A stretch of 64,000 nucleotides of DNA from Candidatus Phycosocius bacilliformis. Its GTDB lineage: Bacteria > Pseudomonadota > Alphaproteobacteria > Caulobacterales > Aquidulcibacteraceae. Positions 1 through 64,000 of the stretch are shown here, piece after piece; position 1 is the first letter of the stretch; each line of letters begins with the position of its first letter. A program made the position numbers and the translations under genes. The DNA lies in assembly GCF_003112735.1 (NCBI RefSeq), contig NZ_BFBR01000004.1, positions 1 to 64,000 of the forward strand. Reading direction: 5' to 3'. Under the pieces are notes generated by a model. It saw only the letters and a program-made list of their open reading frames with translations. It searched no databases and had not been told where the DNA came from.

Positions 1-1
1 A

Positions 2-109
2 CGCTCCGATGCCACCGCCGCTGGGGCCGCACCCCGCGCCAATCCCAACGCTTGGTCCACAAACCAAGACCGCAACATCGCCTCCGCCCTGCGCGGAACA
101 CGTCAATAA
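2..109 (+). CDS. C-terminal end of an unidentified protein (partial)
   Basis: The frame starting at base 2 is open from the window edge to a TAA at 107-109 and gives 35 residues rich in Ala, Asn, Arg and Gln, ending in LRGTRQ. This looks like a disordered C-terminal tail. It is followed after about 80 bp by the hairpin at 191-223, as expected for a gene end. No family can be named from so short a piece. A 65-residue frame at 9-206 covers the same DNA but has no ribosome site or recognisable composition. Confidence 0.3.
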   Translation, partial: RSDATAAGAAPRANPNAWSTNQDRNIASALRGTRQ

Positions 110-190
110 ACCTGTCGCGCTTCACGGCCTTGTGACGCCTCTGGCCACGATCCGGCAGAAAGTTTCCTTGCGGCAATCCTTACCGACGGT

Positions 191-223
191 AAAAGCGGGG
201 TCATGACGATGACCCCGCTTTTT
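191..223 (+). terminator. Perfect hairpin, probable Rho-independent terminator
   Basis: A 13-bp perfect stem (191-203 with 210-222) encloses a 6-nt loop and ends in five T. It would terminate the gene ending at 109. The ATG at 203 overlaps the top of the stem and the loop, and the GGGG that could serve as its Shine-Dalgarno lies in the stem, so the same structure could also limit translation of the next gene. Confidence 0.65.
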
Positions 224-712
224 CGCTTGCCGCCAGCCGTGCTGTGCTTGTTGGGCATGTGCATGGCTGCTTTGACGGCCTGTCAAAACGCCGAGACCAG
301 CCGAGCGGGATCCCCTTCATTGCAGCAGGAAACCGCGACCATGGCCAATCCCGTCTATCATTTTGAAATACCCGTCACCAACATGGACAGGGCGATTACT
401 TTTTATGAGGCTGTACTCGCCACAAAGTTAAGCCGAGAAACAATTGATGGCTATGAGATGGCCTTTTTCCCACGAGCCGATGGCAAGCCCGGTGCGAGTG
501 GTGCCTTGGCCAAAGGCGATGTCTATGTGCCGTCCAAGACCGGGGCGATCATCTATTTTGACGTCGAAGATATCGATCCCGTTTTGGCGCGGGCCAAAGC
601 CCTTGGGGCCAAAGTGCTTTACCCCAAAAAGCATATCGGACCCGCTGGCTATGTCGCAGAGATTGAAGATAGCGAGGGCAATCGCTTAGCCTTGAATGCA
701 CTGTCCGACTGA
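203..712 (+). CDS. VOC-family (glyoxalase-like) lipoprotein
   Basis: The first 27 residues form a lipoprotein signal: an Arg-containing n-region, a hydrophobic stretch and the lipobox LTAC, with Cys27 the predicted lipidated residue. A short linker leads to one vicinal-oxygen-chelate domain from about residue 48 (VYHFEIPVTNMDRAITFYEAV) to the end (AEIEDSEGNRLALNA). This type resembles the COG3324 group of short VOC proteins, whose substrates are mostly unknown. An ATG at 341 with AGGAAA eight bases upstream would give a 123-residue cytosolic protein. The longer start is preferred because the signal peptide is convincing, although its ribosome site lies inside the hairpin at 191-223. It is convergent with the alcohol dehydrogenase. 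Confidence 0.7.
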   Translation: MTMTPLFRLPPAVLCLLGMCMAALTACQNAETSRAGSPSLQQETATMANPVYHFEIPVTNMDRAITFYEAVLATKLSRETIDGYEMAFFPRADGKPGASGALAKGDVYVPSKTGAIIYFDVEDIDPVLARAKALGAKVLYPKKHIGPAGYVAEIEDSEGNRLALNALSD

Positions 713-719
713 GGAGACC

Positions 720-1748
720 CTAACTGGGCTGAAAGATAGGTGGGCGCGCCAGAACGGGCTTCAGACTGGGCTCTGCCAATACATCAGGGGCGTCATCAAA
801 AGCCGCGACTTGCGACGTCACCGCACTGGGATCAACGCGTCCGTCGGCTACCCATTGCAGGGTCTCGGCCACATTGGGCCCACCCCGACCACGCCCGGTA
901 TAGAAGCGAACACCAGTCCGGTACATGTCAAACAAGGGCATGGAAACCGGCAAGAAATGCCCGCCGACAGAGGACACAATGCCCTCGGGCTCAACCGAGC
1001 GTATCGCGCAAAGCAAGCTGTCAGCCTGTGCACTGGCATCAATGACAATAGGGAAACTACCCGCACGACGTGGGGTTGGCCCCTCGACCACCTCGGCACC
1101 ATAATGGGTTGCAAGGTCAAGCCGTGCGGGGTCAGTGTCATAATAGACCACGCGGCTTGCACCCCCCGCACGCGCAAACATCACCGCATAAAGGGCAATC
1201 GAACCGCAACCACCCATCACCAAGACTTCTGCCCCCGGCACTGCGCGCAAATGGGGAATGGTGAACTCAAACGCGAAGGGCAAGTTGTCTGCGGCACTTG
1301 CGACGATTTCAGGGCGCACGCCTATGGGCACTTTGGTCAAAGCAAAGTCGGCTTCGATCACGCGGATTGAGTCTGAGAATGTCCCGCCCCAATCACCGAG
1401 CCCCGGCAGACCATACATCGCGCCGGTTTGATGGGTCCGGCAGCTATTGGGCCGCCCGGTCTGGCACCGATCGCAATGGGAACAGGAAATATGCCAATTG
1501 ACAACGACAATATCGCCGCGACGAACCCTGCGCACCTCTTCTCCGACATCGACCACTTCAGCGACACACTCATGCCCAATGGCAAATGGGCCGGTAAACG
1601 GGGCTTCGCCCCGCAGGATGAGGCGGTCGAGATCGCATGTGGTTGAGGCAATCGGGCGAACAATCGCCTCGCGCGGGCCTTGGAGCTGCAAGTCCTTCTG
1701 TTCCTGCCAGATGAGATCACCGGGCTTGTTAAAGATGAGCGCGCGCAT
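720..1748 (-). CDS. Zinc-dependent alcohol dehydrogenase (MDR superfamily)
   Basis: 342 residues with the medium-chain dehydrogenase layout: an N-terminal GroES-like catalytic half and a C-terminal Rossmann half (VLVMGGCGSIALYAVMFARAGG). The GHE motif (GHECVAEVVDVG) supplies a catalytic zinc ligand region, and four structural-zinc cysteines lie in CSHCDRCQTGRPNSC. A Cys at the early catalytic position follows Thr-Thr (STTCDLDRL). It should oxidise an alcohol or reduce an aldehyde or ketone with NAD(P); the substrate cannot be read. AAAGGAG lies upstream of the ATG. It is divergent from the TetR gene at 1824 across a 75-bp gap that holds an operator-like half-site, so TetR control is likely. 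Confidence 0.9.
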   Translation of the reverse strand: MRALIFNKPGDLIWQEQKDLQLQGPREAIVRPIASTTCDLDRLILRGEAPFTGPFAIGHECVAEVVDVGEEVRRVRRGDIVVVNWHISCSHCDRCQTGRPNSCRTHQTGAMYGLPGLGDWGGTFSDSIRVIEADFALTKVPIGVRPEIVASAADNLPFAFEFTIPHLRAVPGAEVLVMGGCGSIALYAVMFARAGGASRVVYYDTDPARLDLATHYGAEVVEGPTPRRAGSFPIVIDASAQADSLLCAIRSVEPEGIVSSVGGHFLPVSMPLFDMYRTGVRFYTGRGRGGPNVAETLQWVADGRVDPSAVTSQVAAFDDAPDVLAEPSLKPVLARPPIFQPS

Positions 1749-1758
1749 GCTTGACTCC

Positions 1759-1783
1759 TTTTATGTCAATCACCATATTTTAG
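1759..1783. promoter_or_regulatory. Operator-like element 1, TetR/ADH intergenic region
   Basis: This 25-bp segment matches 2463-2487 at 22 of 25 positions; the shared core is atcaccata within a TTTTATGTC-leading, AT-rich element. It lies between the divergent ADH and TetR genes, close to the ADH start. Only the left half of the dyad seen in the second copy is kept here. Inferred binding site of the TetR protein encoded at 1824. Confidence 0.45.
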
Positions 1784-1823
1784 CTACTGGCGAAGTCAAG
1801 CCGAATGTGCAAACGGGTCAGAC

Positions 1824-2393
1824 ATGGGAAATTCTGAAAAATCGCGTGCGCTTGCCCTGGCAACAGCCGAACGCCTGTTTCGCCTTCAGGGCTATTCGGC
1901 AACCGGTCTTGCCCAGATTATCGAGGAAAGCGGCTCGCCCAAAGGCTCGTTCTATTATTTGTTTCCCGACGGCAAGACCGAACTCGCCTTGCAGGTGCTT
2001 GAGCGTTATGTCGCCAGCGGTGTGGCCTTCTTAAGCCGGGCCGGCCAGGACAATCTGGTTGATCCAGATCATTATATTCATGCCATTTGTGATGGGCTGG
2101 CCGCTGAGATGGCCGCTAGTCAATTTCAACTGGGCTGCATCATCCAAAACATGACCATCGATAAAGTGTTCGAAGTACCCGCGGTTGCTGAAAAACTGCA
2201 ATCTGGGGCTGCAGCCTGGGAAAGCTGCTTGAGCGATCAACTGGAAAAGCGTGGGATGGACCAGCCCAGCGCACAGTCCCGCGCCAAGGCGCTGCTGGCG
2301 GCACTTGAGGGTGCCCGGACCTTGGCACGCATCCAGAGTTCAACCGAACCCTTCAAGGCAGTGGCGCGAGCCTTTACGGCAACAGCCAAATAA
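1824..2393 (+). CDS. TetR-family regulator, LmrA/YxaF-like
   Basis: 189 residues. An N-terminal TetR helix-turn-helix (about residues 8-55: ALATAERLFRLQGYSATGL, then SPKGSFYYLFPDGKTELA) precedes an all-helical ligand-binding C-terminal domain. The PKGSFYYLFPDGK form is that of the LmrA/YxaF subfamily, whose members often repress genes for degradation or efflux of aromatic compounds. It is divergent from the zinc dehydrogenase and upstream of the tautomerase gene, and a similar 25-bp element lies before both, which suggests one small regulon. The ATG has only a weak ribosome site. Confidence 0.85.
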   Translation: MGNSEKSRALALATAERLFRLQGYSATGLAQIIEESGSPKGSFYYLFPDGKTELALQVLERYVASGVAFLSRAGQDNLVDPDHYIHAICDGLAAEMAASQFQLGCIIQNMTIDKVFEVPAVAEKLQSGAAAWESCLSDQLEKRGMDQPSAQSRAKALLAALEGARTLARIQSSTEPFKAVARAFTATAK

Positions 2394-2462
2394 AGCGCAT
2401 TAAATCAAATTGATAATGGTCGCTTCTGGCATTTTCTGCCGGATCTGCACTTTAGGCTTGAT

Positions 2463-2507
2463 TTTTATGTCGATCACCATAATATAGTGATTGCCATATA
2501 ACGACAT
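2463..2507. promoter_or_regulatory. Operator-like element 2 with inverted repeats
   Basis: Bases 2463-2487 repeat the element at 1759-1783. Here the core forms a dyad, ATCAC (2473-2477) and GTGAT (2487-2491) around an AT-only spacer. A second pair, ATGTCG (2467-2472) and CGACAT (2502-2507), surrounds it with a different centre. It sits directly upstream of the tautomerase gene. Probable TetR operator and promoter region; the assignment rests on sequence sharing only. Confidence 0.5.
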
Positions 2508-2537
2508 CATGGCGCTATCAACGAAAAGGACCACTCC

Positions 2538-2759
2538 ATGCCCCTCATCCAAGTTTCTGTTCCTGCAGGCTCTCTTGACGCTGCCAAGAAGGCCAAAATG
2601 ATTGAACTGATCACCGAAGCATCGGTTACCGCTGAAGGCATTCCTGCCGCACGCCAATTCACCTGGGTCCAAATCAATGAAGTACCTGACGGTGGCTGGG
2701 GCATGGGTGGCCAAGCGATCACGCTCGAGATGATGAAGGTTGCTTTGGGCCAGAAGTAG
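2538..2759 (+). CDS. 4-oxalocrotonate tautomerase family protein
   Basis: 73 residues, the normal length of a small 4-OT subunit. The protein begins MPLIQVSVP; after Met removal Pro1 is the catalytic general base of the family. The beta-alpha-beta fold is suggested by the strand at 2-8, the amphipathic helix at 14-34 and the strand FTWVQINEV, then GGWGMGGQ. Family members move protons in keto-enol substrates, often in aromatic ring-cleavage pathways. It is the first gene of a pair with the Tat-exported tautomerase-like protein 11 bp downstream, and follows the TetR gene and an operator-like repeat. Confidence 0.85.
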   Translation: MPLIQVSVPAGSLDAAKKAKMIELITEASVTAEGIPAARQFTWVQINEVPDGGWGMGGQAITLEMMKVALGQK

Positions 2760-2770
2760 AGGCGGAATAC

Positions 2771-3073
2771 ATGATGTCTCTCTCCTCCCCATCGGAGATC
2801 AGCCGCCGCGGCCTGATTGGTCAGGCTTTGGTCGCAAGCTTTCTGGTCACTGTGCCAGGGGCTGCGACTGCGGCTGGCGGCAGCCCAATACCGCTGCCGG
2901 TCAATCTTCGCATCACTCTGGATCGTCCCTTTGAGACGACCGCCAGCCGCAAGCTGGTTGCCGGATTGACCGAAGCGGTGTCAAAAATCGGCGGTATCTT
3001 GCCAGTAAGTGCTGCTATATGGGTCCATGTATATGACTCTTCGGCCAAAGGCCGAGGCGGAAAACTGATCTAG
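2771..3073 (+). CDS. Tat-exported tautomerase-like protein
   Basis: 100 residues. SRRGLIGQALVASFLVTVPGAATAA reads as a twin-arginine signal with a hydrophobic core and an AxA-type cleavage site near residue 34. The remainder (PLPVNLRITLDRPFETTASRKLVAGLTEAVSKIGGI..., then IWVHVYDSSAKGRGGK) aligns by eye with the neighbouring 4-OT protein, including the WVxx strand and the terminal GG. If cleaved as predicted, Pro is not the first residue, so ordinary 4-OT catalysis may be absent. GAGGCGGA precedes the ATG. Exported members of this family are unusual. The Tat signal is well supported, the tautomerase relation moderately. Confidence 0.65.
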   Translation: MMSLSSPSEISRRGLIGQALVASFLVTVPGAATAAGGSPIPLPVNLRITLDRPFETTASRKLVAGLTEAVSKIGGILPVSAAIWVHVYDSSAKGRGGKLI

Positions 3074-3223
3074 AGCATCATGCCGACGTGTAACTAAGGA
3101 TTTTCGGCAAGATGGATAGGACAACAGAGTGAATTAGGCGCGTCAGACAGCGATGAGGCAAAACGAGGCCCACACGTCCTGATCGCCCTGTAACATGTGA
3201 CCCAATGCTCCTCCCCGTCTCAA

Positions 3224-3255
3224 GCGCGCCTGGTTCACAAACAGCCAGGCTGCGC
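3224..3255. other. Hairpin in the tautomerase/MAPEG intergenic gap
   Basis: GCGC-GCCTGG (3224-3233) pairs with CCAGGC-t-GCGC (3245-3255) around an 11-nt loop with one bulged T. There is no T-run, so it is not a classical terminator. The rest of the 262-bp gap 3074-3335 shows no credible gene. Confidence 0.4.
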
Positions 3256-3335
3256 AAGGGAAATTCTGATCAAGTTTTGAAGGCGGATCGGACCGTCGCC
3301 AGCATTGATAGGATCTGAATGAGGAGAAGACAGCC

Positions 3336-3863
3336 ATGAACTTTAAAACACAGCAAACACTGGTCGGCTTGCAAATTGCGGTCTCTGTTCCATGCCAGAT
3401 CGGCTACATCTATTTGGTCTTCCACAGTGGGATATTTACAGGCCCAGCAGCCGATGATTTGGCGAGCCGTATTGCCTTTGCCCTGCAGAACCAGCTTTTT
3501 GCTCTCTTGGTTTTATTGGCAATGATCGGCTTCATTGCCGGGGCCAGACCCTGGGCGAGCGATGTTATCGATGGCAATGATCAGGCCACACGACTGGCCA
3601 TCCAAGTCCGCATTCAACGCAACACGCTTGAGCAATTCATTTTGTTGGCCGTAGCCCATCTGGCACTGGCGACCCTTCTGCCGGCCCATTTGCTGGCGAT
3701 CCTGCCGGCTCTGGTTAGTTTGTTTATCGTGGCACGGATCCTTTATTGGATTGGCTATTCGATTGACCCAATCTATCGCAGTTTCGGATTTGTCGCGACT
3801 TTCTACCCCAATATTGCCGCTTTGATTTGGGCGACCATTTTGGTGCTTCAAGCCCGCATGTAA
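3336..3863 (+). CDS. MAPEG-family membrane protein
   Basis: 175 residues with four predicted membrane segments (about 8-30, 50-68, 105-135, 152-172). The loop RNTLEQFILLAVAHLAL and the later ARILYWIGYSIDPIYRSFGF are the characteristic MAPEG signatures (membrane-associated proteins in eicosanoid and glutathione metabolism). Bacterial members are integral membrane proteins, some with glutathione transferase or peroxidase activity; activity here is not shown. A strong GAGGAGA ribosome site precedes the ATG. It is convergent with the gene ending at 3871. Confidence 0.85.
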   Translation: MNFKTQQTLVGLQIAVSVPCQIGYIYLVFHSGIFTGPAADDLASRIAFALQNQLFALLVLLAMIGFIAGARPWASDVIDGNDQATRLAIQVRIQRNTLEQFILLAVAHLALATLLPAHLLAILPALVSLFIVARILYWIGYSIDPIYRSFGFVATFYPNIAALIWATILVLQARM

Positions 3864-3870
3864 TGCGCGT

Positions 3871-4224
3871 TTAGACCTTGGCCAATTCTTCAGCGACGTC
3901 CTCTGAAGAGGCCTCGTCACGTGTGAGCGCTTCTCGCTCCTGTTGCAAAATCCGGAAGACGCGGGCGAGATATTCTTGCGTCCACGCACCGCGTTCATCG
4001 GCTTGCTGCTTGGTTGGACTGAAAGTCTCAATCTCTTGTCGGGTCAGAACGCCGGACTGTTCCAGCAATCGTTCCAACGTATCTGTGCGCTCACGCAGCA
4101 CGGCCAATTCCTGAGTCAGAACCAAAACCACATTGGTCAGCCGCTCGACATCGGCGTCGAGGAAATAGGGCCGTTTGCCTTTGGACTTGGCTCCTGCAAG
4201 GGCGAGTGGGTCAATCGTGCTCAT
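3871..4224 (-). CDS. Conserved-looking hypothetical protein, coiled coil
   Basis: 117 residues, charged and mostly helical. After a basic N-terminus (KSKGKRPYFLDADVERL) a heptad-like stretch runs to about residue 60 (VLTQELAVLRERTDTLERLLEQ), then VLTRQEIETFSPTKQQADERGAWTQEYLARVFRILQQERE. No family is recognised. Its start overlaps the methyltransferase stop by 4 bp (ATGA), so the two are translationally coupled, and it may be a partner or oligomerisation factor of the methyltransferase. No signal peptide or membrane segment. Confidence 0.7.
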   Translation of the reverse strand: MSTIDPLALAGAKSKGKRPYFLDADVERLTNVVLVLTQELAVLRERTDTLERLLEQSGVLTRQEIETFSPTKQQADERGAWTQEYLARVFRILQQEREALTRDEASSEDVAEELAKV

Positions 4225-5456
4225 TTTACAGCTCCCACGACATGCCAGGCGGCTTTGCGACCATAATCCTCTTGCTTGGTATCTTCAGCCGCTTGGGGGA
4301 AGACATCGGGATCAACCACCGCAGCCACCCCGCCATGTATCAGCTTATCGGCCGCAAAACCTGCTGCTACCATCGCCGTATCAAGATCAACCTCATGCAT
4401 CTTGGTCCAGAACGGTTCATTATTATAGAACGCGTCCCAATCGCGCATGGCCTGTTCGAATAAGGGCATGTCTGGGGTGTATTGCGGCTGCTCGACATGG
4501 AACACGATACCGCCCTGCTTGAGGAGGCGGTGGGTCTCGGCAAAGATTTTCGGCATGGAGGCAAAAGATGTTTCATGCAGGAACATGCACGAATGGATCA
4601 TGTCGAAGCTTTCGTCCGCCAGATCAGCCAGATTGCTGACATCGCCCTGCACGAAAGTCACATTGTCCACGCCCAATGTTTTGGCCCGCGCCAGGCCATA
4701 GCGCAACATGGGTGCACCGACATCAATGGCAACAACCTCCGCCTCAGGGAAGGCTTGGGCAATCGGCAGGACATTATGGCCAAGCCCCGCCCCAATATCG
4801 AGAATACGGCGTGGCTTCAGACCCGGCAGGGTTTTCTTGACCCAAGCCGCAATCGCCTGCCCCCCACCGTCATTATACCGGCCGAGCATGCCGCCCGTTG
4901 TGGCAAAAATTCCAATGTCATAATTGCACGGTCCCGTGACATCGCCTTCGCTGAGCTCGGTATAATAGCTGCCCGGCATGCAGTGATGGTCAATCGCTTC
5001 AACATAGCGGGGCAGCGGCAGGCTGGGATTGAGCTTAAGGCGGGCGTCATTGTTGGTTAAGGCCTTGGCGCGCGCATTAAGGGCATCAGCCTGGCGCAAA
5101 GTCACCCAGCGACCTGCCTGCTGGCGCGTTTCCATGGTCGCCCGGCGCAGCGCACTCCACCATTGAAACATCGTATCTTTCAACAAGGCCTTGCGGACCT
5201 CATGACGATCTTTGAACCCGCGCCCTTGCGTAGCCTTGAATTGCGGCTCGACCCGGGTGTCAAAGGCGGCCTTGACCCCTGGCATGATCTGGGTCGACAA
5301 ATGGCGGTTCATATGGGCGAGGAAGTTGAACCTGGCAATTTCATCATGGCTCAATTCTGGAAACATGCCATGCTGGCCAACAACCCGATAATCGGGGGGG
5401 CCGTCATAGGCGCGCTCTGCTTCGGCCTTGGGCTTGTCACTGACGAGACTGGACAT
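4221..5456 (-). CDS. SAM-dependent class I methyltransferase
   Basis: 411 residues from the ATG at 5456, which has GGGAGA nearby upstream; the open frame extends further but that part is antisense to the SDR gene and lacks coding character. The C-terminal half holds the Rossmann methyltransferase fold: motif I ILDIGAGLGHNVLPIA, the acidic end of strand 2 (VVAIDVG), motif II FDMIHSCMFLHET and a post-motif HRLLKQGGIVFHVEQP. The N-terminal ~190 residues are an unrecognised helical region with a YNDGGG-type linker. The substrate is unknown. Transcribed with the coiled-coil gene and divergent from the SDR at 5566. Confidence 0.85.
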   Translation of the reverse strand: MSSLVSDKPKAEAERAYDGPPDYRVVGQHGMFPELSHDEIARFNFLAHMNRHLSTQIMPGVKAAFDTRVEPQFKATQGRGFKDRHEVRKALLKDTMFQWWSALRRATMETRQQAGRWVTLRQADALNARAKALTNNDARLKLNPSLPLPRYVEAIDHHCMPGSYYTELSEGDVTGPCNYDIGIFATTGGMLGRYNDGGGQAIAAWVKKTLPGLKPRRILDIGAGLGHNVLPIAQAFPEAEVVAIDVGAPMLRYGLARAKTLGVDNVTFVQGDVSNLADLADESFDMIHSCMFLHETSFASMPKIFAETHRLLKQGGIVFHVEQPQYTPDMPLFEQAMRDWDAFYNNEPFWTKMHEVDLDTAMVAAGFAADKLIHGGVAAVVDPDVFPQAAEDTKQEDYGRKAAWHVVGAVK

Positions 5457-5501
5457 GCTCACATCTCCCTTGCCACTGCTGTGGTCATTTCTGATGTAAA
5501 T

Positions 5502-5509
5502 GGTATACC
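5502..5509. promoter_or_regulatory. Small palindrome between methyltransferase and SDR
   Basis: GGTATACC is an 8-bp perfect palindrome in an AT-rich setting within the 109-bp divergent gap. It could be the core of a shared operator; support is weak because it is short. Confidence 0.25.
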
Positions 5510-5565
5510 TATTGCCGAATGAAAAGAGCGTGACAACCTGTCGCACACATTTTTCGGAGATCACT

Positions 5566-6408
5566 ATGGCAGACAAGCGTTTCACTGGCAAAACCGCCGT
5601 CGTCACAGGCTCAGGGCGTCGCAAAGGACTGGGAGAAGCGATCGTGCGGCGGCTTGCTGCGGAGGGGGCCAATATTGTCTTGTCCGACATTGGTCGGGCG
5701 CGTGACGCCGCGACCGCTGCGGAGCACGTAGGCCAGGAAGACGAAATGGCTGCAATCGCTGCTGAAATCGCCGCCATGGGTGTGGGCGTGACGACCAAGG
5801 CTTGTGATGTGCGCGTGCCCGCTGAAGTTGAAGCCCTAGCCCAGCATGGCGTGGACACGTTTGGTCGCCTCGACATTTGGGTCAATAATGCCGGGATTGG
5901 CTATATTATGAAGCCTTTGCTGGATGTGACCGAAGCTGATTGGGATGCAGTGATCGACGTCAATCTGAAGGGCTGCTTCTTCGGGATCCAGGCCGCTGCA
6001 CGCCACATGATTGCAGGTGGCAAAGGCGGGCGCATCATCAATATCGCAAGCCAGGCCGCCAAGTCAGGTTTTCCCCACGCCCAAGCCTATACATCCTCCA
6101 AACATGGCCTTGTTGGACTGGCGCGCTCTGCTGCGGTGGAGTTGGGAGCCCATCACATAACCGTCAATAATGTTTGCCCTAACCACGTTACCACCGGATT
6201 GGGCGCTTGGCAGAATGAGTATTTCTCCAAGGTGGTTGGTGCTGCTTCGGTTGAGGATTATCTGAAAGCCATGGCCGCCCGCATCCCGCTGGGCCGGCCA
6301 GGCTTGCCAGAGGATACCGCCGCTGCAGTGGCTTTCCTCTGCAGTGACGATGCAGTCTATATCACCGGGGAAAGTATGAATGTGTCGGGCGGGGAAGAAC
6401 CCCATTAA
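5566..6408 (+). CDS. Short-chain dehydrogenase/reductase (SDR)
   Basis: 280 residues from the ATG at 5566 (CGGAGA upstream). It has a variant cofactor motif, TGSGRRKGLGEAIVRR, in place of TGxxxGIG, then VNNAGIGYIMKPL (NNAG), an active-site set in INIASQAAK...AYTSSKHGLVG (Ser, Tyr, Lys) and a C-terminal GESMNVSGGEEPH. It should catalyse an NAD(P)-dependent alcohol/ketone conversion. Followed after 35 bp by a VOC protein in the same direction. The substrate is not evident; the mixed methyltransferase/SDR/VOC context suggests breakdown or modification of a small aromatic or terpenoid compound. Confidence 0.9.
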   Translation: MADKRFTGKTAVVTGSGRRKGLGEAIVRRLAAEGANIVLSDIGRARDAATAAEHVGQEDEMAAIAAEIAAMGVGVTTKACDVRVPAEVEALAQHGVDTFGRLDIWVNNAGIGYIMKPLLDVTEADWDAVIDVNLKGCFFGIQAAARHMIAGGKGGRIINIASQAAKSGFPHAQAYTSSKHGLVGLARSAAVELGAHHITVNNVCPNHVTTGLGAWQNEYFSKVVGAASVEDYLKAMAARIPLGRPGLPEDTAAAVAFLCSDDAVYITGESMNVSGGEEPH

Positions 6409-6443
6409 ACCTGCGGCACAGGCGACCATGAAGGGCACGGGCC

Positions 6444-6839
6444 ATGGGTTTTCTCTCTGCTATCACCATTCTGGTGCGTGACTATGACGAGGCAATTACC
6501 TGGTACGTCGCCAAGTTGGGCTTTGTTTTGGTCGTGGATACGCCCATGGGAGCTGACAAGCGCTGGGTCGTTGTCGCCCCACAGGCTGATGCGCAAACCA
6601 GAATTGTGCTGGCCCGCGCAACAGGTCCCGAACAGACCAGTCTGATCGGCCGCCAGATGGGTGGTCGCGTCGGCTTCTTCCTGCAGACCGAAAATTTTGA
6701 GGCCAGCTATCAGCGCATGCTGGAAGCGGGCGTGCAGTTCCGCGAAGCCCCGCGCCAAGAGGCCTATGGACAGGTGGTGGTGTTTGAAGATTGCTATGGC
6801 AATGGCTGGGATTTAATCCAGCCCAAACAGCCTGATTAG
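6444..6839 (+). CDS. VOC-family protein
   Basis: 131 residues forming one complete glyoxalase/bleomycin-resistance/dioxygenase domain: ITILVRDYDEAITWYVAKLGFVLVVDTPMG at the start, FFLQTENFEASYQRMLEAGVQF in the middle and FEDCYGNGWDLIQP at the end. This is typical of stand-alone VOC proteins with unknown substrates. The ATG has GAAGGG upstream. It lies 35 bp after the SDR, and its stop overlaps the end of the convergent acyltransferase by 4 bp. Confidence 0.85.
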   Translation: MGFLSAITILVRDYDEAITWYVAKLGFVLVVDTPMGADKRWVVVAPQADAQTRIVLARATGPEQTSLIGRQMGGRVGFFLQTENFEASYQRMLEAGVQFREAPRQEAYGQVVVFEDCYGNGWDLIQPKQPD

Positions 6840-7918
6840 ACGCTGGCTGTTGGCCCGCGGAGCCATTTTCGCGCTGGCTCTTCCACCCAAATATGGGCGA
6901 CAGCCGCCAAGCCAATCAAAACGCTTACCATAATCAAGACGGTTACCGGATTGATTGGCAAATTTGTGCCCAGAATTTTCGCGACATTCTCCATCGCCAT
7001 GAAAATCGGCACATGCAGGATGAAAATGGCATAGGACCACCCACCAAGCTTGACCATGGCCGGATGGTCGAGACCGGTCGCATAAGCACTCGCTTGGCGG
7101 GTTATGTCGCGGGCAGCAAGACCAATCACCAACATTGCTCCACCCAGAGCAACGACAGCCGTCGGCAAGGCCATCATGGCCCCACCCAGCGCAATGGCAG
7201 CGCCGAACACAATCACAACCAGTGCCTGCAGCGAGGTTAGGTGCAGACGTTCAAACAACACACGCGCGGCCACACCAACCCACATGACACTGGCCCCGCG
7301 CAGAATGCCCAAATCAACGGTTGTACGGGTCAAAGTGCGGCCGAGGAATTGGCGAAACAAAAGGTCGATCGTCAGGACCACACCCAAGCTCAAACAGACA
7401 AAAACCCAAGGCCGGCTACGTAAACGCACGGCCGGGATCAACAAAAGTGGGAAAATCAGATATCCAAAGAATTCGGCACTGATCGTCCACGCTGGGAAGT
7501 TCCAGACATTGGCTCCCGGTATTGCCCACGCCTGCAACAAGGCCAAATTGGCGATGAGCCCAGTCAATGTGAAATGGCGTGTCTGCGCGCCCTGCCCGAC
7601 CACGTGTGCAGCGACCACTAAACCGCATAACAAGCCGAGGGCCAGAAGATGGAGCGGATACAGCCGAGCAAATCGGGCGCGCAGAAAGTTTCGATATTGG
7701 AAACTGGCCTTGCTGCGGGCCCAGTAAATATGGGTCAATACAAAGCCGGACAGGACGAAGAACACATCCACCCGCGCCGCGCCAGCCCGCATGATCGCCC
7801 ACGCCCCAAAGCCTTGAGGGTCATACATATCGCCAAGGTGGAAGACGGCGATCCAGATCGACAAGACAAAACGTAAGCCCGTCAGACTGTCATAGGTTTC
7901 AGGGCGCAAGGAATTCAA
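6836..7918 (-). CDS. Acyltransferase 3 (OafA/YrhL-type) membrane protein
   Basis: About 360 residues with roughly ten membrane segments. The family start is seen (YDSLTGLRFVLSIWIAVFHLGD, with the conserved His of the FH motif), followed by DVFFVLSGFVLTHIYWARSK and RARFARLYPLHLLAL. Such proteins O-acylate extracellular sugars or lipids. The start is uncertain: a TTG at 7918 with AAAGG ten bases upstream gives LNSLRPETYDS as the first residues, typical of the family. The frame stays open to an ATG at 8017, but those extra residues are Cys/Arg-rich and unlike the family. Confidence 0.85.
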   Translation of the reverse strand: MNSLRPETYDSLTGLRFVLSIWIAVFHLGDMYDPQGFGAWAIMRAGAARVDVFFVLSGFVLTHIYWARSKASFQYRNFLRARFARLYPLHLLALGLLCGLVVAAHVVGQGAQTRHFTLTGLIANLALLQAWAIPGANVWNFPAWTISAEFFGYLIFPLLLIPAVRLRSRPWVFVCLSLGVVLTIDLLFRQFLGRTLTRTTVDLGILRGASVMWVGVAARVLFERLHLTSLQALVVIVFGAAIALGGAMMALPTAVVALGGAMLVIGLAARDITRQASAYATGLDHPAMVKLGGWSYAIFILHVPIFMAMENVAKILGTNLPINPVTVLIMVSVLIGLAAVAHIWVEEPARKWLRGPTASV

Positions 7919-8072
7919 ACAGCAATAACCTTTCAATACATTGAGTTCTATTGGCTCATCTGCGCTATGGCGACAGCTGCCCGAATAGACTGTGCGCTTA
8001 CACCGCCGGGTTGACAAGGGGATGGGTGGCCGTCACCTCTGAGCGCCCGTCACGACCTATCGCGAGACTGCC

Positions 8073-8960
8073 ATGACTGTGATCCCTTCTGACTTTGTAT
8101 GGCCTAATGGTGCCAAGCTTGCCGTTTCGCTGGTGATAAATGTGGAGGAAGGTGCCGAGCAGAACATCCGCGATGGCGACAAAGGGCCCGAACCGGTGGA
8201 CGAGCTTGGGGCTGTGCCGGCCCGCCCGATGCGTGTCTATGGCAATGAAAGCAATTACCTCTATGGCATAAAGGCCGGCTGGCCGCGCATTCGCGATTTG
8301 TTTGATCGCTATGAATTTGCCCCCACGATCACCGCTGCGGCACTGGCTCTTGAACGAGCGCCCGATATTGCCGCCGATATTGTCGCGCGCAATTGGGAAG
8401 TTGCTGCCCATGGCTATCGGTGGAGCCATCAATTCTGGATGGATGAAGACAAAGAGCGCGCCTTTATCACCAAGGCACGGGACTCGATTCAAGCCACCAC
8501 CGGTCAGACTCCTAAGGGATGGCTGTCGCGCTATTTGCTGACTGACCGGACGAGGCGCATCCTGGCCGAAGAGGGCTTTACCTATCACATGGATGATTAC
8601 TCTGGTGATATGCCATTCTGGGACGAGGTTGAGACTTCCCACGGCTCCAAACCCATGCTGATTACCCCCTATGCTATCGATACCAATGATATGAAGATGT
8701 GGGTCGCGCCAGCTATGCAGCCGTGGGACTGGGCGACCTATGCCATTGCCAGTTTCGATGCATTGCTTGATGAAGCAAGGCGTGGACAGGCGCGTGTTCT
8801 AAACATCGGCTTGCATTTGCGCATCGTGGGGCGACCTGGTCGGATCGGGGCGCTGGAAAGGATCATGGCGCACATCAAGGCCCATAGCGACGAGGTATAT
8901 GTTGCCGGGCGCAACAGCCTGGTGGATGCCTTCGTTGCGCAGGTGCCGTTTCGGGCCTGA
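8073..8960 (+). CDS. Polysaccharide deacetylase family protein (PuuE-like)
   Basis: 295 residues with a NodB-homology fold: WPNGAKLAVSLVINVEEG near the N-terminus, then EVAAHGYRWSHQFWMDEDKE (the H...H metal-site region), TGQTPKGWLSRYLLTDRTRRIL and HMDDYSGDMPFW. NVEEG and YRWSHQF are typical of the PuuE-like allantoinase/deacetylase subgroup, whose members cut amide bonds of small cyclic or N-acyl substrates. No signal peptide, so it acts in the cytosol. Divergent from the acyltransferase. Subfamily assigned by motif likeness only. Confidence 0.8.
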   Translation: MTVIPSDFVWPNGAKLAVSLVINVEEGAEQNIRDGDKGPEPVDELGAVPARPMRVYGNESNYLYGIKAGWPRIRDLFDRYEFAPTITAAALALERAPDIAADIVARNWEVAAHGYRWSHQFWMDEDKERAFITKARDSIQATTGQTPKGWLSRYLLTDRTRRILAEEGFTYHMDDYSGDMPFWDEVETSHGSKPMLITPYAIDTNDMKMWVAPAMQPWDWATYAIASFDALLDEARRGQARVLNIGLHLRIVGRPGRIGALERIMAHIKAHSDEVYVAGRNSLVDAFVAQVPFRA

Positions 8961-9060
8961 CATGTGGCGAACTTACGGATTTGTCACTTGACTGGCTCGA
9001 CGGCCTTGGCCTGTGTGCGGTCGGTGGTTTTGACGACAGATTTTACAATGGAGTAGCGGC

Positions 9061-11964
9061 ATGAGACGGATTCCGCATATCGGCTTAGTTTCCCTGATCG
9101 CATTGGTGGCACCCGTCGCCATCGCACCATCGGTCTTGGCTAAGCCCGTTGCCGCTGCCCCAAACAATGCGGCGCCCGCCCCAGTCATTGCCCCGCTGCC
9201 GGGCTTCCCACAAGATCGCTACAAGGATTTCAAGGCTGATCCAGATGTCATTTATGGCATTCTGCCCAATGGCATGCGCTATGCCATTAAGAAATGGCCG
9301 ACACCGAAAGGTGAAGCGGCTATTCGGCTGCGCATTGCAGCAGGTTCGCTCAACGAGCAAGACAATCAGTCAGGGCTTGCCCACTTCCTAGAGCATATGG
9401 CCTTTAATGGTTCGCAGAATGTGCCGGAAAGTGAATTCGACAAGATCGTTGCCCGTGAAGGTCTGGCCTTTGGCCCCGACAGCAATGCCTACACCAGCTT
9501 TGACGAGACGGTCTATATGCTCAACATGCCCAAGGCTGAGCGTCTCGAGGTAGGCCTTATGCTGATGCGCGAAACCGCAGGCCGACTGACGCTTGCTGCC
9601 GATGCGATTGACCGAGAGCGGGGTATCATTAAGTCTGAGGAGCGGGCTCGCAATTCGCCGGGCGAGCGGCAATTCCGCGCTTTTGCCGCCCAAGCGCTAG
9701 ATGGCACCCCCATTCCCGCCCGCTTCCCGATCGGCGACATGAAAGTGGTTAGCGAGGCCCCGCGTGAGCGCTTTGTCGATCTTTACACCCGCTTTTACAC
9801 CCCAGAGCGGGCTTTCCTTGCTGTGGTGGGTGACTTTGACCCTAAGGCCGTCGAGGCTCAGATACGCAACAAGTTCTCCGATTGGCAACAGCCTGCAAAA
9901 GCTGGAACTGATCCGGATATGGGCCAATTGAAGCGCGAGCCAGGCTCGGTACAAGTCTTCCTTGAACCCCAATTGCCGACCTCCGTCAGCCTATTCAATG
10001 TAAAGGCCTACACAGCAGAACCCGACAGCAGTAAGTTGCGTCGCGAAGGGTTGCTCTTGGGTCTTGCGGAAAGTGTGATCAATACACGGTTGGAGCGGAT
10101 CGCGCGGAAGGCGGGTTCGTCGATCATCAATGCCAGCATCACGTCCCAGGATTTGTTCAAAGCCGCCGAGTTTGCCTCGATGGAGTTGACTGCAGCCAAA
10201 CCGGAAAATTGGAGCCAAGCTCTCGAAATTGGCGATACAGAGTTACGACGCGCCTTGAGCTTTGGCTTCACAGCCGAAGAATTCAGCGTTGCCGTAGCTG
10301 AGATGCGCGAAGCATACGAGCGGGCTGCGACCCAGGCGGGAGCCGCTCGCTCGGCGGATGTTGTTGATGGCATTCTGGCCAGCTTTGCCGATGACGAAGT
10401 CAACACGACGCCAGCAGACGATCTGGCGTGGTTCAAGTCAGTTGAGGCGAGCTTGAACCCGCAAGAAGCTCTGGCTGAATTGAAGAAAGTCTGGGGCACC
10501 GACACACCCGAATTATTCTTGTCGACGGGTGAAGCCATTCGCGGGGGTGATCAGGCGGTGCGGGCGGCCTATGAAGCCCAGCGGGCCAAACCCGTTGCCG
10601 CACCCATTGCCGAAGCCAAAGTGGCTTGGGATTATGTGAATTTCGGTGCAGCCGGTCAGGTGGTGGAAACCACCCAAATCGCAGATCTTGGCCTGACGCA
10701 AATGCGGTTTGCCAATCAGGTGCGCCTGACAGTCAAGCCCAGCAAATTTGAAGAAGGCCGTGTTCGGGTTCAGATCGGCTTTGGCGAAGGCCAGCTGGCA
10801 CTACCAGCAGATCAAACCGGGCTGAATTTCGCGATTTCGTCGAGCTTCATTGCTGGCGGCTTAGGACGTCTTGATGCGGATGGACTTCAGCGGGCCTTGG
10901 CGGGCCGCAGTGTTGGTCAGGGCTTTTATGTGGGTGAAGACGCTTTTGCCTTCACCAGTGCCACCACGCCGGCCGATCTGACCTTGCAGATGCAAGTGTT
11001 TGCCGCGTTTCTCACAGACCCGGCTTGGCGGCCTGACGGCATGGCCCGCCTGAAGGCATCCAAGGACGCCATCTACCGGCAACTTGACACCACGCCGGGG
11101 TCGGTCTGGGGGGTTCAGGGCGAGTATGTTTTGCTCAATAATGATCGCCGCTTTGCCTTCCCAACCCCGCAAGAGTTTGACCAACTGACCTTGGAAAAGG
11201 CCCGTGCTGCCCTCGACGCGGCGCGCCAAAACTCGGCCATCGAGATCTTGGTAGTGGGTGATACTACTGTTGAAGCCGCACGTGAGGCGGTGGCAGCAAC
11301 CTTTGGAGCCTTGCCCCCACGCGCGGCTGCACCTGCGGCGCGCACCGAAGCCCGCAAGGCTTCCTTCCCGCCCGGTCGCGGCACCACCGTGTTGACCCAT
11401 AAGGGTCGTGCCGACCAGTCACTGGCCATGATCTTCTGGCCTCTGCGCGATTATGGCGATGGCCGTGAGGTGCGCGCGGCGCGAATCCTGACCGCTGTTC
11501 TGGAAAACAAGCTCAATGAAGTGGTGCGCGAGAAATTGGGTGACACCTACTCGCCGGGCGTGGACTGGGCACCTTCGCGTGTCTTCCCTGGCTATGGTCG
11601 GATTGGGGCCATTGCCGAAGTAAAGCCCGAAGACAGTGAACGTGTCTTGGCGGTCATGGAACAGATCGCAGCAGATCTTGCCGCGGGCAAAATTGATGAT
11701 GACATGTTCCAGCGTGCCCGTCGCCCACTGATTGCGGACATGGAGGAAACCGTCGCCAATAATCCCTGGTGGGTGGGAGCCCTCAATCGATCAAGCTTTG
11801 AACCCGTGCGCTTGGTTCGGATCCGCGAGGGTAAAGCCCAATATGAAGAAGCAACTTTGGACGACATCAAGGCACTGGCCAAACGTTATCTCGATCCATC
11901 CAAGGCGCGTCTGGTCAAAGTGATACCAGCTGGCGAGGTCGGCAAAAGCCCGACCAAACCCTAA
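9061..11964 (+). CDS. M16 family zinc metallopeptidase, two-domain, exported
   Basis: 967 residues. A Sec signal (about residues 1-30, ending VLAKPVAAAP) indicates a periplasmic or envelope protein. The inverted zinc motif HFLEH has His108, Glu111 and His112; the distal Glu is probably in the SEERARNSPGERQF region. The protein contains two pitrilysin-type repeats, the first catalytic (about 60-500) and the second inactive (about 550-940, with KLGDTYSPGVDWAPS resembling the domain-C motif). Members degrade peptides or process envelope proteins. GGAG lies about ten bases before the ATG. Convergent with epmA at a 10-bp gap. Confidence 0.92.
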   Translation: MRRIPHIGLVSLIALVAPVAIAPSVLAKPVAAAPNNAAPAPVIAPLPGFPQDRYKDFKADPDVIYGILPNGMRYAIKKWPTPKGEAAIRLRIAAGSLNEQDNQSGLAHFLEHMAFNGSQNVPESEFDKIVAREGLAFGPDSNAYTSFDETVYMLNMPKAERLEVGLMLMRETAGRLTLAADAIDRERGIIKSEERARNSPGERQFRAFAAQALDGTPIPARFPIGDMKVVSEAPRERFVDLYTRFYTPERAFLAVVGDFDPKAVEAQIRNKFSDWQQPAKAGTDPDMGQLKREPGSVQVFLEPQLPTSVSLFNVKAYTAEPDSSKLRREGLLLGLAESVINTRLERIARKAGSSIINASITSQDLFKAAEFASMELTAAKPENWSQALEIGDTELRRALSFGFTAEEFSVAVAEMREAYERAATQAGAARSADVVDGILASFADDEVNTTPADDLAWFKSVEASLNPQEALAELKKVWGTDTPELFLSTGEAIRGGDQAVRAAYEAQRAKPVAAPIAEAKVAWDYVNFGAAGQVVETTQIADLGLTQMRFANQVRLTVKPSKFEEGRVRVQIGFGEGQLALPADQTGLNFAISSSFIAGGLGRLDADGLQRALAGRSVGQGFYVGEDAFAFTSATTPADLTLQMQVFAAFLTDPAWRPDGMARLKASKDAIYRQLDTTPGSVWGVQGEYVLLNNDRRFAFPTPQEFDQLTLEKARAALDAARQNSAIEILVVGDTTVEAAREAVAATFGALPPRAAAPAARTEARKASFPPGRGTTVLTHKGRADQSLAMIFWPLRDYGDGREVRAARILTAVLENKLNEVVREKLGDTYSPGVDWAPSRVFPGYGRIGAIAEVKPEDSERVLAVMEQIAADLAAGKIDDDMFQRARRPLIADMEETVANNPWWVGALNRSSFEPVRLVRIREGKAQYEEATLDDIKALAKRYLDPSKARLVKVIPAGEVGKSPTKP

Positions 11965-11974
11965 GCAAAAAACG

Positions 11975-13042
11975 TCAGACAGCGCCCGTCCACATCACAT
12001 CATCGATGCGGCGGGCGCCACTGGCTAGCATCACCAAGCGATCAAAACCCAAAGCAACGCCACTGGCCGGTGGCATATGGTCCAGCGCACTCAGAAAATC
12101 CTCATCCAGAGGATAGCGTTGCCCATAAAGGCGTTCCTTCAAATCCATATCCGCTTCGAATCGCGCGCGCTGTTCCGCACTGTCGGTTAATTCACCAAAA
12201 CCATTGGCCAGTTCCACCCCGCAGACATAAAGCTCAAACCGTTCAGCCAGGCGGGGATCCTTCGGGCTGCGTCGGGCCAGAGCCGCCTCACATGCGGGGT
12301 AGCTATGCAGGATGGTCGGGGCATCAAATCCCAGCTTGGGCTCAATCAGACTGACCAAGACTTTGGAGAACAAATCCGACCAGCTGTCATCAGGGTCAGT
12401 TGAGACACCCGCTGCACGGGCAGCCGCCGCCAGCATGGCGCAATCACCGTTGCCCGCATGATCAAGCGTCGCCATCAAATCAATCCCGGCGAACTGGTCG
12501 AAGGCTTCTGCCAAACTGAGATAGCGGGGCTCTGCCGAGGCAGACACCTGATGGCCTCGCCACGTCAGGACGTCGGTAGGGATTGAAGCTGCTGCACGTC
12601 GAACCAAGCTCAAGCAATCCCCGATCACGACCTGCCAATCCGCCCCGGCACGATACCATTCCAGCATGGTGAACTCGGTCGCATGCAAGGGGCCAGCCTC
12701 GCGATTGCGAAACACGCGCGCAAAGTCAAAAATACGCGTCTCGCCCGCCGCCAGTAGTTTCTTGCAGGCAAATTCGGGACTGGTATGCAGATAAAGTGGC
12801 GTGGCACTGGCCCCATCCGGGGTCAGACGAGCTGTGGCCAGACCATGAAGATGGGTCTCATTTCCGGGCGAGACCTGCAATTGGCCGGCCTCAACCTCAC
12901 AAAAATCCTGCGCCTCAAACCAAGCGCGCAAAGACTTCTTGATGCGATTGCGCGCCATCAGAAATGGTTTGCGGTCCTGATGGCGATCAGGATGCCACCA
13001 AGGTCTGGCTTCATTGCCTGTGAGGGGCAGGTTTTGACTCAT
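11975..13042 (-). CDS. epmA: EF-P lysine lysyltransferase EpmA
   Basis: 355 residues, the length of a lysyl-tRNA synthetase paralogue without the anticodon-binding domain. Class II synthetase motifs are visible: SPEFACKKLLAAGETRIFDFARVFRN (motif 2 region), HATEFTMLEWYRAGADW and GVALGFDRLVMLASG (motif 3). EpmA attaches beta-lysine to a conserved lysine of elongation factor P, which is encoded divergently at 13154. The ATG has GGGTGA six bases upstream. No epmB (lysine 2,3-aminomutase) is seen here, so it must lie elsewhere or the modification differs. Confidence 0.93.
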   Translation of the reverse strand: MSQNLPLTGNEARPWWHPDRHQDRKPFLMARNRIKKSLRAWFEAQDFCEVEAGQLQVSPGNETHLHGLATARLTPDGASATPLYLHTSPEFACKKLLAAGETRIFDFARVFRNREAGPLHATEFTMLEWYRAGADWQVVIGDCLSLVRRAAASIPTDVLTWRGHQVSASAEPRYLSLAEAFDQFAGIDLMATLDHAGNGDCAMLAAAARAAGVSTDPDDSWSDLFSKVLVSLIEPKLGFDAPTILHSYPACEAALARRSPKDPRLAERFELYVCGVELANGFGELTDSAEQRARFEADMDLKERLYGQRYPLDEDFLSALDHMPPASGVALGFDRLVMLASGARRIDDVMWTGAV

Positions 13043-13153
13043 GCGTCACCCAATTGGCGGATTGCGTGAGAACGGCTAGAAGGCGCGCACATTCAGATAA
13101 CATCCCTGCTTTGAAGCTGGATTGGCTCAAAGCGCAGCAGTGAAAGACAGATC

Positions 13154-13726
13154 ATGGTCAAAGTCATCGCGTCGAGCCTCCGCAAAGGCAATGTGGTCGA
13201 GCATACCGACGGCAAACTCTATGTCATTCTGACGACCCAAAACATCCATCCCGGCAAAGGCACCCCTGTGACACAGGTTGAAATGCGCCGCATCACCGAT
13301 GGGATCAAGGCAACAGAGCGCTTCAAGACCACCGATTCGGTCGAAAAGGCCTTCGTTGAGGAAATGAAGTTCAATTACCTCTATGATGATGGCACGTCTT
13401 ATGTGTTCATGAACCCCGACAATTTCGAACAGGTGCTGGTGCCTCACGCCGTGCTGGGCGATGATGCGGCCTATCTGCAGGAAAACATGGAAGTCTATTT
13501 GACCATATTCAACGAAACCCCACTGGCCGCGGTACTGCCAACGCGGGTGACCTTGGAAATTGTCGATACAGAGCCGACTGTGAAAGGGCAAACCGCCTCG
13601 TCGTCCTACAAGCCTGCGATGTTATCGAACGGCGTGCGCACCATGGTGCCGCCCTATATTTCGACCGGTACACGGATCGTTGTGCTGACTGAAGATGGCT
13701 CTTACGTCGAGCGCGCAAAGGACTAA
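13154..13726 (+). CDS. efp: Translation elongation factor P
   Basis: 190 residues, full length with the three beta-barrel domains of EF-P. The modification loop reads NIHPGKGTP, with Lys35 (counting Met) the residue expected to receive beta-lysine. The C-terminal [20 protein letters not shown] is the usual end. EF-P relieves ribosomes stalled at consecutive prolines. It is divergent from epmA across a 111-bp gap that should carry both promoters. A protein with 26 prolines in a row is encoded at 37928-40273. Confidence 0.97.
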
Positions 13727-13762
13727 GCTGATCGGTAGAAACTGAGTGGGGAGCGTTGGACG

Positions 13763-15523
13763 ATGCGCCAGATTTTGATTTCGGGTTTGGCGTTGGTGCT
13801 GGCGGCCTGCGCATCCGCGCCCGCGGGTCTGCAAGGTCCCACTCAAAACAAAGCCAATCAAGCAGCACACACGCCTGAGGCCAAGCCTGCCGGGGTCTGG
13901 CAGCATGGCGGCATGATTGCCGCGGCCAATCCGCTGGCCGTTGAAGCGGGGCTGGAAGTCCTCCGCGCAGGCGGCTCCGCCGTTGATGCGGCCATTGCGG
14001 TCCAAACGGCGCTGGGTCTTGTCGAACCCCAATCAAGCGGGATCGGCGGGGGTGCCTTCATGCTGCATTACGACGCCCAGACCGGCGACGTCACCGCTTA
14101 TGATGGGCGCGAAGTAGCGCCAGCCGGGGCAACTGACCGCCTGTTTCTGGATGAAGCGGGTGCTCCTCTGCCGTTTTGGACGGCTGTGAAGTCCGGGCGT
14201 TCACAGGGCGTCCCCGGTGCCATCGCCATGCTGCATCTGGCTTGGCAGGAACATGGCAAGTTGCCATGGGGCCGCAGCTTCCAGCCCGCCATCAAGCTGG
14301 CCAGTGACGGGTTTAAGATTTCCCCTCGCCTCAATACCGTTGCCACACAGCTCAAGCGCTTTACCGAGCCCAGTCCTGATGTGGTCGCCTATTTGATGGA
14401 TGCTTCGGGCAACCCACTGCCGGCAGGGACTTTGCTGAAAAATCAGCCCTATGCTGACACCTTAAACGCCATTGCAACCCAAGGCCCCAAAGCCTTTTAT
14501 GAAGGCCCGATTGCGCGCGATATCGTCGCCCGCTCGGGACAGGCCCCGATGCCGGGTACCTTATCGCTGGCCGATCTTAAAGCCTATAAGCCTGCCAAGC
14601 TTGAACCCATCTGCCGATCCTACCGCGAGCGCAAAGTCTGCGGCATGGGCCCGCCCTCCTCCGGCGGGATTGGTGTCATGGCGACATTGGGCATTCTTGA
14701 GAATTTCGACATGGCCGCAACTGGCCCTCAAAGCGCACTGGGCTGGCATCGTTTCATCGAAGCACAGCGCCTGGCCTATGTCGACCGCGACACCTATGTC
14801 GCCGATGATCGCTATGTGGCCGTGCCGATCGCGGGCCTGCTGGATGCGACTTACCTCAAGAGCCGCGCCGCCCTGATCTCAGACACCAGCACCATGGCAA
14901 AAGTTGAGCCGGGTGAACCACCGGGCGCAGTCAAGCGGGGTCGCGACGCAACCGGCAATGTGTTTGGCACCAGTCATTTTGTGATTGTGGATAATCGCGG
15001 CAATGTGGTTTCCATGACCACCACAGTGGAAAGCCTGTTTGGATCCCAACGCATGGTCCGCGGCTTCTTCCTCAATAATCAGCTGACCGATTTCTCCTTC
15101 GCCAATGTCGACGCCAAGGGTGAGCCGATTGCCAATGCCCCGGCTGCGGGCAAAAAGCCGCGTTCCAGCATGGCACCGACCATTGTGTTCGATAAGGATG
15201 GACATTTTGAACTCGCTGTCGGGTCTCCAGGCGGAAATGCCATCATTGCCTATGTCACCAAGGCGATGATTGGGATGCTGGATTGGAATCTGTCACCGCA
15301 GGAAGCTGTGGCCCTACCCAATATCATCGCCCGTACAAGTCCTGTGGCGCTCGACCGGTCCCGTGCTAGCCCGGAATTGATCCAGGGCCTTGAAGCGCTG
15401 GGCCAGAAGTTTCGCGATGGTGGGGGGGCAGAGGGTTCAGGCCTGCATGTTATCCGCCTGACCCCGCAAGGCCTTGTCGGCGGTGCCGATCCGCGCCGTG
15501 AAGGCGTTGCCCGCCAACCCTAA
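13763..15523 (+). CDS. ggt: Gamma-glutamyltransferase, lipoprotein type
   Basis: 586 residues. The N-terminus carries a lipobox (LVLAACAS), so the mature protein is probably lipid-anchored in the periplasm. The large subunit begins near AANPLAVEAGLEVLRAGGSAVDAAIA and contains SSGIGGGAFMLHYDA. The self-cleavage site precedes Thr403 in FGTSHFVIVD, which becomes the catalytic N-terminal threonine of the small subunit; KPRSSMAPTIVF and GSPGGNAI are also family motifs. It hydrolyses or transfers gamma-glutamyl groups, chiefly of glutathione. GGGGAG precedes the ATG. The SDR gene follows after 31 bp. Confidence 0.93.
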   Translation: MRQILISGLALVLAACASAPAGLQGPTQNKANQAAHTPEAKPAGVWQHGGMIAAANPLAVEAGLEVLRAGGSAVDAAIAVQTALGLVEPQSSGIGGGAFMLHYDAQTGDVTAYDGREVAPAGATDRLFLDEAGAPLPFWTAVKSGRSQGVPGAIAMLHLAWQEHGKLPWGRSFQPAIKLASDGFKISPRLNTVATQLKRFTEPSPDVVAYLMDASGNPLPAGTLLKNQPYADTLNAIATQGPKAFYEGPIARDIVARSGQAPMPGTLSLADLKAYKPAKLEPICRSYRERKVCGMGPPSSGGIGVMATLGILENFDMAATGPQSALGWHRFIEAQRLAYVDRDTYVADDRYVAVPIAGLLDATYLKSRAALISDTSTMAKVEPGEPPGAVKRGRDATGNVFGTSHFVIVDNRGNVVSMTTTVESLFGSQRMVRGFFLNNQLTDFSFANVDAKGEPIANAPAAGKKPRSSMAPTIVFDKDGHFELAVGSPGGNAIIAYVTKAMIGMLDWNLSPQEAVALPNIIARTSPVALDRSRASPELIQGLEALGQKFRDGGGAEGSGLHVIRLTPQGLVGGADPRREGVARQP

Positions 15524-15526
15524 ACA

Positions 15527-15538
15527 GCGGACGTCCGC
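15527..15538. other. 12-bp palindrome between ggt and SDR
   Basis: GCGGACGTCCGC is perfectly self-complementary and lies just after the ggt stop. There is no T-run. It may be an mRNA hairpin or a protein site. Confidence 0.3.
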
Positions 15539-15554
15539 GTCTGGAGACTGCATC

Positions 15555-16334
15555 ATGTTGGAAAATCTGTTCTCATTGAAGGGCCGTGTGGCTCTGGTCA
15601 CGGGCGGCTCCAAAGGTATTGGCCGCATGATTGCCGAAGGCTTTCTGGCTCAAGGCGCCAAAGTCTATATCACCGCCCGCAAAGCAGATCAGTGCGAGGC
15701 GGCAGCCGCCGAATTGTCGAAGGGCGGGGGCCAATGCATCGCCTTGCCCGGCGACATTTCGACACTCGATGGGGTCAAGGCCCTCGCGGAAACCATCATG
15801 GCGCGCGAGGCTAAGCTCGATATTCTGGTCAATAATGCCGGAACCTTGTGGATGGCCCCGCTGGATGTCTACCCTGAAAAGGGATGGGACAAAGTGATGG
15901 ACCTCAATGTCAAAAGCCCATTCTTCTTGATCCAGGCTTTATTGGAACCGCTGAAGGCCGCAGCGCGACCTGACCAGCCGGCCAAGATCATCAATATCAC
16001 CTCGATTGATGGCATCACCGTCAATAAAGTCGATACCTTCGCTTATCAGGCCAGCAAGGCAGCCTTTGCCCATCTTACCAAGCGGCTGGCCGCCGATCTG
16101 ATCGGCCATAATGTCGTGGTCTCCGCGCTGGCACCGGGCGCATTTGCTTCTGACCTTAATGTCTATGCCCGAGATCACGCGGAGATGGTTGCCGCCGCGA
16201 TCCCAGCCAAACGGATTGGCACGCTGGAAGACATGGCCGGCACCGCGATTTATCTGGCGTCACGCGCGGGCGATTATATGGTGGGTGAAGCCGTGGTGAT
16301 CGATGGCGGCTTGACGGCCATCGGGCGGGGTTAG
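15555..16334 (+). CDS. Short-chain dehydrogenase/reductase (SDR)
   Basis: 259 residues. Classical SDR motifs: TGGSKGIGRMIAEGFL for NAD(P), LVNNAGTLW, the catalytic set NITSIDGI / AYQASKAAFAHLTK (Ser, Tyr, Lys) and the C-terminal VIDGGLTAIGRG. The ATG at 15555 has GGAG at a good distance; the open frame reaches further back but overlaps ggt. Resembles general 3-oxoacyl or gluconate-type oxidoreductases; the substrate is not determinable. Probably cotranscribed with ggt, convergent with rlmN. Confidence 0.88.
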   Translation: MLENLFSLKGRVALVTGGSKGIGRMIAEGFLAQGAKVYITARKADQCEAAAAELSKGGGQCIALPGDISTLDGVKALAETIMAREAKLDILVNNAGTLWMAPLDVYPEKGWDKVMDLNVKSPFFLIQALLEPLKAAARPDQPAKIINITSIDGITVNKVDTFAYQASKAAFAHLTKRLAADLIGHNVVVSALAPGAFASDLNVYARDHAEMVAAAIPAKRIGTLEDMAGTAIYLASRAGDYMVGEAVVIDGGLTAIGRG

Positions 16335-16343
16335 GTCAAGGCC

Positions 16344-17543
16344 TCAGGTCGGGGTATCCGCGGCAGCCAGTCGCTCCTTCAAGGCGACACTGGCCCGTGT
16401 CTTGACGCTTTCACTGCGCAACTGGCCACACGCAGCCAGAATATCGCGTCCGCGTGGCGTGCGGATAGGGGCTGAATAACCTGCCCGGTTAACAATATCG
16501 GCAAAGGCATGGATTGTTTTCCAGTCCGAGCACTCATACGCCGTTCCGGGCCAGGGATTAAACGGGATCAGATTGACCTTGGCCGGGACCCCCGCCAACA
16601 GCTTAACCAGCGCACGCGCCTCTGACGGGCTGTCATTGACGCCTTTCAACATGACATATTCGAACGTCACACGCTTGGCATTATTGAGCCCGGGATAGGC
16701 CTTAATGGCCGCCATCAGTTCGGCCAATGGATATTTCTTATTGAGCGGGACCAGAACATCGCGCAAGGCGTCATTGGTCGCATGCAGACTAATCGCCAGC
16801 ATGGCCCCCGTCCGATTGCCCAATTCCTCAATCTTCGGCACCACGCCTGATGTCGACACCGTGATCCGCCGCCGCCCGATGGAGATACCCTCCCCGTCGC
16901 TGATCAGATCAATCGCCTTGGCGACTTCATCGAGATTATAGAGCGGCTCACCCATGCCCATAAACACGATGTTGGTCAGAGCCCTTCCATCGGTGGTCGA
17001 GGGCCATTCATCCAAATCATCGCGGGCAATCATGACTTGGGCGACAATTTCCGCAGCCGTCAGATTACGGACCAGTTTCTGCGTACCTGTGTGGCAAAAG
17101 GTGCAGGTCAAGGTACAACCCACTTGACTTGACACACAAAGAGCCCCTGAGCGGGCGACGTCTGGGATGAAAACCGTCTCAAACTCCACACCCGGTGCTG
17201 AGCGTATCAACCATTTGCGGGTGCCGTCGGCAGACACCAAGCGTTCAATGACTTCGGGTCGGTCAAGTGTGTGATGGACCTCCAACAGGGCGCGCAAATC
17301 CTTGCCAATATCGGTCATCACCCCAAAATCACGCGCACCGAAGAAATAAACCCAGCGCCAAATCTGTTGCGCGCGCATTTTGGCCTTTTTGGGTTCCACG
17401 CCCAAAGCCAGAACAGCCTCCCGCATCTCATCCAGCGTTAGGCCAACCAGCGAGGTACGCGCAGGCGCTGTCTCTGGCGCAACAGTCGCAGGAGAGTCAG
17501 CGGCAGCAGCGCGCCGATGGGAAAGATCAAGGGTGACGGTCAT
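16344..17543 (-). CDS. rlmN: Dual-specificity 23S rRNA/tRNA (adenine C2) methyltransferase RlmN
   Basis: 399 residues. The radical-SAM cluster motif CxxxCxxC is present in [15 protein letters not shown], with the RlmN/Cfr family Cys near the C-terminus ([11 protein letters not shown]). The N-terminal helical domain includes [21 protein letters not shown]. It methylates C2 of A2503 in 23S rRNA and of A37 in some tRNAs. Single gene, divergent from the phosphonate-type transporter. Confidence 0.96.
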
Positions 17544-17615
17544 GGCGGCCCCATAGCATGTAAATTCGCTCCCGTCAGCGCCCCAATCCGCCGGGTACCA
17601 ACGGCTGCACGTCCA

Positions 17616-17633
17616 CTGTCACAGAACAGTCAT
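17616..17633 (+). promoter_or_regulatory. Candidate Pho box (PhoB site)
   Basis: The 18-bp element reads CTGTCAC-agaa-CAGTCAT, two 7-bp direct half-sites with a 4-bp spacer. By hand it agrees with the usual CTGTCAT-N4-CTGTCAT pattern at all but a few positions. It lies 67 bp upstream of the PhnC-PhnD start. Supports induction in phosphate starvation. Confidence 0.6.
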
Positions 17634-17700
17634 ACAGTGGCCGCGTGACTCTGGCGTCAAACACGCTAAACAGGCGGCTCAAGATCGTTTGTGGGGAAAA

Positions 17701-19593
17701 ATGACGATTCCTGTTCTTGAGGCCAAAGGGCTGTTTCGAACCTATGGTGCCCGCAAGGCACTCAATGACGTATCTATAACAGTCCAGCCCGGCGAAATGG
17801 TGGCCCTGATTGGGCCGTCTGGCTCGGGCAAGTCGACCCTGTTACGCAATGCAACCGGCCTCATCACCACCGATGAAGGGACTGGTAGTGTCAAGCTTCT
17901 GGGCATTGATGTGCAGAAAGACGGCAAGCTGGCCGACTCGGTGCGTCAGGCCCGTGCCCGCGTCGGTTTCGTGTTCCAACAATTCAATCTTGTCGGCCGA
18001 TTAAGCCTCTTCCAAAATGTGATGCTGGGCGCTTTGGGCCGCCTACCCTTCCTTCAAGGCTTCTTGGGCCAATGGCCTGAAGCGGATCAGAACCGCGCGA
18101 TGCAAGCCCTCGCCCGGGTTGGAGTTGCAGATTATGCCGCCCAACGCGCCAATACGCTGTCAGGTGGCCAGCAGCAGCGCGGTGCCATTGCCCGCGCGCT
18201 GGTGCAAGGAGCTGAGGCGATCTTCTTGGATGAGCCAGTAGCCTCGCTTGACCCGGTCTCGGCGCGCAAAGTGATGGAATTGCTGCGCGACCTCAATCAG
18301 CGCGACAATGTTACCGTTATCGTCACGCTTCACCAGATCGACTATGCGACCAAATTCTGCGACCGCATTGTCGCGCTCAAAGCGGGGCAAATTGTCTATG
18401 ATGGCCCAAAGGATGGATTGACGCGCGATCGGTTGATCGAAATCTATGGCGCGGAATTCGATGAAGAAACCGGCGATGCTGCTCCCAAGGAGGAGCCTGT
18501 CCCTGAAGCCGCAGGCCGCTCTGGCCAGACAATCTGGGAGAAGGCACTCCAATGGGCCTTGGTTCTTGCCATGGTCGTGGGCGGGGGATTTGCCTTGTGG
18601 CAACAGGCCAAGCCCCGCGAGACTGCCGATGTGATCTTCTCGATTCTCGCCACCGAAAACAGCCAGAATTTGGGTGAACGCTGGAAGCCCTTATTGGCCG
18701 ATATGGAAAAGCAGACCGGGCTCAAGATCAAACCCTATTTCCAAACAGGCTATGCGCCTTTGGTCACCGCCATGCAGTTCGGCCAGACCCAAGTGGGGTG
18801 GTTCTCAAACAAGCCTGGTTGGGAAGTGGTGAGTACGGGTAAGGCAGAAGTCTTCCTGCGCTCATCAGATCCGTCAGGCATTGATGGGTATAATTCGGTC
18901 GTGATCGTCAATAAGAACTCGCCTTTGACCATCGAGGACCTGTTGACATGTGATCGCAGCCGCGACTTCGGCATGGGGGATGCTAGCTCAACCTCGGGCA
19001 CATTGGCACCGATGACCTATCTGTTCGCCCCACGCAACATTAACCCGTCCAATTGTTTCAAGACTGTGCGCTCGGCCAATCATGAGGCCAATGTACGTTC
19101 AGTTGCGGCAGGTCTTTTGGAGGCGGCAACCAATAATTCCACCTCGCTGCAGGTTTTGGGGGCCCAAGACCCTGAGCTGATCAAGAAAGTGAAAGTGATC
19201 TGGACGTCACCAACCTTGCCCGAAGACCCAATCATCTGGCGCAAGGACCTCGACCCGGTGAAGAAACAGAAGATCCGCGCCTTCTTCCTTAATTACGGTC
19301 GCCAGGGCGATAAAGCCCAACAGGATCGTGAGCGCGCCATTCTGGCCTCGTTGAGCTTCGGGCTGTTCCAGCCTGCCAACAATGATCATTTGCTGCCGGT
19401 CCGGCAAATGCAAGCGACCGAAGACCTGATGAAAGCCCAGCAAACTGGCGATGTAGGTAAGATTGATGCGGCCAAAAAGGCCTTTGATGCCATCCAACTA
19501 GAAGCCGAGCAGGCCAAAGCGCGCGCTGTGCCGCCTCTGCCCAGCACGCCGACCGAAGGCTATGCGATTGAAGGAAAGGCGGTCAAAAAATGA
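17701..19593 (+). CDS. PhnC-PhnD fusion: phosphonate/phosphate-type ABC ATPase joined to binding protein
   Basis: 630 residues in one uninterrupted frame. Residues 1-255 are a complete ABC ATPase of the PhnC type: Walker A GPSGSGKST (38-46), signature LSGGQQQR (153-160), Walker B IFLDEP (174-179) and H-loop His211. An acidic, Pro-rich linker leads to one hydrophobic membrane segment at about 282-300. Residues about 305-590 form a PhnD-like binding domain (VIFSILATEN, PLVTAMQFGQTQVGWFSN, FGMGDASSTSGTLAPMTYLF). The predicted topology is ATPase in the cytosol and binding domain in the periplasm, tethered without a signal peptide. The ATG at 17701 follows GGGGAAAA. It overlaps phnE by 4 bp. Substrate among phosphonate, phosphite or phosphate not settled. 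Confidence 0.9.
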   Translation: MTIPVLEAKGLFRTYGARKALNDVSITVQPGEMVALIGPSGSGKSTLLRNATGLITTDEGTGSVKLLGIDVQKDGKLADSVRQARARVGFVFQQFNLVGRLSLFQNVMLGALGRLPFLQGFLGQWPEADQNRAMQALARVGVADYAAQRANTLSGGQQQRGAIARALVQGAEAIFLDEPVASLDPVSARKVMELLRDLNQRDNVTVIVTLHQIDYATKFCDRIVALKAGQIVYDGPKDGLTRDRLIEIYGAEFDEETGDAAPKEEPVPEAAGRSGQTIWEKALQWALVLAMVVGGGFALWQQAKPRETADVIFSILATENSQNLGERWKPLLADMEKQTGLKIKPYFQTGYAPLVTAMQFGQTQVGWFSNKPGWEVVSTGKAEVFLRSSDPSGIDGYNSVVIVNKNSPLTIEDLLTCDRSRDFGMGDASSTSGTLAPMTYLFAPRNINPSNCFKTVRSANHEANVRSVAAGLLEAATNNSTSLQVLGAQDPELIKKVKVIWTSPTLPEDPIIWRKDLDPVKKQKIRAFFLNYGRQGDKAQQDRERAILASLSFGLFQPANNDHLLPVRQMQATEDLMKAQQTGDVGKIDAAKKAFDAIQLEAEQAKARAVPPLPSTPTEGYAIEGKAVKK

Positions 19594-20420
19594 GTGCGAC
19601 CCCGATGAAAGCCACCGGCAATCTCAATCTGGGTGCGGTGCCCGCCCCTCCAACCCGCTCAGCCGCCGACCGCTTGTATGACCTCCTCGTCTGGGGCGGG
19701 ATCATCTTATTGCTCGTGATCAGCTTCGGACCGGCCGAGATTTCCAAAGTCACGCTGTTGTTCACCAATTCGGAGAATATGCAGACCTTTACCACGCGCC
19801 TGATCAATCCTGACTTTTCCGAATGGCGGGTCTATGCGCGCGAAATGTGGTTGACTGTGCAGGTCGCCATCTGGGGGACCTGCCTCGCGGTTGTGATGGC
19901 GATCCCGTTTGGTTTCATGTGCGCATCCAACGTCGCGCCATCTTGGCTTGTTTGGCCGATGCGGCGGCTGATGGACTTCCTGCGGTCGGTCAATGAATTG
20001 GTGCTGGGGCTGATCTTCATTGTGGCTGTGGGCTTGGGCCCGCTTGCAGGGGTGCTCGCCATCGCGCTGCATACCGCCGGGGTCTTGGCCAAACTGTTCT
20101 CAGAAGCCGTTGAATCGATCGACAGCCGCCCGGTCGAAGGCGTTCGCGCCACGGGGGCCACCAAATTGCACGAGATCATGTGGGGTGTCTTGCCCCAAGT
20201 CGCACCTTTGTGGACCTCTTATGCGCTCTATCGATTTGAGTCCAACTCCCGCTCGGCGACCGTGTTGGGCCTGATTGGGGCTGGCGGCATTGGCATGAAG
20301 CTGATGGAAAGCATGAATAGCTTCCAATATGAAAAGACAGCCGCCATCGGCATCATCATCGTGATTGCCGTGACCTTGATCGACATGTTGAGCCAGGCGA
20401 TGCGGTCACGCCTGCTGTAG
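19590..20420 (+). CDS. phnE: Phosphonate-type ABC transporter permease PhnE
   Basis: 276 residues with about six membrane segments. The EAA loop that docks on the ATPase is visible: SEAVESIDSRPVEGVRATGATKLHEIMWGVLPQV, followed by the SRSATVLGLIGAGGIG motif typical of PhnE. Its ATG overlaps the stop of the ATPase/binding-protein fusion (ATGA), so the two genes give equal amounts of product and form a complete importer. A terminator follows at 20446. No C-P lyase or phosphonatase genes are adjacent, so phosphate or phosphite uptake is as likely as phosphonate uptake. Confidence 0.93.
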   Translation: MSATPMKATGNLNLGAVPAPPTRSAADRLYDLLVWGGIILLLVISFGPAEISKVTLLFTNSENMQTFTTRLINPDFSEWRVYAREMWLTVQVAIWGTCLAVVMAIPFGFMCASNVAPSWLVWPMRRLMDFLRSVNELVLGLIFIVAVGLGPLAGVLAIALHTAGVLAKLFSEAVESIDSRPVEGVRATGATKLHEIMWGVLPQVAPLWTSYALYRFESNSRSATVLGLIGAGGIGMKLMESMNSFQYEKTAAIGIIIVIAVTLIDMLSQAMRSRLL

Positions 20421-20445
20421 TTTGCAGCCTGTGCAGGAAAACGAC

Positions 20446-20476
20446 AAAGGCCTGGCGTGATCGCCAGGCCTTTTTT
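20446..20476 (+). terminator. Rho-independent terminator after phnE
   Basis: A 12-bp perfect stem (20446-20457 with 20462-20473), 4-nt loop, and a run of six T (20471-20476). It lies 26 bp after the phnE stop and also separates it from the convergent cheZ gene. Confidence 0.9.
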
Positions 20477-20496
20477 CTTTTCAGACGCTGTTTGGT

Positions 20497-21177
20497 TTAG
20501 CCGAACAGTTTATCAAGATCGGCTTGATCCATCGATTCACCGCCTTCAGAGCCGAACAAGGCGTCAATCTCGTCTTGGGCGACTTCAGGGCCGTTGAGCG
20601 CGGGACCGTTCAAGAGATTTTCCTTGCGGCGACGATCTTCCAACGTCTCTTCTAGTTCGGCATCTTCCACACCCATGACATTGGCAAAGCGCTCGAGGCG
20701 TTGCTCAATATGGGTCAATGTATCAACCACTTTCTTGATGCGCTGACCGGTGATGTCTTGGAAGGTGCAGGCCTCGAAAATCTCCATCATCTTCTCATTG
20801 ACCAACGCCTGATAGGCGTCTGGATCGCTGGTATCTGCAGCCATGACCTCTTCGGCCACCGCCATGATGGTGTTGGTGGCTTCGGCGGTATGTTGTACGA
20901 CGGCGTGGAGTTCTGCACCGGCTCCGGGGATGCGATCTTCGCTCAGGTCATTGGGGCGCAGATTGGAAATCTCAAGCCGTGTCCGCTGAATGTAGGAGGA
21001 GATGTAGCGCATCTCGTCAAACAGGCTTCGGTCGAGCGAACTGAAAAACATTTGCATGGCTTCGCTCATTTGCGAAGCCAAGTTCAAGACCTCACCAAGA
21101 CGGGGATCTTTAAGGTCAGCCCCTTTCAGCGCCGTGATGGCATCGCGAACTTTGTTAGCTACTTCTGGTGACGGCAT
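20497..21177 (-). CDS. cheZ: CheZ-family protein phosphatase
   Basis: 226 residues, almost wholly helical. The catalytic CheZ motif is clear in EACTFQDITGQRIKKVVDTL (Gln within QD..GQ acts on phospho-CheY). The C-terminus holds two short acidic repeats, DEIDALFG and ADLDKLFG, resembling the CheY-binding tail of enterobacterial CheZ. A GTG at 21183 is possible, but the ATG at 21177 has a GA-rich ribosome site at proper distance. It lies downstream of cheY in the same direction and should dephosphorylate that CheY to reset flagellar switching. Confidence 0.9.
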   Translation of the reverse strand: MPSPEVANKVRDAITALKGADLKDPRLGEVLNLASQMSEAMQMFFSSLDRSLFDEMRYISSYIQRTRLEISNLRPNDLSEDRIPGAGAELHAVVQHTAEATNTIMAVAEEVMAADTSDPDAYQALVNEKMMEIFEACTFQDITGQRIKKVVDTLTHIEQRLERFANVMGVEDAELEETLEDRRRKENLLNGPALNGPEVAQDEIDALFGSEGGESMDQADLDKLFG

Positions 21178-21221
21178 CGTCACACCCCCCTCTTGAAAAA
21201 CACAAACAGCGATCGGCAGGA

Positions 21222-21608
21222 TCAGAAGTCGCCCAGCACCGAGGCGATCTTGGCCTTCAACGTCTGGGCGTTGAATGGCTTTACGATATAGTTGTTCACG
21301 CCTGCTTTTTTGGCAGCGATGACGTTTTCAGTTTTTGATTCCGCCGTCACCATGATGAATGGTGTTGGCTTCAGGATTTCATCTGCGCGCACCTCGCGCA
21401 GCAGCTCATAACCTGTCATGGGTTCCATGTTCCAATCGGAAATGACCAGACCATATTTGGTTTTTTTCATCTTCTCGAGGGCCTCACGGCCGTCGGCCGC
21501 TTCATCAACATTCTCAAAACCAAGCTGTTTCAAGAGGTTGCGAATGATGCGCACCATCGTTTGATAATCATCGACGACTAACACTGGCGCGTTCAGATCC
21601 ACTGCCAT
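21222..21608 (-). CDS. cheY: Chemotaxis response regulator CheY
   Basis: 128 residues: a single receiver domain with no output domain. The acidic pocket Asp13-Asp14, phospho-acceptor Asp58 (SDWNMEPMTG), switch Thr88, Tyr107 and Lys110 (VKPF) are all present. AAGGAG precedes the ATG. It is the first gene of the cheY-cheZ pair. No kinase, receptor or methylation genes of a chemotaxis operon are nearby, so the signal must come from CheA encoded elsewhere. Confidence 0.95.
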   Translation of the reverse strand: MAVDLNAPVLVVDDYQTMVRIIRNLLKQLGFENVDEAADGREALEKMKKTKYGLVISDWNMEPMTGYELLREVRADEILKPTPFIMVTAESKTENVIAAKKAGVNNYIVKPFNAQTLKAKIASVLGDF

Positions 21609-21655
21609 ACAACTTCTCCTTCGGTGGCTTCGGCCACTCTCACCCCACGGTTAAA

Positions 21656-21677
21656 AGCCCTATATCAGTTGAGGGCT
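21656..21677. other. Inverted repeat between cheY and phaJ
   Basis: AGCCC (21656-21660) and GGGCT (21673-21677) flank an AT-rich 12-nt centre in the divergent promoter region. Short, possibly a regulatory dyad. Confidence 0.25.
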
Positions 21678-21714
21678 AAAGAAGCGTGAATCACGACCTA
21701 GACGAGGACATGCC

Positions 21715-22149
21715 ATGCCCAATGCCGCATCCGGCTTTTATTTCGAAGAACTCAGTATTGGTCAGGTTGCTGAATCAGCCCGGACTGTCACAGAAGCTGA
21801 CATCCTCATGTTTGGGGCAGCTTCAGGCGACATGAACCCAGTTCATTTCGATGCAGCATTTGCCGCTACCACACGGTTTGAGGAGCGCATTGCCCATGGG
21901 ATGCTGACCGCAAGCCATGTCTCTGCGCTCATTGGCATGCGTCTACCGGGGCCAGGATCGGTTTATGTCAGCCAGAGCTTGCAATTCAAGCGACCAGTCA
22001 AAATTGGCGCGACAGTCACCACGCGCGTCGAAGTTACAGCGCTCGATCCTGCCAAAGGCTTTGTCACCCTGTCGACAACCTGCCTCATCGCTGGCAAAGC
22101 GGTGTTGTCGGGTGAAGCAGTTGTCATGGTGGCCAAACGCGAGGGCTAA
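21715..22149 (+). CDS. MaoC-family (R)-specific enoyl-CoA hydratase, PhaJ-like
   Basis: 144 residues, a single hot-dog domain. The hydratase motif lies in DILMFGAASGDMNPVHFDAAFA (catalytic Asp and His), followed by RIAHGMLTASHVSALIGMRLPGPGSVY. PhaJ-type enzymes turn trans-2-enoyl-CoA into (R)-3-hydroxyacyl-CoA for polyhydroxyalkanoate synthesis; that role fits the PHB genes at 30.7-34.6 kb, though MaoC proteins have other roles. GAGGA precedes the ATG. Its stop overlaps the ribF start by one base. Confidence 0.85.
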   Translation: MPNAASGFYFEELSIGQVAESARTVTEADILMFGAASGDMNPVHFDAAFAATTRFEERIAHGMLTASHVSALIGMRLPGPGSVYVSQSLQFKRPVKIGATVTTRVEVTALDPAKGFVTLSTTCLIAGKAVLSGEAVVMVAKREG

Positions 22150-23084
22150 TGCAGAGTTTCAGTGCCAGGACAGAGGTGCCAGAACAGGCCCAAGGTGCCA
22201 CCATGGCCTTGGGTGCTTTTGACGGCTTGCATCTCGGCCATGTGGCGGTCTTGCGTGCCGCCCAGGAAGCAAGGCCTGACCGGCTGCTTGCGGTTGCGGC
22301 CTTCGAGCCTCCGCCCAAATGCTATTTTGCGGCACCAGAATCGCCCTCGTTTCGTCTGAACACACCCCGTCTCCGAGCTGAGCGGGCAGCCGATGTCGGC
22401 GCAGAATTCATGTTCGAAATCCCATTTGATGCTGCCATGGCCGGCATGGCGGCTGCCGATTTCATCCGTGACATTTTGGTTGGCCATCTTAAGCCCTGCC
22501 ATGTCACCGTTGGTCACGATTTCCGCTTTGGCTGCGACCGACGCGGCGATGGGGCAATGCTTCGTGCGATGGGGGAAGACCTTGGTTTCGGTGTCACCAT
22601 CGTTGAGCCGGTTCTCGATCATTCGGGTATACGTTATTCCTCGACCCGGGTGCGTGAGGCCCTTAAGGCCGGGCATCTTGCCATGGTCACCACCTTATTG
22701 GGTCGACCATGGCGGGTTGAAGGCATGGTGATCCATGGCGAAAAGCGCGGCCGAACCATCGGCTTTCCCACTGCCAATTTTCATCTTGAAGACCAACTTG
22801 CGCCACGCTTTGGCGTTTATGCGGTCCGGGTCAATGTGCTGGGAGACCCCAAATGGTATAGTGGGGTAGCCAATTTCGGGCGCACCCCCACGACAGGACT
22901 GCGACAGCCCTTGTTTGAGGTCAATTTGTTCGATTTTGAGGGCGATCTATACGGCAAGCGGCTGGAAGTTGGCCTGCATGCATTCCTGCGTCCTGAAATG
23001 AAATTCCCCAGCCTTGACGATTTAGTCTCCCAAATTGGCCGTGATGCCGACGAGGCCGCCCAGATTCTTTCTGTGGTGGCCTAG
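22149..23084 (+). CDS. ribF: Bifunctional riboflavin kinase/FAD synthetase
   Basis: 311 residues, the usual RibF length. The N-terminal FAD synthetase half has MALGAFDGLHLGHVAVL (nucleotidyltransferase HxGH-like motif) and SSTRVREALKAGHLAMVTTLLGRPW. The C-terminal kinase half has GMVIHGEKRGRTIGFPTANF and FEVNLFDFEGDLYGKRLEVGLHAFLRPEMKFPS. It makes FMN and FAD from riboflavin. Cotranscribed with the MaoC gene (1-bp overlap), convergent with the DUF971 gene. Confidence 0.97.
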   Translation: MQSFSARTEVPEQAQGATMALGAFDGLHLGHVAVLRAAQEARPDRLLAVAAFEPPPKCYFAAPESPSFRLNTPRLRAERAADVGAEFMFEIPFDAAMAGMAAADFIRDILVGHLKPCHVTVGHDFRFGCDRRGDGAMLRAMGEDLGFGVTIVEPVLDHSGIRYSSTRVREALKAGHLAMVTTLLGRPWRVEGMVIHGEKRGRTIGFPTANFHLEDQLAPRFGVYAVRVNVLGDPKWYSGVANFGRTPTTGLRQPLFEVNLFDFEGDLYGKRLEVGLHAFLRPEMKFPSLDDLVSQIGRDADEAAQILSVVA

Positions 23085-23090
23085 ACCGCC

Positions 23091-23456
23091 TCAGGTTTCG
23101 CCCACAGCACGGCGATAATCCGCCAAGAGACGATCCTGATCTCGACCCAGACGATAGAGCCAATCCCACGTAAAAATTCCGCTGTCGTGACCATCATCAA
23201 AGATGAGCCGAACCGCATAACGACCGACTGGTTCTGCCCGCAAAACGCCAACATCGCCTTTGCCGGCGACCCACTTCTTGCCAGCCGCAGAATGGCCTTG
23301 GACTTCTGCGGAGGGGCTTTCAACACGTAAAAGCTCATAGGGGATCTCGAACGTCATCCCATCGTCGAACCGGGCGCGCAAGGATTTGGCGCTGGCCTGA
23401 AACACCAGCTCAACCGGCCACGGGCGCGCGACAGTCTCAGCGTCCGTGTTAGGCAT
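23091..23456 (-). CDS. DUF971 (gamma-butyrobetaine hydroxylase-like N-terminal domain) protein
   Basis: 121 residues from the ATG at 23456. The domain is recognised by [39 protein letters not shown] and by [28 protein letters not shown]. Similar domains occur in proteins tied to Fe-S or apbC/Mrp functions, but the exact role of the free-standing form is unknown. The start overlaps the end of the Trm112-like gene by 8 bp; it is the last gene of a run also containing the LON-domain gene. Confidence 0.85.
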
Positions 23457-23661
23457 CGGAAATCTCTCGCGCTTCGCCCGCCAGCATAATCGGCACACCA
23501 TCACGGATCGGGTAGGCAAGACCGGCCGCTTTAGAGACCAATTCACCACGCGAACGGTCATAGGTCAAAGGGGTTCGCGAGACCGGACAAACGAGGATTT
23601 CCAGAAGACGCGGGTCAATCTCGCGGCCCTCCATTGCTGCAGTCTTGGGTGTTTCAGTCAT
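23449..23661 (-). CDS. Trm112-like family protein
   Basis: 70 residues. The signature [17 protein letters not shown], then [21 protein letters not shown], marks the Trm112/YcaR family, a small zinc-ribbon-like fold. Here only one Cys of the usual metal site is kept (CPVS), as in many bacterial members. In eukaryotes Trm112 activates methyltransferases; the bacterial role is uncertain. Overlaps both neighbours (ATGA with the LON gene). Confidence 0.88.
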
Positions 23662-24332
23662 TGCAGGGGTCTCTCCTCATCGTCGGCTTCTTCACCGCCG
23701 CGGCCTTGGTCCATGTTCAAGAGCGCGATCAACACGTCACGCCGGTCTTCGATTGTCGCGGCTTCCAGAAGAGCCTGCTTCTCAATGGGTGCGAATGGGC
23801 ACAAGGCCGAGAGGGCATTGACCAATGGCTCAGCCTGAGCCTGATCGATCGAGCCCCAGTCCGCATTCAGATTGTTGCGATCAAGATAGGCGCGTAACGC
23901 CTCAAGAAGGTTGGTTCGGTCAAAGCCGGCAAACGACCCTACAGGTTTAAGATCGTCGGCAAAGCTTTGCCAATCGGCCGTCACCTGGCGATAGGGTGTT
24001 GGAGCCCGATATTCGCGCGCCACCACAAAGCGGCATATGCCCGTCAAAGTGATCAGATAGCGCCCATCTTCGGTCTCCGTGAAAGAGGTCAGTTTACCCA
24101 CACAGCCGACCCGAGACAGGCCTGGTCGTTCGGGGTCGCCGGTACCATCTGGCTGGATCATGCCAATCAACCGATTTCCGGTCAGGGCATCATCAATCAT
24201 ATTGAGATATCGTGGCTCGAAAATGTTGAGGGGCAATTGCCCACGCGGAAACAAGAGCGCGCCCGTCAAGGGAAACACCGGAATGGTGGCGGGCAGATCG
24301 CCAGGCTTACGATAGACATAACCTGCTACCAT
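23658..24332 (-). CDS. LON peptidase substrate-binding domain protein
   Basis: 224 residues containing only the LON N-terminal domain: [35 protein letters not shown], then [15 protein letters not shown]. No AAA or protease part is present. Such stand-alone proteins are common in alphaproteobacteria and have no firm function; substrate binding or chaperone-like action is assumed. It lies 33 bp after the CnoX gene and overlaps the Trm112-like gene. Confidence 0.9.
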
Positions 24333-24365
24333 GACTTCATCTGCCTCGCTGCTTTTGGTCAGGCC

Positions 24366-25289
24366 TTAAGAAAACAGAATGGCCGACAATTTGCGCCGCC
24401 CTTGACGGGTAACCTCCGCGGTCGGGCCTGCAGCATCAAACAGCTTCAACAATTGCTTACGCGCCGCATCGTCCTGCCATGACCGGTCGGTTTTGATAAT
24501 GAACAACAAATGTTCAGCAGCGGTCTCGAAATCACCATTGGCGATTTCAGCTTTGGCAAGCTCAAACCGGGCCTCAAGATCATCGGGTGCTTCCGCTAAA
24601 GTGGCGTTCAAGACGGCGGCATCGCCAGCATGGGCAACATCATGGATCAAGTCGATTTGGGCCTGTACGCTGATCACATCAGGATCTTTCTGCTTGGCCT
24701 TGGGAATGCTGGCCAAAATCTCCTGTGCGCGATCAAGCTCGCCTCCCAACACATAAACGCGGGCAAGACCCGCCAAGGCCTTAGGGTTTTCAGGATCAAG
24801 GCCTGCCGCTTGGGCGAAGGATTGAGCCGCACCGCCCAAATCGCCCAGCTCGAGGCTTTCCTTGCCCGCCGCGACCAGCTCTTCCAACCCGGCCGGCTGT
24901 GCTCCGGCCAAGCGGTCCACTAAAGCTTTGATCTGGCTTTCAGGTTGTGCACCCATGAAACCGTCAACCGGGCGCCCCTTGTCAAAGGCAAATACGGCAG
25001 GGATGGATTGCACACGCAATTGCCCGGCGATGGCGGGATGCTCATCAATATTGATCTTGACCAGCTTTACCCTGCCATTGGCGGCTTTCACCACTTTTTC
25101 CAGCGTCGGCGTCAAAGTGCGGCAAGGCCCACACCAAGGGGCCCAGAAATCGACCAAGACCGGGGTCTCCATCGAGACATCGATGACGTCGGCCTTAAAG
25201 CTCTGGTCGCTGCCATCTTTGATCAAGCCAGTAGGGTCTGCGGTCGCACCGGTCTTAGGTTTTGACGCGCCTAAACCAATCAATGCCAT
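24366..25289 (-). CDS. Thioredoxin-fold co-chaperone CnoX (YbbN) family protein
   Basis: 307 residues from the ATG at 25289 (a TTG at 25337 would add 16 charged residues). The N-terminal thioredoxin domain has the active site WAPWCGPC followed by VQSIPAVFAFDKG (cis-Pro). The C-terminal half is helical with TPR-like repeats (SFAQAAGLDPENPKALAGLARVYVLGGELDRAQ). CnoX proteins protect substrates from oxidative aggregation and hand them to GroEL or DnaK. The CGPC here should be redox-active, unlike the E. coli form. First gene of the run down to DUF971. Confidence 0.9.
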   Translation of the reverse strand: MALIGLGASKPKTGATADPTGLIKDGSDQSFKADVIDVSMETPVLVDFWAPWCGPCRTLTPTLEKVVKAANGRVKLVKINIDEHPAIAGQLRVQSIPAVFAFDKGRPVDGFMGAQPESQIKALVDRLAGAQPAGLEELVAAGKESLELGDLGGAAQSFAQAAGLDPENPKALAGLARVYVLGGELDRAQEILASIPKAKQKDPDVISVQAQIDLIHDVAHAGDAAVLNATLAEAPDDLEARFELAKAEIANGDFETAAEHLLFIIKTDRSWQDDAARKQLLKLFDAAGPTAEVTRQGRRKLSAILFS

Positions 25290-25399
25290 GGCTGTGTTCG
25301 TGCCGGTGGCACGCTCCTCTTGATCGCGGTCTTTCAAAGACCAGTTTATGGGCTAGACATGGGCGCGCGCGGGTCTGGTTGCAAGGCAAAACATGCGTT

Positions 25400-25981
25400 T
25401 CACGCAGGGCTTGACCAAGGCTTGGCCTGTGGCGTCTCGCCTGAAAAATCGCAGCAATATACTGCCCCTCCCCAATGGCGGATAAAGACCGCCAAATCAG
25501 CTTGTGACACCGCCGTGGTGGCATCGTTTTTCAAGGGGTGGAAATTGATCGGCTCTGCGGCCAACAATGCCTCGTCCAACACCAAGGTGACGCGGCCCTG
25601 TGGATCATTGATCAGGGCAAACAATGTGACCGAGCCTGGCGTCACGCCCAAAAGCTCATGAAGATGGGTCTCAGAACCAAAACTCAGGCGTGCACAACCT
25701 AATGTCTTGTGCAATTGGTTGAGACGGACCTGAGTCTGTCCCAAAGCACATACCAGAAAAAAAGACCCATCCTTATCTTTCAAGAATAAGTTCTTGGTAT
25801 GCCCGCCGGGCATTGCGGCTTTGATGTCGGCACCTTCTTCGACTGTGAACACGGGACGATGGTCCATCGTGTGGTGGGTGATGCCCAGTCGATCGAATAA
25901 CGCAAACAAATCTGCCCGTGTGGCAGGACTACTCAGACCATTCTGGTCGGACGTTTGTGGCGGGGAAGCAGCTTGGGTCAT
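25400..25981 (-). CDS. ProX-type prolyl-tRNA editing (deacylase) domain protein
   Basis: 193 residues from the ATG at 25981. A YbaK/ProX fold is seen: [54 protein letters not shown] with the conserved Lys in TKNLFLKDK, and [29 protein letters not shown]. ProXp-ala enzymes hydrolyse Ala wrongly attached to tRNA-Pro. The gene is separated from the tRNA-Gly gene by about 120 bp in the opposite direction. Confidence 0.88.
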
Positions 25982-26105
25982 CGGGTTGCTGTATCCCAAG
26001 GTCCCTAGCTGCATCAAGCACGCCTGCCCCCCCTTGCACTTCTCCCGGCTCTGAGGCATATGCCCGCTCCTCACGAAGGCCTTTGTGCTTTCGGTACCCA
26101 AGGAT

Positions 26106-26180
26106 GCGGGCGTAGCTCAGGGGTAGAGCGCCACCTTGCCAAGGTGGATGTCGTGAGTTCGAATCTCATCGCCCGCTCCA
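26106..26180 (+). tRNA. tRNA-Gly (GCC)
   Basis: A complete 75-nt cloverleaf: acceptor stem GCGGGCG/CGCCCGC, D arm GCTC...GAGC, anticodon stem CCACC/GGTGG around TTGCCAA with anticodon GCC, a 5-nt variable loop, T arm with TTCGAAT, and an encoded CCA end at 26178-26180. Confidence 0.97.
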
Positions 26181-26513
26181 ATTCAGTCTTCGGCTGTCAC
26201 TCAACACCACAAGAAGCAGTGAAACCCCGTTGGCGCGTGATCGCATCACGTCTCATGCTATTCTGTCTATTCTATGCGACCTTGCTCCTGCCTTCACGCC
26301 ATCACAACGACACCATACAAGAAATGGCACACACATTGTCATATTTTTTGGTAACCTGACATGTGGGTGACACGTATTGATATCAGGCGGAGCTAAAGCC
26401 CGATCCACGATCAAATGGCTTCAGAAACATGAGCTGGGTTTGGCTTCGTTCACATGCCGATTGTAGCCGGAAGTGCGGCAGAGATACACGAGTGACAGAA
26501 GCGGGGGACAAGC
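26181..26513. other. Intergenic stretch after tRNA-Gly
   Basis: 333 bp without a credible gene. It contains a small inverted repeat CCTGA (26355-26359) / TCAGG (26383-26387) around a TGTGGGTGACACG-like centre, which might be a regulator site for the LysR gene downstream. No terminator with T-run follows the tRNA. Confidence 0.4.
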
Positions 26514-27434
26514 ATGGAAATGCAGCAGGTTCGGTATTTTATCTCTGTTGCCAAATGGCTGAATTTCACGCGGGCGGCAGAAGAATGCCATGTGACCCAG
26601 CCCGCTCTCACGCGAGCCATCAAACTTTTGGAACAGGAATTGGGCGGCGACCTCATTCGGCGCGAGGGCCGTCATACCCATCTAACCGAACTGGGCAACA
26701 AGATGTTACCCATATTGTGCCAGTGCCATGAAGCGGCGTTGGCCGCCAAATCATTGGCATCGCAAGTGCGCAGTGGCGAATTGTCCACATTGTCAGTTGC
26801 TGTGTCGCACAGCGTCGATCTCACGCTTTTCATTGATGCCCTTCGTGAATTGCGCGCGGCCTTTCCAGGCATCCAGATCAAATTGAAACGCGGTCCGGCC
26901 GGCGATATTGGCGAACTCTTGAAGTCTGGCAAGGCGGATGTGGCGATTTGCGGGCCGCTGTCGCTGGCATGGGATAGGCTCGAAATCTGGCCGTTGTTCA
27001 ACGAGCCGTTCGAAGTGATTGTCGGGTCCAACCATGCTTTGGCCGACAGCAGCCCGTCGCAGCTGGCGCTCGACGCACTGACCAACACGCAATTCACAGT
27101 GATGAGTGGGCTCGACTTGACCCTACAAGAGCGCGACAATCTGCGGGCTCTCGGCATAGATCTGGCGAGCGCCCATGAAGTCGCCTCCATTGACGACATG
27201 AAGTCGCTGCTCACGGCGGGACTGGGTCTGGCTTTAGCCCCTGCCCATATACTGCGTGAACCCACCATGCAGCATGTCAGCATTCCGTCGCTGCAGCTTA
27301 CCCAAGCCGTGGCCGTATGTGTCGTCTCAGGCCGCCATCGCAACCCCGAAGCCAACGCCCTGTTAAATCTGTTGCGCATGAAGGACTGGCAGTCAGAAGA
27401 AAACCCTGTCGAGGCGGATCGGCTTCCTGCCTGA
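26514..27434 (+). CDS. LysR-family transcriptional regulator
   Basis: 306 residues. The N-terminal helix-turn-helix is typical (VRYFISVAKWLNFTRAAEECHVTQPALTRAIKLLEQELGGDLI), followed by the two-lobed effector-binding domain (LSVAVSHSVDLTLFIDALRELRAAFPGIQIKL...). It regulates unknown targets. The gene stands alone: the tRNA is upstream and the peroxiredoxin-like gene is convergent, so no divergent target gene is next to it as is usual in this family. Confidence 0.93.
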   Translation: MEMQQVRYFISVAKWLNFTRAAEECHVTQPALTRAIKLLEQELGGDLIRREGRHTHLTELGNKMLPILCQCHEAALAAKSLASQVRSGELSTLSVAVSHSVDLTLFIDALRELRAAFPGIQIKLKRGPAGDIGELLKSGKADVAICGPLSLAWDRLEIWPLFNEPFEVIVGSNHALADSSPSQLALDALTNTQFTVMSGLDLTLQERDNLRALGIDLASAHEVASIDDMKSLLTAGLGLALAPAHILREPTMQHVSIPSLQLTQAVAVCVVSGRHRNPEANALLNLLRMKDWQSEENPVEADRLPA

Positions 27435-27588
27435 GATGACTTGGCACACTGAAAAAAGATGGCACCCAAGCAACGCGTGCGAGTTTCCTCTCGAACCAAT
27501 CTGCACCTCTAGAATCCTGACACGGGATCACTTTTGTGGAATCTTCGGTCCCACTAAGGCCCATCAATCCCCTTGGGAACCAGGGCGC

Positions 27589-28296
27589 TTAAGAAGTGGC
27601 CAGCGCTTGACGTGCGAAGGCCTTCAAATCGGCATATTCAAGTCTGCGACGATAGTCTGGATCAATATGACGTGCCTTGATCAATCCGTCTTGGCCGACG
27701 ACAAAGACCGACGGGATTGGCAGTACCCAGCCCTCCTGCCCTTGGTATCTGGGAATATCAATGTCAGCAGCTTGGATCAGGGCGGCCATGTCATCATCAA
27801 CCCAAATCGCCAAATTGAGCGAGAGAGCATACCCATTGCCCATATCGGTCAAGAAGGGGAAGCCTGCCTTGGCTTCAGCCTTCAAACGCCGACTGTAGGC
27901 CTGCACTTCGGCGGAAACGGCCACGATCTGCACCGGCTTGATATCGGCTTCCAATGCCGCCAAACCGATCATATTGGTCCGGCAATAGGGACACCAATGT
28001 CCGCGGTGGAACGCAACCACTACGGGCGCAGTCTCGAGCAGCCTCTCCAAACTAACAAGTCGGCCCTGATCATCTGGCAACAGAAAGCCAGGCATGGGGT
28101 CGCCAACAGCCGGGGCCTTGTCACCGGCATGCGCATTGGTAAGCCGGTCGACAAAGGCATCGACTGCATCGCTGAAATGAGGGTTCATCAACCGAATTTG
28201 ATCGGCAATATAAGTCAATTGCCGCGCCAGAGAGCCTTCAAGCGAACACGCAGTCTTTACAAGTTGCCCCATAACCGCGCTTGTCGACTGATCCAT
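27589..28296 (-). CDS. Peroxiredoxin-like family protein (AhpC/TSA fold)
   Basis: 235 residues. About 60 helical residues precede a thioredoxin-fold domain: GDPMPGFLLPDDQGRLVSL, then VVVAFHRGHWCPYCRTNMIGLAAL with a CxxC (Cys-Pro-Tyr-Cys) where peroxiredoxins have the peroxidatic Cys, and SVFVVGQDGLIKARHIDPDYRRR. This is the RGxWCPYC group, which resembles peroxiredoxins but keeps two cysteines; peroxide or organic hydroperoxide reduction is likely. Divergent from the DUF302 gene. Confidence 0.88.
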   Translation of the reverse strand: MDQSTSAVMGQLVKTACSLEGSLARQLTYIADQIRLMNPHFSDAVDAFVDRLTNAHAGDKAPAVGDPMPGFLLPDDQGRLVSLERLLETAPVVVAFHRGHWCPYCRTNMIGLAALEADIKPVQIVAVSAEVQAYSRRLKAEAKAGFPFLTDMGNGYALSLNLAIWVDDDMAALIQAADIDIPRYQGQEGWVLPIPSVFVVGQDGLIKARHIDPDYRRRLEYADLKAFARQALATS

Positions 28297-28536
28297 GGTG
28301 GCACTCCTTCTTATTCTCGCCCCTCAGGGTTTCGTGTGCCTTTCATGCCGGTAAAGGCAAACCCGCGCAAACCATCACAGGTTAGGACCAAACCAAAATG
28401 CCCTGAGGTTATAATTTTCATGCCTGAAATCAACTTCAGCCTGAGCAGACACCATGTCAATGCTTGGTCTTGGGCCCGGCTCCAGCCGGGCCAGTAAACG
28501 TCCACCCGGGCGTCCATCCTGATGCAGGAATCCATC

Positions 28537-29046
28537 ATGAAAAACATGCTTTTCACACTTTGCCTTGCCCTCTCTTGCGCTCCTCTGGCTACTGGCGCGG
28601 CCACAGTGCCCGACCCGACCGTGACCGGGCAAACCCTACTTTCCCCGACGGCCCCTGCTGCTGGCATTGTCCGGGTCAAAAGCCGGTACGGCATGGAAGA
28701 AACCGTTCGCCGCCTGCGGGCTGACATTGCCGCCAAAGGCATTCAGTTCTTTGCAGAGATTGATCAGTCCCAATTGGGTGCTGGTGCCAATATTGCCATT
28801 CGTCCGTCGCGGCTGATCCTGTTTGGCAATCCACCACTTGGTGTTCAATTCTTGAGTTCAAACCCGTATTCGGGGCTAGATTGGCCGGTGCGCATGCTCA
28901 TTCTGGAAGAAGCAGACGGCAGTATCAGTGTGGCCTGGACCGATTTTGCCTTTATCGCTGAGCGCTATCACATCACTGATCGTGGCCCCCAATTCGCCAT
29001 GGCCAGTGCGGTAGCCGCATCAATCGCTTCATCGACAACCCAGTGA
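28537..29046 (+). CDS. DUF302 domain protein, exported
   Basis: 169 residues with a Sec signal (MKNMLFTLCLALSCAPLATGAA). The mature part is one DUF302 domain (GMEETVRRLRADIAAKGIQFFAEIDQSQLGAGA..., then LILFGNPPLG and LDWPVRMLILEEADG). AGGAA lies ahead of the ATG at 28537. DUF302 has no proven activity; it often accompanies sulfur or copper genes. It overlaps the YeeE/YedE-type transporter start by 4 bp (GTGA), a tight pair. Confidence 0.85.
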   Translation: MKNMLFTLCLALSCAPLATGAATVPDPTVTGQTLLSPTAPAAGIVRVKSRYGMEETVRRLRADIAAKGIQFFAEIDQSQLGAGANIAIRPSRLILFGNPPLGVQFLSSNPYSGLDWPVRMLILEEADGSISVAWTDFAFIAERYHITDRGPQFAMASAVAASIASSTTQ

Positions 29047-29987
29047 CAGTCGACATTCTCAGCGTGACCTTCGCGGTCGCAATTCTGTGTGCCGCGTTGA
29101 TGGGATTTGCCATTCAGCGCGGCGCAACATGCGCTGTCGCCGCGGTGGGCGAAATCGTCCAGACCGGAAAAGCCAGCAAGCTGATTGCGCTGGTCGAAGC
29201 GGCCCTTTGGGTAAGCAGCGGTGTTATATTGGCACAAGGCTTGGGACGGGTAACCCATTTGCCTTTGGGCTATGACGTAACGATCCACACTTTGGTCGGA
29301 GGGGCCATTTTGGGATTGGGTGCCTTTGTAAACCGAGCATGTGTGTTTGGCGCGATTGCCAAACTTGGCTCAGGAAATTGGGCCTATGTCTTAACACCGG
29401 TGGGCTATTTTATGGGTGCCGCCAGCTTTCCCCAAGACCTGCGCATGGGGCCACCGACGCGAGGCGCGATCCTGGACCATCATCCTCAACTCACAAGATG
29501 GATCATGTTGGTGGCCGGGCTATACCTTGCCGGGCGGCTTGTGACCCATGTCATCAAATCCGTCCGGTTCCGTCGTCCCGCAGAAGCAGTTTGGAGCCCC
29601 CATCAAGCGACCTTGGTGATCGGCATGACCTTCACCATTTTGTTCGTGCTGGTTGGTTCGTGGAGCTATACCGAGTTCCTTGAACAAGCCGCCATCGCAA
29701 TGGCTAAGGGCTTTGGGTGGAAGGGCCTTTTGTTCGGGGCACTGCTGGCCGGAGCCATAATCGGGGGCGCACGTTCGGGTCGCCTGTCCCTGCAAATGCC
29801 GGCCCCCATCTGGCTGGTGCGATGTTTCTTAGGCGGAGTCATGATGGGATGGGGCAGCTTGCTTATCCCAGGCAGCAATGATGGGCTGATCCTGGTTGGT
29901 ATGCCGTTTCTCCTACCCCATGCTTGGGTGGCAATGGCAGCCATGTGCGCCACGATTTGGCTTTGTTTCACCGTGACCCGGCGATAG
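29043..29987 (+). CDS. YeeE/YedE-family membrane protein (sulfur-compound transport type)
   Basis: 314 residues with about nine membrane segments. The family motifs with their cysteines are visible: GFAIQRGATCAVAAV near the N-terminus and NRACVFGAIAKLGSGNW in the second third, as in thiosulfate importers of the YeeE type, which pass substrate along conserved cysteines. The start is GTG at 29043, inside the stop of the DUF302 gene. Convergent with the cupin gene. The transported compound is not certain. Confidence 0.85.
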   Translation: MTVDILSVTFAVAILCAALMGFAIQRGATCAVAAVGEIVQTGKASKLIALVEAALWVSSGVILAQGLGRVTHLPLGYDVTIHTLVGGAILGLGAFVNRACVFGAIAKLGSGNWAYVLTPVGYFMGAASFPQDLRMGPPTRGAILDHHPQLTRWIMLVAGLYLAGRLVTHVIKSVRFRRPAEAVWSPHQATLVIGMTFTILFVLVGSWSYTEFLEQAAIAMAKGFGWKGLLFGALLAGAIIGGARSGRLSLQMPAPIWLVRCFLGGVMMGWGSLLIPGSNDGLILVGMPFLLPHAWVAMAAMCATIWLCFTVTRR

Positions 29988-30065
29988 GCCAGCTTTGTTT
30001 TGGCCGATAAGACGTTTGCCCGCCGGTGCCATCGGTTATCCCCACGGCCCCGGCAGGCAAGAAGC

Positions 30066-30509
30066 TCATTTGGCGTCGTTGTGCACGTCTGATGAATACA
30101 AAATCGCTACGGTGCGGCCCGTGTTTTTCCACCAATGGCTGACGGTCTTTTCTTCGGGGATTGTCTCACCCGCGCGATGCACGATCGGAACTGTGCAGGT
30201 GGAAGAATATTCTGTGACTTCGCCACTGGCCACCATAATCACGGCTGGGCGGTCAGCATGGCTATGAAGCGGCACCACCCCACCAGGCTGAATGACCAGC
30301 CGCCGCAGACGAAGACTGCGATTGGGCACATTGATGTAAGGCCCCAGATCAACAGCTCCAATGACCGTGTCGGTTACGGCGCTGGGCATCGTGGCGGCAT
30401 TGGCCAGCGGATTTTCGCCAGCCTTGCCAGCGGGGCATGTCCCCGCAAAGGCTGGCGCACCTGCTGCCACACAGGCGATGGCGGCCATGGCAATGATTGT
30501 CTTGGTCAT
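30066..30509 (-). CDS. Cupin-domain protein, exported
   Basis: 147 residues from the ATG at 30509, which has GGGAGGAG upstream. A Sec signal (MTKTIIAMAAIACVAAGAPAFA) is followed by one cupin barrel: LRLRRLVIQPGGVVPLHSHADRPAVIMVASGEV contains the first metal motif (HSH), and the later KTVSHWWKNTGRTVAIL supplies the last His. A metal-binding periplasmic protein; the reaction is unknown. Confidence 0.85.
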   Translation of the reverse strand: MTKTIIAMAAIACVAAGAPAFAGTCPAGKAGENPLANAATMPSAVTDTVIGAVDLGPYINVPNRSLRLRRLVIQPGGVVPLHSHADRPAVIMVASGEVTEYSSTCTVPIVHRAGETIPEEKTVSHWWKNTGRTVAILYSSDVHNDAK

Positions 30510-30730
30510 TCTCAACTCCTCCCGATCGCGATCGGACTAGCAATTTAAGCAAACGCGTCGCTGGCGTTAGCGTGAAGGTCTAAGAGCACCAGCTTGAGCG
30601 TCGGCCTGTCCGCACTACAAAGCCAGGGTGCTGGCCTCCATTTCAATTTCGGCATGATTTCAATGCCTAATCGGCATTTTTGTTACCCAGTATGACGCGC
30701 CATGCTGTGGCCCTCACCGGTGAGGAAACC

Positions 30731-31555
30731 ATGCACACACCCCCAATCCCCGCGCCATCACCAAAGACGCTGCCTTTAGAAGACCGTGTCGCCATCATTA
30801 CCGGCTCGACCAGCGGAATTGGCTTAGGCATTGCCCGTTGTTTGGCTCAAGCCGGGGCCGATATTGTGCTCAATGGGCTGGGCGCAAAGGATGAGATTGA
30901 GGCCACGCGCGACGAGTTAGCGACCCATACGGGTCGGCGTGTCAGCTATCATGGTGCCAATTTGCTTGACGGTGTGGAAGCGGCCGCCCTCGTTACCGAT
31001 ACCCTGGCAACTTTCGGAAAAGTCGACATTCTGGTGAATAATGCTGGGGTGCAGTTCGTGAGCCCGATTGAGACGTTTCCAGAGGATAAATGGCTGACAA
31101 TTCAAGATCTTAATCTCTCCGCAAGCTTTTACACCATCCGCCCAGCCTTTGCTGCGATGAAGGGGGCTGGGTGGGGACGCATCATCAATTTGGCCAGTGT
31201 GCACGGATTGATCGCATCACCGTTCAAAAGTGCTTATGTCGCCGCCAAGCATGGCCTGATCGGCCTGACCAAAACAATTGCCCTCGAAGGGGCACAGCAT
31301 GGCGTAACCTGCAATGCCATTTGCCCGGGCTATGTCTGGACCCCCTTGGTGGAAGGTCAAATCGCCGACACCGCCAAAGCCCGTGGCATCAGTCGAGAAG
31401 AGGTGGTGGAAAATGTGCTACTGGCGGCCCAACCCAGCAAGCGCTTTGTCACCGTAGAGGAATTGGGTGCCCTTGCAGCCTTTCTCTGCACCGAGGGCGC
31501 GCGCTCCATTACCGGTAGCGCCATCCCGGTCGATGGTGGCTGGACCGGTCAATGA
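30731..31555 (+). CDS. bdhA: 3-hydroxybutyrate dehydrogenase
   Basis: 274 residues from the ATG at 30731 (GAGGAAA upstream). It is an SDR: TGSTSGIGLGIA, VNNAGVQFVSPIETFPEDKW, IINLASVHGLIASPFKSAYVAAKHGLIGLTK (Ser, Tyr, Lys) and CNAICPGYVWTPLVEGQI. The QFVSPIE and SPFKSAYVAAKHG segments are hallmarks of bacterial 3-hydroxybutyrate dehydrogenase, which oxidises (R)-3-hydroxybutyrate to acetoacetate with NAD. First gene of a run with NDH-2, patatin and phasin, which points to PHB breakdown. Confidence 0.93.
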   Translation: MHTPPIPAPSPKTLPLEDRVAIITGSTSGIGLGIARCLAQAGADIVLNGLGAKDEIEATRDELATHTGRRVSYHGANLLDGVEAAALVTDTLATFGKVDILVNNAGVQFVSPIETFPEDKWLTIQDLNLSASFYTIRPAFAAMKGAGWGRIINLASVHGLIASPFKSAYVAAKHGLIGLTKTIALEGAQHGVTCNAICPGYVWTPLVEGQIADTAKARGISREEVVENVLLAAQPSKRFVTVEELGALAAFLCTEGARSITGSAIPVDGGWTGQ

Positions 31556-31556
31556 C

Positions 31557-32891
31557 ATGACGGCCAGAAAGCATATCGTTGTGATTGGGGCAGGCTTTGG
31601 CGGGCTTGCGGTCGCCAAGGGTCTGGGCAGACGCGGGGTCGATGTGACCCTAATCGACAGGCAGAACCACCATTTGTTTCAACCGCTGCTCTATCAGGTG
31701 GCTACCGCCGGCTTATCGCCAGCCGATATCGCAGCCCCTATTCGTGCCATCGTTCGTCATTTGCCCAATATCAGGGTCATGCTTGATCGTGTGGTCGGCA
31801 TTGATCGCCAAGCCAAACAGGTGTGGCTGCAGTCAGGTGACATTGTAGAATACGACATGCTGGTTGTGGCCACAGGAGCACGGCATAGCTATTTCGGCCA
31901 TGATGACTGGGCGGCCCTGGCCCCGGGGCTGAAGACAATTGATGATGCGACAGCGCTTCGCCGTAAGGTCCTGCTCTCGCTCGAACGTGCCGAAGTCGCG
32001 TCTGACCCAGACCAGCGCAAGGCCCTGCTCACCTATATTGTGGTCGGAGGCGGCCCAACTGGGGTTGAAATGGCCGGGGCGATTGCCGAGCTGGCGCGCT
32101 GCGGCGTACGGCGAGACTTCCGCTCAATCACACCTCATTGTTCGCGCGTCATTCTGATTGAGGCCGGCCCGCGTCTGCTCCAAAGCTTTCCAGACGCTCT
32201 TTCTGCTTCGGCAAAGGCGGCGCTCGAACAATTGGGCGTCGAGGTGCAACTCGCAACCCAGGTTGAGGCGATCCACCGAACGGGCGTCAAAACCAGCCAG
32301 AGTTTCATTCAAGCTTCAACCATCGTTTGGGCGGCTGGGGTTCAAGCCTCTGACGCTGCACGCTGGCTGCAGGTCACACCAGACCGGGCCGGGCGCGTTC
32401 CAGTCGGTCCGGACTTGCGTCTTCGGGATGATCCCGCAATCTTTGTGATCGGCGATACAGCCTGCTGCCCCGATGAGACAGGCCGACCTTTGCCGGGCGT
32501 TGCCCCTGTTGCCAAACAACAAGGAGCTTATGTGGCGCGCACCATCCTAGCGGGTTTGACCCCATCGGGGTCAGTTACGCCTAAACCCTTTGTCTATCGC
32601 AATTTTGGTAATCTCGCCACCATAGGCCGCCATCGCGCTGTTGCGGATTTCGGCCGATTCCGACTGTCCGGCCATCTGGCGTGGTTTGTGTGGTGTGTCG
32701 TCCACATTTGGTTTCTCACCGGACATCGTAACCGGATCATGGTCGGTGCGAATTGGCTTTGGAGCTATCTCACCTTTGCTCGTTCTGCCCGTCTGATCAC
32801 AGGCGATCCCGGAGGCGAGACTATGTCTCCCCAGCCCAAAAGCGAGTCACCACCTTGGCAGGTCGTTTCCACCCTTAGGAAGTCAACATGA
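31557..32891 (+). CDS. ndh: Type II NADH dehydrogenase (NDH-2)
   Basis: 444 residues from the ATG at 31557, one base after the bdhA stop. Two dinucleotide folds: FAD site VVIGAGFGGLAVAKGLGR and NADH site YIVVGGGPTGVEMAGAIAELA; IFVIGDTA is the second FAD motif, and KQQGAYVARTI and FRLSGHLAWFVWCVVHIWFLTGHRNR are the quinone/membrane-binding end. It oxidises NADH and reduces quinone without pumping protons. Placed directly behind an NAD-using dehydrogenase, it could remove the NADH formed from PHB monomers. Confidence 0.93.
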   Translation: MTARKHIVVIGAGFGGLAVAKGLGRRGVDVTLIDRQNHHLFQPLLYQVATAGLSPADIAAPIRAIVRHLPNIRVMLDRVVGIDRQAKQVWLQSGDIVEYDMLVVATGARHSYFGHDDWAALAPGLKTIDDATALRRKVLLSLERAEVASDPDQRKALLTYIVVGGGPTGVEMAGAIAELARCGVRRDFRSITPHCSRVILIEAGPRLLQSFPDALSASAKAALEQLGVEVQLATQVEAIHRTGVKTSQSFIQASTIVWAAGVQASDAARWLQVTPDRAGRVPVGPDLRLRDDPAIFVIGDTACCPDETGRPLPGVAPVAKQQGAYVARTILAGLTPSGSVTPKPFVYRNFGNLATIGRHRAVADFGRFRLSGHLAWFVWCVVHIWFLTGHRNRIMVGANWLWSYLTFARSARLITGDPGGETMSPQPKSESPPWQVVSTLRKST

Positions 32892-34024
32892 AGACCACAT
32901 TGACGCACGAGATCAAAGACCTTGGACAGATCGTCCTCGTATTCCAAGGCGGCGGCGCTCTTGGAGCCTATCAAGTGGGTGTCTACCAAGCCTTGCAAGA
33001 GGCAGGCATCCAACCCGATTGGGTGATTGGTACCTCGATCGGTGCCATCAATGCGGCCCTCATTGCTGGTAATGCGCCTGAAGAACGCCTCGACAAGCTG
33101 ACTGAATTCTGGACACGGGTCGAGCACGGCAAGGTCTTCGAAGGTCCATTCGGGCATTTGTTGAGCCCAATGCGCACGATGAGTGCGATCATGACAGGCA
33201 TCCCCTCCTTCTTTGCCCCGAATCCGATGGCCTTCATGGGTCAGAAAGTGCCACTTGGCGCGGAATCAGCCGGCTATTATTCGGTTGAGCCTCTGCGCCG
33301 GACTTTGAGTGACTTGGTTGATTTTGACCGCATTCAATCAGGGCAAATGAGGTTGACGATCGGGGCTGCCAATGTCCGAACCAGCGAGATGGTCTATTTC
33401 GACTCCCAGAACACAGAGATCGACGTCCGACACATTCTGGCGTCCGGCGCATTGCCGCCCGCTTTCCCCGCTGTGCGCATTGATGGGGAGCTTTATTGGG
33501 ACGGCGGGATTGTGTCTAACACCCCGGTGGAAGCCGTATTCGACGATCATCCGCGCAAGAATGCTTTGGTCTTTGCGGTCCATCTTTGGAATCCACATGG
33601 CACGGAACCGAAGTCGATCTGGGAAGTCGCCAACCGGCAGAAGGATATTCAATATTCCAGCCGCGCCCACTCCCACATCAAGCGCCAGCGCCAACTCCAT
33701 CGCTTGCGCCATGTTGTCCAGCAGTTATCGACGCTGGTTCCTGATGGTGCCACGACGGAAGAAAACCTCGCGCTTTTAAGAAGCTATGGGTGCGAGACCA
33801 AGATCCATGTTGTCCGCCTCCTAGCGCCGCAACTGGATCATGAAGATCATACTAAGGATATAGACTTCAGCCCCAAAGGCATCCGCGAACGCTGGGAAGC
33901 AGGCTTCGCCCACACTGTTGAGATGCTGGCGCAGGCACCGTGGCGGGCTCCATCCGATCCGCTTGAAGGCTTTGTGTTGCATGAGGCGATGGGCGGTCAG
34001 ATCCTTGATGTTCCCCCAGCATGA
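32888..34024 (+). CDS. Patatin-like phospholipase / lipid hydrolase
   Basis: 378 residues. Patatin motifs are complete: oxyanion loop VFQGGGALGAYQVGVYQAL, nucleophile serine in GTSIGAINAAL, and catalytic Asp in YWDGGIVSNTP. The C-terminal third has a DUF3734-like region (KDIQYSSRAHSHIKRQRQLHRLRHVVQQL), common in PHA-associated patatins. It overlaps ndh by 4 bp (ATGA). Next to bdhA and phasin, a role at the PHB granule surface (lipid or polyester hydrolysis) is an inference. Confidence 0.9.
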   Translation: MKTTLTHEIKDLGQIVLVFQGGGALGAYQVGVYQALQEAGIQPDWVIGTSIGAINAALIAGNAPEERLDKLTEFWTRVEHGKVFEGPFGHLLSPMRTMSAIMTGIPSFFAPNPMAFMGQKVPLGAESAGYYSVEPLRRTLSDLVDFDRIQSGQMRLTIGAANVRTSEMVYFDSQNTEIDVRHILASGALPPAFPAVRIDGELYWDGGIVSNTPVEAVFDDHPRKNALVFAVHLWNPHGTEPKSIWEVANRQKDIQYSSRAHSHIKRQRQLHRLRHVVQQLSTLVPDGATTEENLALLRSYGCETKIHVVRLLAPQLDHEDHTKDIDFSPKGIRERWEAGFAHTVEMLAQAPWRAPSDPLEGFVLHEAMGGQILDVPPA

Positions 34025-34073
34025 GGTGCATGCACCACCTCTTTTAAACGCCAGCGCGACCCCATGTGGGGTC
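34025..34073. other. Two perfect palindromes between patatin and phasin genes
   Basis: GGTGCATGCACC (34025-34036) starts right after the patatin stop, and GACCCCATGTGGGGTC (34058-34073) lies 22 bp before the phasin start. No T-run follows either. Such hairpins could protect the 3' end of the upstream mRNA or set apart the phasin message. Confidence 0.5.
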
Positions 34074-34095
34074 ACTCCAAAGAAGGACTACATTC

Positions 34096-34590
34096 ATGAC
34101 AGACAAGACCAAAAAGTCAGCTCATAGCTTCGGCGATGCTACCACCACTTTGGGCACCACCATGACGGCACAAACCGACCAGATGATCGCGCTGACCAAA
34201 GCCAATCTTGAAAAAATGGCCGGTCATTCGAGGGTTGCCATGGAGCGCACGATGAAGACAGTCGACACTTTGAGCGACGTCACCAAGGGCAATCTGGAGG
34301 CGATTTTGGAATCCTCCCAAATCGCGTCGACCGCCTTTCAGAGCCTGACACAAGAAAGCGCAGAATATTCCAAACAAAGCCTGCAGCGGGCAGCCGCGGC
34401 AACTCAAGCCATGATGCAGGTACAATCAGTGACCGAGTTCCTGATGGTGCAGCGTGAGTATGCGATGACTGAGCTTGCCATCGGAATGGCAGAAATAGCC
34501 AAAGTTTCCCAAGCCATGTTCACCAACATGACGGCCATTTATGAACCCTTGCTCAAGCGGGCATCCTCGGCCATGGCGAGCAAGGACTAA
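34096..34590 (+). CDS. Phasin family protein
   Basis: 164 residues from the ATG at 34096 (GAAGGA upstream). Amphipathic helices throughout, no Cys, high Ala/Thr/Ser: TDQMIALTKANLEKMAGHSRVAMERTMKTVDTLSDVTKGNLEAILESSQIASTAFQ matches the phasin_2 pattern. Phasins coat PHB granules and control their size. Closing gene of the bdhA-ndh-patatin group; probably expressed at higher level from its own processed message. Confidence 0.9.
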   Translation: MTDKTKKSAHSFGDATTTLGTTMTAQTDQMIALTKANLEKMAGHSRVAMERTMKTVDTLSDVTKGNLEAILESSQIASTAFQSLTQESAEYSKQSLQRAAAATQAMMQVQSVTEFLMVQREYAMTELAIGMAEIAKVSQAMFTNMTAIYEPLLKRASSAMASKD

Positions 34591-34783
34591 GGCAAGGTTG
34601 GTTAATGCTGCGGCGCCGGATCAAGTGACCATATTGAATCAAGAGCAAAATATCTGACCATTTGGTTCGGCTTAGGCCCGATTTGCTCTCGGTTGCCCTT
34701 TAGATGGCTGACGTGGTCAAGGCATGTCCCGGCCCAACGTCGATAATGCTTCACAAGCTCACACAAGCGTGATTGAGTGGGCC

Positions 34784-37054
34784 ATGACATCTGCATCGCC
34801 AACCAAGGTCATCGGCTATTTTTCAGGTCGGTTTGCCTTCCTGCTTATGCTGGTCGGCCTTATGCTGGCCTTTTGCTTTAAAGGGCTGGTGACCGCCCCG
34901 CCAACACTTGCTGAGACCCAGGCCGCAACGGGCTTTGACACCCAACGCGCCATTGGACGACTTGCCCGGATCCTTGGTGACGAGCGACCCCACCCGGTCG
35001 ATTCACGTGCCAATGATCTGGTTCGTGAGCGCCTGATGCAGGAGATCCGTGCCATGGGCTATCGCCCTGAGGTGCGCGATGACTTTTCGTGTCGTGGAAA
35101 TCTCAATTGGGGTGGCATGAGCTGCGCGCGCGTGCGCAATGTGGTGTTCCGCACCGGTCCCGTGGGTGGGAATGGGGTGCTTGTGGCAGCCCATTATGAT
35201 TCAGTCCCTGCCGGGCCTGGTGCCAGCGATGACGGGGCGGGTGTGGCCGCAGCATTAGAGATTGCAGCCTTATTGCGCGGCCGAACCTTATCCAAGCCGG
35301 TCATCTTCTTGTTGAGCGATGGTGAAGAGGCTGGGCTATTGGGAGCAAAGTCCTTTGTACGAACGGACCCTTGGGCGCAAGACGTAAGCTTTGCGGTGAA
35401 TATGGAAGCGCGCGGCACCGGCGGCCCGGCAATCATGTTCCAGACCAGTTCCCCCAATGGCCGCGACATTGCGGCCTTGACCCACGGCCGGGTTCGAACG
35501 GTCGCCAATTCCATGGCCGCCGACATTTATCGGCTCCTGCCCAATGACACGGATGCGACTGAGTTTCTGGGCAAGGGTTATGACGGGGTGAATTTCGCCT
35601 TTATTGAGCCCTTAGCGCGCTATCATACGCCCCTTGATTCCCTCGCCTATCTTGAGGCTGCAAGCGTAGGCCATATGGGCGCGGCTGCCCTTGCGGCCGT
35701 GGAGGGGCATTTGTTGGCCGCCCCATCGGTGGGTTCAGCCGAGTCCACGGTCATTTATTCAGACGTCCTCGGTCAGTTTGTCCTGGTGCTCCCGTTGTGG
35801 GCGGGATATGGCTTGTTGGGGTTGGGATTGTTGGGGGGGCTGTGGGCCTATACACGTCTGGGGCCAAGCGGAGTGATCCGCGCCGGCCTTGTCCCGCCTG
35901 TGGCCATGATGGTGGCCGGGGTCGGCGGCTTTGCCAGCCTGTGGCTGATTGATCTGGTCCGACCTGAGAGCCAATGGTGGTTTGCCAATCCTTTGGCTGG
36001 CCGCACCGTCATTTACGCGACCGCACTTTTGGGCGCTTTGGCAGGGCTTTGGTTGGGCCGGGGGGTTAAGCCAGGCCGCATGCTGGCGAGCATTTGGATC
36101 TGGTTGAGTGGGCTTTTTCTGGGGCTTGCTATCCTTTCACCTGGAGCCATGATCCTGGTTGCACCAGCTGCAGGTCTTGCTGGACTGGGCCTTATCTGGA
36201 TCGGCCTGCGCCCAACACAGGATGTGTTGGTGACATGGTTTGGCCTTGCCGCAGCCTTAATCCTATTGGTGCTGACCCTTCCCGCGCTCGACTTTGCCGA
36301 AGCAGGCCTTGGACTTGCGTTGGGATGGGGCTTTGGCATCCTCAGCGCCCTTTTGATGCTGTGTGCTTTGGTCCCTGTCTGGGTCAGCCAGAAGGGGCAG
36401 GCTGGTACGGGCCTAGCAACCCTGATTGTGATCGTCTTTGCCGGTGTGGCAAGCGGGCTGGCACCCGCCTATTCCCCACAGATCCCGCGCCCGCTCAATA
36501 TCCAGCATTGGCATGGCGGACCCGCACCTGCGTGGGTTCTGGGGCCGGGTAATGATCCTGCGCCGGCCAGTATGCAGGCAGTCGCCCCGTTTAGACGCGG
36601 TCCAATCGCTCATGCCGATGGTGAACGTGTGAACGCGCCAGCCCCTGCGGCCAGCGAACGCCCAGAGCCTGCACGCATCGACATTATGTCCGCCGCCAAT
36701 ACCGCCAAGGGCCGCCGACTTGTCTTGCGCGTGACAGCACCTGGAGCCGATGAAGTGGTGCTTTTTATACCCAAGGAGGCCCAGGTCAGCCGTGTGGATG
36801 GGCAGAATGACGGCAGCGACCAAGGGCTCGCGCCGTCTAAGCCGATGGACCTTGCCTTACGCTGTGTTGGCAGGGCCTGCGCACAATGGAATATTGTCGT
36901 TGATGTGGGCCCAATTCCGGCAGTCTGGACCAGCCGGACCTTGATGCGGCGATTGGGGTCAGAAGCCGATGCACTCTTAAAAGCCAGACCTGCCGCCGCC
37001 CAACCCATTCAGGGCGGGGATGTACGCCTCACCAATGAAACACATAGACTTTAG
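34784..37054 (+). CDS. M28 family zinc peptidase with membrane domain
   Basis: 756 residues from the ATG at 34784; an earlier ATG at 34724 is possible. One membrane helix (about 12-35) is followed by an M28 aminopeptidase domain: VLVAAHYDSVPAGPGASDDGAGVAAALEIA gives His and the bridging Asp, LLSDGEEAGLLGAKSFV the catalytic Glu pair, NMEARG and ARYHTPLDSL the other zinc ligands. From about residue 330 to 600 come some eight membrane segments, then a periplasmic C-terminal domain. Related bacterial proteins resemble Fxna/Ermp1 membrane peptidases. Role unknown. Confidence 0.88.
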   Translation: MTSASPTKVIGYFSGRFAFLLMLVGLMLAFCFKGLVTAPPTLAETQAATGFDTQRAIGRLARILGDERPHPVDSRANDLVRERLMQEIRAMGYRPEVRDDFSCRGNLNWGGMSCARVRNVVFRTGPVGGNGVLVAAHYDSVPAGPGASDDGAGVAAALEIAALLRGRTLSKPVIFLLSDGEEAGLLGAKSFVRTDPWAQDVSFAVNMEARGTGGPAIMFQTSSPNGRDIAALTHGRVRTVANSMAADIYRLLPNDTDATEFLGKGYDGVNFAFIEPLARYHTPLDSLAYLEAASVGHMGAAALAAVEGHLLAAPSVGSAESTVIYSDVLGQFVLVLPLWAGYGLLGLGLLGGLWAYTRLGPSGVIRAGLVPPVAMMVAGVGGFASLWLIDLVRPESQWWFANPLAGRTVIYATALLGALAGLWLGRGVKPGRMLASIWIWLSGLFLGLAILSPGAMILVAPAAGLAGLGLIWIGLRPTQDVLVTWFGLAAALILLVLTLPALDFAEAGLGLALGWGFGILSALLMLCALVPVWVSQKGQAGTGLATLIVIVFAGVASGLAPAYSPQIPRPLNIQHWHGGPAPAWVLGPGNDPAPASMQAVAPFRRGPIAHADGERVNAPAPAASERPEPARIDIMSAANTAKGRRLVLRVTAPGADEVVLFIPKEAQVSRVDGQNDGSDQGLAPSKPMDLALRCVGRACAQWNIVVDVGPIPAVWTSRTLMRRLGSEADALLKARPAAAQPIQGGDVRLTNETHRL

Positions 37055-37073
37055 AGAGCCTGCGCAACCGAAC

Positions 37074-37102
37074 AAAAAACCCTGCCGGGACGGGCAGGGT
37101 TT
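37074..37102 (-). terminator. Rho-independent terminator after trcR
   Basis: A 10-bp stem (37077-37086 with 37093-37102) and 6-nt loop. Read on the minus strand it ends in six T, 33 bp after the trcR stop; on the plus strand only three T follow, so it may weakly end the peptidase gene too. Confidence 0.85.
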
Positions 37103-37134
37103 GATTGACTATTTAGGAAACTGGGTCGGCGCGA

Positions 37135-37761
37135 TCAATAATCGCGCTCTTCCTCATAATAGCCGGACTGGGCCGCTGGCTGCAGGCTAGGGCCGTCTTC
37201 GGGATCAGGTGTGCCGGCCTCGGCAGCCAGTTTGCTGCGCCGTGCTGAGGAAGCCTTCACCAAGGCATCCAGTTCGATCTGGGTGCAAAGGCCGATGGTG
37301 ACCGGATCGACTGGCTTGATCTGAGCGCTGTTCCAATGGGTGCGGTTGCGCACGCTTTCGATGGTCGACTTGGTGGTGCCGATCAGCTTGCCCATTTGCG
37401 CATCAGAAATCTCAGGATGATAGCGCAAGAACCAGGCAATCGCGTCGGGACGATCTTGGCGGCGCGACACAGGCGTATAGCGACCACCGCGCTTCTTGAC
37501 CGGTGGAAGATCCAACTTGCGGCCTTCCAAGGGCTTGATCTTATAGGTCGGATCAGCTTCCCCACGGGCGATTTCCTCGCGCGAGAGCTGAGAATTAGCA
37601 ATTGGGTCAAGCCCACGCACACCTGCCGCCACGTCGCCATCGGCGATGCCCTTTACTTCCAGCGGATGCAGGCCACAGAAGGCCGCGATCTGGTCAAAGG
37701 TCAGGCCGGTATTGTCGATCAGCCACACGGCCGTGGCTTTGGGCATCAGGATCTGAAACAT
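37135..37761 (-). CDS. trcR: Cell-cycle transcriptional regulator TrcR (DUF1013)
   Basis: 208 residues from the ATG at 37761. The DUF1013 start is clear: LMPKATAVWLIDNTGLTFDQIAAFCGLHPLEVKGIADG, followed by LDPIANSQLSREEIARGEADP and RRQDRPDAIAWFLRYHPEISDAQMGKLIGTTKSTIESVRNRTHWN, which contains helix-turn-helix-like segments. The family is restricted to alphaproteobacteria and is tied to cell-cycle transcription in Caulobacter relatives. The tail is disordered and ends in acidic residues. A strong terminator follows. Confidence 0.9.
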   Translation of the reverse strand: MFQILMPKATAVWLIDNTGLTFDQIAAFCGLHPLEVKGIADGDVAAGVRGLDPIANSQLSREEIARGEADPTYKIKPLEGRKLDLPPVKKRGGRYTPVSRRQDRPDAIAWFLRYHPEISDAQMGKLIGTTKSTIESVRNRTHWNSAQIKPVDPVTIGLCTQIELDALVKASSARRSKLAAEAGTPDPEDGPSLQPAAQSGYYEEERDY

Positions 37762-37927
37762 GATGTCAGGCCTCCAAAAACAAATGCGCCCGGCGCGACG
37801 GCCGGGCAAGGGGTCGCGGGCCCTGCATCAGGACCCTATGGTCCCTGACATAACGGCATGACAGCGATTTTGGAAGCCCAACGACTGTTAGTTGACCTTG
37901 GTTGAGACGTGGGCTTGCTGGACGACG

Positions 37928-40273
37928 CTAAAAGCGCGTTGAACCGCGTAAGCGGAACAAAGTCTGGCTATCAGCCGCTGCCACGTGGTTAGGCTCATGC
38001 ACATGGGTTAATTCAACACCCAACCAGACGGCATCACCGGCTCTCTGGCCGAGCAACCAATCACGACTTGCCGACAGGCGCAGCTCCCGACCCGATGGCG
38101 ACATAGAAATCGGGCGCTGCGACCAGGTTTGTGCTGCATCCCAGCGCGCATAAGGGTCTGCCAAACGATAGAGAAGACTGCCTGATTCCACTCGCAAAGG
38201 CTGCTCCAACCCAAAAGTTAGCCAGCCATTCCCCAAATCATGGCCCAAGCTCAACGTCGCAGCACTGGCATATATTGGGTCTGCGGCTTCAAATAGCCTG
38301 TTCTGTGCCAAGTCAGCCAGACGGCTGCCTTGGACACGGGCCGTGAGTCGGGTGGCTTGGTTTGGCGACCAATCAAATTGGATCCCAACAAACCGATTTT
38401 CAGCACGGCTCTGATCTACAAAGCCCCCAATTGAGCCAAGTGAATCATCGCTCCAGCGCGATCCAAGGAAGCTGCCACGCTCTGAAACCGCGCCTGCTTC
38501 GAGGATGCTGGTAAGGTGCGCGCCCTGAAATGATAGCTGCAACAGGCTGGCCTGCTGACGGGTTTCGCCCAGTCGACGCAGCGGGCCTTGACCACCGCTT
38601 GCGGTGAAGGCGTGCAGGCTAAGGGCGTTGTGACTGAAAACGAGACCTTGGGCAGATTGGAACTGCCCAAGGCCAAGCGCACCAAATTGAAATCCACCCC
38701 CGGCGCGATCACCGGCAAGACCGAAGGGCTGAACAACACCGGCTTCTCCGGCTTGGCTCAATGAAAGCGAAACATTGCCGCCCAATGGCTGACCTGACAG
38801 CGGCATCCATGCGCGCAAGGCAGCGCGTCCCGCTCCGGTGCGATCATCGCGCACACCCCATGCCTCGGACGGGGCAACCGTCGGGGTCAAACCAAAGACT
38901 GCTGCGCCGATATGGGCCGCTTGGCTTGGTCCGGTTTCATATAAATTGGCCCCAAACCCCAGATCAGATCGAGGGGACAAGCGATACCCCAATGACACAT
39001 TAAACGGCCGTTGATACTCATCCAACACGGCCGTCGACAGGCCATCGCGAACAAAGGCATCACCAAATGCCGATCCGGCAACACCATCAAACAAATCCAC
39101 CCGGACAGCTTGTCCAGCACTATTGCTACTGGTGGTCAGACCGATGGGGGAGAATGCCCGTTCCAGATCCATGATCCCACGGCCAAACACAGCGTCTGTG
39201 CCAGGATCGCCCAAATCACGCGCTGAGCGATACAGAATATTGACGGCTTGGGTTCCCGTCAGATTTGGAAATGCTTGGAACAATAGCGCCAAAGCGCCAC
39301 TGATGTGAGGCGCTGAAAACGACGTGCCTGAAATACGCCAACAGGCCGTGGTATCGCAGTCCGCAATGATGTCGGTACCCGGTGCAACCAAGAAATTATT
39401 GCGTGCAGCACCAGCCTTGGCACTAAAAGTGGAAAGAGCTTCGGTGGTATCGGTTGAGCCAGCGGCGATGATCAGGCCACGATAGGCAGGATCATTGGCA
39501 AGCAATGCGGGGAATTCGGGATCAACGGTGGAATTATTGCCTGCCGAAGCAACCACGACGATACCGGCATTGGTAGCCCGTTGGATGGCTGCCATAAGGG
39601 TTGGGCCGGTCCCGTCCGCTCCGCCGAGTGACAGATTAATGACGCGGGCACCGTCTGCAATCGCGGCATCAACCCCTCGGGCGATATTGGATTCAGGCAG
39701 TTTGCAGCCTTTGCCCTCTCCGGTTTCCTCGCAAGTGCCTTCCCTGTCTGCGCGATAGCTGATGATCGTCGATCTAAACGCGACACCAACCGTTCCTTGC
39801 CCGTTGAACTCATGGGCAATCACGCCGGCCACACGGGTGCCATGCCGCTCTTCGGCTGCGATGATCTGGTTCGGTCGACCGATCTCCATGTCCCGCGACA
39901 AAGGGGAGATGTTATTCTTCAAATCGATCTGATCCCGGTCAATACCGGTATCCACCACACCGACGCGAATACCCGCCCCGGTCGCGCCATATTCCCAGGC
40001 CTTTACGGCTTTAATGCCACCCAAGCCCCAGCTCCGGGTGTATTCGCGCGAGGTGGCGGACGGATAATCAACTCCAGCCACCAGTGCAGGCGGCGGCGGT
40101 GGGGGCGGAGGAGGAGGTGGTGGTGGCGGAGGTGGCGGAGGAGGAGGTGGTGGTGGCGGCGGAGGCGAGGGCTGAATAATGGTGCCACCACCACCGCCAC
40201 CACCACCAGCACAAGCCGCCAAAAGCATCGACTGTGTGGCAGCCAGCAGAACAAACAGCACACGCATCTTCAT
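37928..40273 (-). CDS. Lipidated S8 (subtilisin-like) autotransporter protease
   Basis: 781 residues from the ATG at 40273. Lipoprotein signal with lipobox LLAAC (Cys21), eight Gly (23-30), 26 Pro in a row (37-62), then a subtilisin domain with Asp108 (VVDTGID), His144 (RHGTRVAG) and Ser318 (GTSFSAPH) and the SAGNNS oxyanion Asn. The C-terminal ~350 residues alternate short beta-like strands and end in a terminal Phe (RGSTRF), as expected of an outer-membrane autotransporter barrel. The layout recalls SphB1 and NalP, lipidated surface proteases that cleave other surface proteins. The proline tract should make translation depend on EF-P. Confidence 0.9.
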   Translation of the reverse strand: MKMRVLFVLLAATQSMLLAACAGGGGGGGGTIIQPSPPPPPPPPPPPPPPPPPPPPPPPPPPALVAGVDYPSATSREYTRSWGLGGIKAVKAWEYGATGAGIRVGVVDTGIDRDQIDLKNNISPLSRDMEIGRPNQIIAAEERHGTRVAGVIAHEFNGQGTVGVAFRSTIISYRADREGTCEETGEGKGCKLPESNIARGVDAAIADGARVINLSLGGADGTGPTLMAAIQRATNAGIVVVASAGNNSTVDPEFPALLANDPAYRGLIIAAGSTDTTEALSTFSAKAGAARNNFLVAPGTDIIADCDTTACWRISGTSFSAPHISGALALLFQAFPNLTGTQAVNILYRSARDLGDPGTDAVFGRGIMDLERAFSPIGLTTSSNSAGQAVRVDLFDGVAGSAFGDAFVRDGLSTAVLDEYQRPFNVSLGYRLSPRSDLGFGANLYETGPSQAAHIGAAVFGLTPTVAPSEAWGVRDDRTGAGRAALRAWMPLSGQPLGGNVSLSLSQAGEAGVVQPFGLAGDRAGGGFQFGALGLGQFQSAQGLVFSHNALSLHAFTASGGQGPLRRLGETRQQASLLQLSFQGAHLTSILEAGAVSERGSFLGSRWSDDSLGSIGGFVDQSRAENRFVGIQFDWSPNQATRLTARVQGSRLADLAQNRLFEAADPIYASAATLSLGHDLGNGWLTFGLEQPLRVESGSLLYRLADPYARWDAAQTWSQRPISMSPSGRELRLSASRDWLLGQRAGDAVWLGVELTHVHEPNHVAAADSQTLFRLRGSTRF
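40088..40165 (-). repeat. 78-bp polyproline-coding tract with 24-bp direct repeat
   Basis: 26 consecutive proline codons of mixed type (CCT, CCG, CCA, CCC). The same 24-bp unit occurs twice, at 40106-40129 and 40136-40159, giving a 30-bp period. Slippage or recombination between the copies would change length in frame. Confidence 0.9.
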
Positions 40274-40321
40274 GACCAACACCCTCATTCCCAAACGACT
40301 GGGCACAAGTTTAGGCTGTGT

Positions 40322-42187
40322 CTATTGCGGGAGGGTAAATTCGCTTCTGGCCAACACCTGCAAAATGGCGTGACCATAACGCCGGGCTTTGGCCTCACCG
40401 ATCCCGGCGATGGCCATCAATTCCGCCAAGCCTGTCGGGCGGTGCAGGGCAACCTGACGCAAAACCGAGTCATGAAATACCACATAGGGTGGTACACCCG
40501 CTTGGCGGGCGGTCTCCAGACGCCAAGCCCGCAAAGCCGTGAACAATGTCTGGGTAGGGGTATCGAGGTCTTCGCGCAGCGCGACGCGGGTCTGGGCGCG
40601 CCGTCCGCGTCCAGTTTCCCCCGGATCTTCCCGTGTCATCACGGTCATCTCGCCCTTCAGGACCGACCGCGCCAAGTCCGGGCAGGCAATCGCCAGCACT
40701 GGGAAGCCATCAAGATTTTGTTCGGCTAGGACCCCATCAAATAACAATTGATCCAGCACGCGCCGCCAACCAGTCTTGCCTAAGCTTTTGCCGATGCCAA
40801 ACGTCGTTCTCGTGGCAAAGCGGGTCTCAAGCGGCCCATCAGGGGCGGTTCCAGTGAGGTGGGCAATCAGCCGACCACGCCCGAAGCTTTCTTCACAACG
40901 GATGACCGCTGACAGAGCCATACGCGCCCATTGACTGGAATCATGGCCCATATCCGGATTGAGGCAAACGTCGCATTGTCCGCAATCTTCAACTTGGGTC
41001 TCGCCGAAATAGCGCCTGACCCCGCCACGGCGGCAGGCCAAGCCATCCAAGAATGCGTAGAGCTGATTGAGCTTGGTGCGCTGCACCAGCTTGACCTCGT
41101 CTGGGGCGGGCGAGCCTTCGATCCGATCAGCCATGAAACGGCGATCTGAGAAGCCGTAAAACGCAATCCCTTCAGCGGGCAAGCCATCCCGCCCCGCGCG
41201 ACCAACTTCCTGCCAATAGGCTTCGATGCTTTTGGGTGGATCGGCATGAATAACATAGCGCACATCGGGCTTGTCGATGCCCATGCCAAAGGCAATGGTT
41301 GCCACCATCACCACGCCGTCTTCTTCTTGAAACCGGCGCAAGTGCGCATGTTTTTGGTCCGAAGGCATTTGTGCATGAAAAGCCAAAGCATCAAGACCGC
41401 GCTCGCGCATGGTGGCGGCGAGTTCCTCGGTTTCTTTGCGCGCGGTCACATAGATGATACCGCACAAGCCTCGGCGCGCCTCAACCAAGTCAAGGATGCG
41501 GGCCTGCGTGCGGCCATCCTTGCGCCGCGTCGACAGGATAAGGTTAGGCCGATCAAAGCTGGCGACAAATTCCGGGGCCTGCATGAGATGCAATTGGCGA
41601 CGAATATCCTCGCGGGTACGGGCATCGGCTGTTGCGGTCACCGCCAGACGTGGCACGCCGGGAAAGGCCTCGTGCAATGCACCGAGACGGCGGTAATCTG
41701 GGCGAAAGTCATGCCCCCACTGACTGACGCAATGGGCCTCGTCTACCGCAATCAGCGAGACTGGCATCCGGCCGAGCCGCTCACTGAGAACCCCAGACGC
41801 CAACCCTTCAGGCGAGACATAAAGCAGGTCAAGTTTGCCGCTCTGGATCGCGCTGAAAACGGCTTGACGTGCCTCCCAATCCATCGAGGAGTCCAACCGG
41901 GCCGCATTGACTCCAGCTGCACGCAAGGCTTCCACCTGGTCGGCCATCAAGGCAATCAGGGGCGATACAACCAGACCGACGCCCGGGCGCAACAAGGCGG
42001 GGATCTGGTAGCACATGCTCTTGCCCCCACCTGTGGGCAGGACCGCCAGACCATCGCCCCCAGCAAGGACATGGGCGACAACATCACCTTGCAGGCCGCG
42101 AAAATCGCTATGGCCGAAGACCCGCTGCAAAACGGCCCGCGCGTCGGAAAGGTCAGGCGCGGGTGGAGGGAGGATTTCGGCCAGCAT
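40322..42187 (-). CDS. recQ: ATP-dependent DNA helicase RecQ
   Basis: 621 residues from the ATG at 42187. Superfamily 2 motifs: VLPTGGGKSMCYQIPALL (Walker A), VDEAHCVSQWGHDFRPDYRRLG (DEAH-type box and aromatic loop) and GRAGRDG (motif VI). A zinc-binding domain follows (CRRGGVRRYFGETQVEDCGQCDVC), then winged-helix and an HRDC domain at the end (FTALRAWRLETARQAGVPPYVVFHDSVL). It unwinds DNA in recombination and fork repair. 15 bp before the protease gene on the same strand it ends; no other repair genes adjoin. Confidence 0.96.
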   Translation of the reverse strand: MLAEILPPPAPDLSDARAVLQRVFGHSDFRGLQGDVVAHVLAGGDGLAVLPTGGGKSMCYQIPALLRPGVGLVVSPLIALMADQVEALRAAGVNAARLDSSMDWEARQAVFSAIQSGKLDLLYVSPEGLASGVLSERLGRMPVSLIAVDEAHCVSQWGHDFRPDYRRLGALHEAFPGVPRLAVTATADARTREDIRRQLHLMQAPEFVASFDRPNLILSTRRKDGRTQARILDLVEARRGLCGIIYVTARKETEELAATMRERGLDALAFHAQMPSDQKHAHLRRFQEEDGVVMVATIAFGMGIDKPDVRYVIHADPPKSIEAYWQEVGRAGRDGLPAEGIAFYGFSDRRFMADRIEGSPAPDEVKLVQRTKLNQLYAFLDGLACRRGGVRRYFGETQVEDCGQCDVCLNPDMGHDSSQWARMALSAVIRCEESFGRGRLIAHLTGTAPDGPLETRFATRTTFGIGKSLGKTGWRRVLDQLLFDGVLAEQNLDGFPVLAIACPDLARSVLKGEMTVMTREDPGETGRGRRAQTRVALREDLDTPTQTLFTALRAWRLETARQAGVPPYVVFHDSVLRQVALHRPTGLAELMAIAGIGEAKARRYGHAILQVLARSEFTLPQ

Positions 42188-42312
42188 CGGCCTGTCTTGG
42201 CGCTGTTCGCAGGCCAAGGCTAGAGCGTGGTGTCAAAGCCTAGCTGCCTTTGTTCATCCCCATCCCTGTCCTTAACCCTTGGGGGAAAGGCGGGACACAG
42301 CAAAAGGGGGGA

Positions 42313-42780
42313 TTATGGGGTTACGCTGGCTTGACGGGCTTGGCTGAGCCGGGATTGCACCTCGTGTTTGGCGGCCTCAACCTCCGCCGCGCTGGCCTGC
42401 GGGTCGATCGGATATTGACCCTCCTCCACCGTACATAGGGCAATTCCTTGGTCATCGAGATTGAAATCACCAATTCGGAATTCTAACCAGCGCATTGCGA
42501 TATTCCGAGTGTCAATGCCGCCTTTATCGGCGAACATCACAATCTTGCCAGAGGCCTGAAACTCCCCCGGCGTGATTTGCCCATCGTGATTGACATCCTG
42601 CATGGCAAACACGTCTGTTCCACACGGGCCCTGCAATTCAGTTGGGGCCAGCCGGCCATCCTTGTCGGCATCCAATCGACTAAAGGCGTCGCGGGCTTCC
42701 ACCGGCGTCGCGGCTACAGCAACACCGACGCCAAACCCCGCTGCAGCCAAACAGACGGCCAAACACACCCAACGGAACAT
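42313..42780 (-). CDS. EF-hand protein, exported
   Basis: 155 residues from the ATG at 42780. Sec signal (VCLAVCLAAAGFGVGVAVAA) followed by two EF-hand loops: DADKDGRLAPTE and DVNHDGQITPGE, each with the DxDxDG calcium pattern; a third, poorer one lies at DFNLDDQGIALCTVEE. Calcium-binding periplasmic protein of unknown partner. Two Cys could pair. Confidence 0.85.
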   Translation of the reverse strand: MFRWVCLAVCLAAAGFGVGVAVAATPVEARDAFSRLDADKDGRLAPTELQGPCGTDVFAMQDVNHDGQITPGEFQASGKIVMFADKGGIDTRNIAMRWLEFRIGDFNLDDQGIALCTVEEGQYPIDPQASAAEVEAAKHEVQSRLSQARQASVTP

Positions 42781-42852
42781 CGCCCACACCTCTCGCCACA
42801 ATTGATGGTGGCAAAGTGAGCTGATTTGGCGCAACAGGCAAAGGCCGAGGTC

Positions 42853-44031
42853 CTAGCGGCCAAGCTCCCGCATTGCCCGATCCAATCCCTGAATTGTCAT
42901 GGGGAACATGCGGTCGCGGCCGATGACGTCCCGGATCAGATTGACCGATGGGGTATGGTCCCAGTGCCGCTCAGGAACTGGATTAATCCAGATCAGGTGC
43001 GGATAGACGTCCGCCACCCGCTTCAACCACGCCGCACCTGGCTCTTCGTTCCAATGCTCAACACTGCCACCGGGATAGGTAATCTCATAGGGGCTCATCG
43101 TCGCATCGCCGACAAAGACGACTTTGTAGTCAGCCGGAAATTTGTGCAGTACATCCCACGTCGCCATCTTCTCGCTGTTGCGGCGACGATTATCTTTCCA
43201 GACCTCTTCGTAAACACAGTTATGGAAATAGAAATATTCCATGTGCTTGAACTCGGTACGAGCGGCTGAGAACAATTCCTCGCACACTTTGATATGGGCA
43301 TCCATCGAGCCACCAATATCGAAGAATAACAGCACTTTGACTGTATTGCGCCGCTCGGGTCTTAAAACGACATCAAGATAGCCGTTGCGGGCGGTGGTAT
43401 CGATGGTGCCTTTCAAATCAAGCTCAGACGGAGCGCCATCGCGCGCCCAGCGACGCAGACGGCGCAGCGCCACCTTGATATTGCGGGTCCCAAGTTCGAC
43501 TTGATCATCGAGATTCTTATACTCGCGCTTGTCCCACACTTTGACGGCGCGGCCATGCCGGCCTTCCTTTTGACCGATCCGCACGCCTTCAGGATTATAG
43601 CCATTGGCCCCAAAGGGTGAGGTCCCGCCGGTGCCAATCCACTTATTGCCGCCTTCATGGCGCTCTTTTTGCTCTTCCAGACGCTTCTGCAGCGTCTCCA
43701 TCAGCTTTTCCCACCCACCAAGACTTTCAATTTCAGCCTTTTCTTCCTCGGTGAGATATTTCTCTGTCAGCGCACGTAGCCAGTCCTCGGGGATGGCAGC
43801 GGCCAAAGCGTCACCAGTCTTCTCCAGGCCTTTGAACACATGACCGAACACACGATCAAACTTGTCGAGATTGCGCTCGTCCTTCACCAGCGCGGCGCGC
43901 GACAAATAATAGAAGTCGGTGATATCGCTCTCGATCACCTCTTCATCCATCGCCTCCAACAGCAGAAGATATTCCTTCAGACTAATGGGCACTTTGGCAT
44001 CGCGAAGTTCGGAGAAGAAGCGCTGGAACAT
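42853..44031 (-). CDS. VWA domain protein, CoxE-like (MoxR partner)
   Basis: 392 residues. An N-terminal helical part (SLKEYLLLLEAMDEEVIESDITDFYYLSRAALVKDERNLDKFDRVF) is typical of the CoxE-like group; the von Willebrand A domain begins near VKVLLFFDIGGSMD, a MIDAS motif in the DxGxS variant. These proteins work with MoxR AAA ATPases as metal- or cofactor-insertion or assembly chaperones. A MoxR gene lies at 46763 in the same direction, but separated by the H2S cassette on 44100-46744. Confidence 0.9.
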   Translation of the reverse strand: MFQRFFSELRDAKVPISLKEYLLLLEAMDEEVIESDITDFYYLSRAALVKDERNLDKFDRVFGHVFKGLEKTGDALAAAIPEDWLRALTEKYLTEEEKAEIESLGGWEKLMETLQKRLEEQKERHEGGNKWIGTGGTSPFGANGYNPEGVRIGQKEGRHGRAVKVWDKREYKNLDDQVELGTRNIKVALRRLRRWARDGAPSELDLKGTIDTTARNGYLDVVLRPERRNTVKVLLFFDIGGSMDAHIKVCEELFSAARTEFKHMEYFYFHNCVYEEVWKDNRRRNSEKMATWDVLHKFPADYKVVFVGDATMSPYEITYPGGSVEHWNEEPGAAWLKRVADVYPHLIWINPVPERHWDHTPSVNLIRDVIGRDRMFPMTIQGLDRAMRELGR

Positions 44032-44099
44032 GAGTGTCTAACCTGAGGCATCTGTGATTTGGTGATGACTTTAGAGGACACAGCGACCTTGTCGAGTGC

Positions 44100-44972
44100 C
44101 TATGTGGGGATCTGTCCGGAAACCGGTACTTTAAGAAAGCGCTTGCCGTCACTTTCGGCGGGCGGGAAATGGCCGGCGCGCATGTTCACTTGGACAGACG
44201 GCAAGAGCAGGACCGGGGCCGAAAGCCCCTTGTCGCGTGTTTCCCGCATGGCCACAAAATCGGCCTCGCTCACGCCATCATGGATATGAATATTGTGCGC
44301 ACGCTGGCTGGCAACGTCACTCTCCCACGCGAAATAGTCCCGCCCCGGGGCTTTGTAATCATGGCACATCCAGAGCTTTGTGTGTGGCGGCAAGGCGAGC
44401 ATCTTCTGGATTGAGCGATAAAGCGCACTTGCATCGCCACCGGGAAAGTCACACCGGGCCGTGCCATAGTCGGGCATGAACAAAGTATCGCCCACAAACA
44501 AATGATCGCCAATGCGATAGGCCACGCAGGCCGGCGTGTGACCGGGGACATGCATGACTTCAATGCTTTGCTGGCCAAAGTGCAGTTTGGCACCATCCTC
44601 GGCCAAAACATCGAACTCTGCCCCGGTTAAACTGAGATCATCAGCGTGGAAGACCGGCCCGAATGTGCGCTGAACCTGGTCAACCGCGTGACCAATCACG
44701 ACTTTAGCCCCTGTCTGGGCTTTCAGGAATGGCGCGGCACTGAGGTGATCGGCATGAACATGGGTTTCAAGGATGAAGTCGATCGCAACCCCATGAGCCG
44801 AAGCCGCATCCAGCACAGCTTGAGCTGACGTGGTCGAGACGGCCCCGCTGCGATGATCATAATCAAGAACCGGGTCGACAATCACCGCACGCGCGCTTGC
44901 CGGGTCGATGACCAGATAAGTGACCGTGAAAGTGGGTTCGTCAAAAAAGGCGAGAATACGGGGTTCTGACAT
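44100..44972 (-). CDS. MBL-fold hydrolase Blh, persulfide dioxygenase-like
   Basis: 290 residues. A metallo-beta-lactamase fold with ETHVHADHLSAAPFLK (HxHxDH metal motif), MHVPGHTPACVAY and FVGDTLFMPDYGTARCDFPGG. The last motifs match the Blh/ETHE1-type enzymes that oxidise glutathione persulfide in sulfide detoxification. Divergent from the bigR-type regulator with the operator at 45010-45048 between them; it forms one regulon with the rhodanese and TauE genes. Confidence 0.9.
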   Translation of the reverse strand: MSEPRILAFFDEPTFTVTYLVIDPASARAVIVDPVLDYDHRSGAVSTTSAQAVLDAASAHGVAIDFILETHVHADHLSAAPFLKAQTGAKVVIGHAVDQVQRTFGPVFHADDLSLTGAEFDVLAEDGAKLHFGQQSIEVMHVPGHTPACVAYRIGDHLFVGDTLFMPDYGTARCDFPGGDASALYRSIQKMLALPPHTKLWMCHDYKAPGRDYFAWESDVASQRAHNIHIHDGVSEADFVAMRETRDKGLSAPVLLLPSVQVNMRAGHFPPAESDGKRFLKVPVSGQIPT

Positions 44973-45009
44973 CACACAAGCTCCCTCTTGCTGGAAAAGC
45001 TGCTTGACT

Positions 45010-45048
45010 ATATATTAGATACTGCTAAATTAGCAATAGCTAATATAT
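45010..45048. promoter_or_regulatory. Operator of the H2S regulon, two concentric inverted repeats
   Basis: Outer arms ATATATTAG (45010-45018) and CTAATATAT (45040-45048) and inner arms TGCTAA (45023-45028) and TTAGCA (45030-45035) share the same centre, 45029. The AT-rich dyad lies between the divergent blh and bigR starts. Binding by the ArsR-type regulator next to it is a strong inference. Confidence 0.75.
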
Positions 45049-45060
45049 GGAGTTCAGCAG

Positions 45061-45393
45061 ATGTCCACGACAGCCGATCTTGACCTTGCCGCCAGCGCCA
45101 TGGCTGAGCGGGCCGGTGACGTCGCCAAACTGTTGAAGACCATCGGCAATGAGCGTCGCTTGTTGGTTCTGTGCACATTGGTCGGCTTAGGCGAAGCCAG
45201 TGCGGGGACTTTGGGCACTGCCGTGGGGCTAAGCCAGTCGGCAATGAGCCAGCATCTTGCCGTGATGCGTGAGGAAGGCCTTGTGTCGACGCGCCGGGAC
45301 GGCACCACCATCTTTTATGCCATTGCTGACCCCAAACTCGCTGTTCTGATGGACACGCTTCATCAGCTCTACTGCAGCCCGCACTCTGCGTGA
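45061..45393 (+). CDS. bigR: ArsR-family sulfide-responsive repressor, BigR/SqrR type
   Basis: 110 residues. Winged helix with GNERRLLVLCTLVGLGEASAGTLGTAVGLSQSAMSQHLAVMREEGLVSTRRDGTTIFYAI. Cys38 in the second helix and Cys105 near the end (LYCSPH) correspond to the two cysteines that form a per- or tetrasulfide bridge in BigR and SqrR and release DNA in the presence of sulfide. The classical arsenic metal site is absent. First gene of an operon with rhodanese and TauE. Confidence 0.9.
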   Translation: MSTTADLDLAASAMAERAGDVAKLLKTIGNERRLLVLCTLVGLGEASAGTLGTAVGLSQSAMSQHLAVMREEGLVSTRRDGTTIFYAIADPKLAVLMDTLHQLYCSPHSA

Positions 45394-45420
45394 GCCACCC
45401 TTTCAAACCGGAGAAACCCT

Positions 45421-45960
45421 ATGACCCTCAAGACCATTTCCATCGAAGAAGCCAAAGCCCTGCTGGCTCAGGGTGCTCGTTTGGTTGATATACGTGAAGC
45501 TGATGAAACCGCGCGCGAGCGAATTGCCGCGGCCAAGAGTGTGCCTTTGTCGAGCCTTGGGTCATCTCTGCCGCTGGCCGGGGATCAGGCTGTTATCTTT
45601 CACTGCAAGGCTGGCAATCGGACCGCAACCAATGCGCACCGACTGGCCGCAGCCACATCCTGCGAGGCCTATATTCTTGAGGGTGGCATCGAGGCTTGGA
45701 AAGCGGCAGGCCTGCCAGTCCAAAAAGACCACAAACAACCCATCGAAATCATGCGCCAGGTCCAGATTACCGCAGGCAGCTTGGTGCTGCTCGGCATTAT
45801 CCTCGGGACGTGGGTACATCCCGGCTTTTATGGCTTGTCCGCCTTCATCGGTGCCGGGCTGACATTTGCGGGAACCACCGGCTGGTGCGGCATGGCCAAG
45901 CTTTTGGCGCTGATGCCGTGGAATCGGCCACAGCCAGCTGCAGTCTTGAAGGCAGGCTGA
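45421..45960 (+). CDS. Rhodanese-domain protein with DUF2892 membrane segment
   Basis: 179 residues. The N-terminal rhodanese domain has the active-site loop FHCKAGNRTATNA with the sulfur-accepting Cys. The C-terminal ~65 residues contain two membrane helices (VLLGIILGTWVHPGFYGLSAFIGAGLTFAGTTGWCGMAKLLALMPWN), the DUF2892 type, with another Cys in WCGMAK. It moves sulfane sulfur at the inner membrane. 27 bp after bigR, 4 bp before TauE. Confidence 0.92.
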   Translation: MTLKTISIEEAKALLAQGARLVDIREADETARERIAAAKSVPLSSLGSSLPLAGDQAVIFHCKAGNRTATNAHRLAAATSCEAYILEGGIEAWKAAGLPVQKDHKQPIEIMRQVQITAGSLVLLGIILGTWVHPGFYGLSAFIGAGLTFAGTTGWCGMAKLLALMPWNRPQPAAVLKAG

Positions 45961-45964
45961 GTTT

Positions 45965-46744
45965 ATGGAGCCCGCTGTCATCCTTGCTGCTCTCGGATCA
46001 GGTCTGCTGATCGGGTCGATCCTGGGCCTGATCGGCGGCGGCGGGTCTATTTTGGCAGTCCCGCTCCTGATTTATGGCGTTGGTATTACCGACCCGCATA
46101 CCGCCATTGGCACTGGCGCTGTCTCGGTTGCAGCCAATGCTCTGTTAGGCCTATGGGCGCACGGTCGGGCGCAAAATGTAAAGTGGCGTTGTGCAGCTGT
46201 CTTTGCCGTGTCCGGTGTCGTTGGGGCAAGTCTGGGTGCCCATTTGGGCAAGGCGGTGGATGGCCAAAGACTGCTGACGCTGTTTGGCTTGGTTATGGTC
46301 GGCGTTGGGCTTGTGTCATTTCGCAAGCCAATCCGGGCAGAAGCCCCCGATGTGCGATTGTCTTGGGAAAGTGCGCCGCATTTGCTGCCCCGCCTGATTG
46401 GAAGTGGCGGCGCCGTTGGTCTCGCATCAGGATTTTTTGGGATCGGCGGGGGTTTCCTGATCGTGCCTGGCTTGATGTGGGCCACGGCCATGCCGATGGG
46501 AATTGCGGTCGGCACCTCGCTCGTCGGAGTGAGCGCCTTTGGGGCGGCGACCACCGCCAGTTACGCGCTTTCGGGCCTCGTCAATTGGCCAGTCGCCGCC
46601 TTAATGATCACTGGCGGCATGGCCGGCAGCGCATTGGGCACGGCCGCAAGCCGGTCTCTCAGTCAGCAAAAGCGCGCCTTATCCGCCGTCTTCGGCACCA
46701 TCGTTATCCTCGTCGGTGGCTTTATTGTCTGGTCAGGTCTGTAA
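45965..46744 (+). CDS. TauE/SafE-family sulfite or sulfur-anion exporter
   Basis: 259 residues with about eight membrane helices and the repeat typical of the family (GLIGGGGSILAVPLLIYGVGITDPHTAIGTGAVSV and later GFFGIGGGFLIVPGLMWATAMPMGIAVGTSL). It probably exports sulfite formed by the persulfide dioxygenase Blh. Last gene of the bigR operon; convergent with the MoxR gene across an 18-bp gap. Confidence 0.92.
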   Translation: MEPAVILAALGSGLLIGSILGLIGGGGSILAVPLLIYGVGITDPHTAIGTGAVSVAANALLGLWAHGRAQNVKWRCAAVFAVSGVVGASLGAHLGKAVDGQRLLTLFGLVMVGVGLVSFRKPIRAEAPDVRLSWESAPHLLPRLIGSGGAVGLASGFFGIGGGFLIVPGLMWATAMPMGIAVGTSLVGVSAFGAATTASYALSGLVNWPVAALMITGGMAGSALGTAASRSLSQQKRALSAVFGTIVILVGGFIVWSGL

Positions 46745-46762
46745 GGCGCGCCGGTTGCTAAA

Positions 46763-47611
46763 TTAGCCCCGACTTTCGCGCCGGGCCAGAAACGCAAGAC
46801 GCTCAAACAAAGCGACATCCTGCTCATTCTTCAACAGGGCGCCATGGAGTGGCGGAATTAGCTTTGTTGGATCCTTCTGCTTGACCGCATCAAGATCAAT
46901 GTCATCGGTCACCAAGAGCTTGAGCCAGTCGAGCAATTCAGAAGTCGACGGCTTTTTCTTAAGGCCGGGAACTTTGCGCATGTCATAGAAACTGGCCAAA
47001 GCATTGGAGATCAACCGCTTCTTGATGCCGGGGAAGTGCACCTCAACAATGGCTTGCATCGTGTCTTCATCGGGGAATTTGATGTAATGGAAGAAGCAGC
47101 GGCGCAAAAAGGCGTCGGGCAATTCCTTTTCATTATTTGATGTGATGATAACGATGGGCCGCTCAATCGCCTTGATGGTTTCACCCGTCTCATAGACATG
47201 GAATTCCATTCGATCCAATTCCTGCAAGAGGTCATTGGGGAATTCGATATCGGCTTTGTCGATTTCATCGATCAGCAAGACACAGCGGCCCTCATGGGCA
47301 AAAGCCTCCCACATCTTGCCCTTCTTAATGTAATTGCGAACATCTTTGACGCGTTCATCGCCAAGCTGGCTGTCGCGCAGGCGGGTGACGGCATCATATT
47401 CATAGAGGCCCTGCACAGCCTTTGTGGTCGACTTAATGTGCCATTCGATCAGCGGCAGACCCAATGCTTTAGCAACTTCAATGGCCAGCACCGTCTTGCC
47501 GGTTCCGGGCTCCCCCTTAATCAGCAGCGGACGCTCGAGCTTGATGGCGGCATTGACCGCAACCTTCAGATCGTCTGTCGCGACATAATTCTTCGAGCCC
47601 TCAAACCGCAT
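46763..47611 (-). CDS. MoxR-type AAA ATPase
   Basis: 282 residues from the ATG at 47611 (AGGAG eight bases upstream). AAA motifs: Walker A LIKGEPGTGKTVLAIEVAKAL, Walker B CVLLIDEIDKADIEFPNDLLQELDRMEFHVYETGE and the arginine-finger region PDAFLRRCFFHYIKFPDE. MoxR proteins with a CoxE-like VWA partner act as chaperones for enzyme maturation or complex assembly. Its presumed partner at 42853 is 2.7 kb downstream in the same direction with the sulfide cassette in between. Confidence 0.93.
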   Translation of the reverse strand: MRFEGSKNYVATDDLKVAVNAAIKLERPLLIKGEPGTGKTVLAIEVAKALGLPLIEWHIKSTTKAVQGLYEYDAVTRLRDSQLGDERVKDVRNYIKKGKMWEAFAHEGRCVLLIDEIDKADIEFPNDLLQELDRMEFHVYETGETIKAIERPIVIITSNNEKELPDAFLRRCFFHYIKFPDEDTMQAIVEVHFPGIKKRLISNALASFYDMRKVPGLKKKPSTSELLDWLKLLVTDDIDLDAVKQKDPTKLIPPLHGALLKNEQDVALFERLAFLARRESRG

Positions 47612-47723
47612 CCCTGGCACTCCTGATCATTGTGTTCTTGTTTGCAGAAAGCCACGCTACAGGCATGGTTCAATAGGGGCAAGTGCTGTTTGTCGGGAAG
47701 AAATTTAAAGCCGGGCAAAGATA

Positions 47724-47744
47724 CCTGCCCGCTTTTTGGGCAGG
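47724..47744 (+). other. Hairpin in the 5' region of the ATP-grasp gene
   Basis: CCTGCCC (47724-47730) pairs with GGGCAGG (47738-47744) around a T-rich 7-nt loop. It lies between the MoxR start and the ATP-grasp ATG at 47833. It has no following T-run; a leader structure is possible. Confidence 0.35.
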
Positions 47745-47832
47745 CCTGCGTAAGACACACACAGCCAGCTTGACACAAGTGCCTGCCGCCCGTGGAGTGG
47801 AGCAGACAAAAAGCCAGAAGGCAGGAAACACC

Positions 47833-49350
47833 ATGGCGCGCGCGCCGGACAAAGCCAGTGACAGTATCGCGCTTCCGCGACCAGGTCAGCCCGGCCCGTT
47901 TGAAGGCTATCAACTGGGCCGCCCTTTTGATGAAATGTTCGACGCCAAAGGCGACCCGCGTCCCGGTTGGGCCGGGCTCTATAATCGTCTGACCCAAGCA
48001 AGCCCGCAGTCGCTGCGCGACCTGCAGGCCAATATCGACAGAACCTTCATGGCCCAGGGCGTGACTTTCACGGTCTATGGCCATGAGGATGCCACCGAAA
48101 AGATCATCCCCACCGACATCCTGCCCCGAATCGTGCCGGCGGCGGACTGGGAACGGCTAGAGCGTGGCTTCAAGCAGCGGCTGGAGGCGCTTAATCTGTT
48201 TCTGGCCGACATTTATGGCGATCAGGCCATTATCAATAATGGCTATATACCCCGGGACCTGATTCTGGGTTCTCCCAATTACCGCCGCGAAATGCTGGGG
48301 GTGGAGGTGCCGCACGGGGCCTATGTCAACATTTGCGGAACCGACGTGATTCGCCGCGAAGACGGTGCCTATGTCGTGCTGGAAGATAATCTGCGCGTGC
48401 CGTCTGGCGTGTCCTACATGCTGTCCAACCGCGATGCGGTCAAACGTGCCTTTCCAGAATTATATCGCGCGGCCCGTGTCCGTCCGGTGGAATCCTATCC
48501 CGACGACCTTTTGGCGATGTTGAAGAGCCTCGCCAGCGAATATCAGCCTGATCCGACAGTGGTGGTGCTGACGCCCGGCGTGTTCAATTCGGCCTATTTC
48601 GAGCATGCTTTTCTGGCGCGCCTGATGGGGGCCCCGCTTGTGGAGGGTCGCGACCTCGCCGTGCATGACAATGTTGTCTATATGCGCACCACCTCCGGCC
48701 TTAAGCGGGTGGATGTCATCTATCGCAGGGTGGATGATGCTTTTGTCGACCCACTCGCCTTCCGGCCTGATTCCACCTTGGGCGTGGCAGGCCTGATGAA
48801 TGCCTATCGGGCCGGAAATGTGGTGATCGCCAATGCGCCGGGGGCTGGGGTTGCTGATGATAAAGCGGTTTACGCCTATACCCCGCAAATCATCCGCCAT
48901 TATCTCGACCAAGACCCAATCATCGATATTGTCGAAACCTATCTCTGTCGTGAGAAAAGCCAATTATCCCATGTATTGGCCAATCTGGATCAATTGGTGG
49001 TCAAAGCTGTCGGTGAAAGTGGTGGCTATGGCATGCTGATTGGCCCCCACGCGACCAAGGCCCAATTGGCAGAATTTGCCGATAAGCTCAAAGCCGATCC
49101 TGATAATTATATTGCCCAGCCCACCATATCGCTGTCGACCTCGCCAACCTATATCGACGGTGCCGTCGAGGCCCGCCATGTTGATCTTCGTCCCTTCATC
49201 CTGTGTGGGGCGCGCATGACCCTTACGCCGGGTGCGCTGACGCGCGTGGCCCTGCGCAAGGGATCGCTGGTGGTCAATTCAAGCCAAGGCGGCGGCTCAA
49301 AAGACACTTGGGTGCTTTCAGGTCCCAGCGACGGGCGGGCGAAATCATGA
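47833..49350 (+). CDS. Circularly permuted ATP-grasp protein (CP_ATPgrasp type 2)
   Basis: 505 residues from the ATG at 47833 (AGGAAA upstream). The family is recognised by FEGYQLGRPFDEMFDAKGDPRPGWAGLYNRL, EKIIPTDILPRIVPAADWERLERGFKQRLEALNLFLADIYGDQ and SHVLANLDQLVVKAVGESGGYGMLIGPHATKAQ, where the ATP-binding lysine and glycine loop lie in reversed order relative to normal ATP-grasp. Members probably form an amide or peptide bond; product unknown. Overlaps the alpha-E gene by 4 bp. Confidence 0.92.
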   Translation: MARAPDKASDSIALPRPGQPGPFEGYQLGRPFDEMFDAKGDPRPGWAGLYNRLTQASPQSLRDLQANIDRTFMAQGVTFTVYGHEDATEKIIPTDILPRIVPAADWERLERGFKQRLEALNLFLADIYGDQAIINNGYIPRDLILGSPNYRREMLGVEVPHGAYVNICGTDVIRREDGAYVVLEDNLRVPSGVSYMLSNRDAVKRAFPELYRAARVRPVESYPDDLLAMLKSLASEYQPDPTVVVLTPGVFNSAYFEHAFLARLMGAPLVEGRDLAVHDNVVYMRTTSGLKRVDVIYRRVDDAFVDPLAFRPDSTLGVAGLMNAYRAGNVVIANAPGAGVADDKAVYAYTPQIIRHYLDQDPIIDIVETYLCREKSQLSHVLANLDQLVVKAVGESGGYGMLIGPHATKAQLAEFADKLKADPDNYIAQPTISLSTSPTYIDGAVEARHVDLRPFILCGARMTLTPGALTRVALRKGSLVVNSSQGGGSKDTWVLSGPSDGRAKS

Positions 49351-50312
49351 TGCTGTCCCGCGTTGCCGATAGTTTTTATTGGATTGGCCGCTATACCGAG
49401 CGGGCCGAACATGCCTGTCGCGTCCTGCAAATTACCCTGACAGCTGGTCTGGAAGCGGGAACGGAGGAAGCTGAACTCACCACAGATCGCGCGATGCGTG
49501 CCTTGGGTGCTGCACCCATGGCGGCGCGCATGGACGCACTAGAAGAGGCCCGCTTACTGACTTTTGGTGGCGCGGGGGAGCTGTCCTCAATCCATAGTGC
49601 CGTGTTTGCTGCCCGCGAGAATGCCCGTCAGGTGCGCGACCAAATCACCACCGAAATGTGGGATCGATTGAACAGGCTCTATTTCCGGGTACGTGAAACC
49701 GCGTCGAAGCCCGATTTTGCTAATCTTGCTGCTGGCTTCTTTGAAGAAGCCATCAATGATTTGCATGCCTTTAAAGGAATTGTCTCGGGGACCTTGAGCC
49801 ATGGCGAAGGCTTCCACTTTCTGGCCATGGGCCGCACGATCGAGCGCGCGCAGCTGATTGTGCGACTCTTGGACCTGCATTTTGGTGAGAGGCAGGCTGC
49901 GATTGGCGACTTCGGCTGGGTTCAATTGCTGCGTATGTGTTGCGGTTTAGAGCCCTATTTGCGGGTCAAGACCGCCAATTTCCAACGCGATCAGATTGCA
50001 GATTTTTTGGTGCTGGACCCCTATTTTCCAAGATCTCTGCGGTTTTGTGCCAATGAAATCGCCCAACATATGGAAGCAGTTGGCGTCTTGGCGGAAGCCC
50101 GTGCACGTGAGACCTGTCGGCGGCTGTCCGGGCGTTTGGCTGCCAGACTTAATTTTGCGGTGCTCGAGGATGTTACAGGCAAAAGCGGCCAAGCCTTTAT
50201 TGGCCAGGTGGCAGATGATTGCATCGCGATTTCTGATGCTGTCCATGCCGCCTTCATCAGCTATTCGTTGGCGGACCGGTTGCCGGGCACACAATTCCCA
50301 GGAGTGATGTGA
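49347..50312 (+). CDS. Alpha-E domain protein
   Basis: 321 residues from the ATG at 49347. All-helical, beginning MMLSRVADSFYWIGRYTERAEHACRVLQITL, the standard alpha-E start, with HFLAMGRTIERAQLIVRLLDLHF later. The family has no known activity; it is nearly always found between an ATP-grasp and a transglutaminase gene, as here. Overlaps both neighbours (ATGA and TGATG), showing translational coupling. Confidence 0.93.
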   Translation: MMLSRVADSFYWIGRYTERAEHACRVLQITLTAGLEAGTEEAELTTDRAMRALGAAPMAARMDALEEARLLTFGGAGELSSIHSAVFAARENARQVRDQITTEMWDRLNRLYFRVRETASKPDFANLAAGFFEEAINDLHAFKGIVSGTLSHGEGFHFLAMGRTIERAQLIVRLLDLHFGERQAAIGDFGWVQLLRMCCGLEPYLRVKTANFQRDQIADFLVLDPYFPRSLRFCANEIAQHMEAVGVLAEARARETCRRLSGRLAARLNFAVLEDVTGKSGQAFIGQVADDCIAISDAVHAAFISYSLADRLPGTQFPGVM

Positions 50313-51310
50313 TGCGGCTCGAAATCACCCATGAGACCCGCTATCTCTATTCCGCGCCCGTGCGTGAAAGCGTGATGGAATTGTGGTTGCAACCCTTGAC
50401 TTTGCCGCTTCAGCGCTTGGTCGGCTTTGACATCATGACCGAGCCACGCGCCAAAATGATGACCTACCGGGATTGGCTGGGAAACATTGTCTATCATTTC
50501 GACGTGCCCGCCCCCCACACAGAGCTGATCATCCGCTCACGTGCAATGGTGGAAACCTATGTTCGCACCGACCCACTGCCGGCCCGCGTCGATCCGGGTG
50601 CATGGGCCCATTTGCGTAGCGATGAAGTCCGTAGCCGTTATTATGACATGATGCGACCTTCAACCTTTGTGGAAGGTTCGGGTCATTTGGAAACCTTCAT
50701 GCGGGAGCATGACCTGCTTGAGTTGCCGCCGGATCCTTTGACGGGCTTACGTATCCTGAACAAGGAGATTTATGGTGCATTTGACTATGTGCCTGGCTTT
50801 ACTGCAGCAGACAGTCCAATTGACGCGGCGCTTGAGCATCGCAAAGGCGTTTGCCAGGACTTTGCCCACATCATGCTGGCCGTGGCCCGGCAATGGGGCG
50901 TCCCCTCACGCTATGTCTCCGGATATCTGGCGAGGACTGATCAGGATACTGAAATCAGGTCTGTGCCCGACGCTTCTCATGCTTGGGTAGAATGCTACTT
51001 GCCCGAGCAAGGCTGGGTCGGGTTTGATCCGACAAATGACATGCTGGCTAACGAACGCCACGTCGTGGTGGCCTATGGCCGGGACTATGCAGACGTCCCG
51101 CCGACGAGAGGTGTCCTAAAGGGGGATGCGGAAACTATACTTGAGGTCGACGTCCATGTGCGTCAGGCCGAGCGGCTGTCCTTAGATAGTGATTTTCTGA
51201 AAGTCGTGCGTGCGCCGCGGTCAAAGCCAGACGCCTTTGGCGGATCAACGCGGAACTCAAAGTCAGCAAATCGTGACATGCAACATCAAATTGAGCAACA
51301 ACAACAATAA
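50312..51310 (+). CDS. Transglutaminase-like cysteine protease family protein
   Basis: 332 residues. An N-terminal beta domain (LEITHETRYLYSAPVRESVMELWLQPL) precedes the transglutaminase core with the catalytic triad Cys181 (KGVCQDFAH), His223 (SHAWVE) and Asp239 (FDPTND). AGGAG lies seven bases before the ATG at 50312; a GTG at 50309 is possible. The C-terminus is Gln-rich (HQIEQQQQ). With ATP-grasp and alpha-E it forms a conserved system thought to make or edit a peptide-like tag; the target is unknown. Confidence 0.93.
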   Translation: MRLEITHETRYLYSAPVRESVMELWLQPLTLPLQRLVGFDIMTEPRAKMMTYRDWLGNIVYHFDVPAPHTELIIRSRAMVETYVRTDPLPARVDPGAWAHLRSDEVRSRYYDMMRPSTFVEGSGHLETFMREHDLLELPPDPLTGLRILNKEIYGAFDYVPGFTAADSPIDAALEHRKGVCQDFAHIMLAVARQWGVPSRYVSGYLARTDQDTEIRSVPDASHAWVECYLPEQGWVGFDPTNDMLANERHVVVAYGRDYADVPPTRGVLKGDAETILEVDVHVRQAERLSLDSDFLKVVRAPRSKPDAFGGSTRNSKSANRDMQHQIEQQQQ

Positions 51311-51813
51311 ATTGCAGTTGGCGGATGGCCTTCTGCAACGTCTGCGATTTCATTTCGGCATACAATGTGCCAATAGTCTGATGGCGTGATGCTTTTTGTG
51401 GGTCATTTCTCCTATGGCGCGTTCGATCTGAATTCGCGGCATGGGGGTGAAAGGTCGGCACTGCCACAGCATAAAATTTCGGGGAAAATTTTAAATCCTT
51501 ATAATCAATGCGGTAAAACCACACCACCAGGGGCAACTCGCGAGTAGCGCGACCGTTATTCCCCTTTTTGGTTACCAAAAGTTATATCATTTCGTCGCGA
51601 AAAATGAATTTATTGCCAAGAACGACTTCTCCATAAAAGCGATTTCTTGTCGATTGCAAACAAGAACTTAAGCCAAATATTCGTTGAGAATGGATATCAG
51701 GAAGGAGACCGCCAGATTAGGTTCTCCTCTGGTAACTAGTGTAAATTGTGGCTTCTCAATATGGCGACGCAATGTAAAGGTTGAAAAACGATGTAACTAG
51801 GCGGAGGAATTGT
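51311..51813. other. AT-richer intergenic region with several palindromes
   Basis: 503 bp, visibly lower in G+C than its surroundings. Perfect or near-perfect dyads: ACTCGCGAGT (51536-51545), TTTTGGT/ACCAAAA with one central T (51566-51580), TTTCG/CGAAA (51590-51602) and AGGAGA/TCTCCT (51703-51728). The minus-strand frames at 51320-51470 do not match a family and carry stops. It probably holds the promoter and operators of the TetR gene at 51814. Confidence 0.5.
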
Positions 51814-52449
51814 ATGCCAAATGGTAAGTTAAGTACTCGCCCGGCAGTTGCTGCTCAGGATCGCGCAGAACGTATTCTTATCGAGGCCACAAGACTATTC
51901 ACAGAGAATGGTTACGCCGGAACACGAATGTCTGATATTGCCTCAGCAATCGGTGTAACAAAGCCCATCGTCTATCGTTATTTTGACTCGAAACAAGTAT
52001 TGTTCGAAGCATTAGTTCGTCGAGTACTTGCAGATCAGATCGAAGGCGCATGTCGCTTGATTGACGAGCACCGTGGCCCAAGCAAGCCATTGCTGCATCA
52101 ATTGGTGCGCGATGCCCGGATCGCCCTCAGCGCGCCTGGCGCGCTGGCACCTTGGCGGATCGCCGTGGGTGAAGCCGATCGTTTCCCAGATCTGGCTGCA
52201 TTCCTGCGTCATGGCTTCATCAACCCAGTGGAGACGTCGATACAGAAGCTGTTTGAGCGTTCATTGGCCGCCAAAGAAACCCAAGGTGCGGATGCCGCGA
52301 CCCTGACCCGTTTATTCTGTGCGCCAGTTGCGGCAGTCGCAATGATGATGGCAACGTTTGGTGATACCGACGAAGCGCAATTTGATGTGGATGCCTTCCT
52401 GTCGGCCCATGTTGAAGGTTTCTGGCGCGGTTGGGCTCTCACGCCCTGA
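51814..52449 (+). CDS. TetR-family transcriptional regulator
   Basis: 211 residues from the ATG at 51814, with GGAGG seven bases upstream. Helix-turn-helix RILIEATRLFTENGYAGTRMSDIASAIGVTKPIVYRYFDSKQVLFEALV, then a helical effector domain (ALAPWRIAVGEADRFPDLAAFLRHGFINPVETSIQ...). The first codons are AT-richer than the rest. No divergent target gene is adjacent; it may control itself through the palindromes upstream. Confidence 0.92.
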   Translation: MPNGKLSTRPAVAAQDRAERILIEATRLFTENGYAGTRMSDIASAIGVTKPIVYRYFDSKQVLFEALVRRVLADQIEGACRLIDEHRGPSKPLLHQLVRDARIALSAPGALAPWRIAVGEADRFPDLAAFLRHGFINPVETSIQKLFERSLAAKETQGADAATLTRLFCAPVAAVAMMMATFGDTDEAQFDVDAFLSAHVEGFWRGWALTP

Positions 52450-52538
52450 TGCCAAACCACGTGTCGTCATCAGACCAACGGACACGTGGATCCGCTTTCA
52501 TGGTTTTTGGAAAACCGGCAAAGCCCTTAAAAGCGGAT

Positions 52539-53297
52539 CTAGCGGCCTAGGCGGCGCTCCCAATATTTGGCGAGCCGCAAATAGCGATAAAACGCGTAAT
52601 TCATTGCCGTCATGAAGCCGTAGAGGCCGCGGACAAAGTGTCGGCGCGCGACATAGGCCTTGAGAAAGGCTAATGGAAATTCGAGGATCAGCCGCAATCC
52701 CGCGATTTTGCGTCCTTTGCGGTCCAGATCATCAGCCTGCATGTCGGCATAGGCGTTGAGCTTGATTAACTCATGACCGAGTGAGCGGATCGAGCGATGC
52801 TCGATGATTCCAGCCAGCCGCTGCACTTTGGTTCCTGCCACCAGATCAACACGGTCATGGACGGGCGAAGGTGAATAACGGCCTACTTTGCGGTGATAGA
52901 GCCGGACAGGATTCAATCGAAATGCCCAAGGATGGGGGCGGGGCTCGCCGGGGAACATTTCCACGATTTGGGTTTCAAACGCGGAAGGTGCCACATCGGG
53001 AGAAGATAATGCGTGTGTGATGGCGGTGGCCAATTCCTCGGTGACGACCTCATCCGCATCAATATTCAACATCCAGTCATGCCGACATTGGTCCTCGCCA
53101 AATTGCTTCTGCAAGCCATAGCCCGGCCAAGGATTGAAAATCACGCGGGCCCCCAGGCTTTCAGCCAAAGCTTGAGTTCCATCGGTCGAGCCTGAATCGA
53201 CCACAATGATATCATCAGACAAGTGGCGCACGGACTCCAATGTCCGTGCGAGTCGGTCGGCTTCATTTTTCGCGATGATGAAGACCGACAAAGCCAT
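52539..53297 (-). CDS. Glycosyltransferase family 2, LPS-core type
   Basis: 252 residues. GT-A fold: MALSVFIIAKNEADRLARTLESVRHLSDDIIVVDSGSTDGTQALAESLGARVIFNPWPGYGLQKQFG, with the DxD-like NIDADEVV and the later HRSIRSLGHELIKLNAYADMQADD. It resembles WaaE/KdtX-type beta-1,4-glucosyltransferases that decorate the LPS inner core. A GTG at 53303 with AAGGA upstream or at 53318 are alternative starts. It stands alone, divergent from the AraC gene. Confidence 0.88.
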   Translation of the reverse strand: MALSVFIIAKNEADRLARTLESVRHLSDDIIVVDSGSTDGTQALAESLGARVIFNPWPGYGLQKQFGEDQCRHDWMLNIDADEVVTEELATAITHALSSPDVAPSAFETQIVEMFPGEPRPHPWAFRLNPVRLYHRKVGRYSPSPVHDRVDLVAGTKVQRLAGIIEHRSIRSLGHELIKLNAYADMQADDLDRKGRKIAGLRLILEFPLAFLKAYVARRHFVRGLYGFMTAMNYAFYRYLRLAKYWERRLGR

Positions 53298-53517
53298 GGG
53301 CACGCGCAATTCCTTCACAAGGGGCGGAGGCCAACCAATGATCCAGCCAGCCTGTAGCCCATGTCAACGTTCACCGCGCGCTGGTCTAGCAGAGACTGGC
53401 GCGGGGCGTCGAGACAATATCTGGACAAGTCTCTTAGGCTTCTGCAAACTTGTGAAGCTTGCGGTGGCACGGCTCTGATCGGGACGACGCCCGCCGTCAT
53501 GAAAGGAAGTCAGGTCA

Positions 53518-54495
53518 TTGCCCTGCCGTATCAAGAGATCGTCTGTTCCAGTCCGCTATCTCATCGATCTGGTCGGACCTGAAGCTGCCCGCGGCCTGTT
53601 CACATTATCAGCCCTCGAATGGCCGGGGGCCGAGGCTGATATCTCGTTTGAACAAACTTGGAAGATTCTCAACAATAATATTCGCTTCAACCAGGACGAG
53701 ACGCACAGTCTGGCGTCTCGCCCGCACCGTCTTGGCACATTTGAAGTGCTCGCCGCCAGCATGAGCCAAGCTGATGATTTTGCTGATGGCTTGCGGCGGT
53801 TCCAGCATGCCTCAGACCTGATTAACTCCGAGGTCCTGCTCCATCATGAACTAAGCCGCAACGGCCTGCGCGTATCGGTCAATTGCCCTTCTATGCCGAA
53901 GCCGGCCGGCGATCTTTACAATGAGATCTGGCTGATGATGCTGCATTGCCTGTGTGTGTGGCTGACCAATGGGGCCATCCCGGTGCGTTGGATCGAATTG
54001 CCGCGCCATGGCACAGCCGATCTTGGCACCATGCTCTGTCTGTTGGACCGACCGGTGCGGCTGACCAAGTCGGAAAGGGTGGTAATCGTCTATGCGCCCA
54101 GTGCCGCGCACGCCGCCCTCCATAGCCGTAAAATCCAACATTATGAGGAAGAGGCTGAAGCCATTTACCGCGGCCTCGCCCAAGCCGCCCAAGCCCACAA
54201 CTTGGTTTCTGCGGACCACGATTTTGTCGATCTGGTGAATAAGGCTTTTGATGGCGGACAGATGCACCAAGGCAGCATTGCCCGACAATTGGGTGTTTCA
54301 ACTGCGACGCTGCGTCGTCAATTGAGTTTCCAAGGGACGAGTTTCAGGAGCCTTCTGGAAGTCCATCGCCAGTGCAACGATCAGGCTCATAGTGCGGCCC
54401 ATGTCCACAGCGAGCAGGCCGCCCAGCTTCTTGGCTATTCAGACAGCCGTAGCCTGCGCCGAGCGCGGCAGAGATGGCGGCGACAAACCGTCTAA
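53518..54495 (+). CDS. AraC-family regulator with Arabinose_bd-type N-terminal domain
   Basis: 325 residues starting at TTG (53518), with AAGGAAG upstream. N-terminal ~190 residues are of the OruR/ArgR-like kind (FEQTWKILNNNIRFNQDETHSL, GDLYNEIWLMMLHCLCVWLTNGAIPVRWIELPR). The C-terminal AraC domain follows (GSIARQLGVSTATLRRQLSFQGTSFRSLLEVHRQ, then QAAQLLGYSDSRSLRRARQRWRRQTV). It precedes the TonB receptor at 54602 by 106 bp and probably regulates the receptor-esterase genes. Confidence 0.88.
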   Translation: MPCRIKRSSVPVRYLIDLVGPEAARGLFTLSALEWPGAEADISFEQTWKILNNNIRFNQDETHSLASRPHRLGTFEVLAASMSQADDFADGLRRFQHASDLINSEVLLHHELSRNGLRVSVNCPSMPKPAGDLYNEIWLMMLHCLCVWLTNGAIPVRWIELPRHGTADLGTMLCLLDRPVRLTKSERVVIVYAPSAAHAALHSRKIQHYEEEAEAIYRGLAQAAQAHNLVSADHDFVDLVNKAFDGGQMHQGSIARQLGVSTATLRRQLSFQGTSFRSLLEVHRQCNDQAHSAAHVHSEQAAQLLGYSDSRSLRRARQRWRRQTV

Positions 54496-54601
54496 CCGAC
54501 CTCAGAATTGAGCGAAAATGTCCGCCCCATGTGGGCGAATGCGTCCTTCCCGATCCGCAAACTCAGCTCCATGCTCGCCTCAAAAACAGAGGGGAAACGC
54601 A

Positions 54602-56806
54602 ATGACGAGCATTCGACCAATTCGGCGCACCATCTTGGCACAATCTGGCGGGCTTGCTGTGCTGGCAGCCAGCTGGACCTTAATCCCGGCATTGGCACTG
54701 GCCCAGAACGCCACCGCGCCTGACAAAGCCGCTGAAACAATCCCCGAAACCATTATCGTCACCGCCCAAAAGCGCAGCACGGTGCTGCTGGATACAGCCG
54801 ACACCATTACAGCGATCAGCGGCAAGGATTTGCGCGCCACCGGTGGCGCTGGCTTTGCCGATCTGGGTGCCGAAGTCCCAAGTCTCGCCTATACGTCCAA
54901 TTTTGGCATCAGCCAGATTTACATCCGTGGTGTGGGTAACTCCTTCTTCAATCCAGGCGGGGATCCGGGTGTCGCGCTCTATGCCGACGGCGTTTATTTG
55001 TCCGATCAGGAAGCAACCGGCGTGGCCTTCCTCGACATCTCCCGCATCGAAGTTCTCCGCGGGCCGCAGGGCGCGCTCTATGGCCGCAATGCAACCGGCG
55101 GCGCGATCAATTTGGTCTCCCGGCGCCCAACACAGACATTTGAGGGCGAAGCCGTGCTCACTGTCGGCGATTTCGGTCGTCTTGAAGGACAACTGACATT
55201 ATCTGGCCCATTCAGTGATCGGGTCCGCGGCCGCTTGGCCATTGAGCACAAGAGCCTGGAAGGCTTTGCCACCAATATGTTGGCATCAGGTCCAGATCAT
55301 TTTGACGATGAAGGCCTAACATCTGCACGCGCCCAGATTGAGGCTGATGTGGGCGGCGGGACGCTACGTCTGATCGCGTCGGGCTTGAAGCAAGACAATA
55401 ATGGACCAGCCCTGAAAATCCTGCCCGATCCCTTCCCCCAGCCTGCTGAACTTCTCTATGGCGTTCGCCCGCCAGCAGCACCACGAACATTGGTCTCTGA
55501 GCTTGGAACGAACGAGCGGGAAGTCAAAAGCCTATCTGGCATTTTTGAGCGCAGCTTCGACAGTTTCCAGCTGACCATGATTGGCGATGTGCGGACAAGT
55601 GACCGGGCCATCACCTATGACCAAGATGGCACCAATAGACCAGTCGCTGTGACCACGCTGGACACCCAAAGCGACCAAAAGAGTTTTGAAGTCTATGCCG
55701 CTTCAGCCAAGGGTGCGCGCTTTGATTGGTTGGTAGGGGCAACCGCCATGCGGTTTGACCAGTCGCGTGTCACAACCGTCCCAGGCCAATTGCCCGGTGC
55801 GTTCCTTAACCCGGCGCTCCCTCTCAATTTTCCCATCCCGTTCCGCTTTACCGGCGGCGGCGATCTGGAGGCGACATCCTGGGCCGCTTATGGCGAAGTG
55901 GGTTACAAGCTCAATGAAAGCCTCACAGCCCGCGGCGGGGTCCGCTATAATGCGGACGAGAAAAAGATTGATGAGTTTCTCGACTTCTTCACCCTAACAC
56001 GCGGATCTCAATCCAAATCCTGGTCGAAAGTCAGTGGCAAAGCCACATTGGAGTGGCGACCCAAAGATGATCTTCTGGTCTATGGGTCTGTGTCGTCCGG
56101 CTTTAAGGCCGGGGCGCTGAATCTGGGGGCCTTCACACCCGCAGTCCGGCCCGAGACGATCGATAATGCCGAACTGGGCCTCAAACTGACCGGGGGCGGG
56201 CAGCGGCCCTCCTTGACCCTGGCTGTCTTCAACAGCCGATATAGCGATCTGCAAGTGGTGCAGATCGGCCCTTTGAGCCAGATTTTGGCCAATGCCGCCG
56301 AAGCAACAATTCAAGGCCTTGAAGGAGAGGTCAGTATCAGGCCGACACCGGAATGGACTCTCTCGGCCAATATCTCGCTCTTGGATGCCAGCTTTGACCG
56401 CTTTACCACCACCGATCCCCGGCGCGGCTTTGCGGCGTTCGACTTGAAGGGTAAGTCTTTGCCCCTGGTCAGCGATGTTACAGGCGGGGTCAGGCTGCAA
56501 TGGCGCAAACCCTTGGATAGCGGGGCGGTTGTCATGGCCCATCTGGCGGCTTCATGGCGGTCTGACTTTTATTTCACCGAGTTCAATACCCCGGATGCCG
56601 AGCAAAAGGGCTATGGCAAACTTGACCTTGGCCTCAGCTGGACCTCACCCACAGGCGGCCTGACCCTTTCAGCCTATGGCCGTAACTTGACCGACGAGAC
56701 CACCCTGTCGAGCCTGTCAGTTGTCTCCCCGCTACTGGGGTCCTTGCGGGTTGCCTCTTATGACCCACCCAGGCACTTCGGTGTCTCGATTGCCCGCAAC
56801 TTCTAA
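54602..56806 (+). CDS. TonB-dependent outer-membrane receptor
   Basis: 734 residues from the ATG at 54602 (GAGGGGAAA upstream). Signal peptide (about 1-35), TonB box region (ETIIVTAQKRS), plug domain (DTITAISGKDLRATGG...YIRGVGNSFF...VALYADGVYLSDQ...EVLRGPQGALYGRNATGGAINLVSRRP) and a beta-barrel ending in a terminal Phe (FGVSIARNF). It is of the iron-complex or organic-nutrient uptake class. The ATG of the esterase-like gene follows the stop directly, so uptake and hydrolysis of an ester-type substrate are likely linked. Confidence 0.95.
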   Translation: MTSIRPIRRTILAQSGGLAVLAASWTLIPALALAQNATAPDKAAETIPETIIVTAQKRSTVLLDTADTITAISGKDLRATGGAGFADLGAEVPSLAYTSNFGISQIYIRGVGNSFFNPGGDPGVALYADGVYLSDQEATGVAFLDISRIEVLRGPQGALYGRNATGGAINLVSRRPTQTFEGEAVLTVGDFGRLEGQLTLSGPFSDRVRGRLAIEHKSLEGFATNMLASGPDHFDDEGLTSARAQIEADVGGGTLRLIASGLKQDNNGPALKILPDPFPQPAELLYGVRPPAAPRTLVSELGTNEREVKSLSGIFERSFDSFQLTMIGDVRTSDRAITYDQDGTNRPVAVTTLDTQSDQKSFEVYAASAKGARFDWLVGATAMRFDQSRVTTVPGQLPGAFLNPALPLNFPIPFRFTGGGDLEATSWAAYGEVGYKLNESLTARGGVRYNADEKKIDEFLDFFTLTRGSQSKSWSKVSGKATLEWRPKDDLLVYGSVSSGFKAGALNLGAFTPAVRPETIDNAELGLKLTGGGQRPSLTLAVFNSRYSDLQVVQIGPLSQILANAAEATIQGLEGEVSIRPTPEWTLSANISLLDASFDRFTTTDPRRGFAAFDLKGKSLPLVSDVTGGVRLQWRKPLDSGAVVMAHLAASWRSDFYFTEFNTPDAEQKGYGKLDLGLSWTSPTGGLTLSAYGRNLTDETTLSSLSVVSPLLGSLRVASYDPPRHFGVSIARNF

Positions 56807-57736
56807 ATGAGACCCAATATGGCCAACCGCCCGCGCAGAGACTTGCTGGATGATTTGTTCACGCATCTGGCCACACCTCCTGATGCCGCCAATCCAATAG
56901 AGGCCGCCCGCTCCCATGCAGACAATTATGGTCGCGGGGAAGTTGGAACGGGATTGTCACAATGCCGAATTCACATGGTCCAGATCAGCGGTCGTGCGGG
57001 GGAGTGGTTGGTCCCGCCTGAGGCAGTGCCGGGCAAACGGCTCGTCCACCTCCATGGCGGAGGCTGGATTGCCGGATCATTGGCAAGCCATCGCGCCATG
57101 CTGGCGGAATTGGCGGTGGCCACGCAGGCCAGTGTTCTGGCAATCGATTACAGACTGGCTCCCGAACACCCGTTTCCGGCCGGACTGCAAGATTGTGTCG
57201 CCGCCTTTGATCATGCCGCACGCTTTGGCCCCGACGGGGCTGAAACTGCCAGCCATCTTTGGCTGTCAGGGGATTCGGCTGGCGGCAATCTTGCCGCCGC
57301 TGCAGTCCTGCAGATGATTCAAGCCAAGGCCCGTCTGCCAGACCGCCTCGTGCTGATGAGTCCATTTCTGGCGACAGGCCCCTGCCCGACCGCCCTTGCC
57401 AGTCCGCTGCGGGACCCAGTCGTTAGCCTTGACGGCATGGCCCAGGTCCGAAGCTTTTATGCCCCTGAAACCTCACCCCATGATCCACTGGTGGAGCCAT
57501 TACGGGCCACCCCTGACCTGTTGGCGCGTTTCCCACCTTGTGTGATCCAAGTCAGCTCTGCTGAAGCCCTGCGTGATCAAGCCATCAGCTTTGCCGATCA
57601 ATTATGGGCCAATGGCGTTGAAGCCCGCCTCAGCATTTGGCCGGGCCTGCCCCATGTCTGGCAGATTTTTGTCGCCTCCTCGCCCGATGCCCGCAATGCT
57701 TTGACCGAGGCCGCCTGCTTTCTGGCAGCGAACTGA
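56807..57736 (+). CDS. Alpha/beta hydrolase, HSL (hormone-sensitive lipase) family
   Basis: 309 residues. The HGGGW motif (LVHLHGGGWIAGS) forms the oxyanion hole, the nucleophile Ser sits in SGDSAGGNLAAA, Asp is in the DPLVEPL region and His in LPHVWQIF. It hydrolyses short-chain esters; there is no signal peptide, so it acts in the cytosol. Its ATG directly follows the TonB receptor stop (TAA-ATG). Confidence 0.93.
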   Translation: MRPNMANRPRRDLLDDLFTHLATPPDAANPIEAARSHADNYGRGEVGTGLSQCRIHMVQISGRAGEWLVPPEAVPGKRLVHLHGGGWIAGSLASHRAMLAELAVATQASVLAIDYRLAPEHPFPAGLQDCVAAFDHAARFGPDGAETASHLWLSGDSAGGNLAAAAVLQMIQAKARLPDRLVLMSPFLATGPCPTALASPLRDPVVSLDGMAQVRSFYAPETSPHDPLVEPLRATPDLLARFPPCVIQVSSAEALRDQAISFADQLWANGVEARLSIWPGLPHVWQIFVASSPDARNALTEAACFLAAN

Positions 57737-57781
57737 AAAGCAACCCTCGCTTCCCGTCCGCCTACGCCCTACATTGACGCT

Positions 57782-59128
57782 ATGGCGGAAGATCGTGAGC
57801 GCAATCGTTTGAGTGGGCGGCTGAGCCGGGTGGCACGGGTCGGCGTCAATATGGGTGCGGCGGCGGCCACATTTGGTGCCCAGCGACTGGTGGGCGGCAG
57901 CGAGGCGGATCGCAATATCGCGGTTGCTTTGCGCCAGGCGCTAGGCAAAACCCGCGGCCCCTTGATGAAGGTAGCCCAGATTCTCGCCACCATCCCAGAC
58001 TTTCTGCCGCCCGATTATGCCGAAGAGTTGGCAGCATTACAATCCAATGCTCCGTCGATGGGCTGGCCTTTCGTCAAGCGCCGAATGCGGGCCGAATTGG
58101 GTCCGGACTGGGAGACGCGCTTTGCCCGCTTTGAACCCGAAGCCGCTCATGCGGCATCGCTGGGACAAGTGCACCGCGCAAACCTGCATGATGGGCGCCC
58201 TGTCGCCTGCAAGCTGCAATATCCGGATATGGCCAGTGCGGTAGAGGCCGATGTTGCCCAATTGAAGTCGCTTCTCAGCCTGTTCAAAACCTTCGAGCGA
58301 TCACTCGACCCATCTGAAGCGGTTGAGGAAGTTACAGACCGGCTGCGGGAAGAATTGGATTATGTGCGCGAGGCTCAGCATATGCGCCTCTATGGCCAGT
58401 TGTTGGCCGACCAGCCTGACATCGCCTGTCCCGAACCGATTCTCGAACTTTCGACGGGGCGACTGCTCACCATGACGTGGCTGGATGGCGCGCCCCTCTT
58501 GAGCTTCAAATCCGCCCCGCAGGAGGAACGTGATCGCATCGCCACATTGCTGTTTAAAGCATGGTGGGTGCCGATGATGGCCACTGGCGTGATCCATGGC
58601 GACCCGCATCTGGGCAATTACTCTCTGACGGCGGGGGCAGGCCGCCTGAACCTCCTCGACTTTGGCTGTGTCAGGATTTTCCCGCCGCGCTTTGTTGCAG
58701 GCGTTGTGCAGCTCTATCTGTCGCTGGAAAAGAATGATTTTGATGGCACGATGGCAGCTTATGAAATCTGGGGCTTTAAGGGTCTGACCCGGCCATTGGC
58801 CGAGGTCCTCAATGTCTGGGCCCGCTTTATCTATGCGCCCCTGCTCGACAACCGGGTACGCACGGTTGCCGACGGTGTGGCACCGGGTGACTATGGCCGT
58901 CGGGAGGCTTTTGAAGTACGCAATCTCTTGCAAAAGCATGGCCCTGTGACCATCCCGCGTGAGTTCGTTTTCATGGACAGAGCCGCCATCGGATTGGGTG
59001 CTGCCTATCTGCATCTGGGTGCCAAACTCAATTTCTACGAGTTGTTTCAGAGTTCCATCGCTGGGTTTGATGAGGCTGAATTGGGCCTTCGCCAGGATAA
59101 AGCCTTGGCGGCAGTCGGCTTGCGCTGA
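57782..59128 (+). CDS. ABC1/AarF/UbiB-family atypical kinase
   Basis: 448 residues. The conserved UbiB-family KxGQ-type motif appears here as GPLMKVAQILATIPDFLPP, and the AAHAASLGQVHRANLHDGRPVACKLQYPD stretch holds the Ala-rich nucleotide loop and the catalytic Lys. HGDPHLGNYSLTAG and LLDFGCVR are the catalytic HxDxHxGN and DFG motifs. ABC1 kinases assist ubiquinone biosynthesis or lipid-soluble cofactor transport. The KxGQ Gly is replaced by Ala here. Lies 45 bp after the HSL-type hydrolase. Confidence 0.92.
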   Translation: MAEDRERNRLSGRLSRVARVGVNMGAAAATFGAQRLVGGSEADRNIAVALRQALGKTRGPLMKVAQILATIPDFLPPDYAEELAALQSNAPSMGWPFVKRRMRAELGPDWETRFARFEPEAAHAASLGQVHRANLHDGRPVACKLQYPDMASAVEADVAQLKSLLSLFKTFERSLDPSEAVEEVTDRLREELDYVREAQHMRLYGQLLADQPDIACPEPILELSTGRLLTMTWLDGAPLLSFKSAPQEERDRIATLLFKAWWVPMMATGVIHGDPHLGNYSLTAGAGRLNLLDFGCVRIFPPRFVAGVVQLYLSLEKNDFDGTMAAYEIWGFKGLTRPLAEVLNVWARFIYAPLLDNRVRTVADGVAPGDYGRREAFEVRNLLQKHGPVTIPREFVFMDRAAIGLGAAYLHLGAKLNFYELFQSSIAGFDEAELGLRQDKALAAVGLR

Positions 59129-59195
59129 CATCTTTGCTTGGCTTGACGCAAGGTCACGGCTTGTCCAAGTGCGCGCAAAAGGCCATGTCGGGGGC

Positions 59196-60200
59196 ATGTC
59201 TCACCCCAGTCCTCAACAGATCGTGCGCGCCGAACTTTCCTCGGTGCCGGAAGTTGCCGACCCCAAACGCGATGTTGGGCTTTTGGAAGCCTATGGGGGC
59301 GCAGCACCGCCCTATCCAGGCTGGGCGCTAGACGCGATCGCGAACACCCCTGAGCGGGCATGGTTTGAGGTGGACGGCGCGCGGATTGAACTCTTGATCT
59401 GGGGAACCCACGGCCAACCGGGTGTCTTATTGCTGCATGGCAATGGTGCCCATGCTGGCTGGTGGAGCTTTATCGCGCCTTTTCTAGCCAAAGCAGGCTA
59501 CCGCGTCGCAGCCTTGTCCTTTTCCGGCATGGGCGGCTCAGACTGGCGTGATGTCTACCGGATGGACTTGTTTGTGGCTGAGGTCTTGGGGGCTTGCGCG
59601 GTCGCAGGCCTGGCTGCAAGCGGCAATCAACCGGTCATTGCCGCGCATTCATTCGGTGGGGTTCCAGCTATTGAGGCTGCATTGGCCGCACCCGACAAAA
59701 TCGGCGGCCTCATCTTGCTCGACAGTCCGATTGAGCCACCCGGCGAAGAATGGAAGGGCCCGCCCAAGCGGACGGCACCGAACCGGGTCTATGCCAGCCT
59801 GACTGAAGCGCTGGCGCGCTTTCGGCTGGCCCCACCCCAGCCATGTGACAATCACTGGGCGCTCGACCATATTGCACGCGGCTCCCTCAAGCAGGTCGAT
59901 GGGGGATGGACCTGGCAATTCGATCCGTTTTTGTGGAACAGCTTTTCTCCCATCGTCATGTCTGACCGGGCACCCCAGCTTAAAGTACCCTGCTATGTCA
60001 TTCGGGGCGGTCACTCATTTTTGATGGAGGATCGTGTGTTCAATTATATGAAGACCATCTTCCCGCCCAACACCGGATTCGTCACGATTCCAGAGGCTCA
60101 GCACCATGTTATGCTGGACCAACCGCTGGCAACCATAGCGGTATTGGAATCCAGTCTGGCTGGTATCGCCATCTTGCCTAAAGCCCCGATGCGCGGCTAA
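59196..60200 (+). CDS. Alpha/beta hydrolase fold protein
   Basis: 334 residues from the ATG at 59196. Classic alpha/beta hydrolase: GVLLLHGNGAHAGWWSFIAPFLAKAGYRVAALSFSGMGGSD, nucleophile Ser in AAHSFGGVPAIEA and the His in IPEAQHHVMLDQP. Substrate not evident; likely an esterase or epoxide-hydrolase type. Same direction as the ABC1 kinase, 67 bp downstream, and followed by the COX subunit IV gene. Confidence 0.9.
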   Translation: MSHPSPQQIVRAELSSVPEVADPKRDVGLLEAYGGAAPPYPGWALDAIANTPERAWFEVDGARIELLIWGTHGQPGVLLLHGNGAHAGWWSFIAPFLAKAGYRVAALSFSGMGGSDWRDVYRMDLFVAEVLGACAVAGLAASGNQPVIAAHSFGGVPAIEAALAAPDKIGGLILLDSPIEPPGEEWKGPPKRTAPNRVYASLTEALARFRLAPPQPCDNHWALDHIARGSLKQVDGGWTWQFDPFLWNSFSPIVMSDRAPQLKVPCYVIRGGHSFLMEDRVFNYMKTIFPPNTGFVTIPEAQHHVMLDQPLATIAVLESSLAGIAILPKAPMRG

Positions 60201-60223
60201 GAGGGGGCAGATGGAGAGTTCAC

Positions 60224-60532
60224 ATGGCCAGCCACAATGATCACTACACCCCCGGCGAAATGGATATTGCAGAGCAATCTGCGATGTATCAGTCCTTTCT
60301 GGTCGCAACTCAGTGGGGCTGTGTGCTGATTGGGGCCATGGTCTTGTGCATGGCGCTGATCTGGGGCGCGCATGTGCCGTGGCTGCAAGCCGTGCTGGGC
60401 TGTGGTGCTTTGTCGGTGGTTGCAGGCCTTGGCATGAAGATGGGCGGCAGCTTCACCATCACATCGGTTCTGATCACCATTATTGGCCTGATCGCCGGCG
60501 GCATTGCCACACTTGTGGCCATGTTGATCTAA
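60224..60532 (+). CDS. aa3-type cytochrome c oxidase subunit IV
   Basis: 102 residues. The N-terminal NDHYTPGEMDIAEQSAMYQSFLVATQWG is the alphaproteobacterial subunit IV signature, followed by about three membrane helices where the classical form has one, so it is longer than usual. It is a small subunit of the terminal aa3 oxidase whose main genes are elsewhere. Confidence 0.88.
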   Translation: MASHNDHYTPGEMDIAEQSAMYQSFLVATQWGCVLIGAMVLCMALIWGAHVPWLQAVLGCGALSVVAGLGMKMGGSFTITSVLITIIGLIAGGIATLVAMLI

Positions 60533-60670
60533 CTGCCCATTGGCCGGGGTGACCGCACACGGCACCAACTGATGCATGTGAGGCGATGATAAGCCGCTCA
60601 CTGGCATGTCAGGCACTGGTATTCTGGCCAGAACCGGTATCTAGTCTCAGCGAAGCGACGGAGCCGAGCG

Positions 60671-61024
60671 GTGGCGAAAGTACAGATTGAAATCAATGGG
60701 CGGCGCTATGCCATTGGCTGCGACGAGGGCCAAGAAGAGCATGTCATGCGTTTGGCCCGCTATTTTGATGAGCATGTCAAAAGGCTGGCAGGCTCTGTCG
60801 GCCAAATTGGCGATCAACGCCTGTTCCTGATGGGTGCCTTGATCGTTGCCGATGAGATGCATGATCTGAAACTGCGTCTCGATAAGGCCGAAGCCGAAAT
60901 TGCTCGCTTGAGCGATGTGCGCGCCCAAGCCGCCCAGGCCAGCCAAGACCCTGCACCCTTGGCCGCCCTCGACGGCGCGGCTGGACGCCTTGAGGCCCTA
61001 GCGGCCCGCCTCGAACAGGCCTGA
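60671..61024 (+). CDS. zapA: Cell division protein ZapA
   Basis: 117 residues, GTG start at 60671. VQIEINGRRYAIGCDEGQEEHVMRLARYFDEHVKRLAGSVGQIGDQRLFLMGALIVADEMHDLK matches ZapA, and the C-terminal half is a coiled coil. ZapA cross-links FtsZ filaments at the division ring. Its last 27 bp overlap the convergent helicase gene. The 138-bp gap before it shows no gene. Confidence 0.95.
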   Translation: MAKVQIEINGRRYAIGCDEGQEEHVMRLARYFDEHVKRLAGSVGQIGDQRLFLMGALIVADEMHDLKLRLDKAEAEIARLSDVRAQAAQASQDPAPLAALDGAAGRLEALAARLEQA

Positions 61025-63514
61025 GAAATTCTCTCCCATCGCCTCCTGCAGCAGGCTGTCGCCGGCTGCTTCCTCAATGATGTTTTCCAGAGCTTGGCCA
61101 TTGACCGGCACTTTGCCGATTTCCAGCATCAGGGGCACGGCGAAGGGAGAAATACGGGACAATCGCTGATGACGGATTTGACCTTTGATCCGGCCAAGGC
61201 AATCCGATAGCCGCCGAATATCCATCAGGCCTTCACCGGCTTCCGCGCGGGCAGCCTCCAAAAGTATATGATCTGGCTGATGGCGGCGCAGCACGTCAAA
61301 GATCAAATCAGCCGAAAACGTCACCTGTCGGCCAGTGCGTTGCTTGCCCGGCTGGTTCTGCTCGATCAAACCGGCAATCAACGCACAATTGCGGAATGTG
61401 CGCTTCATCAACACGCTTTCTTCCAGCCATTCTTCGAGGTCATCGCCCAGCATATCCTGATCAAACAGTGCCGCCATATCGACCCTTGACATGTCTTTGA
61501 GTCCCCAGACCGAAATGGCATAATCATTGGCGACAAAGCCCAACGGCTCCCGACCCAACCGCTCGAGCCGCCTTGTCAGCAACATGCCCAAAGTCTGATG
61601 CGCCAGCCGGCCTTCAAACGGATAGCAAGCCAGATGGAAGCGCTGGCCACGGGCAAATGTTTCCACCAAAATTTCCCCCTCTTGAGGGATTACCGACGCG
61701 TAATCTTGCATCTGCAGCCATTCCTGCAACTGCGGGTGCAGCTTGGGCCAATAGCTGCGGGTGGCGATCATGGTGCGCACGCGCACGGCAAGATAGGTCG
61801 ATAGAGGGAACTTACCCCCGGCCCAAGAGGGAACCTTTGGCGCGGCATCAGCCGCTTTGCTGACCAGACAATCGGTTCCCGAAACACCCTCAAACCGCCA
61901 CACCTCACCGGCAAACAGAAAGGTATCACGCGGGGACAGGCCATCGACAAAATATTCTTCAATCTCGCCCACCACGCGTCCGCCCACCAGCGTAGACCCG
62001 CCCGAGGGCGTCCCAGGCCTCCGGCTTCGATTGGCAGACACCTGCCGGACCTTCAGAACAGGATCGGCGACGATGGAGCCGACATTCATCCGCCAAGCCC
62101 GCGCAGCTTCTCGGTTACGGCACCGCAAACGACCCTCTTCATCGCGGAGCAGCCGCGCAAAGCGGTCATAGGATTTCAGCGCATAGCCGCCATCAATGAC
62201 AAAGCCCAAAATGCGGTCGAATTGATGACGAGACAGGTGATGATAAGGGGCTGTTGACGTGACTTCAGCAAACAAGTCGTCGGGATGGAATGCAGCCCCG
62301 ACACTGCAACCCATGATGTGTTGAGCCAGAATATCAATGGCACCTTGGCGCGGCACGGGTCCGTCCAGATGCCCACCCAACACAGCTTCTTGCGCAGCCT
62401 GACATTCCAACATTTCAAATCGGTTGGTGGGCACCAGAATAGCGCGCGACACATCGTCAAGTCGGTGATTTGACCGCCCGATCCGCTGGATCAGACGTGA
62501 GGAGCCTTTGGGGGCACCCATCTGGATCACCAGGTCAACATTGCCCCAGTCGATACCCAGGTCGAGGGTGGAGGTACATACAATCGCCCGCAGCCGACCT
62601 TGGGCCATGGCCTGCTCGACCTTTCGACGTTGGGAGACGTCCAGCGAGCCATGGTGAAGTGCAATCGGCAGATTGGCATCATTGATCTTCCACAATTCCT
62701 GAAACGCAAGTTCAGCCTGGAAGCGGGTATTGACGAATACCAAGGCCATTTGGGTTGCCTGAATGGCGGCATAGACTTCGGCCATCGCGTGTCGGCCGGT
62801 GTGGCCAGCCCAAGGCACGCGTTCGTCTGACAGCAGCATGGAAATGTCTGGGGCTAATCCCTGCGGACCACGCACGATACGCGCCAGATTGGACTGTGGC
62901 CCTGTCTGAGGTGCCACCCACTGGGCGAGGGCTGCCTCATCGGCAACGGTGGCTGACAAGCCTGTGCGCCGCAGCTGTGGCGCCATTCGTTGCAGGGCCG
63001 CCAACCCCAAGGCCAACAAATCGCCGCGCTTGGTTGGTGCCAGGGCATGGGCCTCATCAATGATGATGCGCGAAAGGCCGGCAAACATCTGACCGGCATC
63101 GGGCATGCCGGCAAATAGAGCGACCTGTTCAGGCGTGGTCAGCAGGATGTCGGGAGGATCAAGGCGTTGGCGCTGGCGCTTGCTCGTCGGGGTATCGCCG
63201 GTGCGTGTCTCAACCCGGATCGGTAAATTCATCTCGCCGATTGGGGTCATCAGATTGCGTTCGACGTCCACCGCGAGTGCCTTCAACGGCGAAACATAAA
63301 GGGTATGCAATCGGCGCGGGCGATCTGGCTGGGCGGCCAATTCAACCAATGACGGCAGAAAGCCTGCCAAGGTCTTGCCCGCCCCGGTGGGGGCGATCAG
63401 GAGCGTATGCTGGCCGGCCTGATCTTGCGCCAACAGGTCGAGCTGATGGGCACGTGGGGCCCAGTTACGCGCTGCAAACCAATCTGAAAAGGTGTGGGGC
63501 AAGCCGAGGCTCAT
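60998..63514 (-). CDS. Ligase-associated DEXH-box DNA helicase (Lhr-type)
   Basis: 838 residues from the ATG at 63514; the open frame goes further upstream but into the MFS gene region. Superfamily 2 motifs: LLIAPTGAGKTLAGFLPSLVEL (Walker A), RIIIDEAHALAPTKRGDLLALGLAAL (DEAH), LSATVADEAAL, and IQRIGRSNHR (motif VI). The length and the winged-helix/WH-like C-terminal half match the Lhr-like helicase usually encoded with an ATP-dependent DNA ligase and a PdeM phosphoesterase in a repair operon; those partners are not in the window. Confidence 0.93.
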   Translation of the reverse strand: MSLGLPHTFSDWFAARNWAPRAHQLDLLAQDQAGQHTLLIAPTGAGKTLAGFLPSLVELAAQPDRPRRLHTLYVSPLKALAVDVERNLMTPIGEMNLPIRVETRTGDTPTSKRQRQRLDPPDILLTTPEQVALFAGMPDAGQMFAGLSRIIIDEAHALAPTKRGDLLALGLAALQRMAPQLRRTGLSATVADEAALAQWVAPQTGPQSNLARIVRGPQGLAPDISMLLSDERVPWAGHTGRHAMAEVYAAIQATQMALVFVNTRFQAELAFQELWKINDANLPIALHHGSLDVSQRRKVEQAMAQGRLRAIVCTSTLDLGIDWGNVDLVIQMGAPKGSSRLIQRIGRSNHRLDDVSRAILVPTNRFEMLECQAAQEAVLGGHLDGPVPRQGAIDILAQHIMGCSVGAAFHPDDLFAEVTSTAPYHHLSRHQFDRILGFVIDGGYALKSYDRFARLLRDEEGRLRCRNREAARAWRMNVGSIVADPVLKVRQVSANRSRRPGTPSGGSTLVGGRVVGEIEEYFVDGLSPRDTFLFAGEVWRFEGVSGTDCLVSKAADAAPKVPSWAGGKFPLSTYLAVRVRTMIATRSYWPKLHPQLQEWLQMQDYASVIPQEGEILVETFARGQRFHLACYPFEGRLAHQTLGMLLTRRLERLGREPLGFVANDYAISVWGLKDMSRVDMAALFDQDMLGDDLEEWLEESVLMKRTFRNCALIAGLIEQNQPGKQRTGRQVTFSADLIFDVLRRHQPDHILLEAARAEAGEGLMDIRRLSDCLGRIKGQIRHQRLSRISPFAVPLMLEIGKVPVNGQALENIIEEAAGDSLLQEAMGENFSGLFEAGR

Positions 63515-63524
63515 GCGCAAGGCC

Positions 63525-64000
63525 TCATGGCTTAGCGGGGGGATCACCCGGCTCTGAGGATTTCCGTCCCATGGCCAAAATGTGTCCCAAGACCGAATTG
63601 GTCTGGACCGGGCGGAAACCGATCTTGTCTTCCGGGGCAGGGGCTGGACGGGCGGCGGTACGCCACAAGACCCACGGTACCATGATGGCTGAGACGATGC
63701 CCGCCTGCCAGAAGATCGACAGGGCACTGCCGCTTACCTCGACCAAGACACCGCCAATGGCAGGACCCAAAATGGTACCACCCGCCCAGACAAACAACAG
63801 GCCAGAGCTGGCCGCCGCCATTTCAGTCCGCGGGGTGCGATCTCCCAAATGGGCAACCGCAATGCCGTAATAGGACAGTGCACCCGCCCCCCAGATGCCA
63901 AACAGGATCGTGTTGGTGGTGATGGACAGGCCACTGCCCGCCAGTGCCAGCACAAAGGCTGCCACCGCTGGAATCCCGATTAAAAAGGCCAACACAATGC
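63525..64000 (-). CDS. MFS transporter, partial (5' end beyond window)
   Basis: The frame runs off the right edge of the window. The visible C-terminal part has four to five membrane helices (LIGIPAVAAFVLALAGSG, TNTILFGIWGAGALSYYGIAVAHLGDRTPRTEMAAASSGLLFVWAGGTILGPAIGGVLVE...) with the major facilitator pattern DRTPRxEMAAASSGLL and GPAIGG. It is probably a drug or sugar MFS member. It ends 10 bp before the helicase start on the same strand. Confidence 0.88.
   Translation of the reverse strand, partial: IVLAFLIGIPAVAAFVLALAGSGLSITTNTILFGIWGAGALSYYGIAVAHLGDRTPRTEMAAASSGLLFVWAGGTILGPAIGGVLVEVSGSALSIFWQAGIVSAIMVPWVLWRTAARPAPAPEDKIGFRPVQTNSVLGHILAMGRKSSEPGDPPAKP

What the first reader, a model, noticed from the sequence alone, without database searches (positions are those of the whole stretch)
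17616..20476. PhnC and PhnD fused in one protein under a candidate Pho box
A complete ABC ATPase is joined by a linker and one membrane helix to a complete PhnD-type binding domain, in one frame of 630 codons. This would fix the periplasmic receptor to the transporter through its ATPase, two receptors per complex, without a signal peptide, an architecture different from ordinary binding-protein-dependent import. It is followed by phnE with a 4-bp overlap and preceded by a Pho-box-like element. There are no phosphonate-degradation genes nearby.
Basis: partly seen in the sequence, partly recalled or inferred. Interest (0 to 1): 0.75.

Follow-up and report, generated by a model that had tools for sequence, protein, structure and literature searches.

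The report
Nutrient receptor fused to transporter ATPase
In one family of bacteria, the protein that probably catches a phosphorus nutrient outside the inner membrane is built into the same chain as the transporter's motor inside it, and relatives tie the same receptor to the membrane in other ways.

Summary
Window 17701-19590 (+) is one intact 630-codon frame: PhnC ATPase, acidic linker, one membrane-type helix, PhnD binding domain. phnE follows with an ATGA overlap. A Pho-box-like site lies upstream. It is not a sequencing error: 15 of 60 genomes of the family carry this PhnD, and all 15 have it fused to PhnC. I saw no such fusion in the class and phylum samples. The helix has no cleavage site or lipobox at its end, and a cysteine pair that co-occurs across PhnDs is kept, so PhnD is most likely periplasmic and permanently tied to the transporter.

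The wider finding: PhnD is membrane-bound in most of the order as read here. Free PhnDs of the sister family carry a lipobox (27 of 28). Two other lineages fused PhnD to the permease PhnE, each time with an added membrane helix (28 of 28). The tree needs three separate fusions.

The substrate is open: phosph(on)ate-binding residues are kept, the 2-aminoethylphosphonate residue E177 is lost, and no C-P lyase or phosphonatase was found in this genome. Closest known architecture: NrtC/CmpC, whose fused binding domain is cytoplasmic and thought regulatory. A new variant of a known kind.

The parts
17616..17633 (+). Pho-box-like element CTGTCACAGAACAGTCAT
   Evidence: 2 mismatches to CTGTCAT-N4-CTGTCAT; only such site in the window; fixed position in the 8 fused genomes of the genus, 3-4 mismatches in 5 of 5 of genus g7, not found (5 and 6 mismatches) in the two other fused genera
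17644..17672 (+). likely core promoter, CGTGACTCT-N12-GCTAAACA
   Evidence: CGTGACTCT-N12-GCTAA in the genus and in four of five g7 loci (L024 has GTTAA) (read by eye); resemblance to the Caulobacter housekeeping promoter is recalled. The sigma-70 consensus scan found no site here
17701..19593 (+). phnC-phnD fusion gene, 630 aa, stop included
   Evidence: fused in 15 of 15 genomes of the family with this PhnD, the window's included
17716..18450 (+). PhnC ATPase domain, residues 6-250
   Evidence: TIGR02315 281.7 bits against cut-off 266.1
18451..18531 (+). acidic, proline-rich linker, residues 251-277
   Evidence: pLDDT under 50 for 259-276; begins where free PhnC of sister taxa ends
18532..18609 (+). 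single membrane-type helix, residues 278-303, no AxA or lipobox at its end
   Evidence: helix in the model; 19-residue hydropathy 1.75 in the window protein, 1.17-2.16 in relatives
18625..19425 (+). PhnD substrate-binding domain, residues 309-575
   Evidence: PF12974 at 313-563; E. coli PhnD 3p7i is the top structural match
19426..19590 (+). C-terminal tail, residues 576-630: helix 585-608 then low confidence
19590..20420 (+). phnE permease, ATGA overlap with the fusion gene
   Evidence: TIGR01097 300.5 bits against cut-off 216.7
20446..20473 (+). terminator-like hairpin, 12 pairs, then T-rich tail
   Evidence: 4 such sites found in the region, 3.4 expected; this one has the longest stem

Best explanation
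The gene encodes one protein with a cytoplasmic PhnC ATPase, a flexible linker, one N-in/C-out membrane helix and a periplasmic PhnD binding domain. With PhnE it should form a PhnE2-(PhnC-PhnD)2 importer that carries two permanently attached receptors and needs no free binding protein. Shown: the single conserved frame, the predicted helix, the absence of a cleavage site or lipobox at its end, the kept ligand and cysteine residues, and the upstream element. Inferred: the topology, two receptors per complex, PhoB control, and uptake of a phosphorus anion (phosphate, or a phosphonate other than 2-aminoethylphosphonate). The tether does the work of the lipid anchor seen in the sister family: in this order PhnD is kept at the membrane by a lipid, by fusion to PhnC, or by fusion to PhnE. 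This trades free, excess receptor for a fixed 1:1 ratio and a high local concentration.
For: Fusion in 15 of 15 genomes with this PhnD in the family, four genera. Purifying selection on both domains (dN/dS 0.01-0.06, 0.13 in one pair) and on the helix within the genus (0.02-0.03). Helix ends 11-16 residues before the first PhnD strand, like the 11-17 residues between lipid cysteine and the same strand in 27 free lipoprotein PhnDs. Cysteine pair: of 133 distinct rows both present in 79, neither in 53, one alone in 1; 15 of 15 fusions have both, as expected for a disulfide, which forms in the periplasm. The independent PhnD-PhnE fusions have one extra membrane segment before PhnE in 28 of 28 (2 segments, against 1 in 16 of 16 scored free PhnEs; two more free PhnEs lacked the anchor motif and were not scored), as needed if PhnD must stay outside. 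One tblastn match only to this PhnD in the window's genome. Single origin of the fusion, 100/99. Pho-like site.
Against: No topology, expression or uptake data. The helix is only moderately hydrophobic in seven genus members (1.17-1.43), and its dN/dS is 0.20-0.39 against the window and up to 0.77 in genus g7; linker dS is saturated in most pairs. My motif scan called 2 of 15 fusions AxA and 2 lipobox, all four inside the helix rather than at its end. The Pho-like site was not found in two of the four fused genera. The disulfide is inferred from co-occurrence, not coordinates. The genome has a second, distant PF12974 match over the Pfam cut-off (33.2 bits, G000:C4:241367) and one below it, so another receptor cannot be fully excluded.
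Confidence: 0.75

Rival explanations
1. Self-separating precursor: the internal helix is a signal sequence that signal peptidase cuts, releasing ordinary soluble PhnD from PhnC.
For: The helix sits where the signal peptide of free PhnD sits; some are only moderately hydrophobic. A regex finds AxA in 2 of 15, inside the helix.
Against: No AxA or lipobox match in 11 of 15, and the four hits lie inside the helix, whereas 54 of 61 outgroup free PhnDs match AxA. The stretch after the helix is charged and similar within the genus.
Confidence: 0.12
2. NrtC/CmpC-like protein: the binding domain stays in the cytoplasm and senses intracellular phosphorus to regulate the ATPase.
For: CmpC is an ATPase with a C-terminal binding-protein-like domain thought to be regulatory (PMC11349869, passages); CmpC and NrtC chains appear among structural matches (9u9z_C, 8wm7_C).
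Against: A predicted membrane helix lies between the domains; the cysteine pair is kept 15 of 15; no separate close PhnD was found in this genome; relatives keep the same PhnD outside by lipid or by added helix.
Confidence: 0.08
3. Chance read-through fusion of neighbouring genes with no consequence, drifting in one lineage.
For: phnC and phnD lie in one frame with a single stop between them in 24 of 62 outgroup loci that hold both, so fusion by stop loss is easy.
Against: Kept across four genera with purifying selection on both domains, while no such fusion appeared outside the family among the loci held despite this easy route; the linker is a new conserved extension, not just a lost stop.
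Confidence: 0.05

Closest known systems
PhnCDE phosphonate/phosphite/phosphate ABC importers (E. coli PhnD 3p7i, Pseudomonas PA3383 3n5l)
   Same: All three domains, gene order C-D-E, residues Y47, Y93, S127, T128, S129, H157 invariant in the 15 fusions; best sequence and structural matches
   Different: PhnD is covalently joined to PhnC through a membrane helix and has no cleavable signal; E177, which with D205 accepts the amino group of 2-aminoethylphosphonate (PMC5700983, passages), is Thr in 15 of 15
NrtC / CmpC (cyanobacterial nitrate and bicarbonate importers)
   Same: ATPase followed by a binding-protein-like domain in one chain (for CmpC PMC11349869, passages; for NrtC recalled)
   Different: There the second domain is on the cytoplasmic side and thought regulatory, and a separate binding protein exists; here a predicted membrane helix lies between and no other close PhnD was found
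GlnPQ and OpuA (receptor fused to the permease)
   Same: Receptors permanently attached, two or more per complex (abstracts in the listing); OpuA's local concentration is about 4 mM (PMC11065425, passages)
   Different: Attached to the permease rather than the ATPase; this resembles the PhnD-PhnE fusions of related families more than the window protein
Lipoprotein PhnD of the sister family (f3, e.g. L036-L050)
   Same: Orthologous PhnD held at the membrane, similar tether length
   Different: Lipid anchor (predicted) on a separate protein, so the ratio to the transporter is free

Membership tests
PhnC (TIGR02315) | score over curated cut-off | tested here: met
   281.7 bits, cut-off 266.1; the narrower NF007438 is missed (298.5 against 365)
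PhnD family (TIGR01098 / PF12974) | score over curated cut-off | tested here: met
   203.1 against 112.05 and 210.9 against 27 bits
E. coli-type PhnD (TIGR03431) | score over curated cut-off | tested here: not met
   205.1 against 261.1 bits
2-aminoethylphosphonate-type PhnD | D/T/E cap: D205, T14, E177 | tested here: not met
   D205 and T14 kept, E177 is Thr in 15 of 15 (cap from PMC5700983, passages)
PhnE (TIGR01097) | score over curated cut-off | tested here: met
   300.5 against 216.7 bits
Ordinary binding-protein-dependent importer | separate soluble or lipid-anchored receptor | tested here: not met
   one frame with the ATPase in 15 of 15; no lipobox or AxA at the helix end
NrtC/CmpC type | binding-like domain on the cytoplasmic side beside a separate receptor | tested here: inconclusive
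   helix between domains, cysteine pair and no second close PhnD in G000 speak against it; location not measured, and two distant PF12974 matches exist
PhoB regulon | Pho box upstream and phosphate-responsive expression | tested here: inconclusive
   site with 2-4 mismatches in 13 of 15 fused genomes, not in 2 (for one 4-mismatch site 8 of 100 shuffles do as well); expression not testable
Phosphonate-degradation operon | C-P lyase or other phosphonate enzyme with the transporter | tested here: not met
   none in ten flanking proteins; G000 has no PhnGHIJ match at 1e-8 and no PhnX or PhnA over cut-off

The most novel reading that the evidence does not exclude
The receptor-ATPase chain is more than an anchor: through the single helix, loading of the periplasmic receptor acts directly on the ATPase it is joined to, a route for the signal that bypasses the permease. 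In this order a phosphorus receptor has been captured by its transporter at least three separate times, by two different subunits.
Probability: 0.2. Interest if true: 0.82.

Novelty: new variant of a known kind. Interest (0 to 1): 0.6.

Why it matters
Why some importers use free receptors in excess and others carry them attached is an open question. Here orthologous receptors within one bacterial order show a lipid anchor, attachment to the ATPase and attachment to the permease, with relatives outside it that look soluble. That is a natural set for measuring what tethering does to affinity, rate and phosphorus scavenging. A periplasmic receptor hung on the ATPase across the membrane was not seen in the literature searches made here.

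Tried and rejected
Other fusions outside the family: equal 'open frame' numbers for PhnC and PhnD rows in the class and phylum tables looked like more fusions; the loci read showed two frames split by a stop (L265). Frameshift or assembly error: rejected by 15 of 15. Internal restart giving free PhnD: the nearest in-frame start codons lie in the last PhnC residues (240, 245), ahead of a long acidic stretch, or at residue 287 and beyond, within the helix or after it; one relative, L021, does have a Met before its helix. Phosphite-type receptor: phosphite caps Y208/D22 correspond to D205/T14, kept here as in E. coli PhnD. Plasmid relatives: 25 records match, all under 60% identity; one unannotated case read (L264) is not fused. 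PhnW, PhnYZ, PtxD and HtxA were not searched in the genome; E. coli PstS itself matched only G093 among 38 genomes, so can miss divergent genes. Other phyla were not sampled: two searches failed for a wrong handle. Literature: searches listed no report that I recognised of a PhnC-PhnD fusion or of a periplasmic receptor fused to an ATPase; the library is open-access only and the listings were capped. Papers: passages of PMC11208175, PMC5700983, PMC11349869, PMC11065425, PMC8276074; outline and abstract of PMC12421899 and PMC10284923; the rest as search listings.
Full report
WHAT IS THERE. Window 17701-19590 (+) is a single open frame of 630 codons with its stop at 19591-19593. Residues 6-250 are PhnC (TIGR02315, over cut-off). 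Residues 313-563 are a PhnD-type binding domain (PF12974; TIGR01098 over cut-off; the narrower E. coli-type TIGR03431 below it). The next gene is PhnE (TIGR01097, over cut-off) with an ATGA overlap. A 12-pair hairpin with a T-rich tail follows at 20446-20473. AlphaFold on an alignment of 62 rows gives mean pLDDT 87.7: PhnC, a low-confidence stretch, one helix at 278-303, then PhnD; pTM is 0.55, so the mutual placement of the domains is not predicted.

IT IS CONSERVED. Of 60 genomes of the family, 17 have a match to the PhnD part at E 0.001; 15 of these are strong (2.1e-130 or better) and all 15 have PhnC and PhnD in one frame. They lie in four of 14 genera: 8 of 9 genomes of the window's genus g1, 1 of 1 of g4, 1 of 1 of g6 and 5 of 5 of g7. 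A named record with the fusion is a Hyphomonadaceae MAG (L051), identical over the gene to G021. Both domains evolve under strong purifying selection (dN/dS 0.01-0.06, 0.13 in one pair). The helix does so within the genus (0.02-0.03), less so between the window and its relatives (0.20-0.39), and in g7 it ranges from 0.05 to 0.77; linker dS is saturated in most pairs. The linker begins where the free PhnC of sister taxa ends and keeps an acidic start in all 15.

IT IS RESTRICTED. In 299 genomes of the order, 97 match at 1e-30: 15 in this family (f1), 23 in f4 and 59 in f3. I read all 23 f4 loci and loci of 30 of the 59 f3 genomes; the other 29 f3 genomes have frames of at most 500 aa in the table, too short for either fusion. 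In samples of 385 genomes of the class (85 with a match at 1e-50) and 398 of the phylum (50 at 1e-60), no PhnC-PhnD fusion outside the family turned up among the loci held. Among 264 loci held, 29 hold such a frame; all come from f1 genomes or the matching MAG, several genomes more than once. Locus L265, fetched later, is also unfused. Yet phnC and phnD share a frame with a single stop between them in 24 of 62 outgroup loci that hold both.

THE LARGER PATTERN. All 23 f4 loci and five f3 genomes carry the other fusion, PhnD-PhnE, with a separate PhnC. A tree of 72 of the 134 PhnD rows (dropped: near-copies, most outgroup rows, one fragment) makes each fusion one clade: PhnC-PhnD in f1 (100/99), PhnD-PhnE in f4 (99/88), PhnD-PhnE within f3 (100/100); with separate genes outside, three fusions are needed. 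Free PhnDs in f3 carry a lipobox in 26 of 27 rows, plus 2 of 2 free copies that sit beside a PhnD-PhnE gene. One gene was entered twice (L039 and L159), so 27 of 28 distinct genes. Outgroup free PhnDs match a cleavable AxA signal in 54 of 61; by eye the other seven look cleavable too. The f4 fusions are scored 12 lipobox, 9 AxA, 2 neither (one of the 12, L141, looks like AxA by eye); the five f3 fusions are all AxA. Thus nearly all PhnDs read in this order are held at the membrane by a lipid, by PhnC or by PhnE; L062 (AxA, free) is the exception. All this is motif prediction, not measured lipidation.

TOPOLOGY. In the 15 PhnC-PhnD fusions the stretch after the helix shows no lipobox and no AxA. 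The scan's two AxA and two lipobox calls fall inside the helix. The helix ends 11-16 residues before the first PhnD strand, and the lipid cysteine of 27 f3 PhnDs lies 11-17 residues before it, so the receptor would sit at about the same height. All 28 PhnD-PhnE fusions have two hydrophobic segments between PhnD and the first conserved PhnE motif, against one in 16 of 16 scored free PhnEs; two of the 18 given lacked the motif and were not scored (the first look at 8 of the 28 used a stricter threshold that hid one segment of L138). The added segment is what keeps PhnD outside and PhnE right way round. A pair of cysteines in PhnD co-occurs: both in 79, neither in 53, one in 1 of 133 distinct rows, and both in 15 of 15 fusions. 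I read it as a disulfide, which favours the periplasm; the distance was not measured.

REGULATION. The Pho-like site has 2 mismatches. The whole genome has one match to CWGTCAYNNNNCWGTCAY and none to the reversed control, but I wrote that pattern after seeing the site. The site is at the same place in the 8 fused genomes of g1 (2-3 mismatches) and present in 5 of 5 of g7 (3-4; one of these is matched by 8 of 100 shuffles), not in g4 or g6. In f4, 9 of 23 have 3 mismatches or fewer, 5 have 4, 9 have more. In f3 only 2 of 30 rows have 3 or fewer (L042 with 3, L062 with 1), so it is not general there (shuffles kept base content only). A block CGTGACTCT-N12-GCTAA follows in g1 and in four of five g7 loci. 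PhoB control is likely, not shown.

SUBSTRATE. Y47, Y93, S127, T128, S129 and H157 are invariant in the 15 fusions; E177 is Thr in 15 of 15, against Glu in 52 of 60 outgroup rows. In E. coli PhnD, E177 and D205 accept the amino group of 2-aminoethylphosphonate (PMC5700983, passages). The window's genome has matches to PstC, PstA and PhoU but none to PhnG, H, I or J at 1e-8, and no PhnX or PhnA over cut-off, though weaker PhnX-family matches occur in every genome searched. Of the 15 fused genomes, 5 have C-P lyase and 4 have PhnX; 8 have neither (two of these 8 are 63% and 87% complete). In all 5 with C-P lyase a second, distant PhnD lies 12-13 kb from phnJ, so that system probably has its own receptor. 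PhnD proteins without degradation genes have been proposed as phosphate importers in picocyanobacteria (PMC10284923, abstract). Phosphate or a phosphonate without an amino group is the best guess; I do not choose between them.

COMPARISON. Foldseek ranks E. coli and Pseudomonas PhnD first and also lists CmpC (9u9z_C, rank 10) and NrtC (8wm7_C, rank 21). Those are the closest full-length architectures, but with the second domain in the cytoplasm and, for CmpC, thought regulatory (PMC11349869, passages). GlnPQ and OpuA carry receptors on the permease. I recognised no report of a periplasmic receptor on the ATPase in the listings.

VERDICT. A real, conserved and unusual fusion; a new variant of the PhnCDE importer; function inferred. 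The three-way tethering of one receptor within an order is the more interesting result.

Noticed in passing
L131-L153 (f4) and L154-L158 (f3): PhnD fused to PhnE, with an added membrane helix, in two lineages.
   Followed up: yes
L156 4133-7151; L157 3568-6568: Two PhnDs side by side: a free lipoprotein PhnD and a PhnD-PhnE fusion, which may be a step on the way to the fusion-only state of L154, L155, L158.
   Followed up: partly
L161; L168: PhnD-like genes of f3 with no PhnC or PhnE found in the stretch held; these genomes have another PhnD elsewhere.
   Followed up: no
L029-L033: In five fused genomes a second, distant PhnD-like gene lies 12-13 kb from phnJ.
   Followed up: no
G000 contig C4 241367-241726 and C1 162483-162695: Two distant PF12974 matches in the window's genome (33.2 bits, over cut-off; 21.8 bits, below), each within about 2 kb of an ABC ATPase match.
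   Followed up: no
G004 contig C1 140753-141502: A phosphonatase (PhnX) gene lies about 8 kb from the fused gene in this relative; in G003, G017 and G018 it is on another contig.
   Followed up: no
window 11975-13042 and 13154-13726: A lysyl-tRNA synthetase-like gene (EpmA-like by eye, not scanned) divergent from elongation factor P (for EF-P).
   Followed up: no
window 20497-21608: CheZ and a CheY-like receiver follow directly downstream of the operon on the other strand.
   Followed up: no
L062: A Caulobacteraceae MAG whose phnC has the best Pho-like site seen (1 mismatch) and a free PhnD with an AxA signal instead of a lipobox.
   Followed up: no
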